This document shows, one piece after another, positions 1 to 64,000 of a DNA stretch of 64,000 nucleotides (within the stretch, counting starts at the first letter, position 1; each line of letters begins with the position of its first letter). The DNA is from Erythrobacter tepidarius (GTDB lineage Bacteria; Pseudomonadota; Alphaproteobacteria; Sphingomonadales; Sphingomonadaceae): the NCBI RefSeq assembly GCF_002155695.1, contig NZ_MUYJ01000007.1:124001-188000 (forward strand), read 5' to 3'. The notes under the pieces were generated by a model that ran no database searches, was not told the origin of the DNA, and worked only from the letters and a program-made list of their open reading frames with translations. Made by a program: the position numbers and the translations under genes.

Positions 1-2
1 TC

Positions 3-704
3 GCCGGGTGGCGGGCGCGCGAATGCCTCGCCTATCCCGAACGGTCGGCCAAGCACCCGAACATGATCATGCCGCAGAAGGCGATCGAGCGGCTCTACGC
101 CCTCACGCGCGAGCGCGAGCCGATCATCTCCACCGAAGTCGGCCAGCACCAGATGTGGGCTGCGCAGTATTTCGGCTTCGATGCCCCCAACAAGTGGCTC
201 ACCTCGGGCGGTTTGGGCACCATGGGCTATGGCCTGCCGGCCGCGATCGGCGCGCAGCTCGGCCACCCCGATGCGCTGGTGATCGACATTGCGGGCGAGG
301 CCAGCATCCAGATGAACATCCAGGAGATGGGCACCGCGAGCCAGTATCGTCTGCCGGTCAAGGTGTTCATCCTCAATAATGAGTACATGGGCATGGTCCG
401 CCAGTGGCAGGAACTGACCTACGAAAGCCGCTACTCGAATTCCTATTCGGACAGCCTGCCCGATTTCGTGCGTCTCGCCGAAGCCTATGGCTGGAAGGGC
501 ATCCGCATCCATGACGAGAGCGAGCTCGACGCGGGCATCGCCGCAATGCTCGCCCATGATGGGCCGGTGATGGTCGACTGCCTCGTCGCGCAGGATGCCA
601 ACTGCCTGCCGATGATCCCCTCGGGCGCGGCGCATACCGACATGATCCTCCACGGCGACAAGGTCGACGGGACGATGGACGACGAAGCCAAGGCGCTGGT
701 CTAG
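3..704 (+). CDS. ilvB: Acetolactate synthase large subunit, 3' part
   Basis: C-terminal third of the ThDP-dependent large subunit of acetohydroxyacid synthase, which makes acetolactate or acetohydroxybutyrate, the first common step of Val/Leu/Ile synthesis. The frame is open from the window edge, so the true start lies upstream. Visible features are the ThDP/Mg motif GEASIQMN...ILNN and the family stretch [11 protein letters not shown]. The motif reads GEA where the textbook pattern is GDG, so the metal-binding Asp is Glu here. ilvN follows after 9 nt and ilvC after that, an ilvBNC operon. The identity is secure; only the start is missing. Confidence 0.96.
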
Positions 705-713
705 GAAACGCAC

Positions 714-1235
714 ATGCCCCTGAAGATTGCGGAAAGCCCTTCCGAGCGCCACGTGCTTGCTGTCACGGTCGACAACGAGCCGGGGATCCTCGCCAAGATC
801 ACCGGGCTGTTCACCGCCCGCGGCTATAATATCGACAGCCTGACCGTGGCCGATATCACCGAGGATCACGCGGTCAGCCGCATCACCATTGTCACCAACG
901 GCCCGCCGCAGGTGATCGATCAGATCGAGGCGCAGCTCGAACGCCTGGTGCCGGTGCACAAGGTCACCGATCTCACCACCGCCGGCCCGCATGTCGAGCG
1001 TGAACTCGCGCTGATCAAGGTCGCCGGAACGGGCGAGAAGCGGGTCGAGGCGCTGCGCCTGGCCGATATCTTCCGCGCCCGCCCCGTGGATACCACCACC
1101 GAAAGCTTCATCTTCGAAATCACTGGACCGCCCGACAAGGTCGACAGCTTCATCGCCCTGATGCGCCAGCTGGGGCTGGTCGAAGTCGGCCGCACCGGGA
1201 TCGTGGGCATGATGCGCGGGGCGCAGGGCGCCTGA
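714..1235 (+). CDS. ilvN: Acetolactate synthase small (regulatory) subunit
   Basis: 173-residue regulatory subunit that binds the large subunit and confers valine feedback inhibition. An N-terminal ACT domain is visible at residues ~14-90 (LAVTVDNEPGILAKITGLF, then NIDSLTV). A C-terminal small-subunit domain follows (ELALIKV, later GIVGMMRG). The length is typical of the long IlvH/IlvN form. It lies 9 nt after ilvB and 39 nt before ilvC, so the three are probably one transcript. Confidence 0.96.
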   Translation: MPLKIAESPSERHVLAVTVDNEPGILAKITGLFTARGYNIDSLTVADITEDHAVSRITIVTNGPPQVIDQIEAQLERLVPVHKVTDLTTAGPHVERELALIKVAGTGEKRVEALRLADIFRARPVDTTTESFIFEITGPPDKVDSFIALMRQLGLVEVGRTGIVGMMRGAQGA

Positions 1236-2294
<1,059 letters not shown>

Positions 2295-2302
2295 CCATGG
2301 GC

Positions 2303-2330
2303 GCAAGCCGGTGCGGCGCAGCGGGCTTGC
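2303..2330 (+). terminator. Hairpin after ilvC
   Basis: GCAAGCC (2303-2309) pairs with GGCTTGC (2324-2330) just after the ilvC stop. No T-run follows, so it may be an mRNA-stabilising or Rho-assisted element rather than an intrinsic terminator. Confidence 0.3.
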
Positions 2331-2361
2331 CCGCGGCCGCGCCTGCTGCAAAAGCACGCTC

Positions 2362-3510
2362 ATGCGCCTTGCCGATTGCCACAATATCGACGATTTCCGG
2401 CGGCTGGCGAAGGCCCGCCTGCCCTTCCCCGTGTTCGACTATATCGATGGCGCGGCCGATGACGAGCTGACCAAGGCGCGCAACACCGCGGCCTTTGCCA
2501 CGGCGGATCTGGTGCCCGACGTGCTCGCCGGGGTGGAGGTGATCGACACCTCCTGCACCATCCTCGGGCGCAAGTCGGCCCTGCCGCTGATGCTCTCGCC
2601 CACCGCGGTCCAGCGCGCCTTCCATTGGCAGGGCGAAACGGCGGTGGCCAGAGCCGCGGAGAAATTCGGCCTGTGGTTCGGCATCTCCAGCCTTGCCACG
2701 CGCAGCATCGAGGAAATCGCTGCGCTCACCAGCGGCCCCAAGCTGTTCCAGCTCTACGTCCACAAGGACAAGGGCCTCAACACCCACATGATCGAGCGCT
2801 GCCGGGCGGCGAAGTTCGATGCGCTGGCGCTGACGGTCGATACCATCGTTTCCGGCAAGCGCGAGCGCTGCCTGCGCTCCGGCTTCACCACCCCGCCGCG
2901 CTTCACCTTGCCAAGCATCTGGAGCTACGCCACCCGCCCGCGCTGGACGCTCGATTATATCTTTCGCGAGAAGTTCCGCCTGCCCAATCTCGACACCCAT
3001 GTCGCCGAGGGCACCAACAAGGCGGTCAGCATCGCCGAATATTTCAACACCATGCTCGACACCGCGATGGACTGGGACACCGCCGCCGCAATCCGCCAGC
3101 AATGGGGCGGCCCTTTCGTGCTCAAGGGCGTGATGAGCGCCGCCGATGCGCGCCGGGCGGTGGCGATCGGGGCGGATGCGATCATGGTCTCGAACCATGG
3201 CGGCAGGCAGCTCGATGGCAGCCGCGCCCCCTTCGACCAGCTGCCCGAGATCGTCGATGCGGTCGGCGGGCAGATCGAGATCATCTGCGATGGCGGGGTG
3301 CGGCGCGGCACCCATGTGCTCAAGGCGCTGTGCAACGGGGCGACCGCGGCCTCGGGCGGGCGGCTCTATCTCTATGCCCTAGCCGCGGCGGGGCAGAAGG
3401 GCGTCGAACGCGCGCTCGGCATCCTCAAGGACGAGATCGAGCGCGGAATGCGGCTGATGGGGGTGACCACGGTGGGCCAGCTCACGAGCGACCGGTTGCG
3501 CTTCCGATAG
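2362..3510 (+). CDS. FMN-dependent 2-hydroxyacid dehydrogenase (lactate dehydrogenase/glycolate oxidase family)
   Basis: 382-residue TIM-barrel flavoprotein that oxidises an L-2-hydroxyacid, probably L-lactate, to the 2-oxoacid. Seen are the N-terminal PVFDYIDGAADDE, the FMN-site LSPTA, the catalytic-base motif SNHGGRQLDG (~282-291) and the phosphate-binding stretch DGGVRRGTHVLKAL. A GTG at 2311 in frame would add 17 residues of Arg/Ala-rich sequence with no homologous look, so the ATG at 2362 is preferred. The substrate cannot be fixed from sequence: lactate, mandelate and glycolate enzymes share these motifs. Confidence 0.88.
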   Translation: MRLADCHNIDDFRRLAKARLPFPVFDYIDGAADDELTKARNTAAFATADLVPDVLAGVEVIDTSCTILGRKSALPLMLSPTAVQRAFHWQGETAVARAAEKFGLWFGISSLATRSIEEIAALTSGPKLFQLYVHKDKGLNTHMIERCRAAKFDALALTVDTIVSGKRERCLRSGFTTPPRFTLPSIWSYATRPRWTLDYIFREKFRLPNLDTHVAEGTNKAVSIAEYFNTMLDTAMDWDTAAAIRQQWGGPFVLKGVMSAADARRAVAIGADAIMVSNHGGRQLDGSRAPFDQLPEIVDAVGGQIEIICDGGVRRGTHVLKALCNGATAASGGRLYLYALAAAGQKGVERALGILKDEIERGMRLMGVTTVGQLTSDRLRFR

Positions 3511-3611
3511 CCAGATCTTCGCTCGCCAATGCGTGCCGGCAGGCGAAAATGTCATGATCCGGTAAAATTGCGCGCGCTTGAAGCGGCCAAACCACATTGA
3601 CGGACCATCCC

Positions 3612-4064
3612 ATGCCCAAGCTTTCGTCTGCCTTGCTTGCCCTTCCCCTTGCGCTCTTGCTTGCCGCTTGCGGCAGCGATCCCGACACGACAGCCAATGA
3701 TGCCGACAGCTTTGCCGCACGCATCAATCGCAAGGCGGCGCCCGGCGCGCCCCCGGCGCCTGCGGCCACCGCCACCCCGGCCATCGCCAAGCCCCTGCCG
3801 GGCGCCGCACCCGGCGCCTTTGCCGCCGGAACCCTGACCGATCCCGCCGCCAAGACCTGCGGCGCCAACCTGATGGGTCCTTTCATCGGCAAGCCGGCGG
3901 ATCAGTCCACCCGCGCCGCAATCGTCAGGACGCTCGGCCGCAGCGACAACCTGCGCTTCGTCGTGTTCGGCAGCGTCGACACCGTCAATCCCGATCCCAC
4001 CAATCCGCGCCTCAGCTTGATGCTCGACGCGCAGAACATCATCCGCGATGCGCGCTGCGGATAG
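3612..4064 (+). CDS. Lipoprotein with peptidase inhibitor I78-like domain
   Basis: 150-residue probable lipoprotein. Residues 1-17 form a signal peptide ending in the lipobox LAAC. A Pro/Ala-rich linker (~45-70) follows. The C-terminal ~70 residues start with C-GANLMGPFIGKPAD and end RLSLMLDAQNIIRDARCG, the pattern of the I78 (elastase-inhibitor-like) family. By family knowledge it would be anchored in the outer membrane facing the periplasm and may inhibit serine proteases; that function is inferred. A TTG at 3597 would extend it by five residues, but the ATG at 3612 is directly followed by the signal peptide. Confidence 0.75.
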   Translation: MPKLSSALLALPLALLLAACGSDPDTTANDADSFAARINRKAAPGAPPAPAATATPAIAKPLPGAAPGAFAAGTLTDPAAKTCGANLMGPFIGKPADQSTRAAIVRTLGRSDNLRFVVFGSVDTVNPDPTNPRLSLMLDAQNIIRDARCG

Positions 4065-4130
4065 AGCGCGTCGGCAATTGGGCACAATCCCGGCTTGCGC
4101 TCGACGCAATAATGAGCAAAGGCTGAGGCC

Positions 4131-4181
4131 ATGACGCGGAACGGACTTGCGCTGCTTCGACTTATGCGCCCTTGGGCGTAG
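4131..4181 (+). CDS. Leucine-rich leader peptide of leuA (candidate)
   Basis: A 16-codon reading frame encoding MTRNGLALLRLMRPWA, 86 nt before leuA. Four of 16 codons are Leu, clustered at codons 6-11 (CTT, CTG, CTT, CTT). This is what a transcription-attenuation leader for a leucine operon looks like: ribosomes would stall on these codons when charged tRNA-Leu is scarce. There is no strong Shine-Dalgarno sequence apart from GGCTGAGG upstream. The frame is seen directly; the regulatory role is inference. Confidence 0.55.
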   Translation: MTRNGLALLRLMRPWA

Positions 4182-4222
4182 GTAGCCGCGCGCACAGGAC
4201 GCGAGCGGCCCGCTCCCAAGGG
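4169..4222 (+). promoter_or_regulatory. Candidate attenuator structure before leuA
   Basis: CCCTTGGG (4169-4176), in the last codons of the leader frame, is exactly complementary to CCCAAGGG (4215-4222). A competing small hairpin GAGCG-GCC-CGCTC lies at 4203-4215. A ribosome stalled on the Leu codons would leave 4169-4176 free to pair, which is the logic of an antiterminator. No T-run follows, so Rho or translation control is possible. Confidence 0.4.
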
Positions 4223-4267
4223 TAACCCGCCGCACCTTCCCGTTCCCATCGCGACGAGCTTCTTTCC

Positions 4268-5956
4268 ATGCCCATGCTCCGTGACCCTTCCGTCAAATAT
4301 CGTCCCTTCGGTCGGATCGATCTGCCTGACCGCCAGTGGCCCAGCCGCCTGATCGAGAAGGCGCCGCGCTGGCTCTCGACCGATCTGCGCGACGGCAACC
4401 AGTCGATCATCGACCCGATGGACGCGGTAAAGAAGCGCCGCTTCTTCGATCTGCTGGTCGAGATCGGCCTGAAGGAAATCGAGATCGGCTTCCCGAGCGC
4501 GGGGGCGACAGAATTCGATTTCATCGCCGGCCTGGTGCGCTCGGGCGACATTCCCGAGGATGTCACCGTGCAGGTGCTGACGCAAAGCCGCGAAGACCTT
4601 ATCCGCACCTCCTTCGAAAGTCTCGAAGGCGCGCGCGCGGCCATCGTTCACCTCTACAACGCCGTCAGTCCGGCATGGCGCGACATCGTGTTCCGCATGA
4701 GCAAGGACGAGGTGAAGGCCATCGCCGTCACCGGGGCCAAGGTGATGCGTGATCAGGCCGCGCGCTTCCCCGAAACCGATTGGCACTTCCAGTACAGTCC
4801 CGAAACCTTCTCCACCGCCGAACTCGACTTCTCGATTGAGGTCTGCGCAGCGGTGATGGAGGTGCTCCAGCCGACGCCTGAACACCCCATCATCCTCAAC
4901 CTGCCCGCCACGGTCGAGGCGGCGACGCCCAACGTCTATGCCGACCAGATCGAATATTTCTGCCGTCACCTTCCGGGCCGCGACCGCGCGGTAATCAGCT
5001 TGCACACCCACAACGACCGCGGCACCGGCGTTGCGGCGGCGGAACTTGGGCTGATGGCGGGCGCAGACCGGGTCGAGGGCTGCCTGTTCGGCAATGGCGA
5101 GCGCACCGGCAATTGCTGCCTCGTGACGATGGCGCTCAACCTCTACACGCAGGGGGTCGATCCCGGTCTCGATTTCTCGGACATCGACCGGGTGATCGAG
5201 ACGGTCGAATATTGCAACGACATCCCCGTCCACCAACGCCACCCCTATGGCGGCGAGCTGGTCTATACTGCCTTTTCCGGCAGCCATCAGGACGCGATCA
5301 AGAAGGGCTTCGAGGCCCGCGAGCGGCAGAACGACGAGCAATGGCGCGTGCCCTATCTGCCGATCGATCCGGCCGATCTCGGACGCAGCTACGAAGCGGT
5401 GATCCGGGTCAATTCGCAGTCCGGCAAAGGCGGCTTCGCCTGGGTGCTGGAGAAGGATCAGGGGCTCAAGCTGCCCAAGAAGATGCAGGCCGATTTCTCC
5501 AAGCACGTCCAGCGCCTGGCTGACGAACTGGGCCGCGAACTGGGCGCCGCCGATATCTGGGACGCCTTCCGCAAGGCCTACCACGTCAAGACCCACCCGA
5601 AGCACTTCCAGCTGGTGCGCTATGAGGAAAGCCGCACCGCCGACGGCACGCGGATCTTTGCCGGCACCATCGCGGTCAATGGGGTGGAGCAGAGCGTGTC
5701 GGGCCGCGGCAACGGGCTGATCTCCAGCGTGATGGGCACCCTGCGCGAGGTCTTCGGAGTGGAGCTGGAGGTGGTCGACTACACCGAGCACGCGCTTGGA
5801 CAAGGCACTGATGCGCGCGCGGCGGCCTATCTCGAATGCCGCGGGGCCGATGGCAGCACCGTGTGGGGCTGCGGGATCGACGAGGACATCGCCACCGCCA
5901 GCGTGCGCGCGGTGCTTTCGGCTGCCAATGTCGCGGTGGCGCGCAAGGCAGGATAA
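4268..5956 (+). CDS. leuA: 2-isopropylmalate synthase
   Basis: 562-residue enzyme that condenses 2-oxoisovalerate with acetyl-CoA, the committed step of leucine synthesis. The catalytic TIM barrel starts with [16 protein letters not shown] (~36-51). The metal-binding HTHNDRG is at ~243-249, followed by the family motif [14 protein letters not shown]-terminal allosteric domain (~430-560), where leucine binds in the family, is present. The length matches the long form seen in many proteobacteria and actinobacteria. Expression is probably attenuated by the leader at 4131. Confidence 0.97.
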
Positions 5957-5958
5957 GG

Positions 5959-5993
5959 CCAATGCCCCTTGCGCATCGCGCATCGGGCATTGG
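5959..5993 (+). terminator. Strong hairpin after leuA
   Basis: CCAATGCCC (5959-5967) and GGGCATTGG (5985-5993) form a perfect 9-bp stem, with a further GCGCATCGCGC dyad in the loop. It lies 2 nt after the leuA stop. No T-run follows. Confidence 0.55.
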
Positions 5994-6136
5994 TTAGGCC
6001 CTTGCAGCGCCTGAGCAAATCCGGCGCGTGATGCGCCAGCATCCCAGCGCGCTCGTTCCAGACCGCTTCGCCCGCTTGTCTGCCGGCCGGTTTGCCCGCA
6101 ATCTCCGCCGCGCGTGCAAGCAGGGAGGAAGCAGGC

Positions 6137-6925
6137 GTGGCGCAGATGGATGTGATGGAACAGGAACCTCTCGCACCGCAGCCGCGACCGCAGGTGGCGG
6201 GCGATCTCGCCTTTGCCGATCTCGGCAAGGCGCTGGCGGCGGGATGGCACGATTTTCTCGCCATGCCGCAATTCGGGCTATTCTTCGGCGGGGTCTATGT
6301 GCTGGCTGGCCTGGCGATGGGCTGGGCTGCGATTGCCACCGGTGAGCCGAGCTGGCTGATCCCGGCCATGGCAGGCTTTCCGTTGGTCGCGCCGTTCGTC
6401 GCGGTCGGCCTCTACGAAGCCAGCCGTCGGCGCGAGGCCGGCGAGCCATTGTCCTGGCGCGCGGTGCTCGGCGCGCTCAAGGGCCACGGCGATGACCAGA
6501 TCCTGTCGATGGGCGTGATCGTCTTCGTCGCCTTCTCGTTCTGGATGATTGTTGCGCACGCGATCTTCGCGGTTTTCATGGGTGAAAGCGGACTGGGCAG
6601 CGATTCGCTCGCGGCCCTGGCCACTCCTGCCGGGCTGATGATGCTCGCGATCGGCAGCGCAGTCGGGGCGGTGATGGCCTTTGCCTTTTACGCCATGACC
6701 GTGATCAGCCTGCCGATGCTGGTCGAGCGCAGGGTCGATTTCCTCACCGCGATCATCGCCAGCCTGAAGGTCGTGCGCAGCAATCGAACGGTGATGCTCG
6801 GCTGGGCGGCGATCATTGCCGCGGTGCTGTTTGCGGCGATGGCCCCGGCGTTCATGGGCCTGCTGGCGGCACTGCCGGTGCTCGGCCATGCGACCTGGCA
6901 CCTCTATCGCCGGGCGGTAGTCTGA
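6137..6925 (+). CDS. DUF2189-type integral membrane protein
   Basis: About 262 residues with about six hydrophobic segments (for example FGLFFGGVYVLAGLAMGWAA, then VIVFVAFSFWMIVAHAIFAVF, and the C-terminal AAIIAAVLFAAMAPAFMGLLAALPVL). The layout and the DLGKALAAGWHDFLAMP entry match the DUF2189 family of inner-membrane proteins, whose function is unknown. The GTG at 6137 is chosen because GGAGGA lies 7 nt upstream; an ATG at 6146 and a longer frame from 6092 are alternatives. It stands alone between leuA and an amidohydrolase gene. Confidence 0.8.
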   Translation: MAQMDVMEQEPLAPQPRPQVAGDLAFADLGKALAAGWHDFLAMPQFGLFFGGVYVLAGLAMGWAAIATGEPSWLIPAMAGFPLVAPFVAVGLYEASRRREAGEPLSWRAVLGALKGHGDDQILSMGVIVFVAFSFWMIVAHAIFAVFMGESGLGSDSLAALATPAGLMMLAIGSAVGAVMAFAFYAMTVISLPMLVERRVDFLTAIIASLKVVRSNRTVMLGWAAIIAAVLFAAMAPAFMGLLAALPVLGHATWHLYRRAVV

Positions 6926-7037
6926 GCGATTTCCTAACCGCGGCGCGGGCTCTATCAATTGAGGAATGACGCTTGCCCATCCTGCCGTTAGTGATGCTCT
7001 GATAAGGCGCGGCGCGAGGCGCGGGATTTCTGGTTCT

Positions 7038-7063
7038 GGACAGTGTCTCATGTGTCTCCAACA
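7038..7063 (+). repeat. 26-bp shared upstream element, copy A
   Basis: Identical over 26 nt to the reverse complement of 44810-44835, and still similar for ~12 nt further upstream (TTCTGGTTCTGG here, TTCTGTTTCAGG there). The core holds two GTGTCTC heptamers 9 nt apart. It sits 21 nt upstream of the amidohydrolase ATG. Probably a shared operator or promoter element, or the start of a short upstream reading frame (ATG at 7050, stop at 7086-7088 overlapping the gene start). Confidence 0.7.
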
Positions 7064-7084
7064 CGCGCGCAAGGGGAGAGAAAC

Positions 7085-8140
7085 ATGAACACCACCGCTA
7101 CGCCCGAGCCGATTCTCGAACCGGATCTGCCCATCATCGATCCGCATCATCACCTTTGGGATTTGCGACCGCTGATGGCGGCCTTCCCCGAACCGCGCCA
7201 TCCCTTCATCGAATCGCTGGTCGATGCGGCCTACTACACTTTCGACCAGTTCCACGCCGATGCGACCAGCGGGCATCGCATCATCGCCTCGGTCTTCGTC
7301 GAATGCGGCGCATTCTACAATGCCGCGCTGGGCGAGGCGCTCAAGCCGGTGGGCGAAGTGGAGTTCGTCAACGGTGTCGCCGCGCAGGGGGCGAGCGGGA
7401 TCTACGGGGCCTTCCGCCCCTGTGCGGGAATCGTCGGCCATGCCGACCTATCGCTGGGGGCGGCGGCAGGCGCGGTGCTCGATGCGCTGGCCGCCGCCTC
7501 GCCCCGGTTCCGCGGCATTCGTCACCAGGGCGCCCGGCTGGCTGATGGCGAGGCCTATCCGCCGGCGCTGATGGCGCCCGAGGGCCTGTTCGCCAGCAGC
7601 GCTTTCCGGACCGGCTTTGCCGAACTGGGCAAGCGCGGGCTGACCTTCGATGTCTGGGTGTTCGAGCCGCAACTGGGCGAGGTGATCGACCTGGCCCGCG
7701 CCTTCCCCGATCAGCCCATCTGTCTTGACCATTGCGGGGGACCGCTCGGCCTCGGCAGCTATCGCGGGACGCACAAGGAGCGCTTCGAGGGCTGGCGTGC
7801 GGCGATCCGCAGGCTGGCCGAATGCCCCAACGTGGTTGTCAAGCTCGGCGGACTGGGCATGGCGCAGGTGCAGCTGCCCGATCGCGGACCGGCCGCAGGG
7901 GTCGGCTCGCAAGAGCTGGCCGAGCTTTGGCGCCCCTACATCGAAACCTGCATCGAGGCCTTCGGGCCATCGCGCGCGATGTTCGAGAGCAACTATCCCC
8001 CCGATCGCTGGGGCGCGAGCTACCCGGCGCTGTGGAACGCCTTCAAGCGCATCGCCAGCGGTGCCAGCGTCGACGAGAAGGCCGCGCTGTTCAGTGGCAC
8101 GGCGGCGCGCTTCTACCGGATCGCCGACGTGCTCGCTTGA
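7085..8140 (+). CDS. Metal-dependent amidohydrolase (TIM-barrel hydrolase)
   Basis: 351-residue amidohydrolase-2 family protein. The metal-binding HHHLWDL near the N-terminus (after PIIDP) is the family hallmark. LDHCGGPLG (~215-223) and the C-terminal MFESNYPPDRWG (~300), where the catalytic Asp lies, complete the site. Relatives hydrolyse lactones or decarboxylate aromatic acids; the substrate is not predictable here. Start by AAGGGGAGAG 5-14 nt before the ATG. The shared 26-bp element at 7038 is its likely control region. nmo-like gene follows after 87 nt. Confidence 0.88.
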   Translation: MNTTATPEPILEPDLPIIDPHHHLWDLRPLMAAFPEPRHPFIESLVDAAYYTFDQFHADATSGHRIIASVFVECGAFYNAALGEALKPVGEVEFVNGVAAQGASGIYGAFRPCAGIVGHADLSLGAAAGAVLDALAAASPRFRGIRHQGARLADGEAYPPALMAPEGLFASSAFRTGFAELGKRGLTFDVWVFEPQLGEVIDLARAFPDQPICLDHCGGPLGLGSYRGTHKERFEGWRAAIRRLAECPNVVVKLGGLGMAQVQLPDRGPAAGVGSQELAELWRPYIETCIEAFGPSRAMFESNYPPDRWGASYPALWNAFKRIASGASVDEKAALFSGTAARFYRIADVLA

Positions 8141-8227
8141 CCAGGGCCCACTCGCAAAAACGCGCTTGGCAGGTTTGGAACCGGCGCTAGAGACGCGGGT
8201 TGAAAAGCCAGTTTTGAGGAGAAACCG

Positions 8228-9232
8228 ATGCCCCTTCCCGCCCCCTTCGATCGCCTGCGCCTGCCGCTGATCGGATCGCCGCTGTTCATCGTTTCGGGCC
8301 CCGAACTGGTGATCGCGCAATGCAAGGCGGGGATCATTGGCAGTTTCCCGGCGCTTAACGCGCGGCCACAGTCGCAGCTCGACGAATGGCTGCACCAGAT
8401 CACCGAGGAACTGGCCGCGCATAACCGCGCCAATCCCGATCGCCCCGCCGCGCCCTTTGCCGTCAACCAGATCGTCCACAAGACCAACGACCGGGTCGAT
8501 GCCGACATGGCGACCTGCGAGAAGTGGCAGGTGCCGATGATCATCACCTCGCTCGGTGCGCGCGAGGACATCTACACCGCCGTGCGCAACTGGGGCGGCG
8601 TGACGATGCACGACGTGATCAACAACCGTTTCGCCCAGAAGGCGATCGAAAAGGGCGCCACCGGCCTGATCCCGGTTGCCGCCGGCGCGGGCGGGCACGC
8701 TGGCGCATTGTCGCCCTTTGCGCTGATGCAGGAAATCCGCGAGTGGTTCGATGGCCTTGTCGCCCTGTCGGGCGCGATCGCCCACGGCGCGGCGATCCTC
8801 GCCGCACAGGCCCTGCGCGCCGACTTCGCCTATGTCGGCAGTGCCTTCATCGCGACCAAGGAAGCCAACGCGACCGAGGCCTACAAGCAGGGCATCGTCG
8901 AGGGATCCTCGGAAGGCATCGTCTACACCAATCTCTTCACCGGGGTGCATGGCAACTACCTGCGCTCCTCGATCGAAGCGGCCGGTCTCGATCCCGACAA
9001 CCTGCCCGAGAGCGATCCGAGCAAGATGAATTTCGGCAGCGGCGGCAACACCAAGGCCAAGGCGTGGAAGGACATCTGGGGATCGGGCCAGGGCATCGGC
9101 ACGATCAAGGCGGTCGGCACGGTGGAAGACCTCGTCGCCCGGCTCGAGCGGGAATACAATGCGGCCAAGGCACGATTGGCGGAAAGTGCCGGCTACACCT
9201 CGTGGGCCGCGCTGGCCGAAGCGGCAGAGTAG
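8228..9232 (+). CDS. Nitronate monooxygenase
   Basis: 334-residue FMN-dependent TIM-barrel enzyme of the nitronate monooxygenase (2-nitropropane dioxygenase) family, which detoxifies alkyl nitronates. Visible are the N-terminal PLIGSPLFIVSGPELV, the FMN-binding and catalytic stretch AAGAGGHAGALSPF (~156-169) with the active-site His, and ADFAYVGSAFIATKEA (~200) in the phosphate-binding half. GAGGAGA lies just before the ATG. It ends 7 nt from the convergent AHH gene. Confidence 0.9.
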   Translation: MPLPAPFDRLRLPLIGSPLFIVSGPELVIAQCKAGIIGSFPALNARPQSQLDEWLHQITEELAAHNRANPDRPAAPFAVNQIVHKTNDRVDADMATCEKWQVPMIITSLGAREDIYTAVRNWGGVTMHDVINNRFAQKAIEKGATGLIPVAAGAGGHAGALSPFALMQEIREWFDGLVALSGAIAHGAAILAAQALRADFAYVGSAFIATKEANATEAYKQGIVEGSSEGIVYTNLFTGVHGNYLRSSIEAAGLDPDNLPESDPSKMNFGSGGNTKAKAWKDIWGSGQGIGTIKAVGTVEDLVARLEREYNAAKARLAESAGYTSWAALAEAAE

Positions 9233-9239
9233 CCCGGCC

Positions 9240-9758
9240 TTACTCGGCGCGCCACAGCGTCTCGGCCATCGCGTCAAGCGCACTGAAGTCGAAGCCGGTG
9301 CCGAGCGGATCCTTGCGGTTGAGCAGCATCCGCCGGCGCTCGGCCAGGAGCTGGCGGCGAAGCGCGCTCTGGAGCAGTTGCAGGCGCGTCAGCGCCTCGC
9401 ACAGCGCGGCTTCCGGATCGCGCCGACGCTTCCGCGACCAGTCCGACTCGATCCGGCCGACACGGGCGATCACGACTTCGTTGTAACGCAGGTGCGGTCC
9501 TCGATGGAGCGGCATGCCGGTGCGCATCGTCGCCTCCTCGCTCGCCGGTAGCAGCAGGCCATTGGCGCGGAAGTCATCGAACCCCACCCGATCGAGTCCC
9601 AGCCGGTCGAAAAGTGGGCCGAAACAGCGGTGCGAAAGCAGCTGGCGCGGGAGCAGATGATGGCGCTGGAGCGCGGGATCGTAACCGGGCAAGCCACGAC
9701 GGTTGACCGAACGAAAGGCGATGACATTGCGGTGATTCCTACGCCCCTCCCCTCGCAT
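9240..9758 (-). CDS. AHH/HNH-like nuclease-family protein
   Basis: 172 residues. PGYDPALQRHHLLPRQLL carries the His-His dyad of the AHH subgroup of HNH/EndoVII-fold nucleases. FDDFRANGLLLPASEEA and GMPLHRGPHLRYNEVV continue the pattern, with a later conserved-looking His. The C-terminus is a charged helix (ALTRLQLLQSALRRQLLAERRR). Family members include toxin domains and stand-alone proteins of unknown role. It starts at the nucleotide next to the stop of the upstream unknown gene, so the two are co-transcribed. Nuclease activity is inferred from the motif only. Confidence 0.62.
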   Translation of the reverse strand: MRGEGRRNHRNVIAFRSVNRRGLPGYDPALQRHHLLPRQLLSHRCFGPLFDRLGLDRVGFDDFRANGLLLPASEEATMRTGMPLHRGPHLRYNEVVIARVGRIESDWSRKRRRDPEAALCEALTRLQLLQSALRRQLLAERRRMLLNRKDPLGTGFDFSALDAMAETLWRAE

Positions 9759-10598
9759 CTATTCGCGCCTGACCCTTATGTACTGGCTGTTGCGCGAGGC
9801 CTGCATCACCAGCCGCGTCCCGTCAGGGGCGATGATGCGCTCACTTCCGTCGAGCCCGCCGACGATCACCAACTGGTTGATCAGCCGCACGGCCAGCCGT
9901 GTGGCGGATATCCTGTCGGCAGCAAGCGGTGGTTCGATCCGCACTTCCTGGCCGATCCAGACATCCAGCCCGAGACTTTGCAGGGCACCATCAGGCGTTT
10001 CCTCGAAGGCGGTGATGCCGAGGGCGGGAAAAACTCCGCCATCGAGCCAGGCCGTGATCACCGATTCGAAAAAGCGTCCGCCGATCACGCTGTGCGAAGG
10101 TGCCCAGTGAATCCCGATCAGATCTGGGAAATGCTGGGTCAGGTCGCGCGCGAGGGCGAGCATCGCCTTCATCACCGGCATGCTGCGCTCCCCGCCTGCA
10201 AGGTGCGGGCCGGGAAGCACGGCGAGCGCTTCCAGCCCCTCCGCGCCCTCTTGCCAGGTAAAATCGAAACGGTGGGTGATCGGCGGGATGACAGGACATG
10301 GCCCGGGGGCAAGCCCGCGCAGATCGAATGTCAAGCCGTCGCGCAGCAGTTCGAGCCAGACCTCGTTCTTTGCTCCGGCGCTGCCTGCGCCCTGCACCCC
10401 GCGCGCCCTGGCCGCGACCGCGCCTTCCCCGCCAACCGCGCCCGCTGGATCGTGGCTGAGACACACGCTCTGCTGGCGAGCCACAAAGTCGAGAATCGCC
10501 GCGCGCGTGGGCCGCTTGCCGGGCATGAACAGCAAATGCAGCCCTGCGGCTCTGCCATGCTGCGACGGTGAAATTGTCGAGGCCCCCCTTTGTCCCAC
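9759..10598 (-). CDS. Conserved-looking protein of unknown function
   Basis: About 279 residues from a GTG at 10598; an internal ATG at 10526 (MPGKRPTRAAILDF) is a plausible alternative start. No family is recognised with confidence. The C-terminal half has the look of a real globular protein (HFPDLIGIHWAPSHSVIGG, then FFESVITAWLDGGVFPALG, then a strand-rich end). No signal peptide or membrane segment is seen. The stop abuts the start of the AHH nuclease-like gene, so the two products may act together. Confidence 0.6.
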   Translation of the reverse strand: MGQRGASTISPSQHGRAAGLHLLFMPGKRPTRAAILDFVARQQSVCLSHDPAGAVGGEGAVAARARGVQGAGSAGAKNEVWLELLRDGLTFDLRGLAPGPCPVIPPITHRFDFTWQEGAEGLEALAVLPGPHLAGGERSMPVMKAMLALARDLTQHFPDLIGIHWAPSHSVIGGRFFESVITAWLDGGVFPALGITAFEETPDGALQSLGLDVWIGQEVRIEPPLAADRISATRLAVRLINQLVIVGGLDGSERIIAPDGTRLVMQASRNSQYIRVRRE

Positions 10599-10671
10599 GC
10601 CTGACAGAGCCGTAATCCGGCATCAGACCTTGGCCTGTTTGGCCGCTATCGTCGAGTCCCCAAAAGGTCTC

Positions 10672-10692
10672 TATGTCCCGATAGGGAACATA
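10672..10692. promoter_or_regulatory. Imperfect palindrome
   Basis: TATGTCCC and GGGAACATA flank a GATA centre, 2 nt beyond the flavodoxin stop and 74 nt upstream of the unknown gene at 10598 (minus strand). It could be an operator for that gene pair or a terminator hairpin for the flavodoxin gene. No T-run is present. Confidence 0.3.
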
Positions 10693-10694
10693 AC

Positions 10695-11189
10695 CTAGAA
10701 GATGCCGAGACGCATCCCTTCTCCCAAGGCCGCGCCCAGTTCCCGACATTGTTTCAGGACTTTGTCCGAGACGACCTTGGGTGCGGCGATGGCTTCTGGG
10801 GTCTGTGCGGCGAAGTTGACGATCATTCCCTCGGCCACCCGCTTGAGCCGCCAGCCGGTGGCGATCCGGTCGATCTGGCGCTGTGCGCCTTCACCGTCCG
10901 AACCGGCGGCGATGATCGTGGCGTAGGGCCGCCCCTCGATCCGACCGAGCACGGCGTAATAGTGATGATCGAACATTTCCTTCATCAGCCCGCTCATCGC
11001 GGCGAGGTTTTCGGGGCAGACAAACAGGTAGCCGCCTGCGGCGATAATGTCGCCCTCGGTCACCGTGTCGGCCCGCAGCAGCAGCGCATCCCCGGCTCCC
11101 TCAGCAGCTGCGCGCGCCATCGCCTCGCTGGCACCAGTGCGGCTGTGCCAGACGATCAGCAGGCGGCAAGAGCGCGGCGTATGCGGCAT
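10695..11189 (-). CDS. Flavodoxin/NAD(P)H-dependent oxidoreductase-like protein
   Basis: 164-residue flavodoxin-fold protein. LLIVWHSRTGASEAMA (~9-24) is the FMN phosphate-binding loop after the first strand. YLFVCPENLAAMSGLMKEMFDH (~60-81) matches the flavin-ring region of NADPH-dependent FMN reductase-like proteins. The ATG at 11189 is chosen over a TTG at 11225. Divergent from recJ, with 82 bp between the starts. Role in electron transfer is inferred. Confidence 0.78.
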   Translation of the reverse strand: MPHTPRSCRLLIVWHSRTGASEAMARAAAEGAGDALLLRADTVTEGDIIAAGGYLFVCPENLAAMSGLMKEMFDHHYYAVLGRIEGRPYATIIAAGSDGEGAQRQIDRIATGWRLKRVAEGMIVNFAAQTPEAIAAPKVVSDKVLKQCRELGAALGEGMRLGIF

Positions 11190-11271
11190 GGCACGGGGGT
11201 GGCCCGCGTTGCTGTCGATTGTCAATCGCCTGCGCCTGTGCCTGCCTTGCGCTTTGCGCTACAGACGGGAA

Positions 11272-13071
11272 ATGGCCTCCAGTTCGATTTCCGCTGCCCC
11301 GCATAACCATGTCCTTGGTGTGACGCATTCGCTCTCGGGCAAGGCCTGGCGCTGGCGCGGCGGCAATATGGAGCTGGGCACGGCAGCGGCTTCGGGGCTA
11401 GATCGCACGATCCTCGAGCAGCTGTTGCTGACGCGGGGCGTGGCTGAGCACGATCTCGCCCGCCACGCCCGCCCGACCTTGCGGGATTTCCTGCCCGATC
11501 CGTCGATCTTCCGCGACATGGACGCCGCCGCCGAGCGTCTCGCTGAGGCGGTCGTGCGCGGCGAGCAGGTGACGATCTACGGCGATTATGATGTCGACGG
11601 AGCAACCAGCGCCGCACTCCTGATCGAACTGCTGCGCCGGCTGGGACACGATGCCGGCTACTACATCCCCGACCGCCTGCTCGAAGGCTACGGCCCGAGT
11701 GGTGAGGCGCTGGTGCGGCTGGCCGAGGCGGGCTCCAGCCTGATCGTCACGGTCGATTGCGGCGCGATGGCGCACGAGGCGCTGAGCATGGCGAGGCGTG
11801 CGGGGGTCGACGTGATCGTCGTCGATCACCACAAGTGCGCGCCCGAACTTCCGGAAGCCACTGCGCTGGTCAATCCCAACCGCCTCGACGAAAGCGATCT
11901 TGGCGCAGCACACGGCCACCTCGCGGCGGTGGGTGTCGCCTTCCTGCTCGCGGTTGCGCTGGTGCGCTCATTGCGCGCCAAGGGCTGGTTCGCGCAGCGC
12001 AAGGAGCCAGACCTGCGCGGTCTGCTCGATCTTGTCGCGCTGGGCACGGTGGCCGATGTGGCCGCGCTCCATGGCCTCAACCGCGCCTTTGTGGCCCAGG
12101 GCCTCAAGGTGCTCGCCAAGCGTGAGCGGATCGGCATGGCGGCCCTGATCGATGCGAGCCGCCTGACCCGCCCGCCGCAGGCCAGCGATCTCGGTTTCGC
12201 GCTCGGCCCGCGGATCAATGCGGGTGGACGGATCGGCGAATCGACGCTGGGTGTCCGGTTGCTCACCACCACCGACGCCGAGGAAGCGCGCGCCCTGGCG
12301 ATCCGGCTGTCGCAGCTGAACGAGGAACGCCGGGCCATCGAAGCCGAGGTGCAGGAGGCTGCCGAGGCGCAGCTGCCAGGCCAGCACAATATGGCGGTGC
12401 AGGTGCTGGCCGGACATGGCTGGCATCCGGGCGTGATCGGGATTGTCGCCGGGCGGATCAAGGAAAAGACCGGCAAGCCCGCGATCGTCATCGCGCTCGA
12501 CGGAGCGCAGGGCAAGGGCTCCGGCCGGTCGATTAGCGGGGTCGATCTCGGCGCGGCGATCATCGCCGCACGCGAATCCGGGTTGCTGGTGGCAGGCGGT
12601 GGCCACGCCATGGCCGCAGGCCTGACCATCGAGCCAGCGCGCCTTGCCGATTTCGCGGGCTTCCTCGACGCGCGGCTGGCCCGCGATGTCGCACGGGCGC
12701 GGGCCGACGCGGCGATGCTGCTCGATGTTGCACTCGCCCCCGGCGGCCTCACACCGGAACTGGTCGATACGCTCGAAGCCGCCGGGCCATATGGCGTAGG
12801 CTGGCCGGCTCCGCGGATCGCGGTCGGACCGGTGCGGATCGTCAAGGCGGACATCGTGGGCAAGGATCACCTGCGGCTGGTGGCCAGCGGCAATGACGGC
12901 AAGAGCTTCAAGGCCATCGCCTTCCGCGCTGCCGAAACCGAAATGGCGCAGACCCTGCTCCATCGCAGCCAAGGGCGACGCTTCCATCTGGCGGGCCGGG
13001 CCAGGATCGACGACTGGGGCAATCGCCCGGCGGCAGAACTGCAACTGGAAGACGCAGCCTTCGCCGGTTGA
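11272..13071 (+). CDS. recJ: Single-stranded-DNA-specific exonuclease RecJ
   Basis: 599-residue 5'-3' ssDNA exonuclease used in recombination and mismatch repair. DHH-family motifs are visible: YGDYDVDGATSAALL (~102), VDCGAMAHEAL, and the signature VVDHHKC (~184). The C-terminal DHHA1 domain (~380-480) contains GRSISGVDLG and AGGGHAMAAGLTI, followed by an OB-like domain. The frame is open further upstream (to 11047), but that part reads as the opposite-strand flavodoxin gene; the ATG at 11272 gives a family-like N-terminus. Confidence 0.95.
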   Translation: MASSSISAAPHNHVLGVTHSLSGKAWRWRGGNMELGTAAASGLDRTILEQLLLTRGVAEHDLARHARPTLRDFLPDPSIFRDMDAAAERLAEAVVRGEQVTIYGDYDVDGATSAALLIELLRRLGHDAGYYIPDRLLEGYGPSGEALVRLAEAGSSLIVTVDCGAMAHEALSMARRAGVDVIVVDHHKCAPELPEATALVNPNRLDESDLGAAHGHLAAVGVAFLLAVALVRSLRAKGWFAQRKEPDLRGLLDLVALGTVADVAALHGLNRAFVAQGLKVLAKRERIGMAALIDASRLTRPPQASDLGFALGPRINAGGRIGESTLGVRLLTTTDAEEARALAIRLSQLNEERRAIEAEVQEAAEAQLPGQHNMAVQVLAGHGWHPGVIGIVAGRIKEKTGKPAIVIALDGAQGKGSGRSISGVDLGAAIIAARESGLLVAGGGHAMAAGLTIEPARLADFAGFLDARLARDVARARADAAMLLDVALAPGGLTPELVDTLEAAGPYGVGWPAPRIAVGPVRIVKADIVGKDHLRLVASGNDGKSFKAIAFRAAETEMAQTLLHRSQGRRFHLAGRARIDDWGNRPAAELQLEDAAFAG

Positions 13072-13163
13072 ACGGGGACTTTGCCCGCCGGACGATTTTT
13101 TGCGCAAGTCGGGCTTGACCGACTTCGCCCACCCCCCTAAAGGCGCGCTCTCGCATCGGACGT

Positions 13164-13238
13164 GGCCCCTTCGTCTAGCGGTCAGGACGCGGCCCTTTCA
13201 CGGCTGAAACACGGGTTCGATTCCCGTAGGGGTCACCA
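13164..13238 (+). tRNA. tRNA-Glu (TTC)
   Basis: Full cloverleaf: acceptor GGCCCCT with AGGGGTC, discriminator A and an encoded CCA. The anticodon TTC is at 13197-13199 in loop CTTTCAC. The T-loop GTTCGATTC is present. A canonical terminator follows. Confidence 0.95.
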
Positions 13239-13260
13239 TCTTTCCGGATGCGGGACGAAC

Positions 13261-13294
13261 GGGCGGCGGGCCTTGGCCTGGCCGCCCTTTTCTT
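13261..13294 (+). terminator. Rho-independent terminator of tRNA-Glu
   Basis: GGGCGGC (13261-13267) pairs with GCCGCCC (13281-13287), followed by TTTTCTT. An inner GCC/GGC pairing extends the stem. Confidence 0.85.
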
Positions 13295-13353
13295 CGCCTG
13301 CACGCGCCTTCCCCGCTTTCCAGTCTCGCGCCTTGGCTGTAAGGCGGCACCCT

Positions 13354-14607
13354 ATGGGCATGGGCCAGAACTTTCCGGTCGCAGGCATAGCGCTGGCCGC
13401 GGTGACCTTCGTGGCGATGATCCTACTCGGGGTCGATGCCTTGATCGCGGTCTCGGTGCTGCTGGTGTGGGGCGGTTCGCTGATGGTGACCGCCGGACGG
13501 CCCCCGGAACCGCCCCGAAGGGCGGTCCGCCAGCGGCTCGATGTCGAGTCGATCCGCGATCTGATCGAGAATTTCTCGACCCCGCTGCTGATTACCGATC
13601 GCAACACCATCGCGCTGGCCAACCGGGCCGCGCGCACCATTCTGGGGCAGCATCTCTTCGGTCAGGATGCACGTGTCGCGCTGCGCCAGCCCGAGGCGAT
13701 CTCGCTGCTCAACGAAAATCGCATTGGCGAGGCAGTCGTGCGCGGGCTGGTGCGCCGGAAGGACATCTGGCAGATCAACCGGCAGGCGATCGACGACCGG
13801 CTGGCGATGCTGGAACTGACGAACCAGACCGCCGAGGCCGACATCAGCCGTGCACACACCGATTTCGTCGCCAATGCCAGCCACGAACTGCGCACGCCGC
13901 TTGCCGCGATCATCGGCTATGTGGAGACCTTGCGCGAGCAAGAAGGCGGGGTCGACACGCCAACCGCGCAGAAATTCCTCGGCATCATCGAGCGCGAGGC
14001 CCAGCGGCTCCAAGCGCTGGTGAGCGATCTGATGAGCCTGTCGCGGGTCGAGGCGGAAAAGCACGAACTTCCCACCGAGCGCATCGAGCTTGCCCCCCTC
14101 GTCGAACGCGCCGCGCGCGATGCGGCGGGATCGGGCCGGATCGACCGGCTGGTTCTCGATCTCGCCGACGTACCTTTCGTGCTGGGCGATCAGCACCAGC
14201 TCGAGCAGGTGGTGCGTAATCTGGTCGACAATGCCCTGAAATACGGCGCACATGACAAGCCGGTTAGCGTCACCCTCGATCTGGCGCCCGGCGATCAGGC
14301 GCGCATTGCCGTCACCGATGAAGGCGAAGGCATCGCGCCCGAACAGATCCCGCACCTCACGCGCAGGTTCTATCGCACCGATCCGGGTCGCAGCCGCGCT
14401 TCGGGCGGAACCGGGCTGGGTCTGGCGATCGTGAAACATATCGTGGAACGTCACCGCGGACGCCTCGACATTTCCAGCGAACTGGGCAAAGGCACCCGCG
14501 TCGTTGTGCGTATCCCCCTGGCGATGGACGAGAATCCGGGTTCCGAAGAAACGCGGGTCGCGCAAGACGGCGCACCGTACGAGACGGAAACCCAACAACT
14601 GTCATAG
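13354..14607 (+). CDS. phoR: Phosphate regulon sensor histidine kinase PhoR
   Basis: 417-residue membrane sensor kinase that phosphorylates PhoB when phosphate is low. Two adjacent N-terminal membrane segments (~8-45) are followed by a PAS-like domain (LLITDRNTIALANRAA), and a HisKA domain with the phospho-His in NASHELRTPLAAIIGY (~180). The HATPase domain has NLVDNALKYG, DEGEGIAPE and GGTGLGLAIVKHIVERH. It heads phoR-pstCAB-phoU-phoB. The frame extends upstream over tRNA-Glu, so the ATG at 13354 is used. Confidence 0.93.
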   Translation: MGMGQNFPVAGIALAAVTFVAMILLGVDALIAVSVLLVWGGSLMVTAGRPPEPPRRAVRQRLDVESIRDLIENFSTPLLITDRNTIALANRAARTILGQHLFGQDARVALRQPEAISLLNENRIGEAVVRGLVRRKDIWQINRQAIDDRLAMLELTNQTAEADISRAHTDFVANASHELRTPLAAIIGYVETLREQEGGVDTPTAQKFLGIIEREAQRLQALVSDLMSLSRVEAEKHELPTERIELAPLVERAARDAAGSGRIDRLVLDLADVPFVLGDQHQLEQVVRNLVDNALKYGAHDKPVSVTLDLAPGDQARIAVTDEGEGIAPEQIPHLTRRFYRTDPGRSRASGGTGLGLAIVKHIVERHRGRLDISSELGKGTRVVVRIPLAMDENPGSEETRVAQDGAPYETETQQLS

Positions 14608-14616
14608 TAGTGTCTT
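14599..14616 (+). promoter_or_regulatory. Pho box (candidate PhoB site) before pstC
   Basis: CTGTCAT-AGTA-GTGTCTT: two 7-nt repeats with a 4-nt spacer, as in the PhoB consensus. The first half is a perfect match and the second is 5 of 7. It overlaps the phoR stop codon and lies about 104 nt before pstC, so pstCAB-phoU could be induced separately from phoR. Confidence 0.55.
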
Positions 14617-14719
14617 ATTTCTTCAACATGCGCCCGCCATGGGATGACGGCGCGAAGCCTCGATTCATTCCGGCCAGCCGATTCACGCGTGCCTCCTTCG
14701 GGAATTACAGGTTCACTCA

Positions 14720-16105
14720 ATGTCGCCCATCACGCTCATCCTGATTGCCATCGGACTCGGCCTTGCCGGATGGCTGGCAGGCCGCGCGAAGGCGTGGAGC
14801 TTCCAGGGCCCCGACCCAGATCGGCGACCGGTGTCGCGCCCGGTCTATCATGCCTGGTATGTGGCCTTGTGGGTGGTTTTGCCGGTGCTGGCCTTCGTGG
14901 CGCTGTGGTCGGCCATTTCGCCGCAGCTTGTGAAGCAGGCCGTGCTCGCCTCGCCCGCGGCGGCGGAACTGCCCGCCTTCGGCTTTGAACGCGATGCCTT
15001 CATCAACGAAGCGCGCGCCGTTGCACTGGGCAATGCGCCGGGGGTGTTCAACGATGAGGCCGAGGCTCTGATCGAGCCATTCCGCGAGGCCCTCCTGCGC
15101 TACAACATCATCGGTATCATCATCACGGTGCTGATCGCGCTGGCCGGTGGCGGGTTCGCCTTTCTCAAACTGCGTCCCGAGTTCAGCGCCCGCACCCGGG
15201 TCGAACGCAGCATCATGGCGATCCTGCTGCTCGCCTCGCTGGTGGCGATCTTCACCACTTTCGGCATTTTCGCCAGTCTGGTGATCGAGACAGTGCGGTT
15301 CTTCGGCATCGTCTCGCCTGCCGATTTCCTGCTGGGCACCAAGTGGGGGCCGGACACGATGGTCAGCCCGGAGGCGGTCGATCCGACACGTTACGGCGCG
15401 GTGCCGCTGTTCTGGGGCACGATCTTCATCGGCGCAATCATCGCCATGATCGTGGCCATCCCGCTCGGGCTGATGAGCGCGATCTATCTCACACAATATG
15501 CCGATCCGCGCCTGCGCGCTTGGGTCAAGCCGCTGCTGGAGATCCTCGCGGGCGTGCCGACCGTGGTCTATGGCTATTTCGCCGCCTTGACGGTGGCGCC
15601 GCTGATCCGCGACGCGGCCGTCGCTATCGGCATTACCGGCGCCTCGACCGAGAGCGCGCTTGCGGCGGGTGTCGTGATGGGGGTGATGATCATCCCCTTC
15701 GTATCCTCGATGGCGGACGATTCGATGGCGGCCGTGCCGAACGCGTTGCGCGATGGCAGCCTGGCGATGGGCGCGACAAAGTCGGAAACGATCCGCAAGG
15801 TGCTGTTCCCGGCCGCGCTGCCCGGGATCGTGGCGGGCATCATGCTCGCCGTCAGCCGCGCGATTGGCGAGACCATGATCGTGGTGATGGCCGCATCGCC
15901 GGCGGCCAATCTCACCGCCAACCCGCTCGAACCGATGTCGACCGTCACGGTGCAGATCGTCAAGCTGCTGACCGGCGAACAGAGCACCGATCATCCGGCG
16001 ACGCTGAGCGCCTTTGCGCTGGGGTTCGTCCTGTTCATGGTGACACTGATGCTCAACTTCATCGCTCTGCGCGTCGTCAAACGCTTCCGTGAGGCCTATG
16101 AATGA
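14720..16105 (+). CDS. pstC: Phosphate ABC transporter permease PstC (long form)
   Basis: 461-residue inner-membrane permease of the high-affinity phosphate transporter. It is about 150 residues longer than E. coli PstC because of an N-terminal membrane and periplasmic extension (PstC_N type), common in alphaproteobacteria. The permease core includes GTIFIGAIIAMIVAIPLGL, EILAGVPTVVYGYFA and the coupling region ALRDGSLAMGATKSETIRK. AVSRAIGETMIVVMAA completes it. Its last 4 nt (ATGA) overlap pstA. Confidence 0.95.
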   Translation: MSPITLILIAIGLGLAGWLAGRAKAWSFQGPDPDRRPVSRPVYHAWYVALWVVLPVLAFVALWSAISPQLVKQAVLASPAAAELPAFGFERDAFINEARAVALGNAPGVFNDEAEALIEPFREALLRYNIIGIIITVLIALAGGGFAFLKLRPEFSARTRVERSIMAILLLASLVAIFTTFGIFASLVIETVRFFGIVSPADFLLGTKWGPDTMVSPEAVDPTRYGAVPLFWGTIFIGAIIAMIVAIPLGLMSAIYLTQYADPRLRAWVKPLLEILAGVPTVVYGYFAALTVAPLIRDAAVAIGITGASTESALAAGVVMGVMIIPFVSSMADDSMAAVPNALRDGSLAMGATKSETIRKVLFPAALPGIVAGIMLAVSRAIGETMIVVMAASPAANLTANPLEPMSTVTVQIVKLLTGEQSTDHPATLSAFALGFVLFMVTLMLNFIALRVVKRFREAYE

Positions 16106-17373
16106 CGAGCCCTGCTTTATCTGACGCCGAGAAGCTCGGCCCGACCCGTACACCGGCTTTCGAAAAGCGCCTCGCCCAGCGTTACCGCTCGGAGCGCAAT
16201 TTTCGGCTGCTCGGGCTTTTGGCTGTCGTGTTCTCGGTGGCTGTGCTGGTGGTGCTGCTCGGCAATATGCTGGCCAACGGGATCGGCGGGTTCCAGCGCG
16301 CCGAACTGCCCGTCACCATCGACTTTCCCGAAAGCGGCGTGACAGGAGATGCCGTCTCGCTGACCGCACCGAGCGCGATGCAGACGCTGGAGATGCAGGG
16401 CCTGCCCGATGTGGTGCGCTTCTACGCCGAGCGCCAGCTGGGGGCTGATGCAGCCGCAGAACTTTCACCCGAAGCCTGGCGCGACGTGGCCGCTGCACTC
16501 GCTGCGGACCCGGCGATGATCAACCGTTCGCAGACCTTCATGCTGCCAGCCTCCTCACGCCTTGCGGCGGGTCTTGAAGGCGAAGGCTCTCCCCAGCAAC
16601 GCATGCTCGCTGCGCGGCTGGTCAAGGAGGGCAAGCTCGCCAAGAACTGGGACTGGGGATTCCTCTCCCGCGCCGACGCAACCAGCCCGCAGGCGGTCGG
16701 CATTTGGGGCGCGCTCAAGGGTTCGATCCTGACGATGCTGGTGACGCTGGTGCTGGCCTTCCCGATCGGCGTGCTTTCGGCGCTCTACCTTGAAGAATAT
16801 GCTCCGCGTAACCGCTGGACCGAGCTGATCGAGGTGTCGATCAACAACCTGGCTGCCGTGCCCTCGATCATCTTCGGCCTGCTGGGCCTCGCGGTGTTTC
16901 TCACGCTGTTTCCCGACCTGCGCTCCGCCCCGCTCATCGGCGGGATGACGCTGGCGCTGATGACCATGCCGGTCATCGTCATTTCCGGCCGGAATGCGAT
17001 CAAGGCCGTGCCCCCCTCGATTCGTGACGGGGCGCTGGCCCTGGGCGCCTCGCCGGTGCAAGTGGCGTTTCATCACGTGCTGCCCCTGGCGCTTCCGGGA
17101 ATGCTCACGGGCACCATAATCGGCATGGCCCGCGCACTGGGCGAAACTGCGCCGCTGCTGCTGATCGGGATGCGCGCCTTCGTCGCCACCCCGCCCGACG
17201 GTTTCACCTCGCCTGCCACGGTGCTGCCGATGCAGATTTTCTTGTGGTCGGACGAGATCGATCGCGGCTTTGTTGTGCGCACCAGTGCCGCTATCATCGT
17301 GCTGCTCGTGTTCCTGCTCGCCATGAACGGCCTGGCCATCTACCTTCGCAACAAGTTCGAGAAACGCTGGTGA
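16102..17373 (+). CDS. pstA: Phosphate ABC transporter permease PstA (DUF3333 form)
   Basis: 423-residue partner permease. The first ~190 residues form a membrane anchor and a large periplasmic domain (DUF3333 type) absent from E. coli PstA. The core has [21 protein letters not shown], the coupling loop [20 protein letters not shown] and [15 protein letters not shown]. It starts within the pstC stop (ATGA) and its stop overlaps the pstB GTG start (GTGA), so translation is coupled along the operon. Confidence 0.95.
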
Positions 17374-18158
17374 CTGTCATCCATCCCAATATGCAGGACG
17401 AAAACGCGAAGATTCGTGCGCGCGGAGTCTCGGTCTTCTACGGCGACAAGACAGCGATCGACGATGTCTCGATCGACATCTCGCCCGATTACGTCACTGC
17501 TTTCATCGGCCCCTCGGGGTGCGGCAAGTCGACCTTCCTGCGGTGCTTCAACCGCATGAATGACACCATCCCCGCTGCGCGCGTCACGGGTCTGATCGAA
17601 CTCGAAGGGGAAGACATCCACGGCGACGGGATGGATGTCGTCCAGCTGCGCGCCCGCGTCGGCATGGTGTTCCAGAAGCCCAACCCCTTCCCCAAGTCGA
17701 TCTACGAGAACATCGCCTACGGGCCGAGGATCCACGGTCTGGCCGAAAAGAAGGCCGATCTCGACATCGTGGTCGAACGTTCGCTGACCCGTGCGGGATT
17801 GTGGGACGAGGTCAAGGATCGGCTCGACGATGCGGGGACGGCGCTTTCGGGCGGCCAGCAGCAGCGCCTGTGCATCGCCCGGGCGATCGCGGTCGATCCG
17901 GAAGTGATTCTCATGGACGAACCGGCCTCGGCGCTCGATCCGATTGCGACTGCCAAGATCGAGGAACTGATCGACGAGCTTTCGGGTCGCTACGCCATCG
18001 TCATCGTCACCCACTCGATGCAGCAGGCAGCCCGCGTCAGCCAGCGCACGGCCTTCTTCCATCTCGGCAAGATGGTCGAATATGGCCCCACATCCGAATT
18101 CTTCACCAATCCGATCGAGGAGCGGACGAAGGACTACATCACAGGAAGGTACGGCTGA
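17370..18158 (+). CDS. pstB: Phosphate ABC transporter ATP-binding protein PstB
   Basis: 262-residue ATPase that drives phosphate import. Walker A GPSGCGKS, the Q-loop region [19 protein letters not shown], signature [16 protein letters not shown] and Walker B ILMDEP are all present. The GTG at 17370 overlaps the pstA stop; an ATG at 17391 would remove only seven residues. The stop shares one nucleotide with the phoU ATG. Confidence 0.97.
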
Positions 18159-18826
18159 TGGCCGAGCACACCGTCAAGGCATTCGATGAGGACATTACCC
18201 GGCTGCGCGGCCTGATTGCCGAAATGGGTGGTCTTGCCGAAGTCGCGATCCAGGAATCGCTCGATGCGCTGGTGCGGGGCGACGAGGAACTCGCCGAAAA
18301 GGTGGTCGCCCGCGACAAGCGGATCGACGCTCTGGAAACCGAGGTCGATAAGCTCGCGGTGCGAATCATCGCGCTGCGTGCGCCGATGGCCGACGATCTG
18401 CGCGAAGTAATCGCCGCGTTGAAGATTGGCGGCGTCCTGGAACGCATCGGCGACTATTCCAAGAACATCGCCAAGCGGGCCGGCATGATCGAAGGCCGCG
18501 CCCGGTTCGAGCCGCTGACGCTGCTGCCGGCGATGGGTGAACTGGCGGGCGAAATGGTGCACGACGTGCTGACCGCCTATGCCGCACGCGATCCGGAACT
18601 CGCCCGCGAGGTGATCGCTACCGACGCCAAGGTGGATGCCTTCTATAACAGCATTTTCCGCAATCTCGTCAGCTATATGGTCGAAAATCCCTCGACCATT
18701 TCGAGCGCGGCGCAATTGCTGTTCGTGGCCCGCAATATCGAACGCATCGGTGACCATGCGACCAACGTGGCCGAGATGGTCCACTTCGCCGCCACCGGAG
18801 TCTATCCACCCGAAGGCGATCGCTAG
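18158..18826 (+). CDS. phoU: Phosphate signalling protein PhoU
   Basis: 222 residues forming two PhoU three-helix repeats. The metal-binding signatures are in ERIGDYSKNIAKRA (first repeat) and ERIGDHATNVAEMV (second repeat). PhoU keeps PhoR in the kinase-off state when PstSCAB is transporting. Starts at TGATG with the end of pstB. 124 nt separate it from phoB. Confidence 0.96.
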   Translation: MAEHTVKAFDEDITRLRGLIAEMGGLAEVAIQESLDALVRGDEELAEKVVARDKRIDALETEVDKLAVRIIALRAPMADDLREVIAALKIGGVLERIGDYSKNIAKRAGMIEGRARFEPLTLLPAMGELAGEMVHDVLTAYAARDPELAREVIATDAKVDAFYNSIFRNLVSYMVENPSTISSAAQLLFVARNIERIGDHATNVAEMVHFAATGVYPPEGDR

Positions 18827-18881
18827 GCTGCTGTCTTCTATGCGGGGCGTGTGGAAAAGTCCTGTGTGACGGTTTCATCAA

Positions 18882-18899
18882 ATTGTCGCTCAAGTGACA
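18882..18899 (+). promoter_or_regulatory. Weak Pho-box-like site before phoB
   Basis: TTGTCGC-TCAA-GTGACAC, 7+4+7 spacing, each half 5 of 7 to the Pho-box half-site, 51 nt before the phoB ATG. It may allow PhoB autoregulation. The match is weak enough to be chance. Confidence 0.25.
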
Positions 18900-18950
18900 C
18901 ATAGTTTGCAGGCCCGCCTGCATTGGCGTGCTTTTGGAGACATCTGCCGC

Positions 18951-19640
18951 ATGTCCGCTGCCAAGCTACTGCTCGTCGAAGACGATCCTGCCCTGTCCGA
19001 ACTGCTCGAATACCGTTTCCAGAACGAAGGCTACAATGTGCGCTGCACCGGTGATGGTGACGAGGCGCTGGTTCTGGCAAGCGAGGATGTGCCTGACCTG
19101 ATCATCCTCGACTGGATGATCGAGGGCACGAGCGGGATCGAGGTGTGCCGGCGACTGCGGCGTGACAAGGCTACGGCCCATGTGCCGATCATCATGCTCA
19201 CCGCCCGCGAGGCCGAAGATGATCGTGTGCGCGGTCTGGAGACCGGGGCCGATGATTATCTCACCAAGCCCTTTTCTCCGCGTGAATTGCTCGCCCGCGT
19301 GGCGGCGGTCATGCGCCGGATCCGCCCGGCGCTGGCGGGCGAGACGATCGAGGTTGGCGATATCCGGCTCGATCCGGTAGCGCACAAGGTGCAGCGCCGC
19401 GGTCGCCCGCTCCAGCTCGGGCCGACCGAATATCGCCTGCTCAAGTTCTTCATGGAAAGCCCGGGCCGGGTGTTCAGTCGCGGCCAGCTGCTCGATGGGG
19501 TGTGGGGGACCGGCTCCGACATCGAGCTGCGCACGGTCGACGTGCATATCCGCCGCTTGCGCAAGGCGATCGGGATCGAGGGCGCGAAAGACCCGATCCG
19601 CACCGTGCGCTCGGCCGGATATGCGCTCGAGACAAGCTGA
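18951..19640 (+). CDS. phoB: Phosphate regulon response regulator PhoB
   Basis: 229-residue OmpR-type regulator. The receiver domain (1-120) has the acidic pocket VEDDP, phospho-acceptor Asp in IILDWMI and the switch Lys in DDYLTKPFSPREL. The C-terminal winged helix (~130-229) includes GPTEYRLLKFFMESPGRVFSR and ELRTVDVHIRRLRKAIG. TTTTGGAGA precedes the ATG at 18951. Last gene of the Pho locus; it converges on dnaE2 with 16 nt between the stops. Confidence 0.95.
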   Translation: MSAAKLLLVEDDPALSELLEYRFQNEGYNVRCTGDGDEALVLASEDVPDLIILDWMIEGTSGIEVCRRLRRDKATAHVPIIMLTAREAEDDRVRGLETGADDYLTKPFSPRELLARVAAVMRRIRPALAGETIEVGDIRLDPVAHKVQRRGRPLQLGPTEYRLLKFFMESPGRVFSRGQLLDGVWGTGSDIELRTVDVHIRRLRKAIGIEGAKDPIRTVRSAGYALETS

Positions 19641-19656
19641 TCTGCGCTGCGAAAGC

Positions 19657-22600
19657 CTAATGAAAGTCGCGTGATTTCGGGATGATCCGGACATCGCGCG
19701 GATGCCCTGCTAGCCCGCGCTCAGGCATCGGACGATTGACCTCGTCGGCGCGGGCGAGCGGGGCGTGGAGGAGGTCGTCGGACAAGGCGTGGAGCGCGGG
19801 GGTGGCGTCGGTCAGGTGCGCGGCGATGACATGGATCACCTCGTCATCATACTCGACCCGTCCGCGCACCTCGATCAGCCGCGCGCCCATCACCACCTTG
19901 CGCTGCTTCTCCTTGAGATCGGGCCAGACCACGAGGTTGATGACGCCGGTCTCGTCCTCGAGCGTGATGAAGGTCACCCCCTTGGCACTGCCGGGCCGCT
20001 GTCGGATCAGCACCAGGCCTGCGACCTGCACCATGGCCCTGAACTTGCGGCTGCGCAGATCGGCCGCGCGCACGAAGCCGCGCGCGGCAAGGCCAGGGCG
20101 CAGGAAAGCCATGGGGTGCGCCTTCAGGCTGAGGCGGGTGGTCTGGTAATCGGCTACCACTTCTTCTGACAGCGGCATGGCGGGCAGACGGACGGCGGCG
20201 CGCTCCGGCCCCTCCTCACGCACCCGTGCGGCGCTAAACAGCGGGAGATCGGGCACAGCGATAAGGCTGCGCGCATCCCACAAGGCCTGCCTGCGGGTGA
20301 GACCCAGCGAGGTGAAGGCATCGGCACTGGCGAGCCGCTCGATATGGGAAGGACTGAGGCCCGCCCGCGCGCGCAGATCGACGATGTCGCGAAAGCGCCC
20401 GCCCGCCTCGCGCGCGCTCACCAGCGCGGCGGCGACGTGTTCGGGCAGGCCGTCGATCTGGCGTAGGCCAAGACGCAGGGCCAGCGGTTCGCTCTCGCCC
20501 TCCAGAGTGCAGTCCCACCCGCTCGCATTCACATCCACCGGCAGCACCCTCACCCCATGCTCGCGGGCGTCGCGCACGATCTGCGCCGGGGCGTAGAAGC
20601 CCATCGGCTGCGAATTGAGCAGCGCGCAGGCGAAGGCTGCCGGGTAATGGCACTTGAGCCAGCTCGACACATAGACCAGCTGCGCGAAACTGGCGGCATG
20701 GCTTTCGGGGAAGCCATATTCACCGAATCCCCTGATCTGGTTGAAGCACCTTTGCGCGAAATCCCGATCATAGCCGCGCGCAACCATGCGTTCGACCATC
20801 ATGTCCTGCAATTCATCGACCATCCCGCGGCTGCGGAAGGTTGCCATCGCCTTGCGCAGGCGATTGGCTTCGAGGCTCGAAAATTTCGCCGCATCCAGCG
20901 CGATCTTCATCGCCTGTTCCTGAAAGATCGGCACGCCCAGGGTGCGCCCGAGGATGCTGGTGAGCTCATCCGGCGGGCCGTGTTCGGGCGCGGGCGCGGG
21001 GATCTGCACCGGCTCGGCCCCGCGGCGGCGCTTGAGGTAGGGGTGCACCATGTCGCCCTGAATGGGGCCGGGGCGCACGATCGCGACCTGAATGACGAGA
21101 TCGTAGAATTCCCGCGGACGCAGGCGCGGCAGCATGTTCATCTGCGCGCGGCTTTCAACCTGGAACACGCCGAGCGAGTCGCCCTTGCGCAGCATGGCGT
21201 AGGTTTCGGGATCCTCGCGCGGGACGGTGGCGAGGCTCAAGCGGCGGCCATGATGATCGGCCAGCAGATCGAGGCATTTGCGGATGCAGGTCAGCATGCC
21301 GAGCGCCAGCACATCGACCTTGAGGATGCCGAGCGCCTCGATATCGTCCTTGTCCCACTCGATAAAGCTGCGTTCGGGCAGCGCACCATTGCCGATCGGC
21401 ACGGTTTCGGTGAGCGGCCCTTCGGTGAGGATGAAACCGCCGACATGCTGCCCCAGATGACGCGGCATTCCGATCATCTGCTCGGTCAGCTTGAGCACGC
21501 GCCGCAGGTGCGGGTCGGTGATGTCGAGTCCCGTCTCGGCGACATGCTTCTCGGAAATCTCGCGCCCCCAACCACCCCACACGGTGCGCGCCAGGGCGCC
21601 GGTAACGTCCTCGCTGAGACCCATCGCCTTGCCCACCTCGCGGATCGCCATGCGCGGGCGGTAGTGGATCACCGTGGCGCACAACCCCGCGCGGTGACGG
21701 CCATATTTGCGGTAGATATACTGGATCACCTCCTCGCGCCGTTCGTGCTCGAAATCGACGTCGATATCGGGCGGCTCCTTGCGCTCTTCGGAGATGAAAC
21801 GGTCGAACAATAGCTGGTGCTTGGCCGGATCGACCGAAGTGATGCCAAGGACGTAGCACACCGCCGAGTTCGCGGCCGAGCCTCGCCCCTGACACAGGAT
21901 CGGCGGATCGCACCCCCGCGCGAAATCGACGATGTCCTTGATGGTCAGGAAGTAGCGCGCGAGATCGAGCCTGGCGATCAGCGCGAGTTCCCGCTCCAGC
22001 GTGGCGCGCACGCCGTCTGGCACGCCATCCTGATAGCGGCGCCCTGCCCCCTTCCAGACTTCGGCCTCCAGATAGGTCTGCGGGGTCTGCCCGTCGGGGC
22101 AGATTTCCTCGGGATATTCATAGCGCAGCTCGTCGAGGCTGAAATTGCACCTGTCCGCCACGGCGCGCGCGGCGGCGATGGCGTGGGGCCAGCGGGCGAA
22201 GAGGCGCTGCATTTCCTGGGGCGACTTGAGGTGCCGCTCGGCATTGGGGTGGAGCAGATGACCGGCAGCGGCGACCGTGGTCTTGTGCCGGATCGCGGTC
22301 ATCACATCCTGCAGCGCGCGGCGTTCCGGGGCGTGGTAATGGACATCGTTGGTGGCGAGCAGGCCGAGGCGATGGGCACGCGCGAGCTCATCCAATCGCT
22401 CGATCCGTGCGATATCGTTGCCGCGGTAGAGATAGCTGGCGGCGATATGCCGCAGGGTGGGCAACAGGCAGACGAGGTGGGGGAGAAGGTCGGGGAAAGG
22501 GGCAGTGAAGTCAGCGGCACCAAAGGGGGGGGCGCTAAGGTTCTCCGCCCGCATGCCGGAGGAGCCGGGGAAAGGCGTGTCGCAAAGCTCGCGCCGCGCA

Positions 22601-23151
22601 TCGCCACCCTTGGCCCCTCCAGCACGCGGGAGAGGAACCACATTGCTCGGCACCCGAATGGTGAAGCGCGCCTCCAGATCATCCGGCGGCAGCAGGATCA
22701 GCTGCAAGCCTTCCGAATGCCGGGCGAGCAGTGCAAGGTCGATCTCGCACACCCCCTTGTCCTGCCACTCGCCGCTGAGCGTCTGCATCCGGCCAGCACT
22801 GATCAACCGGCACAAGCGGCCATAGGCGGCACGATCCTCAGGGTAAGCGAGAAAGGCGAGACCCTCCACCGTCTCGATCCGGCAGCCGATCACGGGGCGC
22901 AATTTCAGCGTCTTGGCCTCGGTGTGGATGCGCACCACGCCGGCCATCGAGTTCACATCGGCAATCCCGATCGCATCATAGCCCGCAGCATTGGCCGCCA
23001 GCACCAGATCGACCGCATCGGACGCCCCGCGCAGGAAGCTGAAACAGCTGACAAGGCCCAGCTCGACGAAAGGCGCGCGTTCGGGCGGGGCGATACCGGC
23101 CGGGTCGATATCGAGCCTGCGCTTGTCGGGGGTGAGCGGCGCGTCGGGCAC
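19657..23151 (-). CDS. dnaE2: Error-prone DNA polymerase DnaE2 (ImuC)
   Basis: 1164-residue C-family polymerase for SOS translesion synthesis with ImuA and ImuB. The PHP domain starts at FVELGLVSCFSFLRGASDAVDLV (broken here at ~29-50). The polymerase active-site region includes CQGRGSAANSAVCYVLGIT and DIDVDFEHERREEVIQYIY, with the catalytic Asp residues. Motifs FGEYGFPESHAASFA and KCHYPAAF follow, and the OB fold (~1010-1090) ends the protein. The GTG at 23151 abuts the udgX stop. A 52-residue in-frame insertion interrupts the PHP domain at ~163-214 (separate entry); without it the length is 1112. Confidence 0.95.
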   Translation of the reverse strand: MPDAPLTPDKRRLDIDPAGIAPPERAPFVELGLVSCFSFLRGASDAVDLVLAANAAGYDAIGIADVNSMAGVVRIHTEAKTLKLRPVIGCRIETVEGLAFLAYPEDRAAYGRLCRLISAGRMQTLSGEWQDKGVCEIDLALLARHSEGLQLILLPPDDLEARFTIRVPSNVVPLPRAGGAKGGDARRELCDTPFPGSSGMRAENLSAPPFGAADFTAPFPDLLPHLVCLLPTLRHIAASYLYRGNDIARIERLDELARAHRLGLLATNDVHYHAPERRALQDVMTAIRHKTTVAAAGHLLHPNAERHLKSPQEMQRLFARWPHAIAAARAVADRCNFSLDELRYEYPEEICPDGQTPQTYLEAEVWKGAGRRYQDGVPDGVRATLERELALIARLDLARYFLTIKDIVDFARGCDPPILCQGRGSAANSAVCYVLGITSVDPAKHQLLFDRFISEERKEPPDIDVDFEHERREEVIQYIYRKYGRHRAGLCATVIHYRPRMAIREVGKAMGLSEDVTGALARTVWGGWGREISEKHVAETGLDITDPHLRRVLKLTEQMIGMPRHLGQHVGGFILTEGPLTETVPIGNGALPERSFIEWDKDDIEALGILKVDVLALGMLTCIRKCLDLLADHHGRRLSLATVPREDPETYAMLRKGDSLGVFQVESRAQMNMLPRLRPREFYDLVIQVAIVRPGPIQGDMVHPYLKRRRGAEPVQIPAPAPEHGPPDELTSILGRTLGVPIFQEQAMKIALDAAKFSSLEANRLRKAMATFRSRGMVDELQDMMVERMVARGYDRDFAQRCFNQIRGFGEYGFPESHAASFAQLVYVSSWLKCHYPAAFACALLNSQPMGFYAPAQIVRDAREHGVRVLPVDVNASGWDCTLEGESEPLALRLGLRQIDGLPEHVAAALVSAREAGGRFRDIVDLRARAGLSPSHIERLASADAFTSLGLTRRQALWDARSLIAVPDLPLFSAARVREEGPERAAVRLPAMPLSEEVVADYQTTRLSLKAHPMAFLRPGLAARGFVRAADLRSRKFRAMVQVAGLVLIRQRPGSAKGVTFITLEDETGVINLVVWPDLKEKQRKVVMGARLIEVRGRVEYDDEVIHVIAAHLTDATPALHALSDDLLHAPLARADEVNRPMPERGLAGHPRDVRIIPKSRDFH
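22505..22666 (-). repeat. 156-bp in-frame insertion within dnaE2
   Basis: GTGAAG occurs at 22505-22510 and again at 22661-22666, exactly 156 nt apart. Removing one copy plus the intervening DNA restores the coding join EARFT-APFPDLL, which reads like the uninterrupted family. The inserted 52 codons (IRVPSNVV ... GAADFT) contain no stop and are Gly/Pro/Ala/Arg-rich. On the plus strand two hairpins are visible: CTCCG...CGGAG (22543-22561) and CCTCC...GGGAGAGG (22616-22635). It looks like a small palindromic dispersed element. Confidence 0.72.
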
Positions 23152-24603
23152 TCAGGCCTCCCCCAACCGCCTGCGCACCATCGCCAGATCAGCGGCAAAC
23201 AGCCTCTCCTGCTGGGCGCGCGCCTCGCCATCGAGACGCAGCAGGTAGGAGGGGTGGACGGTAACCCACAGCTCCGCCCCGTCATCCAGCGGGATCGCCC
23301 GCCCCCGCTCGCGGGTGACGTTGAGCGTGCGCCCGAGCAGCCCGCGCGCGGCGCTCGCCCCCAGCGCCAGCACGATACGGGGCTGGACCAGCACGCGCTC
23401 GGCTTCGAGCCACCAGCGACAGGTGTCGATCTCCTTGGCGGTGGGAGACTGGTGGAGGCGGTGCCTGCCCCTCCATGCGAACTTGAAGTGCTTGACCGCG
23501 TTGGTGACATAGGCCGCCTCCCGGTCGATCCCGGCACGGGCGAGGTGCTCGTCCAGCAATTGCCCCGCCGGGCCGACGAAAGGCCGCCCGGCAATTTCCT
23601 CCTGATCGCCGGGCTGCTCGCCGACAAGCATCAGGGTAGCGCACGAAGGCCCCTCCCCCGCCACGGCACGGGTGCCGCAATCCGCAATCGGGCAGTCGCG
23701 ACAGGCGGCAATCCCCTGCGCCACCTCGGCGAGGCTGGCGGGCCGCACCCGCTCCGCCCGCGCGCCCGCCGCCACCATCGCCGCCTCGCGCGCCTGTGCG
23801 CCCGCGATCAGCTGTGGGATCAGCTCGGCTTCGGGCAGGTTCTTCCAGTATTTCCTGGGCATTTCCGAGAGCATCGCCCCGACCTTCAGCCGCGCCGGAT
23901 TGAAGATCGAGGCGTAGTAGGAACGCCACAAGGCCTCGACCGGATCCCCCCCCGGCGCATCCTCGCGGCGCGCGGGCGGGCCTTCGCGCATCGTGGTGCC
24001 GTCCCAGTGGATGCTCCCGCGCGGGGTCAGGATCGACCAGCGCATATTGGCAAAACGGCGCATGAAGAACGCGGCTTCGGCGCGGACGATATGATGATCG
24101 GGCTCGAACCAGGCCACGAAGTGCGGCGTGCCGTCCTCCTCCATCACTTCGCGGAAGCGGACGAAGGCGTGCATCTTGTGCGCATCGCGCCGCACCGATT
24201 TGGCGAGTTCTTCAAGGCGGCGCACCTCCGGGTCGGCCATGTCCTCCATCAGCCGGGGGGTGCACTGCAAGCGCCACAGCACGCGATACAGCAGCCCGAA
24301 GCGCGCCGGATCGGAATGCAATGCCGCGCTGCGAGCGACGGTCAGGAACCGCTGGCTGGTACGCACCGGAGGCGCGCCGGCGGGCGGCACCGGCAGGCGC
24401 TTCTCGCCGCGCGCGGGGCCTTGGGCGAACAGATCGCCGGTTCCTCCGGGTTCGATCCAAGAAACCCGATCGGGTGGCACATCACACTGCACCAACCCCC
24501 GCGCCCGCTCGCGCCAGAAGGGGAAATCATCGGGCGCGGGCAGGTGCACGGCATAGTGCACGCCGAGGCTGACATTCTGCCCCGAACGTCTCTGGGCGGT
24601 CAT
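23152..24603 (-). CDS. UdgX-type uracil-DNA-binding protein fused to DUF4130
   Basis: 483 residues. The N-terminal ~260 match the DUF4130 domain (DPEVRRLEELAKSVRRDAHKM, later SWIEPGG). The C-terminal ~200 are an Fe-S uracil-DNA glycosylase fold: cluster cysteines in CRDCPIADCGT, motif GEQPGDQEEIAGRPFVGPAG, and HPSYLLR. The loop GRHRLHQSPTAKEI resembles the KRRIH loop of UdgX, whose His bonds covalently to the abasic site after uracil removal; the His is kept. Start overlaps the radical SAM stop (TGATG), and the stop abuts dnaE2. Confidence 0.9.
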   Translation of the reverse strand: MTAQRRSGQNVSLGVHYAVHLPAPDDFPFWRERARGLVQCDVPPDRVSWIEPGGTGDLFAQGPARGEKRLPVPPAGAPPVRTSQRFLTVARSAALHSDPARFGLLYRVLWRLQCTPRLMEDMADPEVRRLEELAKSVRRDAHKMHAFVRFREVMEEDGTPHFVAWFEPDHHIVRAEAAFFMRRFANMRWSILTPRGSIHWDGTTMREGPPARREDAPGGDPVEALWRSYYASIFNPARLKVGAMLSEMPRKYWKNLPEAELIPQLIAGAQAREAAMVAAGARAERVRPASLAEVAQGIAACRDCPIADCGTRAVAGEGPSCATLMLVGEQPGDQEEIAGRPFVGPAGQLLDEHLARAGIDREAAYVTNAVKHFKFAWRGRHRLHQSPTAKEIDTCRWWLEAERVLVQPRIVLALGASAARGLLGRTLNVTRERGRAIPLDDGAELWVTVHPSYLLRLDGEARAQQERLFAADLAMVRRRLGEA

Positions 24604-25856
24604 CAGAACAGCTCCAGTTGCTCAGACTTCTTCACCAGCAGCCCGCGAAGATCGGCACGGTCGGTAAGAAAGGTCGGGCGCCAGTCGACGGTGCAGATAA
24701 AGGGGCGCACCTTGGCGATAGAGGCAGTCAGCCGTGCGACATCATCGAGCCGCAAGCTGCGGTGTCGCCGCGAGGCGAGGATGCGCGCCACCGCCTTGGT
24801 CCCCAGCCCCGGCACGCGCAGCAGCATCTCCCTGGGCGCGCGGTTGACATCGACTGGGAAGTGCTCGCGGAACTTCAAGGCCCAAGCGAGCTTGGGGTCG
24901 ATATCGAGCGGCAGGTTGCCGTCCGCCCCGGCGGCATCGGCCACTTCCTCGGGGGCAAAGCCGTAGAAGCGCATCAGCCAGTCGGACTGATAGAGCCGGT
25001 GTTCGCGCAGCAAGGGCGGGCGCTTCAGGGGCAGAACGGCAGACGCATCGGGAATCGGCGAGAAGGCGCTGTAATAGACGCGCCGCAGCCCGAAGGTGGC
25101 ATAGAGCCGGCTCGCCTTGCCGATGATCGCGGCATCACTGGCCCCGTCTGCACCGACGATCATCTGGGTCGACTGGCCCGCCGGAGCAAAACGCGGTGCG
25201 TGGCGGAAGCGCTTGCGCGCGTGTTTCGCCTCGATGATCCGCGCCGTGGTGTGCCCCATCGCTGCCTCGATCTGGCGGGCATTCTTGTCCGGCGCGAGGC
25301 GGGTCAACCCGCTGTCGGTCGGCAGTTCGACATTGATCGACACGCGGTCGGCGTAGAGGCCGGCCTGATGGATGATCTCCGCATCGGCCTCGGGAATAGT
25401 CTTCAAGTGAATATATCCGCGAAAGTCATGCTCCTCGCGCAATATCCGCGCGACCTCGACCAGCTGCTCCATCGTGTGATTGGCGCTCTTCATTATCCCT
25501 GAGGACAAAAACAGCCCCTCGATATAGTTGCGGCGGTAGAAGTTGAGCGTAAGATCAACCACTTCCTGCGGGGTGAAGCGCGCGCGCGGCGTGTTCGCGC
25601 TCTTGCGGTTGATGCAGTAGTGGCAATCGAAGATGCAGTGGTTGGTCAGCAGGATCTTGAGCAGCGAGATACAGCGCCCATCGGGCGCATAGGCGTGGCA
25701 GATCCCCATCCCCTCGGTCGAGCCGACACCTTTCCCGCCCAGCGAATTCTTCTTCGCCGTGCCGGACGAGGCGCAGGAGGCATCATATTTCGCCGCATCG
25801 GCGAGGATTTCGAGACGTTGGCGTAAAGTGGGTTTCGGGGGGGAGTGCTGGACCAT
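24603..25856 (-). CDS. Putative DNA modification/repair radical SAM protein
   Basis: 417 residues of the radical SAM family that accompanies DUF4130/UdgX proteins. The cluster motif CIFDCHYC (CxxxCxxC) is at ~75-82. A barrel follows (LSSGIMKSANHTMEQLVEVAR, VSINVELPTD). The C-terminus has a helix-hairpin-helix DNA-binding element LLRVPGLGTKAVARILASR. The reaction is unknown; a DNA or nucleoside repair step is inferred from the partners. A GTG at 25874 lies too near the LexA box, so the ATG at 25856 is used. Confidence 0.9.
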   Translation of the reverse strand: MVQHSPPKPTLRQRLEILADAAKYDASCASSGTAKKNSLGGKGVGSTEGMGICHAYAPDGRCISLLKILLTNHCIFDCHYCINRKSANTPRARFTPQEVVDLTLNFYRRNYIEGLFLSSGIMKSANHTMEQLVEVARILREEHDFRGYIHLKTIPEADAEIIHQAGLYADRVSINVELPTDSGLTRLAPDKNARQIEAAMGHTTARIIEAKHARKRFRHAPRFAPAGQSTQMIVGADGASDAAIIGKASRLYATFGLRRVYYSAFSPIPDASAVLPLKRPPLLREHRLYQSDWLMRFYGFAPEEVADAAGADGNLPLDIDPKLAWALKFREHFPVDVNRAPREMLLRVPGLGTKAVARILASRRHRSLRLDDVARLTASIAKVRPFICTVDWRPTFLTDRADLRGLLVKKSEQLELF

Positions 25857-25883
25857 GGGAACCTTGGGGAACACTACGCAAGT

Positions 25884-25898
25884 GTTCCTTATATGTTC
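25884..25898 (-). promoter_or_regulatory. LexA box before the radical SAM-udgX-dnaE2 genes
   Basis: GTTC-CTTATAT-GTTC, an exact match to the alphaproteobacterial LexA operator GTTC-N7-GTTC, 27 nt upstream of the radical SAM ATG (minus strand). It implies that the three genes are DNA-damage inducible. Confidence 0.85.
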
Positions 25899-25946
25899 TC
25901 ACAGCCTCGCTGCCAAATGCAAAGCTTGCAAGCGGATCGGAGCGCT

Positions 25947-26279
25947 TCAGGCGGTGCGATAAAGACGGCGCTTGTCTCGGCTGATAACGCCTTCCTTGCA
26001 CAGGTGATCGAGCACGGCCGGGTGCATCGTGCCTTCGAAGGCAACTCCGGCCAACGGGCCTTCGACCCAGGCAATCGTGCCGAGCGGCGCGTTGATGCCC
26101 GCCACCTTCATCGTCACCCGGTCACCGATGGCCGCAAAGCCGGATGTGCCACGGATCTTGCACCCGCCTTCCGAGATGTCGATCACGTCGACGAACACCT
26201 CGCGCGAACGCACCCTGCTCTTCACCCACAGGTTGAGCGGACGCCGTTCCGAGGTACGAGGGATCGTGTGCAGGTTCAT
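25947..26279 (-). CDS. PilZ-domain protein
   Basis: 110 residues, essentially one PilZ domain. The c-di-GMP-binding pattern is partly visible: SERRPLNLW (RxxxR region with RR) and DVIDISEGGCKI (DxSxxG). GRVT-like strands follow (GDRVTMKVAG, LGTIAWVEGPLAGVAFEG). Short stand-alone PilZ proteins are common in sphingomonads and often of unknown target. It separates the two LexA-controlled modules. A TTG at 26297 would add six residues; the ATG at 26279 is used. Confidence 0.82.
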   Translation of the reverse strand: MNLHTIPRTSERRPLNLWVKSRVRSREVFVDVIDISEGGCKIRGTSGFAAIGDRVTMKVAGINAPLGTIAWVEGPLAGVAFEGTMHPAVLDHLCKEGVISRDKRRLYRTA

Positions 26280-26333
26280 GCGATAGAGATGGCACAAAGG
26301 GGTAAAGGATTCCTGAGCGCGCCCCGGTGATTT

Positions 26334-27935
26334 TCACGCGAACAGCCCTTGCAGAAACCAGTCGGGCACGCCCCCGCGCCCGTCACCTGCGATGCCCTGG
26401 CGATAGATCCAGTAACGCCGCCCGCCTTCGTCCTCGATGCGGTAATAGTCGCGCAGCCGCGTGGTGGAGCGTTCGCGCCACCATTCGGGCGCGATCCGTT
26501 CCGGCCCCTCCACCCGCACCACCTCGCGCACCATGCCGCGCCAGCGGAAGCGCTGGGGCACACCGTCGGGCGAGGCATAGAGCACCGCGATCGGCTCCGC
26601 ACGGTCGAGCAGCTTGAGCGGACGGGCGGGAAAAGGGCCCGCACTCTGCACCGCGGGCACAGGTGCAAGCGGCGGCTGCGTGCCTTGCGCGCGTTCGGGC
26701 ACATGGCTGGCGCGCACCACCGGACGAGTCACGGCCTGCGGCCCCAGTCGTACGCTCAGCCGGTCGATGCAGGCGGCAAGCGCGGTGCCGTGGCTTTCGG
26801 CGGCAGCATCGAGATCGCTCTGCGACAGGCCGAGCGGCTCGCTCCAGCTGGCGCGCAGCTGCACCATCTCGATGCCGAACCCGGCATCGACGTCCTCGAG
26901 CCGCTGCGCGAACAGCCGCAGCATATGCTCTGCCTCACGGGTAGCGGCGGCGAGTTCGATGCGGCGCATGAGCACCTCGCCATCGACCCGCCACAGCGCC
27001 AGTTCGAGCCGCCGCGCGCCCTCACCGCGCGCTTCGAGCGCACGCACCATGGCGAGCGCGAGATCGCCCACCACCCGGTCGAGCAAGTCGCGCTGGCGCA
27101 GCGGCTCCATCAGGCGGCGCTGGACCATCGGCACGGGGCGGGCAATCACCGGCAGGAGCGGTTCGGGCACGCGGCCCAGCAACTGGTCGAGCCGCAGCAG
27201 CGGATTGGCAGCGGGGGAACGGCGGTTGCGGAAACGACGGTGGAGCGCATCGCGCGCGGCGGCCTCGGCCTGCGGATCATCCGCCCCCGCACCAGTCATG
27301 CCGACCAGCTGCCCGAGCCGCCTGATGCCCAGACGACGCAGCACGGTGAGCACGTCATCATCGAGCCGCAGCGCCGCGACCGGCAGATCGCCGAGCAGCC
27401 GCAGCGGATCATCGCCGGGGGCGAGAATGGCAGCAGGCGGGCCGTAATGGGCCAGTGCCCAGGCGGCCCCGGCGGTGGGGGCAAGCGCGGCGCGGACACG
27501 CAGGCCCCGGCGCGTGCAGGCGTTGGCGACATCGGCGAGCAGCGCCGCCTCGCCGCCCAGCAGATGCGCGGCGCCAGTGACGTCGACCAGCACGCCATCG
27601 GGCGGATCCATCGCGCTCCACGGCCCCCAACGCTGCGCCCACAAGGCCAGCTTCTCCAGCGCCGCGAGGTCGGCCGCCGGATCGGCCGGGACGGCGGTCA
27701 GATCGGGGCACAGCGCGCGTGCGTCGGCCAGCAGCATTCCGGGACGCGCCCCGGCGGCAAGGCCGGCATCATTGGCTGCGGCAATGCGCGGGCCATGCGC
27801 GGTCTCGGTGATCAGCGCGGTGGGTGCGGCATCGGCAGCCGCGCGCGCCTCAGGCGCGAGCGCGCGCCGCCAGCGATCGACCGACAGTCGGGCGAACCAG
27901 ATGGACAGGATCCGTCGCGGCGGCACGGTCGGCAT
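26334..27935 (-). CDS. imuB: Translesion synthesis protein ImuB (Y-family-like)
   Basis: 533-residue catalytically inactive Y-family polymerase relative that bridges DnaE2 and the beta clamp. The N-terminus RRILSIWFARLSVDRWRRA is typical of ImuB. FDGVLVDVTGAAHLLGGE-like sequence (here PPDGVLVDVTGAAHLLGGEA) replaces the acidic catalytic motif. LGRLVGM-type helix-hairpin-helix and little-finger regions follow, and the C-terminal tail ends RIEDEGGRRYWIYR and the final GLFA. The start at 27935 lies within imuA, an 86-nt overlap; the frame is open to 28229, but that part is a shadow of imuA. Confidence 0.92.
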   Translation of the reverse strand: MPTVPPRRILSIWFARLSVDRWRRALAPEARAAADAAPTALITETAHGPRIAAANDAGLAAGARPGMLLADARALCPDLTAVPADPAADLAALEKLALWAQRWGPWSAMDPPDGVLVDVTGAAHLLGGEAALLADVANACTRRGLRVRAALAPTAGAAWALAHYGPPAAILAPGDDPLRLLGDLPVAALRLDDDVLTVLRRLGIRRLGQLVGMTGAGADDPQAEAAARDALHRRFRNRRSPAANPLLRLDQLLGRVPEPLLPVIARPVPMVQRRLMEPLRQRDLLDRVVGDLALAMVRALEARGEGARRLELALWRVDGEVLMRRIELAAATREAEHMLRLFAQRLEDVDAGFGIEMVQLRASWSEPLGLSQSDLDAAAESHGTALAACIDRLSVRLGPQAVTRPVVRASHVPERAQGTQPPLAPVPAVQSAGPFPARPLKLLDRAEPIAVLYASPDGVPQRFRWRGMVREVVRVEGPERIAPEWWRERSTTRLRDYYRIEDEGGRRYWIYRQGIAGDGRGGVPDWFLQGLFA

Positions 27936-28614
27936 CGCGGTGGATGCGCAGGGTTCCATTGTCATCGCACAGCATCCATTCGCCCGGCACATGGCCCCGG
28001 GCGCGGAACAGTTCGGCGTGCCAGGTCGCGCTGCCGGGGGCGACCGGGTTCCAGCGCGGGCGCGGCGAGCGGGCAGCGCACACCTGCCAGCGCATCCGCG
28101 CCGAGGAGAGATCGGGCACGGCATCGAGGCGCACCAGCCACAACCTGACACCGTGCCTTTCTGCCGCCAGGCTGAGCCGGCGCGAGGCGGTGAAATCGAG
28201 CGCCCGCGGATTGCCCGCAATCTCGCCAATCACGCAGGCAAGGTCGCGGCACTTGAGCCCTTCCTCCAGCGCGAACAGCGCATCCTCGGGGGTGCTGGCG
28301 GCGACATGAATCAGCCGGTCGCGCCACGCGGGCGGGAGGCCATGGAGGAAAGGGCGTCCGCCAAGCCGGATCGCCTTCCTGTCCTGCACCCACAGCACCG
28401 GCCGGGCGTCCTCGTCCTGCCCCAATGCCGCGAACACATCGCGCGCCAGCGCCAGCGCCAGCCCCGCCCCGCTCGCCTCGCTCGCGGGGGCGAAGATTTC
28501 GGAGTGGAACGGCTGAACGGCGAGGCCCGGCCGCCAGCGCGCTTCCGGAACGCCGGCAGCACGCGCACGCGACAACATCCGTGCGGGCGAAGGCCTGGAG
28601 GGGGTGAAGGACAT
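27850..28614 (-). CDS. imuA: Translesion synthesis-associated protein ImuA
   Basis: 254-residue RecA/SulA-like accessory protein of the ImuA-ImuB-DnaE2 mutasome. Visible are the N-terminal Arg-rich segment, FHSEIFAPASEASGAGLALALARDVFAAL, the strand VLWVQD, and GEWMLCDDNGTLRIHRDA near the end. An ATG at 28629 sits 3 nt from the LexA box, so the ATG at 28614 is more likely; 28578 is possible. The C-terminus overlaps imuB by 86 nt. Confidence 0.88.
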   Translation of the reverse strand: MSFTPSRPSPARMLSRARAAGVPEARWRPGLAVQPFHSEIFAPASEASGAGLALALARDVFAALGQDEDARPVLWVQDRKAIRLGGRPFLHGLPPAWRDRLIHVAASTPEDALFALEEGLKCRDLACVIGEIAGNPRALDFTASRRLSLAAERHGVRLWLVRLDAVPDLSSARMRWQVCAARSPRPRWNPVAPGSATWHAELFRARGHVPGEWMLCDDNGTLRIHRDADRAAATDPVHLVRPTVGRSLAARARA

Positions 28615-28631
28615 GGACGAACGACTCATAT

Positions 28632-28646
28632 GTTCTTATTATGTTC
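28632..28646 (-). promoter_or_regulatory. LexA box before imuA-imuB
   Basis: GTTC-TTATTAT-GTTC, an exact GTTC-N7-GTTC operator 17 nt before the imuA ATG (minus strand). The pair of boxes at 25884 and 28632 marks both modules as SOS genes. Confidence 0.87.
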
Positions 28647-28672
28647 CAAGATTGGCCGTCTTGCAATGCAAA

Positions 28673-28706
28673 GGGCGCGGGAAGCGCCTATCCGCTCCCC
28701 GCGCCC
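28673..28706 (-). terminator. Terminator of the amino acid permease gene
   Basis: On the minus strand GGGCGCGGGGAGC pairs with GCTTCCCGCGCCC (one mismatch), followed by TTTGC. It lies 27 nt after the permease stop and 27 nt before the imuA LexA box. Confidence 0.6.
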
Positions 28707-28733
28707 CTCAGGCGCAGCCCCGATGAGATGCGA

Positions 28734-30296
28734 TCAGTTCTCGATCACCGGACCCGGAAACTCGCCCATGTCGGGCGCATCGTCCTGCGGATCGCCATGC
28801 TGGAGATTGGAGTTGTGGATGCCATAGACGAAATAGAGCGCCACCCCGCCAATCATGTAATAGACGAAGAACATCAGCACGTTCATCGGCACCGAGGTGA
28901 TCAGATAGAGGCACGAGAGGATGCCCAGCACCGGCAGCACCGGATAGAGCGGCACCTTGAACCCGCGCGGCAGTTCCGGCGCGGCGCGGCGCAGGTAGAT
29001 CACCGAAAGGCACACAATCGCGAAAGCCGCCAGCGTGCCGACCGAAGTCATGTCGCCCAGCACGTTGATGTCGAAGAAGCCCGCCGCCATGGCGGTCACG
29101 AGGCCGACCACAACCGTGTTGACCGCCGGGGTGTGGAAGCGCTTGTTCACCCGGCTGAACACCTTGGGCAGCAGACCGTCACGCGCCATGGTGTAGAAGA
29201 TGCGGGTCTGGGCATACATCAGCACCAGCACCACTGAGGTGAGGCCGACGATCGCACCGACCTTGATGATCTTTGCCAGCCAGCCCCATTGCGGGCCGAA
29301 ATTGTCGACCACCACCGCGACCGGATCGGGCACGTTGAGCGTGTTGTAAGGCACCAGCAGCGTCATGATCGCGGCCACCAGCATGTAGATGACGGTGCAC
29401 ACCACAAGGCTGCCGATGATCCCAAAGGGCATGTCCTTGGCCGGATCCTTGGCCTCCTGCCCGGCGGTCGAGACCGCTTCGAAGCCGATATAGGCGAAAA
29501 ACACGATCGAGGCAGCACGAATGATGCCGCTCACGCCGAACTCGCCGTCGCCCTGATTCTCGGGAATGAACGGCACCCAGTTCTTGGTCACCAGTTCCCC
29601 AAAGTTCGGCAGCACGATCAGGCCGCCGACGACGATGAAGGCGGTCAGCACGCTGACCTTGATCGCGACGATGGCATTGTTGACCTTGGCGCTCTCGGAC
29701 ACGCCCACCACCAGCAGCGCGGCGAGCGCGACGCAGATCAGGAAGGCAGGGAGGTTGAAGATCGTCGTCACCGTCTGCCCGTCAACCAGCACCGGCGCGC
29801 CGTCACGCATCAGGGTGTAGCCCGTGGGGCCGGTGAATTGCGGCGGAATGACGATGCCGAAATCGGCCAGCAGACTGACGACATAGCCGCCCCAGCCCAC
29901 CGCCACCACCGATGCCGCCAACCCGTATTCAAGCAGCAGCAGCGCGCCCATGATCCACGCCACGAATTCGCCGAGCGTGGTGTAGCCATAGGTGTAGGCC
30001 GAGCCCGAAACCGGGAGCGTCGAGGACAGTTCGGCATAGCACAGGCCGGCAAAGGCGCAGACGATCCCGGCGACGACGAAACTCAGCAGCACCGCCGGCC
30101 CGGCATGAAGCGCCGCGGCGCTGCCGGTGCGCACAAAGATGCCCGCCCCGATGATGCAGCCCACGCCCAGCAGCAGCAGGTTCCATTTGCCGAGCGAGCG
30201 CTTCAATTCACTGGTTTGGGTTTCACGCTGCACCTGCGCGATCGACTTGCGCGCGAACATGCGTTCGACAATGCTGCGGTTCGGTTTGCTTGCCAT
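28734..30296 (-). CDS. Amino acid permease (APC superfamily, CAT-like)
   Basis: 520 residues with about 12-14 membrane segments. LLLGVGCIIGAGIFVRTGS (~45) is the helix-1 substrate-binding motif of APC transporters, and FFAYIGFEAVSTAGQEAKDP (~265) the helix-6 motif of the cationic amino acid transporter branch. The C-terminal VPLYPVLPVLGILSCLYLI is typical of CAT/YfnA-like proteins. The ATG at 30296 (MASKPNRS) is chosen over 30314. Substrate not determined. Divergent from panB across ~195 bp. Confidence 0.9.
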   Translation of the reverse strand: MASKPNRSIVERMFARKSIAQVQRETQTSELKRSLGKWNLLLLGVGCIIGAGIFVRTGSAAALHAGPAVLLSFVVAGIVCAFAGLCYAELSSTLPVSGSAYTYGYTTLGEFVAWIMGALLLLEYGLAASVVAVGWGGYVVSLLADFGIVIPPQFTGPTGYTLMRDGAPVLVDGQTVTTIFNLPAFLICVALAALLVVGVSESAKVNNAIVAIKVSVLTAFIVVGGLIVLPNFGELVTKNWVPFIPENQGDGEFGVSGIIRAASIVFFAYIGFEAVSTAGQEAKDPAKDMPFGIIGSLVVCTVIYMLVAAIMTLLVPYNTLNVPDPVAVVVDNFGPQWGWLAKIIKVGAIVGLTSVVLVLMYAQTRIFYTMARDGLLPKVFSRVNKRFHTPAVNTVVVGLVTAMAAGFFDINVLGDMTSVGTLAAFAIVCLSVIYLRRAAPELPRGFKVPLYPVLPVLGILSCLYLITSVPMNVLMFFVYYMIGGVALYFVYGIHNSNLQHGDPQDDAPDMGEFPGPVIEN

Positions 30297-30490
30297 TACA
30301 ATTTCCCCCTGCACGCCTGCACGGCGCGCGGCTTGATCCTGTCAAGAAACATCTGGATTGGCTCTCCCATTGACCGCAGGCAGATCTCCCGCGCGATCGT
30401 CAGGCGGCAACGCTAGCGCAACACGCCCGCAACACAAGCGGTAAAGCGCGCTCTTTCCCCGGCAGCCGACAGCGGCTAGACGCTCGATCC

Positions 30491-31363
30491 ATGTCCACGA
30501 CCTTCCAGCTCGACACCTCGACCAGTCGCGCCAATCCGACCCCGGCGCCGATGAAGCGGCTCACCGTGCCCGCCATCCGCGCCCGCAAGACCGATGGCGT
30601 GACGGGCGAACCGCTGGTGATGCTTACCGCATACACCGCCCGGCAGGCGCAGTTGCTCGATTCCCATTGCGATCTGCTGCTGGTGGGGGATTCGCTCGGG
30701 CAGGTAATCTACGGCCTGCCTTCGACCGTGCCGGTGACGCTGGAGATGATGGCCAATCATGGGGCTGCGGTCGTGCGCGGGTCGTATCATTCGGTGGTGG
30801 TCATCGACATGCCGTTCGGCTCGTATGAGGCCTCGCCAAGCCAGGCCTTCGAGAGCGCGGCCTTCCTGCTCAAGCAGACGGGTGCCGCTGCCGTGAAGCT
30901 CGAAGGCGGGGCGGTGATGGCGCCGACGGTCGCCTTCCTCAGCCAGCGCGGCATTCCGGTGATGGGCCATGTCGGCCTCACCCCGCAGGCGGTCAACGTG
31001 CTCGGCGGCTATGGCGCGCGCGGGCGATCCGATGCCGAGGCGGAGAAGATCATCTCCGATGCCGTCGCACTCGATCAGGCGGGCGCCTTCGCCATTGTCG
31101 TCGAAGGTGTGCTCGAACCCATCGCCATTGCCGTAACCCGGGCGGTGTCCTGCCCCACCATCGGCATCGGCGCCTCGGCACAGTGCGACGGACAGGTGCT
31201 TGTCACCGAGGACATGCTCGGCATGTTCGAACGCGTGCCGCGCTTCGTGAAGCGCTATGAAGACATCGCCGGGGTGATCGACCGCACCGTCGCCCGCTAC
31301 GCTGATGAAGTGCGCGCCCGCGCCTTCCCCGGTGCAGACCAGACCTACCAGCCCAAGGGCTAA
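30491..31363 (+). CDS. panB: 3-methyl-2-oxobutanoate hydroxymethyltransferase
   Basis: 290-residue enzyme that makes ketopantoate from 2-oxoisovalerate and 5,10-methylene-THF, the first step of pantothenate synthesis. Motifs VMLTAYTARQAQLLD, LLVGDSLGQVIYG (Mg-binding Asp), AVKLEGG and GHVGLTPQ are visible, and IGIGASAQCDGQVLV lies near the end. The substrate is shared with leuA earlier in the window. panC is not adjacent. Confidence 0.96.
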   Translation: MSTTFQLDTSTSRANPTPAPMKRLTVPAIRARKTDGVTGEPLVMLTAYTARQAQLLDSHCDLLLVGDSLGQVIYGLPSTVPVTLEMMANHGAAVVRGSYHSVVVIDMPFGSYEASPSQAFESAAFLLKQTGAAAVKLEGGAVMAPTVAFLSQRGIPVMGHVGLTPQAVNVLGGYGARGRSDAEAEKIISDAVALDQAGAFAIVVEGVLEPIAIAVTRAVSCPTIGIGASAQCDGQVLVTEDMLGMFERVPRFVKRYEDIAGVIDRTVARYADEVRARAFPGADQTYQPKG

Positions 31364-31406
31364 GTCGGCCCTCCCCCAATTCATTCAAGGTTTCTAGGCC
31401 CCTGCC

Positions 31407-32459
31407 ATGCAGACGCTGTTTCGTTACTACGCCTTCTCGCTGATCTTCACCGCGGTCTGCCTTGGCCTTGCCGGATGGTACGGCATCGCCAGCACCGGCA
31501 CACTGGTGGGCATGGCGCAGGTGCTGTGGATCGTGATGATCCTTTCGGTGCTGGAGGTTTCGCTCAGCTTCGACAACGCGGTGGTCAATGCCTCGGTGCT
31601 CAAGGAGATGGACGAGGTATGGCAGAAGCGCTTCCTCACCTGGGGGATCGCCTTTGCGGTATTCGGGATGCGGATCGTCTTCCCGCTGGCAATCGTCGCG
31701 ATTGCGGCCAAGATCGGCCCGATGGAGGCGCTCGACCTTTCCCTCAACGATCCGGCGAAGTACGAGGAACTGGTCAGCTCCGCCCATATCGGCATCGCCG
31801 GCTTCGGCGGCGCGTTCCTGGCGATGGTGGGGATGAAGTTCTTCTTCGACGCCGACAAGGAGGTGCACTGGATCGAGAGCATCGAGCGCGCCTTGTCGAA
31901 GGTCTCGAGCCTGCCCGCGATCGAGATCGCGATTCTCCTGCTCGGGATGTGGGGCATCTCGAGCATGCTGCCGGTGGCGGACGCGTACACCTTCCTCGGC
32001 GCGGGAATGCTCGGACTTGTCACTTTCATTGCGGTGGAAGCGGTGAGCCACTGGCTCGAAATGCGCGAGGAGGCCGCGCGGCTGGCGGGCGCCGTGGTGC
32101 GCAGCGGGCTTGGCGGGTTTCTCTATCTCAACATCCTCGATGCAAGTTTCAGCTTCGATGGGGTGATCGGGGCCTTCGCGCTGTCGAACAACATGATCGT
32201 AATTGCTCTTGGCCTTTCGATCGGGGCGATGTTCGTGCGCTCGATGACGGTGCATCTCGTCAAGCAAGGGACGCTGGCCGAATACCGCTACCTCGAACAC
32301 GGCGCCTTCTGGGCGATCGTGGTGCTGGGCGCGATCATGCTGGTTTCGGCGGTGTTCCACATTCCCGAAACGATCACCGGCCTGATCGGTGCGTTCCTGA
32401 TCGGCCTGTCGTTCTGGTGGTCCGTGCGCCACCAGAAGGCCGAACGCGCCGCCGCCTAA
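31407..32459 (+). CDS. DUF475 (TerC-superfamily) membrane protein
   Basis: 350 residues with about nine membrane segments. LEVSLSFDNAVVNASVLKEM (~49-68) carries the paired-acid EVSLSFDNA signature, and LDASFSFDGVIGAFALSNN (~245-263) the second copy, as in TerC/DUF475 proteins linked to metal (Mn or tellurite) handling. Function is inferred only at family level. The last 4 nt overlap the convergent stop of the symporter gene. Confidence 0.88.
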   Translation: MQTLFRYYAFSLIFTAVCLGLAGWYGIASTGTLVGMAQVLWIVMILSVLEVSLSFDNAVVNASVLKEMDEVWQKRFLTWGIAFAVFGMRIVFPLAIVAIAAKIGPMEALDLSLNDPAKYEELVSSAHIGIAGFGGAFLAMVGMKFFFDADKEVHWIESIERALSKVSSLPAIEIAILLLGMWGISSMLPVADAYTFLGAGMLGLVTFIAVEAVSHWLEMREEAARLAGAVVRSGLGGFLYLNILDASFSFDGVIGAFALSNNMIVIALGLSIGAMFVRSMTVHLVKQGTLAEYRYLEHGAFWAIVVLGAIMLVSAVFHIPETITGLIGAFLIGLSFWWSVRHQKAERAAA

Positions 32460-33418
32460 CCCCGCGCGAGGCGCACGGCGAGCGGTGCGGCGAGCACCAG
32501 CTGGGCGAGGTGATAGAGCAGCAGCGGGGCGATCACAAAGCCCGCTGCGGAGGCCGGAAACAAAATCGCGGCAAGCGGCGCACCGATGGCGACACTTTTC
32601 TGCGATCCGGCGAACAGGAAGGTGATGCGGTCCGCGCGCGGCAGGCCAAGCAGCCCGCTCATGCCCCACGCAGCGCCGAGCGCCAGCGCGAGCAGCGCCA
32701 GCACCAGTGCCACCAGCACCGCCCAGTCGGCGGGTGCGAACTGGCTGCCAAGGCCCTGCGCGACCGCGCCAGAGAAGGCGACATAGACAGCAAGGCCAAT
32801 CACCGCCCGGTCGAGCCAGGCAATCCGCGCGCGTTGCGCCGCCACGCGCTCGATCACCCTATCCTGTACCACCTGCCCGATCATGAAGGGCAGAACCAGA
32901 ATGAGGCCGATACGGATAACCGCCTCAGTCCCGATTGCGCCTGCCTCACCGCCTCCGAGCAGCGCGAACAGCGGCGCGCTGACGAAAACGCCCGCGATGT
33001 TGATCAGTGCTGCCCCCACCACCGCCAGCGCGACGTTGCCTTGGGCCAGACTGGTGTAGGAGGTCGCCGACTGGATCGTCGAGGGCAGGCAGCCGAGATA
33101 GACGAAGCCCAAGGCCACCAACGGCGGCAGTGCGCCTGCGGCCAGCGTTGCCAAGCCCAGCCCCGCCAGCGCCATGCCGCCGAACACGAACAGCATCAGC
33201 GGTGCGAAGAAGCGCCAGTTGGCGATCCCGCGCATGATCTCGCTGCGGCGGATGCGCATCCCGTTGACAAGGAACAGCACGAAGATGCCCGCGTTGGACA
33301 GGTGCCGCACGATCTCGCGGCCCGCGCCCGTCGCCGGCAGCACGAAGGCCAGCGTGGTCATCGCCAGCAGCACACCAATCATCGGGTCGTTCAGCAAGGG
33401 CAGGCGGCGCAGCAGCAT
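32456..33418 (-). CDS. Bile acid:sodium symporter-like (SBF-like) transporter
   Basis: 320 residues with about nine to ten hydrophobic helices. LPSTIQSATSYTSLAQGNVA (~115) and FLFAGSQKSVAIGAPLAA (~265) are the crossover-region motifs of the SBF-like/YfeH (SLC10A7) branch. Substrate unknown; this branch does not necessarily carry bile acids. It overlaps the DUF475 gene by 4 nt at the 3' ends. Confidence 0.87.
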   Translation of the reverse strand: MLLRRLPLLNDPMIGVLLAMTTLAFVLPATGAGREIVRHLSNAGIFVLFLVNGMRIRRSEIMRGIANWRFFAPLMLFVFGGMALAGLGLATLAAGALPPLVALGFVYLGCLPSTIQSATSYTSLAQGNVALAVVGAALINIAGVFVSAPLFALLGGGEAGAIGTEAVIRIGLILVLPFMIGQVVQDRVIERVAAQRARIAWLDRAVIGLAVYVAFSGAVAQGLGSQFAPADWAVLVALVLALLALALGAAWGMSGLLGLPRADRITFLFAGSQKSVAIGAPLAAILFPASAAGFVIAPLLLYHLAQLVLAAPLAVRLARG

Positions 33419-33466
33419 GGCGCGGCCCCCTGCCCCGTCTCGCGCCGATTGTCGAGCGGCGGAACG

Positions 33467-34945
33467 CTAGTGCGCAGTCAGCGCTGGCGGGCGCAGTTCG
33501 GCCCGCAAGGCTGCAAACCGCGCCGCGGCGGCGATCTTGCCGCCTTCACGCGCCGCTAGTGCCCGCAGCGCCAGCAGCGCTGGATCGTGCCCGGCACCAA
33601 GCGCGATCGCGTGATCAAGCAGCAGTTCCACCCGCTTCCACTCGCCGCGCACAGCCAACGTCTGCGCGAGCATCGTCAGAGCTGCGGGATTGTCCGGTTC
33701 GCCCGCCACATGGCGCGTCAGCAGGGTTTCAGCCGCGTTCGCATCGCCGGCGCTGCGATAGGCGAAAGCAGCCTTGCGGGTGAGCGGCCAGGGGCGGCGG
33801 ACCCTTGCGGCGTGCGCATAATTTTCCAGCGCGCCACGCGGATCGCCACTCGCCAACGCGGCATCGCCGGCCAGTTGCGCAATATCGGCAGAAGCGGGAA
33901 AGCGCACGCGCAGCCCTTGCGCGCTGACCCGCGCCTGCGCCACCTTGCCGGCAAGCACGATCCGGCGCAGCTCGGCGGTTGGCGGCGGCAACCCGTCTCG
34001 CGCCGCGAGCACGACAGGCGTGCCTGACGCCACGGCATAGGCGCGCGCCAGCAGCGGCGCGGCGCTGGCCCTGTCCCCCAGCCGTTCATGGGCTCGCGCC
34101 ACCAGCATGAGGAGATAGGGCGATGCTTCGGCCTCATCCGCCTCTGCGCCAAACCGTGCAATCACCTCGGTCTCGCGCCCATCGAGCAGCAGCGCCCGCG
34201 CCAGCAGTGCGCGGATCCGGCGGTTGGCGGGTTGACGCGCAACAAGGGCCTCAAGCTGGGCGGCAGCACTTGCAAAATTGCCCTGATCGAGGCTGATCAG
34301 CGCGTCGAGCAGCACCGCGGCCGGAACCCCGCGCTCTGCCATGCCGCTCCGCTGGAGCAGGCTGCGCGCCAGCACGGGCTTGCCGCCACGCTGGGCGAGA
34401 ACCGCCTGGAGATAGAACACGCGCGGTTCGCCCGGTGCGATCTTGGCCAATTGCCGCACCGCGGCCAACATCTCGCGGTTCCGGCCGAAATCGCCGAGAG
34501 TCGCGGCATATTCGGCCCACGCATCGACATTGCTATCGTCAGCCGCCAGCGCGGCCTCGAACCACGGCAGGGCATCGGCCAATCCATGCGCATCACGCAC
34601 CATCAGCGCCCGCATCAGCAGCGCGGGTGCATGATCGTGGTCGAGTTCGAGCGCCCGGTCGGCCGCTTCCAGCGCGGTGAGGTGCTCGCCACCGCGGAAA
34701 CGCAAGCGGGCGATCGCGACCCACAAATCAGGGTTGTCTGGTTCGAGCGCCATCGCCCGATCGAGCAGCTGGCCTGCCTGCGGCAAGGCCCCGCCCGCCA
34801 TCGCGGCATCGGCCTCGTCCAGCAGGCGCACGAATTGCGCCCCCCCCGAAGGCGTGCGCTTGCTGGCGGTGTGATCGGTATCGCAGCCGGACAGCAGCAG
34901 CGCGCAAGCCAGCAATCCGGCCAGCACCTCAGGTTTGCAGATCAT
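33467..34945 (-). CDS. TPR-repeat lipoprotein of the PrsK/PrsR cluster
   Basis: 492 residues. A lipoprotein signal ends LLLSGC (~15-20). The rest is tetratricopeptide repeats (for example ALEPDNPDLWVAIARLRFRGG, then ALELDHDHAPALLMRA, broken by helices to the C-terminus). It overlaps the prsR 3' end by 17 nt. Position suggests the PrsT role of the PEP-CTERM clusters, a periplasmic polysaccharide-assembly factor, but it is about half the usual PrsT length, so the name is not applied. Confidence 0.8.
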   Translation of the reverse strand: MICKPEVLAGLLACALLLSGCDTDHTASKRTPSGGAQFVRLLDEADAAMAGGALPQAGQLLDRAMALEPDNPDLWVAIARLRFRGGEHLTALEAADRALELDHDHAPALLMRALMVRDAHGLADALPWFEAALAADDSNVDAWAEYAATLGDFGRNREMLAAVRQLAKIAPGEPRVFYLQAVLAQRGGKPVLARSLLQRSGMAERGVPAAVLLDALISLDQGNFASAAAQLEALVARQPANRRIRALLARALLLDGRETEVIARFGAEADEAEASPYLLMLVARAHERLGDRASAAPLLARAYAVASGTPVVLAARDGLPPPTAELRRIVLAGKVAQARVSAQGLRVRFPASADIAQLAGDAALASGDPRGALENYAHAARVRRPWPLTRKAAFAYRSAGDANAAETLLTRHVAGEPDNPAALTMLAQTLAVRGEWKRVELLLDHAIALGAGHDPALLALRALAAREGGKIAAAARFAALRAELRPPALTAH

Positions 34946-36293
34946 ACTGCTTGATCAGGTCATAGAGCGTCGGGCGACTGATCCCGAGCAGCTTGGCAGT
35001 GCTGGAGATATTGCCTTCGCTACGGGCCAGCGCGTGGCGGATCACGCGGCGGTCGGCCGCCTCGCGCGCAGCCTTGAGATTGAGCACCTCGGCGCTCTCC
35101 TCATCCGGCACGGCCAGATCGAGATCGTCCGCATGGACAAGCTTGCCCTCGGCCATGATAACCGCGCGCTTTACCCGGTTTTCCAGTTCACGGACATTGC
35201 CCGGCCAGTCATGCGCGTCGATCGCGGCAAGGGCATCGGCGGCAAATCCGGTGACGGAAGGGTTCATCTCGGCAGCAAAGCGCTTGAGGAACACCTTGGC
35301 GAGCAGCACCGGTTCGCCGTGCCTATCGGCAAGGGCGGGGATCCGCACCACGATTTCGGCCAGGCGATAGAACAGGTCCTCGCGGAAAGCGCCGCCGGCG
35401 ATCATGCTTTCGAGATCCTGATGGGTGGCGCACACAATCCGGGTGTTGACCGCGATCGCCCGCCGCCCGCCCACCCGCTCGATCGTGCGTTCCTGCAGGA
35501 AGCGCAGCAGCTTGACCTGCAACGGCAGCGGAATGTCACCCACCTCGTCGAGGAACAGCGTGCCACCGTGGGCGCTTTCGATTTTCCCCTCAGTGGTCTT
35601 GACCGCGCCCGTAAAGGCGCCCTTCTCGTGCCCGAATAGTTCGCTTTCGAGCAGATTCTCGGGAATCGCAGCGCAATTGATCGCGACAAACGGCCCGTGC
35701 GCGCGGTCGCTGGCATCGTGCAGACCCTTCGCCAGCAGTTCCTTGCCCGTCCCGCTCGCCCCGAGCAGCATCACCGACACGTTGGTCTTGGCGACCCGTT
35801 CGATCGTGCGCGCGACCTTGATCATCTCCGGCGCGCCGGTGATCAGCCGGCCAAGCACGGTCTTGTCCTGACTCGCGCTCGCCATGAGCCGGCGGTTTTC
35901 CTGCTCGATCCGATGGAGATTGAAGGCCCGCCGCACGCTCAGTCCGAGCGCGTCGATGTCGATCGGCTTCTGGTAGAAATCATAGGCCCCGCGCTCGATC
36001 GCCTGCAGCGTGCTCTCGCGCGCGCCATGACCGCTGGCGACAATCACCTTGGTGTCGGGCTTCAATGCCATAATCGCATCGAGCACGGCAAAGCCTTCGC
36101 TCGTGCCGTCGGGATCGGGCGGCAGACCAAGGTCAAGCGTCACCACCGCCGGCATTTCCGAGCGCAGCGCCGCGAGCGCGGAATCGCGGTCGCCCGCGAT
36201 GATCACCTCGAAATCATCGTAGGACCATTTGAGCTGCGCCTGCAGCCCGGGATCGTCCTCGATCACCAGCAACGGGGGTTTCCTGTCAGCCAT
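34929..36293 (-). CDS. prsR: PEP-CTERM-box sigma-54 response regulator PrsR
   Basis: 454 residues. Receiver domain 1-125 with VIEDDPGLQAQLKW, the phospho-Asp in TLDLGLPPDPDGTSEG and the switch Lys in FYQKPIDIDAL. The AAA+ domain has Walker A GASGTGKE and the sigma-54 contact motif GAFTGA, so it activates sigma-54 promoters. A Fis-type HTH (SSTAKLLGISRPTLYDLIKQY) ends the protein. Starts at TGATG with prsK; a GTG one codon upstream is possible. Confidence 0.92.
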   Translation of the reverse strand: MADRKPPLLVIEDDPGLQAQLKWSYDDFEVIIAGDRDSALAALRSEMPAVVTLDLGLPPDPDGTSEGFAVLDAIMALKPDTKVIVASGHGARESTLQAIERGAYDFYQKPIDIDALGLSVRRAFNLHRIEQENRRLMASASQDKTVLGRLITGAPEMIKVARTIERVAKTNVSVMLLGASGTGKELLAKGLHDASDRAHGPFVAINCAAIPENLLESELFGHEKGAFTGAVKTTEGKIESAHGGTLFLDEVGDIPLPLQVKLLRFLQERTIERVGGRRAIAVNTRIVCATHQDLESMIAGGAFREDLFYRLAEIVVRIPALADRHGEPVLLAKVFLKRFAAEMNPSVTGFAADALAAIDAHDWPGNVRELENRVKRAVIMAEGKLVHADDLDLAVPDEESAEVLNLKAAREAADRRVIRHALARSEGNISSTAKLLGISRPTLYDLIKQYDLQT

Positions 36294-38425
36294 CACGCCA
36301 CCTCTTTCGCGTTCGGTTCCTGTCCGCCACCGGCCGCGCTGCCGAGCAGTCGCACCGCGTCGGCCAGCGGCAGCACCACACTGAAGCGCGTGCCCAATCC
36401 TTCACGCGATTCGACCGCGATCCGGCCACCCATCGCCTTGACCAGTTCGCGTGCCTCGAAGGCGCCGATGCCAAAGCCGGCGGGCTTGGACGAGACGAAC
36501 GGCTTGAACAGACCGGTGCGCACGAATTCAGGACTCATCCCGCAGCCCGTATCGATCACTTCAAGCGTGCCGTAGAGGCCGTCGGCGGTGATATCGATGC
36601 AAACCGGCATGCCCGGCTCGCTCGCGTCGATCGCGTTTTGCACCAGATGCACCAGCACCTGGTCCAGCGCTTCGGAATTGGCCATGACCCGCACGCTTTC
36701 TTCGCGGATCAGCACCACGGAATGGATCGCACCGAGCCGCTTGGCAACATTGCGCGCCAGCTCGGCCAGATCGACGGCGCAAAGCTGGTTGACCGGGTTC
36801 GCGCCATAGCGCCCGAGCCGCGCGAGAAGCGCCGTGAGCTTGTCCGCTGAATTGCGCAAGGTCAGCAGCATGTCGGCGCGAAAGGTGGGGTTGTTGGCGT
36901 GCTTCTGGGCGTTGGCGGCCAACAGCGAAAGCTGGCTGGCGAGGTTCTTGATATCGTGCATCACGAAAGCCATGCGGCGATTGAAATCGTCGAACCGCGT
37001 CGCATCCATCAGCGCCTGCTGACCGGCCTGTTCCGACAGGTAGCTGGCCAGCTGCTGTCCGACCACGCGCAGCAGATCGAAATCCTCCCAGTCGAGCCGC
37101 CGCGGCGTGCGCGGCCGGGCAAGCACCACCACCCCTACCAGCCGGTCGAAGTGGATCAGCGGCACAACCGCCCAGGCATCTTCGGCCTCGATCAGCCAGT
37201 GCGGCAGGTGCGCAATCTCGCCCTGGCGCGAAATCCCGCCGCGTGCCTCGTCGAGCGCGATGATCAGGTTGTGCTGTTCGAGCAGGCCCGCCAGTAGGTG
37301 CTCGCCCGCCACCGCAGGAACGGCGATGGTTGGCCAGTTCCAGCGCGCGGTGAGTTCGAGCTGGGCCTCCTCGTTGGGCATGAGCAACAGGCCTGCCGGG
37401 CTTTCGGTAATGTCGGCGAGCGCCTTGACGGCGCGCTCTTCCAGGCTGGCGCTGCCCTTGCCGGCGCGGCCGATGGTGCGGGTGAAGCGCAGCCATTCCT
37501 CGCGGTAATCATAGCGGTGCTGGAACAGGTGCTTGGTCGCGGTGACGCGCAGCCAGCCGCGCAGACGCGGCGAAGTGAAGGCCGCAACTGCCGCGCCTGC
37601 GGCCAGCGCCGGGAACAGCACCTGCGCGGTGCGAGCGAAATCGCCCCCCACCAGCGGCAGCGACTTGGCCACGAGCACCATCAACGCGAGATAGCTGCCG
37701 ATCAGCAGCAGCGAGAGTGTGCGGAAGGTAACCGCACGCGACGGGCTGAATTGCACGCGTGGCCCGGCCGGGCTCATTCCAAGTGCGAAGAGTACTCCCA
37801 TCATCCCGGCAACCAGCCCGCGCAGATCGCGCAGCAGCACCGGATATTCGCCTCCGAGATAGGCAATCGTCGCGAGGTTGAGATCATAGGCGAAGATGCC
37901 CGATAGCCCGATCACCGACCAGCGCAGCAAATGGCGCGATCCGTCGGCCGCCCCGGCGTAGAGATTGTGCAGCAACATAAGCGCGCCGATCGCCACCAGC
38001 ATATCGGTGAGCATCTGCACGTCGAAAGCGGCTTTGGTTACCGCTGGGAACTCCGCCCCGCGCAATTGCAGGCCCAGCACCACGGGCTGGCACAATTGCA
38101 CCAACACCAGCGCGATGATGACAGGGCGGATCGGCTTGAGGCTGGCGACGCGCCCGTCGGCCGAGAACATGCCGAAGATCGCCGCAATCAGCGCCAGATT
38201 GCGGGCCATGATGGCAATCTGGCCGGCGGCATGATCAGGCCCGAAGGCCGCGGCGAAGGCGCACGCTGCACCGCCCAACCCACTGGCGAAGGCCAGCGGC
38301 AGGCGATCAGGCCGGGCGGGATCGCCGCAGTGCCAGATCCACACCAGCGAACCGGCGCCCAGCACCGCTCCGGCAACCCATGCGAGCCACGCCAGCAGCG
38401 CCATGCCGTCGGGCAGCCCGCTCAC
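36293..38425 (-). CDS. prsK: PEP-CTERM system histidine kinase PrsK
   Basis: 710 residues. About nine N-terminal membrane helices (1-290), then a GAF domain (~310-470), then a kinase core: phospho-His in VMHDIKNLASQLSLL (~500), LVQNAIDASE, DTGCGMSPEF and GFGIGAFEARELVKAMGG. GTG start overlapping the sugar transferase stop (GTGA). Pairs with PrsR. The family is found in exosortase (PEP-CTERM) and extracellular polysaccharide clusters. Confidence 0.92.
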   Translation of the reverse strand: MSGLPDGMALLAWLAWVAGAVLGAGSLVWIWHCGDPARPDRLPLAFASGLGGAACAFAAAFGPDHAAGQIAIMARNLALIAAIFGMFSADGRVASLKPIRPVIIALVLVQLCQPVVLGLQLRGAEFPAVTKAAFDVQMLTDMLVAIGALMLLHNLYAGAADGSRHLLRWSVIGLSGIFAYDLNLATIAYLGGEYPVLLRDLRGLVAGMMGVLFALGMSPAGPRVQFSPSRAVTFRTLSLLLIGSYLALMVLVAKSLPLVGGDFARTAQVLFPALAAGAAVAAFTSPRLRGWLRVTATKHLFQHRYDYREEWLRFTRTIGRAGKGSASLEERAVKALADITESPAGLLLMPNEEAQLELTARWNWPTIAVPAVAGEHLLAGLLEQHNLIIALDEARGGISRQGEIAHLPHWLIEAEDAWAVVPLIHFDRLVGVVVLARPRTPRRLDWEDFDLLRVVGQQLASYLSEQAGQQALMDATRFDDFNRRMAFVMHDIKNLASQLSLLAANAQKHANNPTFRADMLLTLRNSADKLTALLARLGRYGANPVNQLCAVDLAELARNVAKRLGAIHSVVLIREESVRVMANSEALDQVLVHLVQNAIDASEPGMPVCIDITADGLYGTLEVIDTGCGMSPEFVRTGLFKPFVSSKPAGFGIGAFEARELVKAMGGRIAVESREGLGTRFSVVLPLADAVRLLGSAAGGGQEPNAKEVA

Positions 38426-39807
38426 CGCGCGCCCTCCGGCCAGAGGATCACCCGCACTGTCTGAAGCAGGATCACCAGATCGAGGAAGGGGGTGTAGTTC
38501 TTGGCGTAATAGAGATCATATTCGAGCTTGCGGCGGCTGTCTTCGACCGAGGCACCATAGGGATAGTTGATCTGCGCCCACCCGGTGATGCCCGGTTTCA
38601 CCATATGGCGCTCGCTGTAGAACGGAATTTCGGCCTCGAGGCTCTCGACAAAGGAAGGCACTTCGGGACGCGGGCCGACAAAGCTCATCTCACCCTTCAG
38701 CACGCTCCAGGTCTGGGGCAGCTCGTCGATCCTGACCTTACGAATGAAGCGGCCAAGGCGCGTGATGCGCGGGTCGTTTTCCTCGGCCCACTTGGCTCCA
38801 TCCTTTTCCGCATCGGCCCGCATCGAGCGCAGCTTGATAAGCGTGAAGGGTTCGCCATAAAGCCCGACGCGGGTCTGGCGGAAGAAGGCCGGGCCCTTGC
38901 TGTCGAGCTTCACGAGCCCGGCGAAGATGATAATAATCGGCAAGGTCAGCGCCAGCAGGATGCTGCTCGCGACGATGTCGAAGATGCGCTTGACCGCGCT
39001 CGAAAACATCCGCGAACTCGAAAATCCGTCGGAGAATATCAGCCAACTGGGATTGACCGTGTCGAGATCGACCCGTCCCGTCTCGCGCTCGATGAAGCTG
39101 GAAAAATCGTTGACGTGGACACCCTTGGTCTTGATCCGCAGCAAGTCCTTCAAGGGCAGCGCGTTGCGCCGCTCCTGCAACGCGAGCACCACTTCGGACA
39201 CGCCGAGATTTTCGACGAAGCGGCCAAGGTCATGGATCGCCGCACGCGGGATCGCTTCCTCGACCACGCGCTGGTTGTCGCCCATCGCGATATAGGCGAC
39301 AATGGCAAACCCGGTTTCTGGCTTTTCGCTCAGCTCGCGCAGACGCTGCGCCCGCTCGCCCGCGCCCAGAACCATGACACGGCGACGGAAGGCCGAGGAG
39401 CCAAGGAAGCTGGACAGCAGCAAGCGGTCGGCCACCAGCACGAGGATCGCCAGGCCCATGGTGTAGAGCAGGGTCGAACGCCAGAAGAAGTCGCTCGGGA
39501 CGATGAAGTCGATCACCGCCAGAGCGATGATGCCGAGGCTGATCGCCACCAGCAACCGCGCGCCGGCAAACCGCAGCGAACGCAGCGCATAGGGACCGTA
39601 AACCCCGACAGCGATCATCGCCAGCCAGATGATCATCGCCGTCCCGACAAGCACAAGCCAGCGATCGCCAAAATCGTCGATCGCCATGCCGATCTGGCCG
39701 GCGCGCAGCTGCCATGCCGCCTCGCTCGCCAGCACCAGCAAGCCCAGATCGAGCAGGCCAAGCAGCAGCACGGCGTGCGGGATATAGTGCTTGAACAGGC
39801 GGATCAT
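38422..39807 (-). CDS. XrtA/PEP-CTERM-associated sugar transferase
   Basis: 461-residue polyisoprenyl-phosphate glycosyl-1-phosphate transferase that loads the first sugar for polysaccharide export. Four to five N-terminal helices, a Rossmann-like CoA-binding-fold domain (VMVLGAGERAQRLREL), then the bacterial sugar transferase domain: KRIFDIVASSILLALTLPI, KLRSMRADAEKDG, RKVRIDELPQTWSVLKGEMS, GPRPEVP and PGITGWAQINYPYG. It heads the prsK-prsR-TPR operon, and all junctions overlap. Confidence 0.92.
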   Translation of the reverse strand: MIRLFKHYIPHAVLLLGLLDLGLLVLASEAAWQLRAGQIGMAIDDFGDRWLVLVGTAMIIWLAMIAVGVYGPYALRSLRFAGARLLVAISLGIIALAVIDFIVPSDFFWRSTLLYTMGLAILVLVADRLLLSSFLGSSAFRRRVMVLGAGERAQRLRELSEKPETGFAIVAYIAMGDNQRVVEEAIPRAAIHDLGRFVENLGVSEVVLALQERRNALPLKDLLRIKTKGVHVNDFSSFIERETGRVDLDTVNPSWLIFSDGFSSSRMFSSAVKRIFDIVASSILLALTLPIIIIFAGLVKLDSKGPAFFRQTRVGLYGEPFTLIKLRSMRADAEKDGAKWAEENDPRITRLGRFIRKVRIDELPQTWSVLKGEMSFVGPRPEVPSFVESLEAEIPFYSERHMVKPGITGWAQINYPYGASVEDSRRKLEYDLYYAKNYTPFLDLVILLQTVRVILWPEGAR

Positions 39808-39861
39808 GGGGGCAGGCCTCTTGCGTTGTCCTGCCTTCTAGGCGCGAGACCTTAAGTGTCG

Positions 39862-39872
39862 GTAAATTTTAC
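39862..39872. promoter_or_regulatory. GTAAA-T-TTTAC palindrome upstream of the sugar transferase
   Basis: A perfect 5-bp-arm palindrome about 55 nt before the sugar transferase ATG. The same arms, GTAAA and TTTAC, occur within the operator at 41284-41307. Could be coincidental AT-rich promoter sequence. Confidence 0.3.
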
Positions 39873-39922
39873 ACCTCTGCAAGGGTGCGCGTTTCTGCGG
39901 TTTGCGCCGGTTAACGCCCCGC

Positions 39923-41275
39923 TCAGCCCCCCACCCGCGGACGGGGCAAGGTGCTCGCCATGCGCGCCGGGGCAGGGGTCAGGCATTCGGCGCGCCCGCA
40001 ACGCAGGCACGGCGTGCCGAGCGGCACGGCATCGGCCGGATCGAGCGAGATGCCGCGGGCATATGCAAGTTCGCCGGCCAGACGCGCTTCAATCCCGAGC
40101 ACCACCGCGCGGCGGGCGGAGCACATCACCCCGTCGCCATCAACCGTGCGGGTGATGGTGAGCCAATGCCGCGGGGTTGCCTCGCCTTGCGCGAAAGTCA
40201 CCGCTTGGGTGAGCACCGTGCCAGGCCGCTCGAAGGCCGCGTAGGGTATCCAGGCCGGCCAGCGCGCACCCTCAAGCGGATAGAGCGCACCAGATGCGCC
40301 AGCAGTGAAACTCTCAAGCCGTCCAGCGCGGTCGATGGTGGCGACGAAGAACGGCAACCCGCGCTCGCCGACCCGCCCGAGCGTGGTGAGCCGCTGCGCT
40401 GCCTGATCGAAGCTGACGGCAAAGCGGCGCTGGAGCACCAAGAGATCATAGCCGGTCTGCTCGCAGGCGCGCAGGAAGCGGCGATAGGGCAAGAGCAGCG
40501 CGCCGGCGAGGTAATCGGTGATGTGTTCGCGGAAGATGGTGCGCGCTTCGGGAGAGGCAAGGTTGGCACCAGCCACCAGCGTCTCGATCCCTTCGCGCAT
40601 CTCCAGCGCACCGACCTGCCGGGCGATCTGGAAGCGGCGAGCGGCACCGGGCAGCATTTCCGACAGCTGCAACTGGCGCGCATGGAGATCGAGCCGGTGG
40701 ACCTGCCCCGGCATCACCTCGGCTGGCAGGATGCGCACCGTGATGCGGTGCTTCTCGCGCAGCCGGTCTCCGAGCGCCGCGCTGATTTCCCCGCGCGACA
40801 GGCGCAGTTCGTCGGCGAGACCCTCGGCAGCGTGATCGAGGTCGCTGAAGTGGTTCTGCCAGCGTTCGATCGCACGCCGGGCCGCGGCGGCGGCATCCTC
40901 GGCAATGATCCGCTCGCCCCCGCCCCTGTCGTAAAGCCGGGCGAAGGCGGCCGCGATCTGGGGCGCGGCGGCAAGGAATTCCTGGATTTCCTCGCGGTCG
41001 ATACCGAGATCGGCAAAGCGCTTGTCGGCCAAGCGCCGGGCAAGCCCATCGAGCCCGCCGATCGCATCATCTTCGCGCAGGGAACGCGGATCGAAGTCGA
41101 AACGCTCGATCACCTGCACCAGCACGCGTGCGGACAGCGGACGCTGGTTGCGCTCGATCAGGTTGAGATAGGATGGCGAGATACCGAGTGCTGCGGCCAT
41201 CGCGGCCTGCGTCAGTCCCTCGCGCTTGCGCAGGCGGCGCAGCGCCGGTCCTGCCAGAAGATTGGAATCCACCAT
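39923..41275 (-). CDS. ScfR/RamB-type XRE-family transcriptional regulator
   Basis: 450 residues. N-terminal Cro/XRE HTH (LRKREGLTQAAMAAALGISP, SYLNLIERNQRPLS) at ~15-55. A middle domain of the IrrE/ImmA type without a visible HExxH (YLAGALLLPYRRFLRACE), then the short-chain fatty acyl regulator C-terminus ending with the Cys cluster CLRCGRAEC. Relatives such as RamB control glyoxylate and propionate genes. Divergent from isocitrate lyase across 180 bp with a palindrome between, so aceA is the likely target. Confidence 0.87.
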   Translation of the reverse strand: MVDSNLLAGPALRRLRKREGLTQAAMAAALGISPSYLNLIERNQRPLSARVLVQVIERFDFDPRSLREDDAIGGLDGLARRLADKRFADLGIDREEIQEFLAAAPQIAAAFARLYDRGGGERIIAEDAAAAARRAIERWQNHFSDLDHAAEGLADELRLSRGEISAALGDRLREKHRITVRILPAEVMPGQVHRLDLHARQLQLSEMLPGAARRFQIARQVGALEMREGIETLVAGANLASPEARTIFREHITDYLAGALLLPYRRFLRACEQTGYDLLVLQRRFAVSFDQAAQRLTTLGRVGERGLPFFVATIDRAGRLESFTAGASGALYPLEGARWPAWIPYAAFERPGTVLTQAVTFAQGEATPRHWLTITRTVDGDGVMCSARRAVVLGIEARLAGELAYARGISLDPADAVPLGTPCLRCGRAECLTPAPARMASTLPRPRVGG

Positions 41276-41283
41276 GAGCGCCT

Positions 41284-41307
41284 TGTAAATTATTTTACTT
41301 ATTTACA
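41284..41307. promoter_or_regulatory. Palindromic operator between regulator gene and aceA
   Basis: TGTAAAT (41284-41290) and ATTTACA (41301-41307) are perfect inverted repeats 10 nt apart; a nested GTAAA-TTAT-TTTAC dyad overlaps them. It lies 9 nt from the regulator's ATG and ~150 nt from the aceA start. Likely binding site for the ScfR-type protein; binding is inferred. Confidence 0.65.
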
Positions 41308-41455
41308 CAAATTTTCGCGCAAATGTCGGGATAGCGACACGATTTCTTGTAATTTTTTCTGTGATGCTGCGCCGCAACACGGCAAATCCTGCCCCGAGCC
41401 GGTGCGAGTCCCTGCAACAGGCACGCACCCGCCCATGGACGGACAGGAGAAGCAC

Positions 41456-43054
41456 GTGACCTACCAGAACACCATCACCCGGATGCGCGACGTCATCACC
41501 GCCAACGGGCCGAGCTGGGCGGCGATCGATCCCGAAAACGCCGCGCGCATGGCGATCCAGAACCGCTTCCGCACCGGTCTCGACATCGCCAGGTACACCG
41601 CCCAGATCATGCGCGCCGACATGGCCGCCTATGATGCCGATCCGGCGCAGTACACGCAGTCGCTCGGCTGCTGGCACGGCTTCATCGCCCAGCAGAAGCT
41701 GATCGCGATCAAGAAGCACTTCGGCTCGACCAAGCGCCGCTACCTCTATCTTTCGGGCTGGATGGTCGCCGCGCTGCGCAGCGAATTCGGGCCCCTGCCA
41801 GACCAGTCGATGCACGAGAAAACCTCGGTGCCCGCGCTGATCGAGGAGATCTACACCTTCCTCAAGCAGGCCGATGCCCGCGAACTGGGCATGATGTTCC
41901 GCGCGCTCGACACCGCGCGCAAGGCCGGTGACGCGGTCGAGGCCAAGCGGCTCGAAAACGCGATCGACAATTACGAAACCCACGTCGTGCCGATCATCGC
42001 CGACATCGACGCCGGTTTCGGCAATGCCGAAGCGACCTATCTGCTCGCCAAGAAGATGATCGAGGCCGGCGCCTGCGCGCTCCAGATCGAGAACCAGGTT
42101 TCGGACGAAAAGCAGTGCGGGCACCAGGACGGCAAGGTGACCGTGCCGCACGAGGATTTCCTCCAGAAGATCCGCGCCTGCCGCCACGCTTTCCTCGAAC
42201 TGGGCGTAGAAGACGGGATCATCGTTGCCCGCACCGACTCGCTCGGCGCCGGCCTCACCAAGCAGATTGCCTACTCCAAGGAGCCGGGCGATCTGGGCGA
42301 CCAGTACAACAGCTTCCTCGATGCCGATGAAGTCGATCCGGCCAACATCACCAACGGCCAGGTCTTCATCAGCCGCGACGGCAAGTTGCTGGCGCCCAAG
42401 CGCCTGCCCTCGAACCTCTACCAGTTCCGCCCCGGCACCGGCGAGGACCGCGTCGTGCTCGACTGCATCACCTCGCTCCAGAACGGCGCCGACCTTCTCT
42501 GGATCGAGACCGAGAAGCCCCATGTCGAGCAGATCGCCGGCATGGTCGACCGGATCCGCGAAGTGGTTCCGAACGCCAAGCTGGTCTACAACAACTCGCC
42601 CAGCTTCAACTGGACGCTCAATTTCCGCCAGCAGGTGTTCGACGCCTGGCAAGCGGCTGGCAAGGACGTTTCGGCCTATGACCGCAGCCGCCTGATGAGC
42701 GTCGAATATGACGGCACCGCGCTGGCCGAGGAAGCCGACGAGAAGATCCGCACCTTCCAGCGCGACGCTTCGGCGCGGGCGGGCATCTTCCACCACCTCA
42801 TCACCCTGCCGACCTATCACACCGCGGCGCTCAGCACCGACAACCTTGCCCGTGAGTATTTCGGCGACGCGGGGATGCTCGGCTATGTCAAGAACGTCCA
42901 GCGCAAGGAGATCCGCGAGGGCATCGCCTGCGTGAAACACCAGAACATGGCCGGCAGTGACATTGGTGACGATCACAAGGAGTATTTCGCCGGTGAAGCC
43001 GCACTCAAGGCTGGTGGTGTCCACAACACCATGAACCAGTTCGAAGCGGCCTGA
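41456..43054 (+). CDS. aceA: Isocitrate lyase (long Pseudomonas type)
   Basis: 532-residue enzyme cleaving isocitrate to glyoxylate and succinate, the entry of the glyoxylate shunt. The active-site loop reads KQCGHQDGKVTVPHEDF (~219-235), with the catalytic Cys and His. VARTDSLGAGLTKQIAYS and NNSPSFNWTLNF are as in the long form. The GTG at 41456 follows ACAGGAGA with good spacing; an in-frame ATG at 41435 has none. The frame is open far upstream, but that part is antisense to the regulator. No malate synthase is nearby. Confidence 0.95.
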   Translation: MTYQNTITRMRDVITANGPSWAAIDPENAARMAIQNRFRTGLDIARYTAQIMRADMAAYDADPAQYTQSLGCWHGFIAQQKLIAIKKHFGSTKRRYLYLSGWMVAALRSEFGPLPDQSMHEKTSVPALIEEIYTFLKQADARELGMMFRALDTARKAGDAVEAKRLENAIDNYETHVVPIIADIDAGFGNAEATYLLAKKMIEAGACALQIENQVSDEKQCGHQDGKVTVPHEDFLQKIRACRHAFLELGVEDGIIVARTDSLGAGLTKQIAYSKEPGDLGDQYNSFLDADEVDPANITNGQVFISRDGKLLAPKRLPSNLYQFRPGTGEDRVVLDCITSLQNGADLLWIETEKPHVEQIAGMVDRIREVVPNAKLVYNNSPSFNWTLNFRQQVFDAWQAAGKDVSAYDRSRLMSVEYDGTALAEEADEKIRTFQRDASARAGIFHHLITLPTYHTAALSTDNLAREYFGDAGMLGYVKNVQRKEIREGIACVKHQNMAGSDIGDDHKEYFAGEAALKAGGVHNTMNQFEAA

Positions 43055-43069
43055 TCTTGCTGTGGGTTG

Positions 43070-43099
43070 CCGGAAGGGACGCGATTTGCGGCCTTCCGG
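43070..43099 (+). terminator. Hairpin after aceA
   Basis: CCGGAAGG (43070-43077) pairs with CCTTCCGG (43092-43099), 16 nt after the stop. No T-run. Confidence 0.5.
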
Positions 43100-43153
43100 T
43101 AATCTGCCGAAGCGCCTAAGACCTCGCGGGCTATCACCCAGCGGAGAGTGACG

Positions 43154-43339
43154 ATGAGCGATACCGATACCCCCAAGACCGAGCCCGCCCGCGCCCGCGC
43201 CTTGCTGTCGACGGCCGACATGAAGCTGCTGCGCCGCGCGCTCGAAAGCTACGCCCGCAACACCGAAGACCGCGAGGAGCTGGCCAAGATCAACGCCCTG
43301 CACCACCGCCTCGGGACCTACGTGCCGGCATCGGAATAG
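43154..43339 (+). CDS. Small hypothetical protein
   Basis: 61 residues, charged, with a predicted helix pair (LSTADMKLLRRALESYARN, then REELAKINALHHRLGTYV). GGAGAGTGACG precedes the ATG at 43154. No family recognised. A strong hairpin follows the stop, which supports a separate expressed unit. It sits downstream of aceA. Confidence 0.6.
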   Translation: MSDTDTPKTEPARARALLSTADMKLLRRALESYARNTEDREELAKINALHHRLGTYVPASE

Positions 43340-43369
43340 GTCCTTTCACAGTTCTCCTGGGGAGGAGAA

Positions 43370-43414
43370 ACGGCCGTCGGAATCGCCCCGCAAGGTGCGT
43401 GCTCCGGCGGCCGT
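43370..43414. terminator. 12-bp-stem hairpin between convergent genes
   Basis: ACGGCCGTCGGA (43370-43381) pairs with TCCGGCGGCCGT (43403-43414) with one G-T pair. It lies between the stops of the small protein and the M20 hydrolase and may serve both strands. Confidence 0.6.
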
Positions 43415-43460
43415 AATCATTGGTTCGCGCCGTCCTGTCGCTGCGTGACCGGCGACAGCA

Positions 43461-44780
43461 TCACCGCTTCTTCATCAGATCAAGCGTCGCCGCCGTCAGC
43501 GCCTCGGTTGCGGTGGCGATCACCACGGGCGCATCGGGCGCCCAGAACGGCGAATGCAGCGAGGGCAGTTGCAACTCGCCCTTCTGCGCCTTTTCCCACT
43601 GGTCCTGCGGCACCCCGCCGACCCAGAAGATCAGGCTTTCGACTTTGTCCCGGTCGGCGCGGTAATAGCGGCTGAAGTCCTCGCCGCCCATCACCGCGGG
43701 GGTCTCGAATACCCTCCCTTCGAAGCGGGTCCTGAGGCCCGCCATCACCTGTTCGGTGAACTCCGGCGTATTGTATGTCGCCGGGGTATAGGGGTCCTGC
43801 ACCGTAACCTTCGGCAGCTTGTCCTCGGGCATTCCGGCCGCCATCGCCTCGGCCCTGGCGATCCGGGCAATCCCCTCGAGCAGGTGCTGGCGGGTCTTGT
43901 CCTCGTAACTGCGCACCGTCAGCTGGAGCCGCGCTTCATCGGGGATGATGTTGTGCTTTGCCCCCGCCTGGAAGCTCCCCACCGTCACCACCGCCGCATC
44001 GGTCGGATTGAGTTCCCGGCTGACCAGCGTCTGGAGCCGGGTGACGATGCTGGCGGCGATCACGATCGGATCCTTGGTGGTGTGCGGGTAAGCCCCATGC
44101 CCGCCCACGCCGGGAACCACGATGTCGACGGAATCGACGTTCGCCAACGCAAAGCCCTTGGAATAGCCGATATGCCCCGCCGGAAACTGCGCGGCATCGT
44201 GGAAGGCCAGCACGTAATCGGGTTTTGGAAAGCGGGTGAAAAGCCCGTCATCGAGCATCGCCTTGGCGCCTTCGCCGATTTCCTCGGCTGGCTGGAGGAT
44301 CATCACCAGCGTGCCCGACCACTGGTCCTTGCGCGCCACGAGCTGCTGGGCGGTGCCGATCCACGCGGTCATGTGGGTATCGTGCCCGCAGGCGTGCATC
44401 ACCCCGGTCTCGGTGCCGTTCTGCGCGATGGCGCGCTTTTTCGAGGCATAGGGCAGGCCCGTTTGCTCGATCACCGGCAGTCCGTCCATGTCGGCGCGCA
44501 GCATCACCACCGGCCCCTCGCCATTCTTCAGCACCGCGACCACGCCGGTCTTGCCGACGCCTTCGGTCACCGCGAAGCCCAGCGCGCGGACGCGGGCAGC
44601 GAGCTTCCTCGCGGTCTCGACCTCCTGGAAACTCAGTTCGGGATTGGCGTGGAGATCCTCGTAAAGGGCGATAAGCCCCGGCATATCGGCCGCCACCGCA
44701 TCGCGCAGGTCATCCGCCTGCGCGGGCACCGCCAGCAGCGCCAGCGCGCTCGCCCCCGCCCGAATCGCCATCAACCGCAT
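43461..44780 (-). CDS. Secreted M20-family amidohydrolase/carboxypeptidase
   Basis: 439 residues. Signal peptide at 1-23 ending AQA. Peptidase M20D/amidohydrolase motifs: NPELSFQEVET, MLRADMDGLPV, HACGHDTHMTA (metal ligands), QPAEEIGEGAKAM and VMGGEDFSRY near the end. Relatives deacylate N-acyl amino acids or hippurate in the periplasm. GGAAAGGG precedes the ATG at 44780; the frame is open upstream to 44966, but the signal peptide fixes the start. The shared 26-bp element lies 29 nt upstream. Confidence 0.9.
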   Translation of the reverse strand: MRLMAIRAGASALALLAVPAQADDLRDAVAADMPGLIALYEDLHANPELSFQEVETARKLAARVRALGFAVTEGVGKTGVVAVLKNGEGPVVMLRADMDGLPVIEQTGLPYASKKRAIAQNGTETGVMHACGHDTHMTAWIGTAQQLVARKDQWSGTLVMILQPAEEIGEGAKAMLDDGLFTRFPKPDYVLAFHDAAQFPAGHIGYSKGFALANVDSVDIVVPGVGGHGAYPHTTKDPIVIAASIVTRLQTLVSRELNPTDAAVVTVGSFQAGAKHNIIPDEARLQLTVRSYEDKTRQHLLEGIARIARAEAMAAGMPEDKLPKVTVQDPYTPATYNTPEFTEQVMAGLRTRFEGRVFETPAVMGGEDFSRYYRADRDKVESLIFWVGGVPQDQWEKAQKGELQLPSLHSPFWAPDAPVVIATATEALTAATLDLMKKR

Positions 44781-44809
44781 CGCACTGCCCTTTCCTTCAT
44801 CTTCAGCCC

Positions 44810-44835
44810 TGTTGGAGACACATGAGACACTGTCC
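44810..44835 (-). repeat. 26-bp shared upstream element, copy B
   Basis: Exact reverse complement of 7038-7063, so it has the same orientation relative to its gene. On the minus strand it begins a six-codon frame, ATG at 44823 to a TGA ending at 44803 (MCLQQG), just as copy A starts MCLQ. Control element of the M20 hydrolase gene. Confidence 0.7.
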
Positions 44836-44962
44836 TGAAACAGAAAAGATCCGCCCGCGGCCGCTTTCGTCCACGAACGCAGATTGGTCATCAAGCGGCG
44901 CATTGCGATCATTGTCCGATCTTGCCATGGCGCACGACCGGTAGGAAACGCGCCCGCCCCTT

Positions 44963-46798
44963 TCATAACCCGTAGGCCAGCACCAGCAGCACCGAAAGCA
45001 CCGCCACCATCAGCGCCACCAGCGGCGCCCCGGCCCGCACATAATCGCCGAATTCATAGCCGCCTTCGGACATGATCAGCAGATTGGTCTGATAGGCAAT
45101 CGGGGTGGCGAAGGACAGGTTGCAGCCGAACAGCACCGCCAGCACCAGCGGCTCGGGCGGCAGGCCGAGCTGCATCGCGATGCTGTAGGCAATCGGCGTG
45201 CCGATGGTCGCTGCCGTAGCGTTCGAGGCGAAATTGGTAACGAGCGTCACGAACAGCATGATCGCCGCCAGCACCAACGCCGGCGGCAGATAGACGAGTC
45301 CGAGCGAGAACGCCTGCCCCAGCCATTCAGCCGCCCCGCTTTCGTCGATCACCCGCCCGATGGCGAGGCTTGCGGCGATGAGCACGATCACCTTGGCCGA
45401 AAGCGCGCGTCCGACCCGATCGAACTTGACGCAGCCAGTGACGAACATCGCGATCGCACCGGCCAGCGCCGAAATCGCGATCGGCAGCTTGATCGGCGCA
45501 TAGCCCGAACCATCGAACCAGGGCAGGCCGAGCGAGGCGGTGGCGATCGCGCCGAGCATGATCGCCCCGGCCAGCACCGCCTTCGACCGGCGCGGCAGCT
45601 CGCGCGCGCCTTCAAGCCGCAGCAGGCCGTCATTGCCGGCGAAGTTCCGCAAATCCTCCTCGATCCCCATCACCAGCAGCACATCGCCGCCACGAATGCG
45701 GAAATCATCGCCTTCGGCATAGGCATCGCGCTCGCCCGGCAGGCGGTCGGGCCGATGGATCCCGAGCACCGCAACCCCATAAAGATCGGCAATCGCCGAG
45801 CTCGCCAGCGTGCGCCCGATCAGTCGCGATTCGGCGGTAACCGTCATCTCCATCACGACGATATCCTCGCCCCGGCTGCGCGAGATGCGGCGGATGCGAT
45901 CCAGCACCCAGCCTGGCGCCAGCTGCCCCTTGAGCGCGCGCGCCGCCTCCTCCAGCGCCTCGTGGGTGCCCGATATGTGCAGCCGCTGGTCGGGCTGGAG
46001 CGGGCCGGCAGGGATATCAAGGAAGGTGATACCCTCGGGCAGCTTGCCCCTTACCTCCGCCAGATCGCCGCTTGCAGGCAGGCTGTCGGCCGCGACCCGC
46101 AGACGGGTGTGGAAGATGCGGCGTGCATTGTCCGCCGTGACCGAATTGTCGCGCAGCATCCGCGGCATCACCAGCCAGAGATAGGGTATCGCCACGAGCC
46201 CCGCGATCAGCACGATCGGGGTGAACTGAAACACGCCGATCGGCTTCATGCCGATATCGGCGGCGATGGTGACGACGAGAATGTTGGTCGAGGTGCCGAT
46301 GGTGGTCGCCATCCCGCCCAGCAGCACCGCTGCATTGACCGGCATCAGGATTTTCGAGGAGGGCATCAGCCCCTTTGCCGCAATCGCAACGATGATCGGG
46401 ATCAGCAGCACCATCACCGGCGTGTCATTGACGAACATCGACAGGATGAAGGCAACCAGCAGCGCGGTCAGCAACCCGGACTGCGGGTTGACGCGGAAGA
46501 CGCCCTCCAGCACCCGCGCAAAGGGTTCGAGCGCGCCGGTCACCACCAGCCCCCGGCCCATGATCATCAACGCGCAAATGGTGATCAGCGCCGAATGGCC
46601 GAACCCGCCGAAGGCGATGGCGAGGCCGTCGGTCGGCTTGCTGCCTTCGAGCGGGGCGAAATAGAGGCCCACCCCGATCACCGCGATGGTGATGAGTGAG
46701 ATGATCTCTTCGGGATAGCGCCCGCGGGCAAAGGCGATGAACATGGCGATGGTCACCGCCATGGCCGCTATCGCGTGGTAGGATGGCGCTTCGAGCAT
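44963..46798 (-). CDS. SLC13-family permease with TrkA-C domains
   Basis: 611 residues. N-terminal membrane half (helices to ~200) with the motif SMFVNDTPVMVLLIPI, two TrkA-C-like cytoplasmic domains (~210-400; for example RGGDVLLVMGIEEDLRNF), then a C-terminal membrane half with NFASNATAATIGTPIAYSI. The SNT/NDT motifs are those of dicarboxylate, sulfate and anion transporters of the DASS group. Substrate unknown. The ATG at 46798 (MLEAPSYH) is used; the frame reaches 46924 without a family-like extension. Confidence 0.88.
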   Translation of the reverse strand: MLEAPSYHAIAAMAVTIAMFIAFARGRYPEEIISLITIAVIGVGLYFAPLEGSKPTDGLAIAFGGFGHSALITICALMIMGRGLVVTGALEPFARVLEGVFRVNPQSGLLTALLVAFILSMFVNDTPVMVLLIPIIVAIAAKGLMPSSKILMPVNAAVLLGGMATTIGTSTNILVVTIAADIGMKPIGVFQFTPIVLIAGLVAIPYLWLVMPRMLRDNSVTADNARRIFHTRLRVAADSLPASGDLAEVRGKLPEGITFLDIPAGPLQPDQRLHISGTHEALEEAARALKGQLAPGWVLDRIRRISRSRGEDIVVMEMTVTAESRLIGRTLASSAIADLYGVAVLGIHRPDRLPGERDAYAEGDDFRIRGGDVLLVMGIEEDLRNFAGNDGLLRLEGARELPRRSKAVLAGAIMLGAIATASLGLPWFDGSGYAPIKLPIAISALAGAIAMFVTGCVKFDRVGRALSAKVIVLIAASLAIGRVIDESGAAEWLGQAFSLGLVYLPPALVLAAIMLFVTLVTNFASNATAATIGTPIAYSIAMQLGLPPEPLVLAVLFGCNLSFATPIAYQTNLLIMSEGGYEFGDYVRAGAPLVALMVAVLSVLLVLAYGL

Positions 46799-46958
46799 GG
46801 CTGCTCGCAGGGCTAGCCAAAGGGCAGGGCACGGGGCAAGCGAATTGTCGGCAGAGCCGGGAAGGATCCCGAACCCGCAAGGGTTCGCAAGGCCGACTGG
46901 CCGCCCGCAGGTGCCCTGCCGCATCGCAGCAGAATCAGCACCGAGGAAAACTGGAAAG

Positions 46959-47043
46959 TGGTGCCCCTGGCCAGACTCGAACTGGCACGGATTTCTCCAA
47001 CCGATTTTGAGTCGGTCGCGTCTACCAATTCCACCACAGGGGC
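46959..47043 (-). tRNA. tRNA-Leu (CAA)
   Basis: 85-nt type II tRNA on the minus strand: acceptor GCCCCTG with CAGGGGC, discriminator A, encoded CCA. Loop CTCAAAA gives anticodon CAA. A long variable arm follows, and the T-loop GTTCGAGTC is present. A GAACCC-GCAA-GGGTTC hairpin at 46871-46886 may be its terminator. Confidence 0.93.
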
Positions 47044-47218
47044 GCCTGTGCGGGATGCTTGGCGCTGTTAGCGAGGGCCGAACCTACTGGCAAGCGGGCA
47101 AGCCCGCGCGCTCGCCCCCAGCAAGGCCACCTTCAGGCCTCAGGCAGCGCAGCGACAGGCCAACAAGGCCGCTGCCCGGGCGAGACATTCGCACGCACCC
47201 GGCCGCATTTCAGGCCAA

Positions 47219-48037
47219 TCAGCGCAGAGCGCCGGCAAGCAGCTTGTGCAGCTTGGAGTGCAGCGCATCGTTGGCGGCCAGCACCTGAGCGGCATGAATC
47301 GGCTCGGAGCGCCCGCGGAAATCGGACACGAAGCCGCCCGCCTCGCGCACCAGCAGGCACCCAGCGGCGGTGTCCCAGTCGGAAAGCCCGCTTTCCCAGA
47401 AGCCGTCGAAGCGGCCCTGCGCGACATAGGCAAGGTCTAGCGAGGCCGCGCCGAAGCGGCGGATGCCCGCGACTTCCGGACCGATCGCGCCGAAGATGCG
47501 GCTCCACTCGGCAAAGTCGCCGTGGCCGAAGAAGGGCACACCGGTCGCCACCAACGCATCGGACAGGCGCGAGCGCGCCGAGACGCGCAGGCGTGCATCG
47601 TGAAGCCATGCCCCGCGCGATTTTTCGGCCCAGAAGGTCTGGTCGGTAATCGGCTGGTAGACCACGCCTGCCACCACATCGCCCCAGCCCTTGCCGTCCG
47701 CGCGCGGTTCCTGCGCGGCGATGGAAATGGCGAAGTGCGGGATGCCGTGGAGAAAGTTGCTGGTGCCATCGAGGGGATCGACGATCCAGCGGGGCTTCCC
47801 CGGTTCGCCCTCGATAACCCCGGCCTCTTCCATCACGAAGCCCCAGCCCGGGCGCGCGGCGGAGAGTTCGTCATAAAGCGTGCGCTCGGCGCGCATATCG
47901 GCCTTGCTGACGAAATCGGCCGGGCCTTTGCGGGAGACCTGAAGGTGCTCGACTTCGCCGAAATCGCGCCGCAGACGCCCGCCCGCCTTGCGCGCGGCGC
48001 GCTCCATCACGCGGATGAGGCCGGAAATAGCTGCCAT
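47219..48037 (-). CDS. suhB: Inositol monophosphatase family protein
   Basis: 272-residue Mg-dependent sugar phosphatase. The metal sites are EEAGVIEG (~70), WIVDPLDGTSNFLHGIPHF (~83) and the C-terminal GLSDWDTAAGCLLVREAGG (~215). It follows efp by 9 nt, so they are probably co-transcribed. SuhB in bacteria also affects rRNA antitermination; whether that applies here is unknown. Confidence 0.93.
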   Translation of the reverse strand: MAAISGLIRVMERAARKAGGRLRRDFGEVEHLQVSRKGPADFVSKADMRAERTLYDELSAARPGWGFVMEEAGVIEGEPGKPRWIVDPLDGTSNFLHGIPHFAISIAAQEPRADGKGWGDVVAGVVYQPITDQTFWAEKSRGAWLHDARLRVSARSRLSDALVATGVPFFGHGDFAEWSRIFGAIGPEVAGIRRFGAASLDLAYVAQGRFDGFWESGLSDWDTAAGCLLVREAGGFVSDFRGRSEPIHAAQVLAANDALHSKLHKLLAGALR

Positions 48038-48046
48038 GATCCGTCC

Positions 48047-48610
48047 TCAGCCGGCCTTGCCGACATAGGTCTGCTCATAGACATCGACGATGATGCGCGT
48101 GCCGCTTTCGATATGCGGCGGCACCATGATGCGCACGCCGTTGTCGAGGATCGCGGGCTTGTAGCTCGACGAAGCGGTCTGGCCCTTCACCACCGCGTCC
48201 GCCTCGACGATGGTGGCTTCGACCTGCGCAGGCAATTCCACCGAAATCGGCTTTTCGTCCCACAGCTCCAGCGCGACCTGCATCCCGTCCTGCAGGAAGG
48301 GGCGCGCATCGCCGAGCAGGTCGCCGGGCAGCGTGATCTGCTCGTAGGTGTCGTTGTCCATAAACACCAGATCATCGCCATCGGCGTAGAGGAACTGGAA
48401 GTCCTTCGTGTCGAGCCGCACGCGCTCCACCGTGTCAGCGCTGCGGAAACGCACGTTGGTCTTGCGGCCGTCCTGCAGGTTCTTCATCTCGACCTGCATA
48501 TAGGCCCCGCCCTTGCCGGGCTGGGTGTGCTGGATTTTGGCGACCTTCCAGATGCCGCCTTCATATTCCAGGATATTGCCGGGGCGAATGTCGACGCCGC
48601 TGATCTTCAT
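48047..48610 (-). CDS. efp: Elongation factor P
   Basis: 187 residues with the three beta-barrel domains of EF-P, which helps ribosomes through polyproline stretches. The loop [18 protein letters not shown] (~29-46) holds the conserved Lys that is post-translationally modified in many species; no modification gene is adjacent. The C-terminal [20 protein letters not shown] is a family signature. The ATG at 48610 is fixed by [12 protein letters not shown]; the longer frame is not family-like. Confidence 0.97.
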
Positions 48611-48781
48611 GGGCAAGGGCCTTTTTACGAGATGGAAAGAGCGAACCGGCGCGCCGGATCCCAAGCGCACCTGCGAGACGAGGCGCGCCGATAGCCGATA
48701 GCGTCCCGCTCGGCAAGCGCGGCCACGCGCGCGCACGAAAGGCTTGGCCTTGCCCGTGCGAGGCTGTTAGGGCGAGCGGCA

Positions 48782-49207
48782 ATGCGCACCCGCACGATCA
48801 TTCTCCTCACGCTCTGTGCCGCGGCGATTGCCGCCTTGGGCTCGGGCATCTCCTTCGCGCAGGACCGCAAGGACAGCATCCCGCGCGGCAGCGCGCCGCC
48901 GCCCAGTGGCGGGATGCTCGGCACGCTCCAGCGCGGCGAGTGGGAATGCGCCCTGCCTGGCGATGCCGGGGGTGAGGCCTATGTGGTGGTGCCGGAGGAA
49001 GGCTTCCGCATCGGCAACGCCTCGAGCTACCGGACCGCCGATGGCGGACGCGGGATCTATCTGCTGCGCGGCACCGGGCTGGTGTTCACCCGCGGCCCCA
49101 AGAAGGACGAGCGCTTCGAATTGCTGGGCGAAAACACCCTGCGCAAGCTTGCGGCCGATGGCAGCCCGAGCAAGCTGATCTGCACCCGGCTGGGCAGCAA
49201 CCGCTAG
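48782..49207 (+). CDS. Secreted protein of unknown function
   Basis: 141 residues with a signal peptide (LLTLCAAAIAALGSGISFA) cut before QDRKDS. The mature part has two cysteines (WECALPG and KLICTRLG) that could pair, and a strand-rich middle (EAYVVVPEEGFRIGN, IYLLRGTGLVFTRG). No family recognised. Divergent from efp with ~170 bp between, and convergent with thiE (7 nt between the stops). Confidence 0.7.
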   Translation: MRTRTIILLTLCAAAIAALGSGISFAQDRKDSIPRGSAPPPSGGMLGTLQRGEWECALPGDAGGEAYVVVPEEGFRIGNASSYRTADGGRGIYLLRGTGLVFTRGPKKDERFELLGENTLRKLAADGSPSKLICTRLGSNR

Positions 49208-49214
49208 GCCGGCC

Positions 49215-49853
49215 TCATCCCCGCATCACTTTCGCAAAGGCCTCGATCGCGGCGACCTCGTCCCCGCCCCACACCGCATGACTGACGGCGAGGAAGTCCG
49301 CCCCTGCCCTCACCAGCGGCCCACAGTTTTCGGGCGTAATCCCGCCGATCGCAACGCAGGGAATCTCGAACAGCGTGCTCCACCAGCGCAGCAGCTCGGG
49401 TTCGGGACGCGGTGCATCGCCCTTGTCCTTGGTGGCCGAGGGATAGAAGGCCCCGAAGGCGACATAGTCCGCCCCCGCCTCGCCCGCTTCCATCGCAAGG
49501 TGGCGGCTGGCGTGGCAGGTAACGCCGATCTGCGCCTCGCGCCCCAGCGCCGCACGCGCATCCTTGGGCGAGCCATCCTCCTGCCCGAGATGCACCCCGT
49601 CGGCCTTCAACCGCTTGGCGAGCGCGATCGAATCATTGACGATGAAGGCCACGTCATGCGCCGCGCAGATGGCTTGCAGGGGCGCCGCCAGGCGCGCTGC
49701 CTCGTGCTGGTCAATACCTTTGACCCGGAACTGGAAGGCGGTGACAAGATCAGCGTGGAGCCGAGCACCCGCCGCCAGCGCGCGTTCGAGCCGGGCAGGA
49801 AACGCGCCGCCCACGTCGAGCGGGGAGATCAGATAGAGCTGCGTGTCCGTCAT
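49215..49853 (-). CDS. thiE: Thiamine phosphate synthase
   Basis: 212-residue TIM barrel that joins the pyrimidine and thiazole halves of thiamine. VNDSIALAKRLKADGVHLGQ (split: VNDSIALA, then DGVHLGQED), the TCHASRH loop, DYVAFGAFYPSATKDKG and AIGGITPENCG are visible. It lies downstream of fda in the glycolytic cluster. Confidence 0.93.
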   Translation of the reverse strand: MTDTQLYLISPLDVGGAFPARLERALAAGARLHADLVTAFQFRVKGIDQHEAARLAAPLQAICAAHDVAFIVNDSIALAKRLKADGVHLGQEDGSPKDARAALGREAQIGVTCHASRHLAMEAGEAGADYVAFGAFYPSATKDKGDAPRPEPELLRWWSTLFEIPCVAIGGITPENCGPLVRAGADFLAVSHAVWGGDEVAAIEAFAKVMRG

Positions 49854-49894
49854 GGCGCGGCTCGCTAACCGCTCGCGCCCCGGCTGTCACCTGT

Positions 49895-50779
49895 TCAGAC
49901 GCTGGCGCTGGCGATCTGGTCGATTGCCTTGCCGAGAACCGCGTTGAATTCCTCGTCGCTCTGGCTCTTGCGCAGGTCCTGCAGCAGACCGCGGCTAAAG
50001 CTGGCAATCATGCCGGGATTCTGGGCGAGGCGGGCGCAGGCTTCGTCGGTCGAGAACCCACCCGAAAGCGCCACCACGCGCAGCACCTTGGGGTGGCCCA
50101 CCAGCGGGGTGTAGAGACCGGCGGTCGCCGGAATCGAAAGCTTGAGCATCACCTGCTGGCCTTGGGGCAGCGCGTCGAGATGCCGCATGATCTCGGCGAG
50201 GAGGATATTTTCCCCTTCGGCGCGATCTTCGGCGGTAATGTCATATTCGGGCTCGATGATCGGCATCAGCCCGGCAGCGATGATCTGCGCGCCGATCTCG
50301 AACTGCTGGGCGACGATGGCGGCAATCCCGGCTGCGTTCGCCGCCTTGATGACCGAGCGCATCTTGGTACCGAACATGCCCGCCGCGACCGACTTGGCGA
50401 GCAGCGCGGGAAGCTTCGTCATCGGCTTCATCAGCTGGACGCCATCGGCTTCATCGGCGAGGCCCTCGTCCACCTTGATGAAGGGAACGATCCCGCGCGC
50501 CTTGAGGGCATCGGCAGTGGGCTGGCCGTCAACCTCGCCGTCCATGGTCTTCTCGAACAGGATCGCGCCGATCACCTTGCCACTCGCGAAGCAGGGGCTG
50601 GTGATGACGCGCGCGCGCATCGCGTGGATCTGAGCGAACATTTCCTCCTCGCTCGACCACTCGCTATCATCCACGCCATAGCCACGCAGCGCCTTGGGGG
50701 TCGAACCGCCCGACTGGTCAAGCGCGGCGATAAACCCCTGTCCGGTGGCGATGCGGGTCATCATGTCCTGGGTGTTCAT
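49895..50779 (-). CDS. Class I fructose-bisphosphate aldolase
   Basis: 294-residue Schiff-base aldolase. AALDQSGGSTPKALRGYG (~18-35) and the Lys of MLKLSIPA (~205), with ALSGGFSTDEAC near the end, fit the class I type; no class II zinc motif exists. Part of the minus-strand cluster tkt-gap-pgk-(two small genes)-aldolase-thiE. A gap of ~120 nt separates it from the thioesterase. Confidence 0.92.
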   Translation of the reverse strand: MNTQDMMTRIATGQGFIAALDQSGGSTPKALRGYGVDDSEWSSEEEMFAQIHAMRARVITSPCFASGKVIGAILFEKTMDGEVDGQPTADALKARGIVPFIKVDEGLADEADGVQLMKPMTKLPALLAKSVAAGMFGTKMRSVIKAANAAGIAAIVAQQFEIGAQIIAAGLMPIIEPEYDITAEDRAEGENILLAEIMRHLDALPQGQQVMLKLSIPATAGLYTPLVGHPKVLRVVALSGGFSTDEACARLAQNPGMIASFSRGLLQDLRKSQSDEEFNAVLGKAIDQIASASV

Positions 50780-50902
50780 GGCAAGCGTTCTCCAAGTCGC
50801 GTAAGATCGTTCGGATGCGGCCCTGCGGATTCTTGCATAGGTATGCAGTAGCCCCTGGCCAGGCCCTTAGCGACGCTCCGCCCATGCTGCAACCGCGAAG
50901 GA

Positions 50903-51355
50903 TTACCGCCGGGCAAGGCGGCGGATGATCCCCGTGAAGCTGAGCGCAGGGCTGCCATCGCCGGTGATGAGGCCGCGCACGAAGATGGTCTTGCCCCCAC
51001 CCCGGGTCACTTCCCCGCGCGCCTCGACCAGCGCACCGGACGCGACCGGGCCGAGAAAATCGCCCGCAAGGTTGAGCGTCACGGCATGATCGCCCTGCAA
51101 TTCATCCGTGGCGATCGCGAACAGGGCAAAATCGGCGAAGGTCAGGAGGCAGCCACCATGCATGAACCCGCCGCCGTTCATGTGGCGCGCCTCGGCGCGG
51201 AAGGCGCAGACAATCGCGCCGTCCGACTCCCGGCGGTGATAGAAGGGACCGGACCGGGTCTCGTAAGGATCGCCCTGCCAATATTGCCAGCCGGCAAATT
51301 CGCCCTCCTCCATGGTTGTCAGCCGGCCGAAGCCTGATGCGTTGGCGTCGCTCAT
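50903..51355 (-). CDS. PaaI-like acyl-CoA thioesterase
   Basis: 150-residue hot-dog protein. HMNGGGFMHGGCLLTFADFA (~72) carries the HGG motif and the helix of PaaI/YdiI-like thioesterases, followed by VTLNLAGDFLGPVASGALVEARGEV. The ATG at 51355 is 2 nt after the stop of the upstream gene. Substrate unknown. Start by position and family length; the frame is open to 51550. Confidence 0.85.
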   Translation of the reverse strand: MSDANASGFGRLTTMEEGEFAGWQYWQGDPYETRSGPFYHRRESDGAIVCAFRAEARHMNGGGFMHGGCLLTFADFALFAIATDELQGDHAVTLNLAGDFLGPVASGALVEARGEVTRGGGKTIFVRGLITGDGSPALSFTGIIRRLARR

Positions 51356-51357
51356 TC

Positions 51358-51786
51358 CTATTTCCACAATTGCAGCCGGGCGATTTCGGCAGCGCGCTCC
51401 TTGTCGGGGTCGAGCGGGGCAAGACTGAGATCGGCGAGCTTCCACTTGCGCGGCCAGCGTGCTTGCCGCCACAAGCCGGAGACGAGAAAGGCGCCGTTCC
51501 ACGCCCCCCGCTCCAGCACCAGATCGAGCTCCGCTCCGGCAACGAACCAAGCCGCATCACGGTGCTGGCGCGCGATCACCTCGCGCAAGGCGAAGCGGGT
51601 GCAGGCGAAACCGCGCGCCATTGCAGCAAGAAAGCTAGGCCGGTCAAGAAGTTGTGGTGGGGTGCTGCCGATTAGCATAAGGAAATCGCGCTGCGTCAGC
51701 TTCTTCATCGCCTTGACGTCGCCTGCCACCCACGCGCGCATCGCGGCGAGCGCCCATGCTTCGATTTCGGCTTCGCTGACCGCCAT
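51358..51786 (-). CDS. NTF2-like (DUF4440/SnoaL-type) protein
   Basis: 142 residues. AWALAAMRAWVAGDVKAMKKL, then RPSFLAAMARGF, then a mixed strand region (GAFLVSGLWRQ) fit the NTF2-like fold used by SnoaL and DUF4440 proteins. No catalytic residues can be named. It sits 3 nt after pgk and 2 nt before the thioesterase gene, clearly co-transcribed. Confidence 0.65.
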   Translation of the reverse strand: MAVSEAEIEAWALAAMRAWVAGDVKAMKKLTQRDFLMLIGSTPPQLLDRPSFLAAMARGFACTRFALREVIARQHRDAAWFVAGAELDLVLERGAWNGAFLVSGLWRQARWPRKWKLADLSLAPLDPDKERAAEIARLQLWK

Positions 51787-51789
51787 GAT

Positions 51790-52995
51790 TCAGGCCTCGA
51801 GCGCGGCCACACCGGGAAGGACGCGACCTTCCATCCATTCGAGGAAAGCGCCGCCGGCGGTCGATACATAGGAGAAATCTCCGGTCACGCCCGCCTGCGC
51901 CAGCGCCGAAACCGTGTCCCCGCCCCCGGCCACACTAGTCAGCGAGCCTTCGAGTGTGAGCGCGGCCGCAGTGCGGGCAAGCGCGACGGTGGCGGCCTCG
52001 AAAGGCGGCGTCTCGAAGGCGCCAAGCGGCCCGTTCCAGACCAGCGTGCGGCAGGTCTTGAGCACGTCGGCGAGCGCCTCGGTCGCCGTCGGCCCCACGT
52101 CGAGGATCATCTCGTCCTCGGCGACCTCGTGGACGTTGCAGACCCGCACAGACGCCGGATGGGCGGCGAATTCCTTTGCGACGACAACGTCGTAAGGAAG
52201 GTGCACGGTGCACCCGGCGTGATCGGCCTCGTCCATGATCCGCGCAACCGTTGGGGCAAGGTCATGCTCGCACAGGCTCTTGCCGACATTCACCCCGCGC
52301 GCGGCGAGGAAGGTGTTGGCCATGCCGCCGCCGATGATGAGATGCTGAACTCGGCCCACAAGGTTTTCGAGCACGGCGAGCTTGGTCGAGACCTTGGCCC
52401 CGCCGACCACGGCCGCCACGGGTTGTTCGGGCGATCCGAGCGCGGTGTCGAGCGCCTTGAGTTCGGCTTCCATCGAACGCCCCGCATAGGCCGGCAGATG
52501 ATGCGCCAGTCCCTCAGTGCTCGCATGGGCGCGATGCGCCGCGCTGAAGGCGTCGTTGACGTAGAGCGTGCCGTGGGCGGCAATCGCCTTGGCAAGCGCG
52601 GGATCGTTCTTCTCCTCGCCCGGCCAGAAGCGGGTGTTCTCGAGCAGCGCGACATCGCCTGGGCGCAGGATAGTCTTGACCGCCTGCGCCACCACCGGCC
52701 CGGCGATCTCGGGAATGAACATCACTTCCTTGCCCAGCACCCGCTCGACATCCCCGATCACCATGCTGGTCGACATCGTCGCGTGGCGCTGCCCGCCCGG
52801 CCGCCCGAAATGCGCGAGCAGCAGCACCTTCGCCCCGCGCCCGGCGAGTTCGAGAATGGTGGGCTTCACCGCCTCGACCCGGGTCACGTCGGTGGCCGAA
52901 CCGTCCTTCATCGGCAGGTTCAGGTCGACGCGGACCAGCGCGACTTCGCCGGTGAGATCGGCGGGCAGATCATCGAGGGTCTTGAACTTGGGCAT
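51790..52995 (-). CDS. pgk: Phosphoglycerate kinase
   Basis: 401-residue glycolytic kinase. [11 protein letters not shown] (substrate loop), [41 protein letters not shown] and the nucleotide loop [14 protein letters not shown] are all present. AGGAG lies 6 nt before the ATG at 52995. Upstream is a repeat-like intergenic segment and then gap. The C-terminus reads [16 protein letters not shown], a common alphaproteobacterial ending. Confidence 0.97.
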
Positions 52996-53008
52996 TGTCA
53001 TCTCCTGA

Positions 53009-53116
53009 CCCCTCCGCCTGCGGGAGAGCAGCGAGACTTGCCAGCTTGCTGACCAGTCGCAGCGGGGTGGGAGATGATGCATCCGCCCACCCCGGCCTCT
53101 TCGCGATGCGGGAGAG
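53009..53116 (-). repeat. Hairpin-rich repeat-like segment between gap and pgk
   Basis: Three nested dyads: CTCC-GCCTGC-GGGAG (53012-53026), GGGGTGGG (53064-53071) with CCCACCCC (53086-53093), and CCTCT...AGAGG (53095-53116). The outer hairpins resemble those of the dnaE2 insertion at 22505. It may be a dispersed palindromic element and/or an mRNA-processing site between gap and pgk. Confidence 0.5.
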
Positions 53117-53125
53117 GTGAAGGGT

Positions 53126-54133
53126 TTACAGGAACTTCGCCATCACCCCGGCGGTATCGATCATGCGGTTGGAAAAGCCCCATTCGTTGTCGTACCAGCT
53201 GACAACGCGGGCAAGCTTGCCTTCCATCACGCTGGTTTCCAGCGCATCGACCGTGGAAGAGGCAGGGTGGTGGTTGAAGTCGCTCGAAACCAGCGGCTGG
53301 TCGGTATAGTCGAGCACGCCCTTCATCGGGCCTTCGGACGCGGCCTTCAAAGCCGCGTTGATTTCTTCGACCGAGGTGTCGCGGCCCGGCACGAAAACGA
53401 GATCGACCATCGAGACATTCGGGGTCGGCACGCGCACCGACGAGCCATCGAGCTTGCCCTTCAGCTCTGGCAGCACCAGGCCCACCGCACGCGCGGCGCC
53501 GGTGGTGGTCGGGATCATGTTGGCCGCCCCGGCGCGGGCCCGGCGCAGGTCCTTGTGGATCTGGTCGAGCATCCGCTGATCGTTGGTGTAGGAGTGGATC
53601 GTGGTCATAAAGCCGCGCTCGATGCCGATGGTATCATTGAGCACCTTGGCAACCGGCGCGAGGCAGTTGGTCGTGCAGCTCGCGTTGGAAATGATCACGT
53701 CATCGCCCGTCAGGGTTTCGTGGTTCACGCCATAGACGATGGTCTTGCTGACACCGGTCGCGGGCGCGGAGATGATCACGCGCTTGGCCCCGGCGGCAAG
53801 GTGCGGACGGCTCGCCTCGTCCGACTGGAAGAAGCCAGTGCATTCGAGCACGATGTCGATGCCCATGGCCGCGTGGGGCAGCTTGCCCGGATCCTTCTCG
53901 GCGGTCACCGCGATGCGCTTGCCGTTGACGAGGATTGCATCGCCATCGGCGCGCACTTCGCCGCCAAAGCGACCGTGCACCGAATCGTGAGCGAACAGCA
54001 GCGCGTTCGACTTGGCGTCGGCCAGATCGTTGATCGCGACCAGATCGAGATCGTGATCGGTGCGTTCGAGGATCGCGCGGGCAACGAGGCGGCCGATGCG
54101 GCCGAAGCCATTGATGGCAACTTTGATGGCCAT
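53126..54133 (-). CDS. gap: Glyceraldehyde-3-phosphate dehydrogenase, type I
   Basis: 335 residues. N-terminal NAD motif [15 protein letters not shown], the active-site [18 protein letters not shown] (Cys ~153), the phosphate-site [16 protein letters not shown] and the ending [16 protein letters not shown]. Between tkt (15 nt upstream) and pgk. Confidence 0.97.
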
Positions 54134-54148
54134 GAGAGGTACTCCTGC

Positions 54149-56125
54149 TTATGCGTTCAACTTGTTCAGGATTTGCGGAACGATCTTGTCCGCGGTGAAG
54201 CCGAAATGGGCAAACAGATCGTCCGCAGGCGCCGAAGCGCCGAACCTGTCGAGGCCGATGTTCAGCCCCTTGGCGCCGGTGTAGCGCTGCCAGCCGAAGG
54301 TGCTCGCCGCCTCGACCGAGACGATCAGCACATCATCGGGCAGAATGTCGGCGCGGTAGGCGGCATCCTGCTCGTCGAACAGCTCGGTGCAGACCATCGA
54401 GACGACGTCCACGCCGATGCCCTGCGCTTCGAGCCGCGCGGCGCAGGCCATGGCAAGCTGGACTTCCGAGCCGGTGGCGAGGATCACGACCTTGCGCGGC
54501 CCTTCCGCCGCCTTGAGGCGGTAGCCGCCCTTGGCTGAGCGGTTCTTGCCCGGTTCAAGCCGCAGCTGCGGCAGGTTCTGGCGGGTCAGCGCCAGCACGG
54601 TCGGGCGATCTTTCTGGCGCAGCGCGATCTCCCAGCACTCGGCGGTTTCGACCGCGTCGGCCGGGCGCATCACCAGCAGGTTCGGCATGGCCCGGAGCGA
54701 GGCGAGATGCTCGACCGGCTGGTGGGTCGGCCCATCCTCGCCCAGCCCGATGGAATCATGGGTCATCACATAGACCACGCGGCAATGCTGGAGCGCCGAG
54801 AGGCGGATCGCGCCGCGGGCATAGTCGGTGAAGACGAGAAAGGTGCCGCCATAGGGGATCACGCCCCCGTGCAGCGCCATGCCGTTCATCGCCGCGGCCA
54901 TGCCGAATTCGCGAATGCCGTAATAGACGTAGCGACCGGCGTAATCGTCCTTGGAGAAGGTGCCGATCCCGCCCGCCAGCGTGTTGTTCGAGCCGGTAAG
55001 ATCGGCGCTGCCGCCAATCGTGTCGGGCAGCATCGGGTTGATCGCCCCAAGCGCGATTTCGCTCGCCTTGCGGGTGGCGATCTTCTGCGGCGATGCAATC
55101 AGTCCGGCGATGTGGGCATCGAGGCTGAAGCCTTCGGGCAGATCGCCTGCCATGCGCCGCACGAACTCGGCCTTGTGCGGGCTGGCTTCGAGATGCCCCG
55201 CCCAGGTGCCATGCGCAAGGCGCCCCGGTTCGCCCGCCATGCGCCAGTCGGCGAGAATATCCGAGGGAACCTCGAAAGGCGCGGCATCCCAGCCAAGCTC
55301 CTTGCGCGCCGCGGCCACTTCCGCCGTGCCCAGCGCCGCACCGTGGACGCCGCTGGTGCCCTGCTTGTTCGGCGCGCCCTTCCCGATCAGCGTGCGACAG
55401 GCGATGAGCGAGGGGCGCGGGTCGGCCTTGGCTTCCTGCAAGGCGCGCTCGATATCGGCGAAGTCATGACCGTCGCATGTCGTCACGTGCCAGCCGGTTG
55501 CCCGGTAACGCGCCTTGATGTCCTCCGAGGTGGACAGGTCGGTCGCGCCGTCGATGGTGATGCGGTTGTCATCCCACAAGACGTTGAGCTTGCCGAGACC
55601 AAGGTGGCCGGCAAGCCCGATTGCCTCGTGGTTGATGCCCTCCATCAGGCATCCGTCGCCCGCGATAACCCAGGTGCGGTGATCGACCAGATCGTCCCCG
55701 AACAGGGCATTGAGATGCCGCTCGGCCATCGCCATGCCCACCGCCATCGCGATCCCCTGGCCCAGCGGGCCGGTGGTGCACTCCACCCCATCGAGCAAGA
55801 AGTTTTCCGGGTGACCGGCGCAAGGGCTGGAAAGCTGGCGGAAATTGCGAATGTCATCGATCGTCGGCGCGGCATAGCCCGTGAGGTAGAGCAGGCTGTA
55901 GATCAGCATCGAACCATGGCCCGCGCTGAGCACGAAGCGGTCACGGTCGGGCCAATGCGGCGCGGTCGGATCGAACTTGAGGTGGCCGGTGTAGAGCACG
56001 GTCGCCACATCGGCCATGCCCATCGGCATCCCTGGGTGACCCGAATTGGCCGCCTCGACCGCATCCATCGACAGGGCACGGATGGCATTGGCCATGAGCG
56101 GCAGGCGGGCGGGTTCGATCGTCAT
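54149..56125 (-). CDS. tkt: Transketolase
   Basis: 658-residue ThDP enzyme of the pentose phosphate pathway. NSGHPGMPMGMADV, the ThDP-Mg motif GDGCLMEGINHEAIGLAGH, HDSIGLGEDGPTHQPVEHL and the pyrimidine-domain GIREFGMAAAMNGMALHGG are visible. The ATG at 56125 (MTIEPARLPLMANAIR) is family-like; the frame is open to 56299 without support. Head of tkt-gap-pgk. It is divergent from the coiled-coil/zapA genes across 236 bp. Confidence 0.96.
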   Translation of the reverse strand: MTIEPARLPLMANAIRALSMDAVEAANSGHPGMPMGMADVATVLYTGHLKFDPTAPHWPDRDRFVLSAGHGSMLIYSLLYLTGYAAPTIDDIRNFRQLSSPCAGHPENFLLDGVECTTGPLGQGIAMAVGMAMAERHLNALFGDDLVDHRTWVIAGDGCLMEGINHEAIGLAGHLGLGKLNVLWDDNRITIDGATDLSTSEDIKARYRATGWHVTTCDGHDFADIERALQEAKADPRPSLIACRTLIGKGAPNKQGTSGVHGAALGTAEVAAARKELGWDAAPFEVPSDILADWRMAGEPGRLAHGTWAGHLEASPHKAEFVRRMAGDLPEGFSLDAHIAGLIASPQKIATRKASEIALGAINPMLPDTIGGSADLTGSNNTLAGGIGTFSKDDYAGRYVYYGIREFGMAAAMNGMALHGGVIPYGGTFLVFTDYARGAIRLSALQHCRVVYVMTHDSIGLGEDGPTHQPVEHLASLRAMPNLLVMRPADAVETAECWEIALRQKDRPTVLALTRQNLPQLRLEPGKNRSAKGGYRLKAAEGPRKVVILATGSEVQLAMACAARLEAQGIGVDVVSMVCTELFDEQDAAYRADILPDDVLIVSVEAASTFGWQRYTGAKGLNIGLDRFGASAPADDLFAHFGFTADKIVPQILNKLNA

Positions 56126-56361
56126 GGGCGCGCGTGTCTCCTGATGCTGCCCCGGTATCCGCGGCTGCGGCCCGGAGCCTGACCGTCGGCCCCGCCGGGC
56201 CTTCGGGCGATTCGATCCCTCGATTGCGGCTGTGCCATTGCCGAGCCATTGGGAGAGGTCAACCTTGCGTGCGCAGGCAGGGCGTAGGGCGCTGCGCATG
56301 ACTTATCAACAGGCCGCCCCAAGGCTTTGCGCGCACGAGCCTATCTTGGTATTTCTGAGCC

Positions 56362-56577
56362 ATGAATGCTGCCCGCATCGCGCACGCGCTGGAGCGCATC
56401 GAGGCCGCGTTGGCGCGGATGGATGCCGCACGCGAGGGCCTGTTGGCGGCGGCCCCGCAGCCTTCCTCCGGTTCGGCACGGGTGGTGGAACTGGTCAACG
56501 CGCACGAGAAACTGCGCGAGCAAGTCGCGGAAACCCTTCGCGAACTCGACGGTCTGATCGGCAAGCTGGAAGAATAG
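56362..56577 (+). CDS. Small coiled-coil protein upstream of zapA
   Basis: 71 residues, almost all helical and predicted coiled coil (ARIAHALERIEAALARMDAA, ELVNAHEKLREQVAETLREL). No family is certain. It ends 6 nt before zapA, so the two are co-transcribed. A ZapB-like or ZapA-partner role in division is a guess from position and shape. Confidence 0.72.
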   Translation: MNAARIAHALERIEAALARMDAAREGLLAAAPQPSSGSARVVELVNAHEKLREQVAETLRELDGLIGKLEE

Positions 56578-56583
56578 GCCCCC

Positions 56584-57039
56584 ATGAGCACTGTGACGCT
56601 GACCATCGGGCCGAAGTCCTATTCCATCGCCTGCGCCGACGGCGAGGAAGCGCATATCGAGGCACTGGGCGCGATGATCGCCGAGAAATATGCCCAGATC
56701 GGAGCGGCACGCGCGCCGTTGGAGGCGCAGAACCTGCTGTTCGCCGGGCTGTTCCTTGCCGATGAGCTGGCGGAGGCGCGCAAGGCCATGCCAGCTGCCG
56801 ATCCTGCTGCGGCAGCCGAAGAAATTGCCGCGCTGAAGGCCAGGATTGCCCAGCTCGAAGCCGAACTGGCAGCTGCACGCAAGGGCCCGCCTCCAGCTTC
56901 AGCCACCGCGCCGGGCCCGCAAGGCGATCTGTTCGGCGATCCGGAGGCCTCGGCCCTGCTAGCCGAGCGGCTCGAAGCCCTCGCCGCCCGCGCCGAAACG
57001 AGCGCGGCGGCGCTTGAAGCGGCCGTAGCGAACGCCTAA
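56584..57039 (+). CDS. zapA: Cell division protein ZapA
   Basis: 151 residues. The N-terminal ~95 are the ZapA domain (VTLTIGPKSYSIACADGEEAH, ... NLLFAGLFLADELAEA) that binds FtsZ and stabilises the Z ring. A coiled coil (~80-100) follows, and a long Ala/Pro-rich tail with a second helix (ALLAERLEALAARAETSAA) exceeds the ~110-residue E. coli protein. 6S RNA follows, as in many proteobacteria. Confidence 0.88.
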   Translation: MSTVTLTIGPKSYSIACADGEEAHIEALGAMIAEKYAQIGAARAPLEAQNLLFAGLFLADELAEARKAMPAADPAAAAEEIAALKARIAQLEAELAAARKGPPPASATAPGPQGDLFGDPEASALLAERLEALAARAETSAAALEAAVANA

Positions 57040-57084
57040 GAAAGACATGGCGGGACTGCCCGGCACGAGCCGATCGAATATCCC

Positions 57085-57230
57085 TGAGGCTATAAACAAT
57101 CCCATGGGAGCTGTCCCTGTCCGGGCTCGCTGGTTCGTCCGGAGGGCTCGGGCACACGGCGCCCACCTGACGTTGCAGGCGTCAGAGGATTTCTAGCGCA
57201 ACCGACCCATGGTGGTTCCGCCACGTTTTC
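57085..57230 (+). ncRNA. ssrS: 6S RNA (approximate ends)
   Basis: Intergenic RNA between zapA and the 5-formyl-THF cyclo-ligase gene, the usual ssrS position. The terminal stem can form from CCCATGGG (57101-57108) with CCCATGG near 57207-57213, enclosing a long GC-rich stem with an internal open region. A GTGG-CCAC hairpin with TTTTC ends it. 6S RNA mimics an open promoter and binds sigma-70 RNA polymerase. Ends are estimates. Together with the hairpin tract at 57296 it accounts for the 342-nt gap. Confidence 0.7.
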
Positions 57231-57295
57231 TTGCCGTACCGCTTCGCTGCTTGAGGGCGTTCTTGTTTTCCGCGCCGATCCGGGCTGCGACGGCT

Positions 57296-57360
57296 TCGGG
57301 GCCCGGCCCTTCGGGCTACCCCCTGCGGGCGGGCGGTCGCCCTTGCGGCCCTGCGGGCCG
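57296..57360 (+). repeat. Tract of short GC hairpins
   Basis: Consecutive small dyads (GCCCTTCGGGC, CCCCTGCGGG, GGCCCTGCGGGCC) fill the space between 6S RNA and the next gene. It may be an mRNA 5' structure or a small repeat array. Confidence 0.4.
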
Positions 57361-57381
57361 TGGCCTACCGCTAACGGTGCA

Positions 57382-57963
57382 ATGACCGACCCGATCAAAT
57401 CCGAACTCCGCCGCATTCTGCGCGCCGCGCGCAAGGCGCATGTCGCGGCGCTGCCGGATTCGACCCGCGGCCTGCTGTTCCATCGCCCTCCGGCCCCGCT
57501 GCTGGCGCGGATCGGGGACCAGGCTGTGATCGGGCTCTATCATGCGTCGGCCTACGAAGCCCCTGCCGGCGGCTATGCGCGCTTCTTTTACGAGGCCGGG
57601 CACAGCATTGCCCTGCCCCGTTTTGCCGCAGCCGATGCGCCGATGACCTTCGCCCGCCACAGCGATCCCTATGGCGAAAGCGATCTCGAAGCCGGCCCTT
57701 TCGGTATTCTTCAGCCAGGGGCCGGGGCCGAGCCGCTGGTGCCCGACGTCCTTTTCGTTCCGCTGGTGGGCTTTACCGCCACAGGGGCAAGGCTCGGCCA
57801 GGGAGGCGGTCATTATGATCGCTGGCTGGCGGAACATCGGCCGACCCTGGCGGTTGGGCTGGCGTGGGATGTGCAGCTGTGTGACGCGCTTCCGGCCGAA
57901 CCCCATGATGCCGCGCTCGACGCGGTGATCACCCCGACCCGGATCTACGGACACCTGAACTGA
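57382..57963 (+). CDS. 5-formyltetrahydrofolate cyclo-ligase
   Basis: 193-residue enzyme converting 5-formyl-THF to 5,10-methenyl-THF with ATP. KSELRRILRAARKAH at the N-terminus, GFGILQPG-like sequence (here GPFGILQPGAGAE) and the signature GARLGQGGGHYDRWL (~148) are present. The stop shares a nucleotide with the next ATG (TGATG). Position after 6S RNA is conserved in proteobacteria (ygfA/fau). Confidence 0.92.
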   Translation: MTDPIKSELRRILRAARKAHVAALPDSTRGLLFHRPPAPLLARIGDQAVIGLYHASAYEAPAGGYARFFYEAGHSIALPRFAAADAPMTFARHSDPYGESDLEAGPFGILQPGAGAEPLVPDVLFVPLVGFTATGARLGQGGGHYDRWLAEHRPTLAVGLAWDVQLCDALPAEPHDAALDAVITPTRIYGHLN

Positions 57964-58187
57964 TGCGCGACAGCCCGACCTGGCGGATCCCTCTTGGCAT
58001 TCTTGGCCTGTTCACCGGCCTGATGGCCTATGGCGTGGTGATTGCGCGTTATGTCCCGGCGCTGATCGGCAGCTGGCCAGGGCTGGCGCAGACGGCAGTC
58101 TATATGGTGCTCGGCCTGATCTGGCTGCTGCCGCTGCGGCGTTTCCTGATCTGGATGGATACCGGGCGCTGGAGCCCGCCAGAATAA
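57963..58187 (+). CDS. DUF2842 membrane protein
   Basis: 74 residues with two membrane helices (IPLGILGLFTGLMAYGVVIA and GLAQTAVYMVLGLIWLLPL) and the ending RFLIWMDTGRW. Matches the DUF2842 family, which is largely alphaproteobacterial and of unknown function. Overlaps the cyclo-ligase stop, so co-translated. Confidence 0.85.
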   Translation: MRDSPTWRIPLGILGLFTGLMAYGVVIARYVPALIGSWPGLAQTAVYMVLGLIWLLPLRRFLIWMDTGRWSPPE

Positions 58188-58204
58188 CCATTTGGTCCAA
58201 GAAA

Positions 58205-58226
58205 AAGGCGGGCTGAAGCCCGCCTT
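58205..58226 (-). terminator. Terminator of tRNA-Asp (bidirectional)
   Basis: GGCGGGC-TGAA-GCCCGCC stem flanked by AA/TT pairs. On the minus strand TTTTTCTT follows, a canonical terminator 34 nt after tRNA-Asp. It may also stop the DUF2842 transcript from the other side. Confidence 0.8.
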
Positions 58227-58259
58227 GCGCTGCCCTTGCGGGCCTTTGTGCGGAACAAG

Positions 58260-58336
58260 TGGCGCGAGTGACGGGGCTCGAACCCGCGACCTTCGGCGTG
58301 ACAGGCCGACGCTCTAACCGACTGAGCTACACCCGC
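58260..58336 (-). tRNA. tRNA-Asp (GTC)
   Basis: 77-nt tRNA on the minus strand: acceptor GCGGGTG with CACTCGC, discriminator G, encoded CCA, anticodon GTC in the loop CTGTCAC, T-loop GTTCGAGCC. Confidence 0.94.
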
Positions 58337-58454
58337 GCATCTTGTCCTCATCGGGCGGTGCGGCGCTGCCGTCCCGCTCGTGGAGCAGCGCCATTAGGGC
58401 GGTCGGTTCGGGCTGTCAACGCCCCTGTCTGCCTGCGCATGCAATATTTTCCGC

Positions 58455-59750
58455 CTAGTCGACCAGCAGCAATGCCGGCGTCTCAAGCAGGCGCTTTACG
58501 CCCTGCACGAAACTCGCCGCGTCGTGCCCGTCGACCACACGGTGATCGCAGGAGATCGAGATGTTCATCAGCTTGCGCTTGGCAATGCGCTCACCGCCCA
58601 TGCCGTCGGCAACGAACATCGGGCGCTCGACGATCCGGTTCGGCCCAAGGATGGCGACCTCCGGACGGTTGATGACCGGCGTGGTCGCTACCCCGCCCAA
58701 GGGGCCGAGCGAGGTGATGGTGAGCGTCGATCCGGAAAGCTCCTGCGACGTCGCCTTGCCGCTGCGCGCTGCCTCGGCCAGCCGACCGATCTCGCGCGCG
58801 AGCTGCCACAGGTTGCGGCTCTGCGCATCGCGAATCACCGGCACCATCAACCCGCTGCCGGTCTGCGTCGCCATGCCGAGATGGACGCTGCCATAGCGGG
58901 TCACCACGCCTGCCTCGTCATCGTAGCGGGCGTTGATCATCGGGAATTGCGGGATCACCTTGCAGATCGCGGTGATCAACAGCGGCAGCATGGTGAGCTT
59001 GGGGCGATCCCCGCGCGCGGCGTTGAGCTGCGCGCGTAGGTCTTCGAGGTCGGTGACGTCGCATTCCTCGACATAGGTGAAATGTGGAATGTGGCGCTTG
59101 GCCGCGGCCATGTTCTGGGCGATGCGCTTTCTAAGGCCGATGACCTTGATCGTTTCGTCGCCGCGCGCCTTGCCCGCAGCGGCAAATCCGCCGCCGGCGT
59201 TGTAGGCGAGGAAGGCATCGAGATCGGCATGGCGCACGCGTCCATCAGCGGCGGGCTTAACCTGCGCAAGATCAACGCCCAGATTTCTCGCGCGCTGGCG
59301 CACGGCGGGACTGGCAAGCACCTTGGCCGCTGCGCGCGATTCAGGTGCACGAGCGGGGGCGGGCGCGGCGGCAACCGCATCGTCAACGTCGGACGCATCG
59401 GGGGTTTCGAGCGCGATCGGCTCGGCCACTTGTTCCGACATCGGCGCGTCGAACATATCGTCCTCGCTCTGGGCTGCGGCGGCTTCGGCTTGCGCGCCGG
59501 ACACTTCGCCCTCGACCTCGATTACCACCAGCACTGCTCCGACGGCGATGGTGTCACCCACCTCGCCCGCCAGCGCGGTGACGACGCCCGCCACCGGGCT
59601 TTCGATGTCGATCGTCGCCTTGTCGGTCATCACATCGACAAGGTGCTGATCCTCCTCCACGCGGTCACCCACCTTGACGTGCCATTCGACGATTTCCGCC
59701 TCGGCAACGCCCTCGCCCACGTCGGGCATGTTGAATGTGAACTTCGCCAT
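58455..59750 (-). CDS. bkdB: Branched-chain 2-oxoacid dehydrogenase E2 (lipoamide acyltransferase)
   Basis: 431 residues. Lipoyl domain 1-75 with the lipoyl Lys in VMTDKATIDIESP, an Ala/Pro-rich linker, a peripheral-subunit-binding domain (ASPAVRQRARNLGVDLAQV, ~168-200) and the catalytic domain ending with ISCDHRVVDGHDAASFV (His and Asp of the acyltransferase). E1beta lies 8 nt upstream. The E3 gene is not in the window. Confidence 0.93.
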   Translation of the reverse strand: MAKFTFNMPDVGEGVAEAEIVEWHVKVGDRVEEDQHLVDVMTDKATIDIESPVAGVVTALAGEVGDTIAVGAVLVVIEVEGEVSGAQAEAAAAQSEDDMFDAPMSEQVAEPIALETPDASDVDDAVAAAPAPARAPESRAAAKVLASPAVRQRARNLGVDLAQVKPAADGRVRHADLDAFLAYNAGGGFAAAGKARGDETIKVIGLRKRIAQNMAAAKRHIPHFTYVEECDVTDLEDLRAQLNAARGDRPKLTMLPLLITAICKVIPQFPMINARYDDEAGVVTRYGSVHLGMATQTGSGLMVPVIRDAQSRNLWQLAREIGRLAEAARSGKATSQELSGSTLTITSLGPLGGVATTPVINRPEVAILGPNRIVERPMFVADGMGGERIAKRKLMNISISCDHRVVDGHDAASFVQGVKRLLETPALLLVD

Positions 59751-59758
59751 GATGCGTG

Positions 59759-60811
59759 TCAGTCCTTGAGGAGCTTGTCGATCGCCTCGCCGATGCGGAC
59801 GGGGCCGGGGAAATAGGCCCATTCGAGGCTGTGGGGATAGGGCGTGTCGAAGCCGGTGACGCGTTCGACCGGGGCTTCGAGGTGGTAGAAGCAGTGTTCG
59901 GTCACGAGCGCCGACAGTTCCGCACCGAAGCCCGAGGTGCGGGTCGCCTCATGGACGATCAGGCAACGCCCGGTCTTTTCCACCGAGGCTTTGACCGCAT
60001 TGATGTCGAGCGGCACCAGCGTCCTGAGGTCGAGGATTTCGGCATCGACACCCTTGGCCTTGCACACCGCTTCAGCGACATGAACCATGGTGCCATAGGC
60101 AAGCACGGTGAAGGCCTCGCCCTCCTGCACCACCCGCGCCTTGCCGAGCGGCACCTTGTAGTAGCCCTCGGGAACGATCGAATCCGGGTGCGTCTTCCAC
60201 GGCGCGACCGGCTTGTCATAGTAGCCCGAGAATGGCCCGTTGTAGATGCGCTTGGGCTCGAAGAAGATCACCGGGTCGTTATCTTCGATGGCGGAAATCA
60301 GCAGCCCCTTGGCATCGTGGGGCGTGGCCGGAACCACGGTCTTCAGGCCTGCCACGTGGGTGAACAGCGCCTCCGGGCTCTGGCTATGGGTCTGCCCGCC
60401 GAATATGCCCCCGCCGAAGGGCGAGCGTACGGTCAGCGGGGCGATGTAGTCGCCCGCCGAACGGTAACGCAGACGCGCAGCTTCGGAGATCAGCTGATCG
60501 AGGCCGGGATAGATATAATCGGCAAACTGGATCTCCGGCACGGGACGCAACCCATAGGCCCCCATCCCCACCGCCACGCCGATGATGCCGCATTCGGAAA
60601 TCGGCGTGTCGAACACCCGGGTCTTGCCATACTTGGCCTGAAGCCCGGCCGTGGCGCGGAACACACCGCCGAAATAGCCGACATCCTCGCCCATGACGAT
60701 CACGTCGGGATCGCGCGCAAGCATGATGTCGAGCGCCTCGTTGATCGCCTCGATCATGTTGAGGCGGCGTTCGGCCTGAGCTTCGGCCGGGGGGGCAAGA
60801 TCCTCGCTCAT
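59759..60811 (-). CDS. bkdA2: Branched-chain 2-oxoacid dehydrogenase E1 beta
   Basis: 350 residues of the transketolase-like beta subunit. MIEAINEALDIMLARDPDVI, GEDVGYFGGVFRATAGL, TPISECGIIGVAVGMG and PHDAKGLLISAI are family features. The C-terminal domain has EATRTSGFGAEL. Its ATG overlaps the E1 alpha stop (ATGA). With E1 alpha and E2 it makes branched-chain acyl-CoA from the Val/Leu/Ile 2-oxoacids. Confidence 0.93.
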   Translation of the reverse strand: MSEDLAPPAEAQAERRLNMIEAINEALDIMLARDPDVIVMGEDVGYFGGVFRATAGLQAKYGKTRVFDTPISECGIIGVAVGMGAYGLRPVPEIQFADYIYPGLDQLISEAARLRYRSAGDYIAPLTVRSPFGGGIFGGQTHSQSPEALFTHVAGLKTVVPATPHDAKGLLISAIEDNDPVIFFEPKRIYNGPFSGYYDKPVAPWKTHPDSIVPEGYYKVPLGKARVVQEGEAFTVLAYGTMVHVAEAVCKAKGVDAEILDLRTLVPLDINAVKASVEKTGRCLIVHEATRTSGFGAELSALVTEHCFYHLEAPVERVTGFDTPYPHSLEWAYFPGPVRIGEAIDKLLKD

Positions 60812-62103
60812 CCGAAGGGCCTTTCGGTGCCGAACTTGGCAATGCGCTCGCGGATCGCCTGTTCCGCCTGTTCCTGCAGATGCCAGGGCAGCTCCTCGTA
60901 GACATCCTCGAACATGGTGTGGAACGGGTGATGGAGTCCGTGGCCAAGGATGCCGTTTTTCTCGGCCTCCTTGGTGGCGGCCTTGACGGTTTCGGCGCAT
61001 GCCAGATCCATCGCCGCATGGCGCGCCTCATCCCATTCGCCGATCGCGATGAGGTGCTTCTTGAGCCGGGCGACAGGATCGCCCAGCGGCCATTCCTCGC
61101 GCTCCTGCGCCGAGCGGTAAGCAGAAGGGTCATCCGAGGTCGAATGGCCCTCGGCGCGATAGGTGAAGTATTCGATCAGCGTCGGGCCGTGATTGGCGCG
61201 GGCACGGTTGGCGGCCCACTCGGCGGCGGCATAGCAGGCCAGAGCGTCATTGCCGTCAACCCGCAGCGCGGCGATGCCATAGCCCAGCCCGCGAGCGGCG
61301 AAGGTGGTGCGCTCGGCGCCCGCGAAGCCGCTGAAGCTCGAAATCGCCCACTGGTTGTTGATCACATTGAGGATTACCGGAGCGTTGTATACTGCCGCGA
61401 AGGTGCAGGCCGAGTGGAAGTCGCCCTCGGCGGTCGAGCCCTCGCCCACCCAGCTTGCCGCGATCCGGCTGTCCCCGCGGATTGCACTTGCCATCGCCCA
61501 GCCCACCGCCTGCGGGCACTGGGTGGCAAGGTTGCCGGAGATCGAGAAGAAGCTGTGCTCGCGGCTCGAATACATGATCGGCAGCTGCCGGCCCTTCAGC
61601 TTGTCGGCCTTGTTCGAATAGATCTGGTTGATCATGTCGATCAAAGGATAGCCGCGTGCGATCAGGATGCCCTGCTGGCGGTAGGAGGGAAACACCATGT
61701 CGTCGCTGGCGAGCGCCATCGCGGGTGCGATCGAGGTCGCTTCCTCGCCGGTGCACTTCATGTAGAAGCTGGTCTTGCCCTGCCGCTGGCCGCGGAACAT
61801 GCGTTCGTCGAAGGCGCGCACCATGGCCATGTGGCCGAGCATGGTGCGCAGGGTTTGAGGATCGAGCCGCGGGTTCCAAGGCCCATGCGCCTGATTATCC
61901 TCGCCCAGCACGCGAATAAGGCTGAAGGCCAAATCTTGAATCTGCGCGGGATGCACGCTTTCGTCGGGACGCGGCTGCGCACCCGCCGTGCCGATGTCGA
62001 TATGCGAGAAGTCCGGCTTGTCGCCAGGCCGGCATTTCGGCTCGGGCACATGCAGCGCGAGCGCCGGGCGGTTGGTATCGGCCGGTTTCGCAGGTCCTGC
62101 CAT
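60808..62103 (-). CDS. bkdA1: Branched-chain 2-oxoacid dehydrogenase E1 alpha
   Basis: 431 residues. ThDP-Mg motif GEGSTAEGDFHSACTFAAVY ... NNQWAIS (~245-285) and the phosphorylation-loop-like YRAEGHSTSDDPSAYR are present. The ATG at 62103 follows AAGGGGGAGAG with good spacing. The ATG at 62151 lies only ~15 nt after the -10 box and has no clear Shine-Dalgarno sequence. Leader of the operon. Confidence 0.92.
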   Translation of the reverse strand: MAGPAKPADTNRPALALHVPEPKCRPGDKPDFSHIDIGTAGAQPRPDESVHPAQIQDLAFSLIRVLGEDNQAHGPWNPRLDPQTLRTMLGHMAMVRAFDERMFRGQRQGKTSFYMKCTGEEATSIAPAMALASDDMVFPSYRQQGILIARGYPLIDMINQIYSNKADKLKGRQLPIMYSSREHSFFSISGNLATQCPQAVGWAMASAIRGDSRIAASWVGEGSTAEGDFHSACTFAAVYNAPVILNVINNQWAISSFSGFAGAERTTFAARGLGYGIAALRVDGNDALACYAAAEWAANRARANHGPTLIEYFTYRAEGHSTSDDPSAYRSAQEREEWPLGDPVARLKKHLIAIGEWDEARHAAMDLACAETVKAATKEAEKNGILGHGLHHPFHTMFEDVYEELPWHLQEQAEQAIRERIAKFGTERPFG

Positions 62104-62165
62104 CGCGGCGCTCTCCCCCTTGCTGGCACCCGTCCGGTTGGGTGCAATCATTGCTTGGAAGTGTA

Positions 62166-62194
62166 TTTTTATTTCAACACGCGAGAACGGTCAA
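62166..62194 (-). promoter_or_regulatory. Candidate sigma-70 promoter of the bkd operon
   Basis: Minus strand TTGACC, 17-nt spacer, TAAAAA. It lies 63 nt before the bkdA1 ATG at 62103. AT-rich in a GC-rich context. Confidence 0.45.
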
Positions 62195-62203
62195 GGTCAG
62201 CGC

Positions 62204-63172
62204 TCAGACCGCAACGGGCGCCCTGATCGCAGGCAGCGGCGCGTAATCATGCACCGCGAAATCCTCGATGCGGTAATCGAAAATGGTTTCAGGCCTGCGG
62301 ATGATCTCAAGCCTCGGCTGGCCTTGCGGCCGACGTTGCAATTGCTCCTCGATCAGATGCGCGTGGTTGAGATAGAGGTGCACATCGCCGCCCATCCACA
62401 CCAGCTCGCCCGGCCGCATGTCAACCTGCTGCGCGATCATCGCCGTCAGTAGGGCCGCCGACCACAGGTTGAACGGCAGGCCGAGCGCGACATCGCAGCT
62501 GCGCTGGTAAAGCAGGCAATTGAGCCGGGCGTCCACGCCTTCGCCGGCAACGTGGAACTGGTAGGTCTTGTGGCAGGGGGGCAAGGCCATCCGGTCAAGC
62601 TCGGCGACGTTCCAGCCCTCGATGATGTGGCGGCGGCTACCGGGGTTCGTGCGCAGGGATTCGATCACTCGCGCCACCTGATTGATGCCCTCGCCCTTTT
62701 CGTAAAGGCCGTCGGCACGGTAACGATAGGTTGGCCAGTCGATCCACTGCTTGCCATAGACCGGGCCAAGATCGCCCCAGTTGACGGCAAAGGCCTCGTC
62801 CTCGGCGATTCGCCGGACGAAATCTTCCAAGCTGATTGGATCGCCGGTTTGGCGGACGTAATTGGCGTGAGGCCATTCGTTCCAGATCTTCACGCCCTGC
62901 AACACCAGCGGGCGGATGTTGGTCGAACCGGTGAGGAACCACAAGAGCTCGCGGGTCGCGGTCTTCCAGTAAACCCGCTTGGTGGTGAGCAGCGGCATCG
63001 CGCCTCCGGCCAGATCGAATCGCAGCATCGCCCCGCAGAGCGAGCGCGTGCCGATTCCGGTGCGATCAATCCGCTCACTGCCGGTCTCCCAGATCTGCCG
63101 CATCAGTTCGAGATATTGCTGCTCGGGATGGGGAGAAGCGTCAGAGGAAAGGGGAATCGCAGCGCTAGCCAT
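62204..63172 (-). CDS. thyA: Thymidylate synthase
   Basis: 322-residue enzyme making dTMP from dUMP and methylene-THF. The nucleophile Cys is in LPPCHKTYQFHVAGEG, the dUMP-binding RSCDVALGLPFNLWS follows, and NWGDLGPVYGKQWIDW lies earlier. It is longer than E. coli ThyA (264) through the insertion that many alphaproteobacteria carry before NWGDLGPVYG. The ATG at 63172 is used; an in-frame start at 63223 would add no family-like sequence. Confidence 0.95.
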   Translation of the reverse strand: MASAAIPLSSDASPHPEQQYLELMRQIWETGSERIDRTGIGTRSLCGAMLRFDLAGGAMPLLTTKRVYWKTATRELLWFLTGSTNIRPLVLQGVKIWNEWPHANYVRQTGDPISLEDFVRRIAEDEAFAVNWGDLGPVYGKQWIDWPTYRYRADGLYEKGEGINQVARVIESLRTNPGSRRHIIEGWNVAELDRMALPPCHKTYQFHVAGEGVDARLNCLLYQRSCDVALGLPFNLWSAALLTAMIAQQVDMRPGELVWMGGDVHLYLNHAHLIEEQLQRRPQGQPRLEIIRRPETIFDYRIEDFAVHDYAPLPAIRAPVAV

Positions 63173-63285
63173 GAATGGGACTATAAGCTGCAATTGCCCG
63201 CTTGCCACTGTGCTCATCCACACCTATAGGGCCCGCCTTGCCTCGATCCGCACCTGGGTTCTTCCCGTTGCGGAGTTGACACGGT

Positions 63286-63362
63286 CGGGGAGTAGCTCAG
63301 CCTGGTAGAGCACTGTCTTCGGGAGGCAGGGGCCGGAGGTTCGAATCCTCTCTCCCCGACCA
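63286..63362 (+). tRNA. tRNA-Pro (CGG)
   Basis: 77-nt tRNA: acceptor CGGGGAG with CTCCCCG, discriminator A, encoded CCA, anticodon CGG in loop TTCGGGA, T-loop GTTCGAATC. The 3' end faces the integrase remnant, the usual attachment-site geometry. Confidence 0.93.
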
Positions 63363-63430
63363 ATCATCGCCTTGTAGAACAGGGATTTTCCTTTGACTAC
63401 AGGCAGGGGCCCAAGCCACAAATTGAACCT

Positions 63431-63763
63431 TCATGCGGTTCTTCTCGTGATCGCTTTCGCCACGTTGGCGAGATAGTCAGGCGTGAACCTTGCGTAGTGC
63501 TTCACGGTCGTGACGCTGTCGTCGTGACCCATGAACTGAGCCAGCGCCGCCATACTGGTGCCTGCCTCGGCGGCCCAGACTGCGCCAGTGTGCCGCAGCG
63601 TGTAAGGGGTGACATGGATGTCCGAGCGCTCGCTGGCAGCTTGGAACGCCTTCTTCACGCTGGCGACCCGTTTGACACCGTGCTCGATCACCCATTGGCT
63701 CTGTCGCCCAGCGACGGCGGTCTTAAGGGCTTCGCGATTTAATTCAAGCGATATGCGAATCAT
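63431..63763 (-). pseudogene. Tyrosine recombinase (integrase) C-terminal remnant
   Basis: 110 residues holding only the catalytic C-terminal half of a phage-type integrase. The box TPYTLRHTG (Arg and His of the active site), GHDDSVTTVKHYARF with GH and the Tyr nucleophile are present. The N-terminal DNA-binding and first-Arg parts are missing; the frame opens with MIRISLELNREAL and no continuation is seen upstream to 64000. It starts 68 nt from tRNA-Pro, so it looks like the leftover of an element once inserted there. Expression as a short protein cannot be excluded. Confidence 0.75.
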
Positions 63764-63908
63764 TCTCTCGTTTGCTCAAAATGCCGGACGGTTCGGATCG
63801 AATCAGCACTTTGCAACGACGCGGCACGCCTACCTTTGCACCCAACCCGAAGGCCACACGGAGCGGTGCGTAACATTAAGTGCAAGTCACATGCTTAAGG
63901 TGGGCGCA

Positions 63909-64000
63909 ATGACCGGAACGGGGTCGATTTCGGAATGGCAGGAATTTTGCCGAGGTGCGGCAGAGCCGCCATTTGCGGCCCGCGCTGAGCAGCGACGGCT
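63909..64000 (+). CDS. Possible start of a gene running off the window
   Basis: Open frame of 30 codons (MTGTGSISEWQEF...) with AAGGTG upstream, cut by the window edge. Too short to assign. The stretch 63764-63908 before it shows no gene or repeat that I can support. Confidence 0.22.
   Translation, partial: MTGTGSISEWQEFCRGAAEPPFAARAEQRR

Follow-up and report, generated by a model that had tools for sequence, protein, structure and literature searches.

The window, i.e., the whole 64-kb stretch of DNA analyzed here, carries on its minus strand a dnaE2 gene that contains a short palindromic element in frame (Table 1). The DnaE2 product matched the Pfam families DNA_pol3_alpha (1.1e-81), finger (8e-54), HHH_6 (5.3e-23), PHP (1.9e-11), and OB (4.1e-10), and its predicted fold is that of Pol III alpha (2hnh ranks first). 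The AlphaFold model has a mean pLDDT of 90.8, with the element residues (150–180 in model numbering) in blocks of 65, 60, and 48. In this model, the element thus lies in a low-confidence, probably floppy loop of an otherwise well-predicted PHP domain. Since the element residues lie within this disordered loop, a DnaE2 carrying 31 extra residues most likely still works, its activity intact.

Table 1 Features at and around the dnaE2 locus, in window positions
Feature	Position	Strand	Description
dnaE2	19657..23151	minus	1164 aa; error-prone DNA polymerase III alpha, SOS mutasome; ORF open throughout
Family D palindromic element	22543..22635	minus	93 nt, 31 codons, DnaE2 residues 173-203 (PLPRAGGAKGGDARRELCDTPFPGSSGMRAE); inverted pair of imperfect palindromes
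First palindromic arm (CCTCTCCCGCGTGCTGGAGGGG)	22614..22635	minus	pattern match, 1 mismatch, both strands
Second palindromic arm (CTCCTCCGGCATGCGGGCGGAG)	22543..22564	minus	pattern match, 3 mismatches, both strands
Interval claimed in the initial annotation	22505..22666	minus	flanked by two chance GTGAAG 6-mers; contains the element and host linker
Second insertion loop	20482..20499	minus	between WDCTLE and ALRLGLRQ; empty here, hairpin inserts in some relatives
Probable decayed D-like element	~53006..53120		gap-pgk spacer, ends approximate; nhmmer 53116-53014, E 0.39; sequence and fold by eye

Extent and structure of the dnaE2 element

We delimited the element with a profile of repeat family D built from nine dispersed copies from other genomes, none of them in dnaE2. 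Searched against the window with nhmmer, this profile matched the dnaE2 site from end to end (E 3.1e-10, model positions 3–92 of 93, aligned at 22545–22634, envelope 22543–22635). The window copy is identical to one dispersed copy (L162) at 68 of 93 ungapped positions and has an arm spacing of 71, as do L162, L164, L166, and L184 (range across the nine profile pairs: 68–85), yet it is degenerate and now decaying. The initial annotation had proposed a stop-free, in-frame palindromic insert of 52 residues in DnaE2. The insert itself was borne out by the open reading frame, the profile match, and the shorter loops of relatives, while the dispersed-copy profile narrows it to 93 nt and 31 residues.

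The former boundaries were set by two GTGAAG 6-mers, which are indeed present at 22505 and 22661. Their reading as a target-site duplication was dropped, because in-frame identical 6-mer pairs spaced by 90–210 occurred in 1568 of 1578 random 300-nt stretches of dnaE2 outside the site (at exactly 156 in 101 of them), i.e., the pair is due to chance. Both copies fall on host F-T codons (RFTI and DFTAPF). Excising one GTGAAG unit had also been thought to restore a family-like sequence; however, in element-free relatives the two points remain separated by ~20 linker residues, and such an excision would therefore not recreate their state. The search turned up neither a clean empty site for the element nor a target-site duplication of the kind that marks MITEs, its junctions being blurred by decay.

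As minus-strand RNA, 22505–22666 folded at −84.9 kcal/mol (z −4.23), beating 200 of 200 dinucleotide shuffles; as DNA, the plus strand was unremarkable (z −1.43, 14 of 200 shuffles equally good). Compared to codon shuffles, the hairpin of the whole window loop reached a z of just −2.3. At this loop, hereafter site 1, the same measure is modest in many carriers: it was −2.3, −1.4, −1.3, −0.6, and −1.8 in the carriers L031, L032, L039, L040, and L063, respectively, 0.1 in L129, and 0.3 to 1.6 in the element-free L056, L059, and L062. Rfam yielded no family at the dnaE2 site at gathering scores, a distant-mode search of a plasmid collection with 22400–22760 yielded no match, and among the families listed by a window-wide search for repeats (20 of 27 direct, 25 of 34 inverted), the element did not appear.

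Occupancy of DnaE2 loops and dispersal of the repeats

The stretch holding site 1 measures 95 aa in the window DnaE2 vs 64–68 aa in element-free relatives, most of which, in the part of the rows compared, are 27–31 residues shorter. Five of these (L056, L057, L060, L061, and L062) have 64 aa here, shorter by exactly 31 residues, i.e., 93 nt; the others measured 66 aa (L059 and L071), 67 aa (L067), and 68 aa (L050). Alignment of DnaE2 with relatives, which the initial annotation had proposed as a check, confirmed that orthologues do not share the insert residues.

To survey site 1 across the genus, we used a sample of 61 genomes, of which 57 had a DnaE2 match; 50 loci (L031–L080) were taken from it and 48 of them read, the alignment having left out L053 and L069. 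Overall, 18 of these 48 genes matched profiles of families A–D built from non-dnaE2 copies, against 0 of 1115 codon-shuffled loops. The dnaE2 of G014, which like G008, G009, G023, G032, G048, and G056 lies outside the genus loci, has a B copy that is not counted here. Besides D, site 1 in relatives is occupied by the palindromic families A/B, C, and, as judged by eye, E; the profiles cover A–D only and do not represent family E or the inserts in L079, L080, L085, L129, and L133. In Novosphingobium (L107 and L089) and in another Sphingomonadaceae genome (L084), site 1 likewise holds family D. Site 1 thus looks like a recurrent landing place for differing repeats. The second loop of DnaE2 has no insert in the window genome and holds palindromic inserts in some relatives, and both loops are used as insertion sites in several genera.

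All four families are dispersed across the genus sample. Family D had matches in 34 of the 61 genomes at E ≤ 1e-3, with at least 13 genomes holding at least 10 matches, and families A and B (38 and 39 genomes at E ≤ 1e-3) and C (33 genomes at E ≤ 1e-6) were similarly frequent when dnaE2 copies and single matches were included; copies per genome are lower bounds, as the first look scores ~15 candidates per genome. We then surveyed 99 dispersed loci for in-frame copies: 38 had an ORF extending ≥40 aa beyond the element on both sides, and 27 ORFs were ≥60 aa, of which 25 were scanned against Pfam and 9 had a domain. With L208 and L274 being one place, and L186 (RrnaAD) excluded because its element precedes the domain, copies interrupt GlyS, MetH, a class I tRNA synthetase, CysRS, and sulfite/nitrite reductase in frame at 7 distinct places among the 99 loci.

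Within the window's own genome, blastn with 157 nt recovered only the query with confidence and nothing else below E 0.0097, hence the use of a profile instead. An arm pattern (≤3 mismatches) gave 18 strand matches at 10 places in this genome (8 forward, 10 reverse), compared to 2 forward and 2 reverse for the reversed pattern. Two of the 10 places are the dnaE2 arms, and one (C11) belongs to a decayed pair (L252). Neither outcome that the initial annotation had named as refuting it occurred, as orthologues lack the insert residues and the arm pattern did reveal related, albeit decayed, sequence in the genome; the other D copies there are few and decayed. The annotated likeness to hairpins in intergenic DNA of the window came down to the gap-pgk spacer, probably a decayed D-like element, for which the profile match is weak and the likeness was judged by eye.

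RAYT-mobilized REP/BIME elements are inverted REP pairs spread across a genome, and family D resembles them in its inverted pairs and genome-wide scatter. However, no Y1 (RAYT-type) transposase (PF01797, E ≤ 1e-5) was found in the window's genome (G000), and one was present in only 4 of the 61 genus genomes; a cognate Y1 transposase was accordingly rejected as mobilizer.

Origin of the insert

We consider it very probable that 22543–22635 is a dispersed REP-like dimer of family D that inserted in frame into a tolerant loop of the PHP domain and is now decaying. The data above establish its family, dispersal, reading frame, and slot, as well as its loop position in the predicted structure; from these we infer that the element was mobile and its presence neutral. 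Non-autonomous palindromes would have been copied to many places by some activity, or formerly by a transposase since lost, and one family D dimer would have entered dnaE2, where its 93 nt and reading frame would add 31 residues and no stop. Most palindromes inserted in genes would be lost, the survivors being those with stop-free frames in disordered, length-tolerant loops.

An ordinary, fast-evolving host linker, GC-rich and self-complementary by chance, would require no mobile element. Loop length and sequence do vary without any recognized element (L050–L052, L055, L086, and L088), the window copy is degenerate, and its whole-loop hairpin is modest relative to codon shuffles. Yet this explanation is very unlikely, given that a profile of dispersed non-dnaE2 copies matches the site over its full length, that 18 of 48 genus loops were matched vs none of the shuffled ones, and that there is a 31-residue length step to five relatives. 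Selection is another candidate, i.e., the loop or an mRNA hairpin would tune DnaE2 through protein contacts or expression and be kept for that reason. The use of two loops in several genera and the minus-strand RNA hairpin are consistent with it, as is the observation, in the portions of a 2013 paper drawn on here (PMC3733652), that many REP-carrying proteins function in DNA synthesis and repair. Selection nonetheless appears unlikely, since the inserts are unrelated in sequence, length, and family, many relatives have none, copies decay, and other housekeeping proteins also carry inserts.

A distinct question is whether the diversity at site 1 reflects repeated insertion or, after a few founding insertions, homologous recombination that moved entire alleles from one species to another. 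The latter is a reasonable possibility, though not the one we favor. The D carriers L040, L053, and L054 have a common downstream FGP(T/S)E flank despite the distant position of row L054, MERT follows the element in several A carriers and in two of the three C carriers, and sister rows hold differing families (L031 D and L032 A, SH-aLRT 87; L037 C and L046 B, 86; L040 D and L063 C, 94). On the other hand, unrelated families still require separate founding insertions, and different flanks follow the D copies in Novosphingobium. The sister supports come from a quick tree, and a single clade uniting the C carriers (p-AU 0.42) was not rejected, nor was one uniting the D carriers L031 and L040 (p-AU 0.585, the tree constrained to this clade scoring even better). 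Within the genus, the gene tree is thus too weak to serve as proof of many independent insertions, and was set aside as such.

Relation to known palindromic elements

Rickettsia palindromic elements (RPE) are in-frame palindromic insertions at tolerant positions of proteins. The dnaE2 element resembles them in habit, as a palindrome inserted in frame into a conserved gene and missing from orthologues, and RPEs belong to another genus. Although this habit, including a dispersed family, is shared, true membership in an RPE family is extremely improbable: D ends lack CGTC, which the cited parts of PMC3733652 give as the tag of REP families matching RPE-4 and RPE-6. The initial annotation of a Rickettsia-type element was right as to kind (palindromic, dispersed, in frame, stop-free, and absent in many orthologues), while its boundaries, duplication, and excision were wrong or unproven. 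We class the dnaE2 element as an in-frame insertion that is REP/RPE-like and belongs to an untagged family.

According to the same portions of PMC3733652, GTAG- and CGTC-tagged REPs are short dispersed palindromes, often head-to-head dimers and sometimes within genes, and the CGTC families occur mostly in alphaproteobacteria without an associated transposase. Family D likewise consists of short palindromes with many dispersed copies and frequent dimers, but lacks a terminal CGTC or GTAG: dispersed D copies end in CCCCTCCCGC and GCGGGAGGGG (the latter except for a neighbouring variation in L184). Inspected by eye, B and C copies (L039 and L063) do start with CGTC and end with GACG. REPs in DnaE2 have already been published, DnaE2 being named among the REP-tagged proteins alongside tRNA synthetases of ‘E. 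lithoralis’ and S. alaskensis; in Xanthomonas recB, different REPs lie at about the same site, and the REPs of other genes in that functional category lie at different sites (PMC3733652, in the parts cited). Compared to the REPs described there, one DnaE2 loop here has three to four profile-supported families and the second loop more, and what is new beyond these published DnaE2 REPs is two loops with several families.

More tentatively, disordered loops of bacterial C-family polymerases may be recurrent landing places where junk palindromes become protein. The two DnaE2 loops with unrelated families would be one instance, and the replicative polymerase DnaE1 of this genus possibly another, in which a dispersed family J palindrome would have led to a lasting insert at residue 318, kept as a peptide in four other genomes after loss of the palindrome. 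Taken together, this turns a one-gene anecdote into a comparative system, i.e., a single protein with two loops, a number of unrelated repeat families, and many relatives lacking an element, which makes it possible to address the rate at which palindromes turn coding, the frames that survive, the speed of decay, and any gain of function. The possible domesticated insert in DnaE1 would be the sharpest case of this palindrome-to-protein question.

A family D palindrome in the PHP-domain loop of DnaE2

The window's dnaE2 (Table) encodes the expected domains, as judged from Pfam. Upstream in the same direction, domain searches identified a DUF4130–uracil-DNA-glycosylase fusion, a radical SAM protein and an IMS-domain (ImuB-like) Y-family polymerase, the usual setting of an SOS mutasome. 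DnaE2 orthologues from the genus differ from one another in sequence at one PHP-domain loop (site 1), and the DNA of these loops contains hairpin pairs. When the insert of one orthologue (L040) was used as a query against 61 genomes sampled from the genus, 34 were matched at E ≤ 1e-3 and at least 13 had ten or more matches, with inverted neighbors frequent among the matches listed. A profile built from nine dispersed pairs among these matches, none of them from dnaE2 (family D), recovered the site 1 loop of the 64-kb window (E = 3.1e-10, model positions 3–92 of 93). The second-best match in the window was this locus read on the opposite strand (E = 0.0022), as expected since the element is palindromic, and nothing elsewhere in the window was better than E = 0.39. 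This copy aligns without gaps to the dispersed pair L162 (68/93 identities), and its ends lie on codon boundaries, base 22635 being the first of codon 173 and base 22543 the last of codon 203. In relatives without a recognized element, the same DnaE2 stretch is 27–31 residues shorter, and exactly 31 shorter in five.

The initial annotation had described a 156-bp insert bounded by two GTGAAG copies. Both copies are present, at 22505 and 22661, but they fail as element boundaries: in 1568 of 1578 random 300-nt dnaE2 stretches away from the site, some 6-mer recurs identically and in frame at a distance of 90–210, and 101 of the 1578 have such a pair at exactly 156. Element-free relatives also keep ~20 linker residues between the two GTGAAG points, and excising 156 nt therefore does not give their state. 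The minus-strand RNA of 22505–22666 folds more stably than 200 of 200 shuffles (z = −4.23); the plus strand folded as DNA is unremarkable (z = −1.43).

Sequence related to the element is also present elsewhere in the window's own genome, but it is scarce and decayed. The arm pattern (≤3 mismatches) matched 8 times forward and 10 times in reverse, at 10 places in all (vs 2 + 2 matches for a reversed-pattern control). Two of these places are the dnaE2 arms themselves, and another (C11) belongs to a decayed pair. Searches with other dispersed palindromic families gave a single match in this genome for each of A, B, and C (E = 1.1e-5, 6.1e-4, and 7.0e-15, respectively) and none for E and J.

The PHP domain of the window protein was modeled from a 66-sequence alignment (A1). 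The predicted domain had a mean pLDDT of 90.8, and its best solved-structure match was E. coli Pol III alpha (2hnh). Element residues (model 150–180) lie between strands 139–144 and 190–195 with block means of only 65, 60, and 48, so that the model places the insert most probably within a disordered loop.

Features of the window and in-frame palindromic elements in other genes
Feature	Location	Strand	Description
dnaE2	19657–23151	minus	1164 aa
Family D element, site 1	22545–22634 (envelope 22543–22635)		within dnaE2
Site 2	20482–20499	minus	between WDCTLE and ALRLGLRQ; short linker, empty in window
Probable decayed D-like palindromic element	53006–53120		fills gap–pgk spacer; weak D profile match and by eye
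Inverted repeat, 37 nt	7027–7063 and 44810–44846		95% complementary, 37.7 kb apart
6S RNA	57050–57222		Rfam, 52.1 bits
Glycyl-tRNA synthetase beta (GlyS)	L173, L268		in-frame palindromic element
MetH	L177		in-frame palindromic element
Class I tRNA synthetase	L208 = L274		in-frame palindromic element, same place in both
CysRS	L245		in-frame palindromic element, directly past catalytic domain
Sulfite/nitrite reductase	L267, L272		in-frame palindromic element

Several repeat families at one loop

Profiles for families A, B, C, and D, built solely from copies outside dnaE2 (23, 2, 27, and 9 sequences, respectively), were run on 223 loop sequences covering both DnaE2 sites. Overall, 23 sequences matched at E ≤ 1e-3, all of them at site 1 (L082 duplicates L048), while 0 of 1115 codon-shuffled loops did. 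Within the genus sample, 18 of 48 genes had a profile match at site 1 (A, 7; B, 6; C, 3; D, 2). Given that the B profile comprises two sequences only, and that A and B could represent two forms of a single CGTC-type family, the safe count in the genus is three unrelated families (A/B, C, and D). Two Novosphingobium loci (L089, L107) and a further Sphingomonadaceae genome (L084) likewise carry D-type insertions at site 1; L054 is D-like by eye and below the profile threshold. Inserts of family E (L049) and in L085, L129, and L133 were also recognized by eye: L049 has short matches, mostly to other dnaE2 loci, L085 matches three other dispersed loci, L129 has matches of 26–31 nt only, and L133 has none among the loci compared. 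The linker is wholly absent in some outgroup DnaE2 (Parasphingopyxis L091 and several Rhodobacterales rows) and in L076–L078 of the genus sample, near the tree base. Separately, a Rhizobium MAG (L109) carries at site 1 a short tandem-like peptide, DRTLPGRTLPDCTLPDDTT, another kind of expansion, and the open frame containing DnaE2 in L036 (G022) is stop-free for 1644–1674 aa, much longer than in relatives.

Insertion history was examined on a quick protein tree (65 rows, loop excluded, SH-aLRT support only), on which the family labels need 14 changes, or 11 if A and B are merged. All A, B, and C carriers and two D carriers form one 24-row clade (support 98), in which sister rows can belong to different families. 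However, the tree leaves 31 of its 62 inner branches open. The data are compatible with a single clade of the three C rows (p-AU = 0.42) and with one of the genus loci L031 and L040 (p-AU = 0.585, the constrained tree being the better one), and each family may thus have inserted once or several times. Alternatively, the different families at site 1 may reflect alleles exchanged between species. Independent of the tree, unrelated families require separate founding events at this same loop.

A second DnaE2 loop and other host genes

The A–D profiles had no match among loop sequences read at site 2. This stretch spans 79–92 aa in 4 of the 33 genus genes read there, vs 24–45 aa in the other 29, and the four long inserts (L063, L064, L079, L080) form RNA hairpins with z of −3.1 to −10.0 relative to codon shuffles. 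The L063 insert matches that of L064, and both partly match family E; L080 matches solely its duplicate L083, and L079 nothing among the other loci compared. Longer site 2 stretches also occur in Novosphingobium L093, Caulobacteraceae L125 and L140, and Reyranella L128, and Novosphingobium L107 has a D-like copy there that shares 90% identity over 70 nt with the dispersed copies of L183 and L206.

In-frame palindromic insertion is not peculiar to DnaE2: 99 dispersed non-dnaE2 loci included 7 distinct in-frame places inside Pfam-supported genes (Table). As a control, none of 38 DnaE1 ORFs (6 partial) from the same genus sample had an A–D match inside, even at E ≤ 0.01, with a single weak match (E = 0.0033) right where an open frame begins. 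Six DnaE1 genes (L329–L334) have ~32 extra residues near position 318, encoded in G013 (L333) and G028 (L331) by an intact copy of family J (E = 2e-21 and 4.4e-20; profile of 23 dispersed copies), a family with matches at E ≤ 1e-5 in 44 of the 61 genomes. In G039, G055, G050, and G033, the insert peptide is alignable and the J palindrome undetectable (best E = 8.3, G033). From sequence comparison, this insert looks like a candidate domestication of a dispersed repeat in the replicative polymerase.

Mobility and relation to described repeats

Y1 transposases are the partners of GTAG-type short palindromic repeats (REPs); our search found none in the window's genome and some in 4 of 61 genomes. 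CGTC repeats, too, are reported to have no dedicated transposase (PMC3733652). That study places REPs inside genes, with DnaE2 and tRNA synthetases among the hosts, notes that many REP-carrying proteins function in DNA synthesis and repair, and describes recB of Xanthomonas as carrying different REPs at roughly one position. Across the portions available of the literature on palindromic insertion in DnaE2, Sphingomonas REPs, alphaproteobacterial CGTC repeats, and intragenic palindromes, no other treatment of the site 1 loop was apparent.
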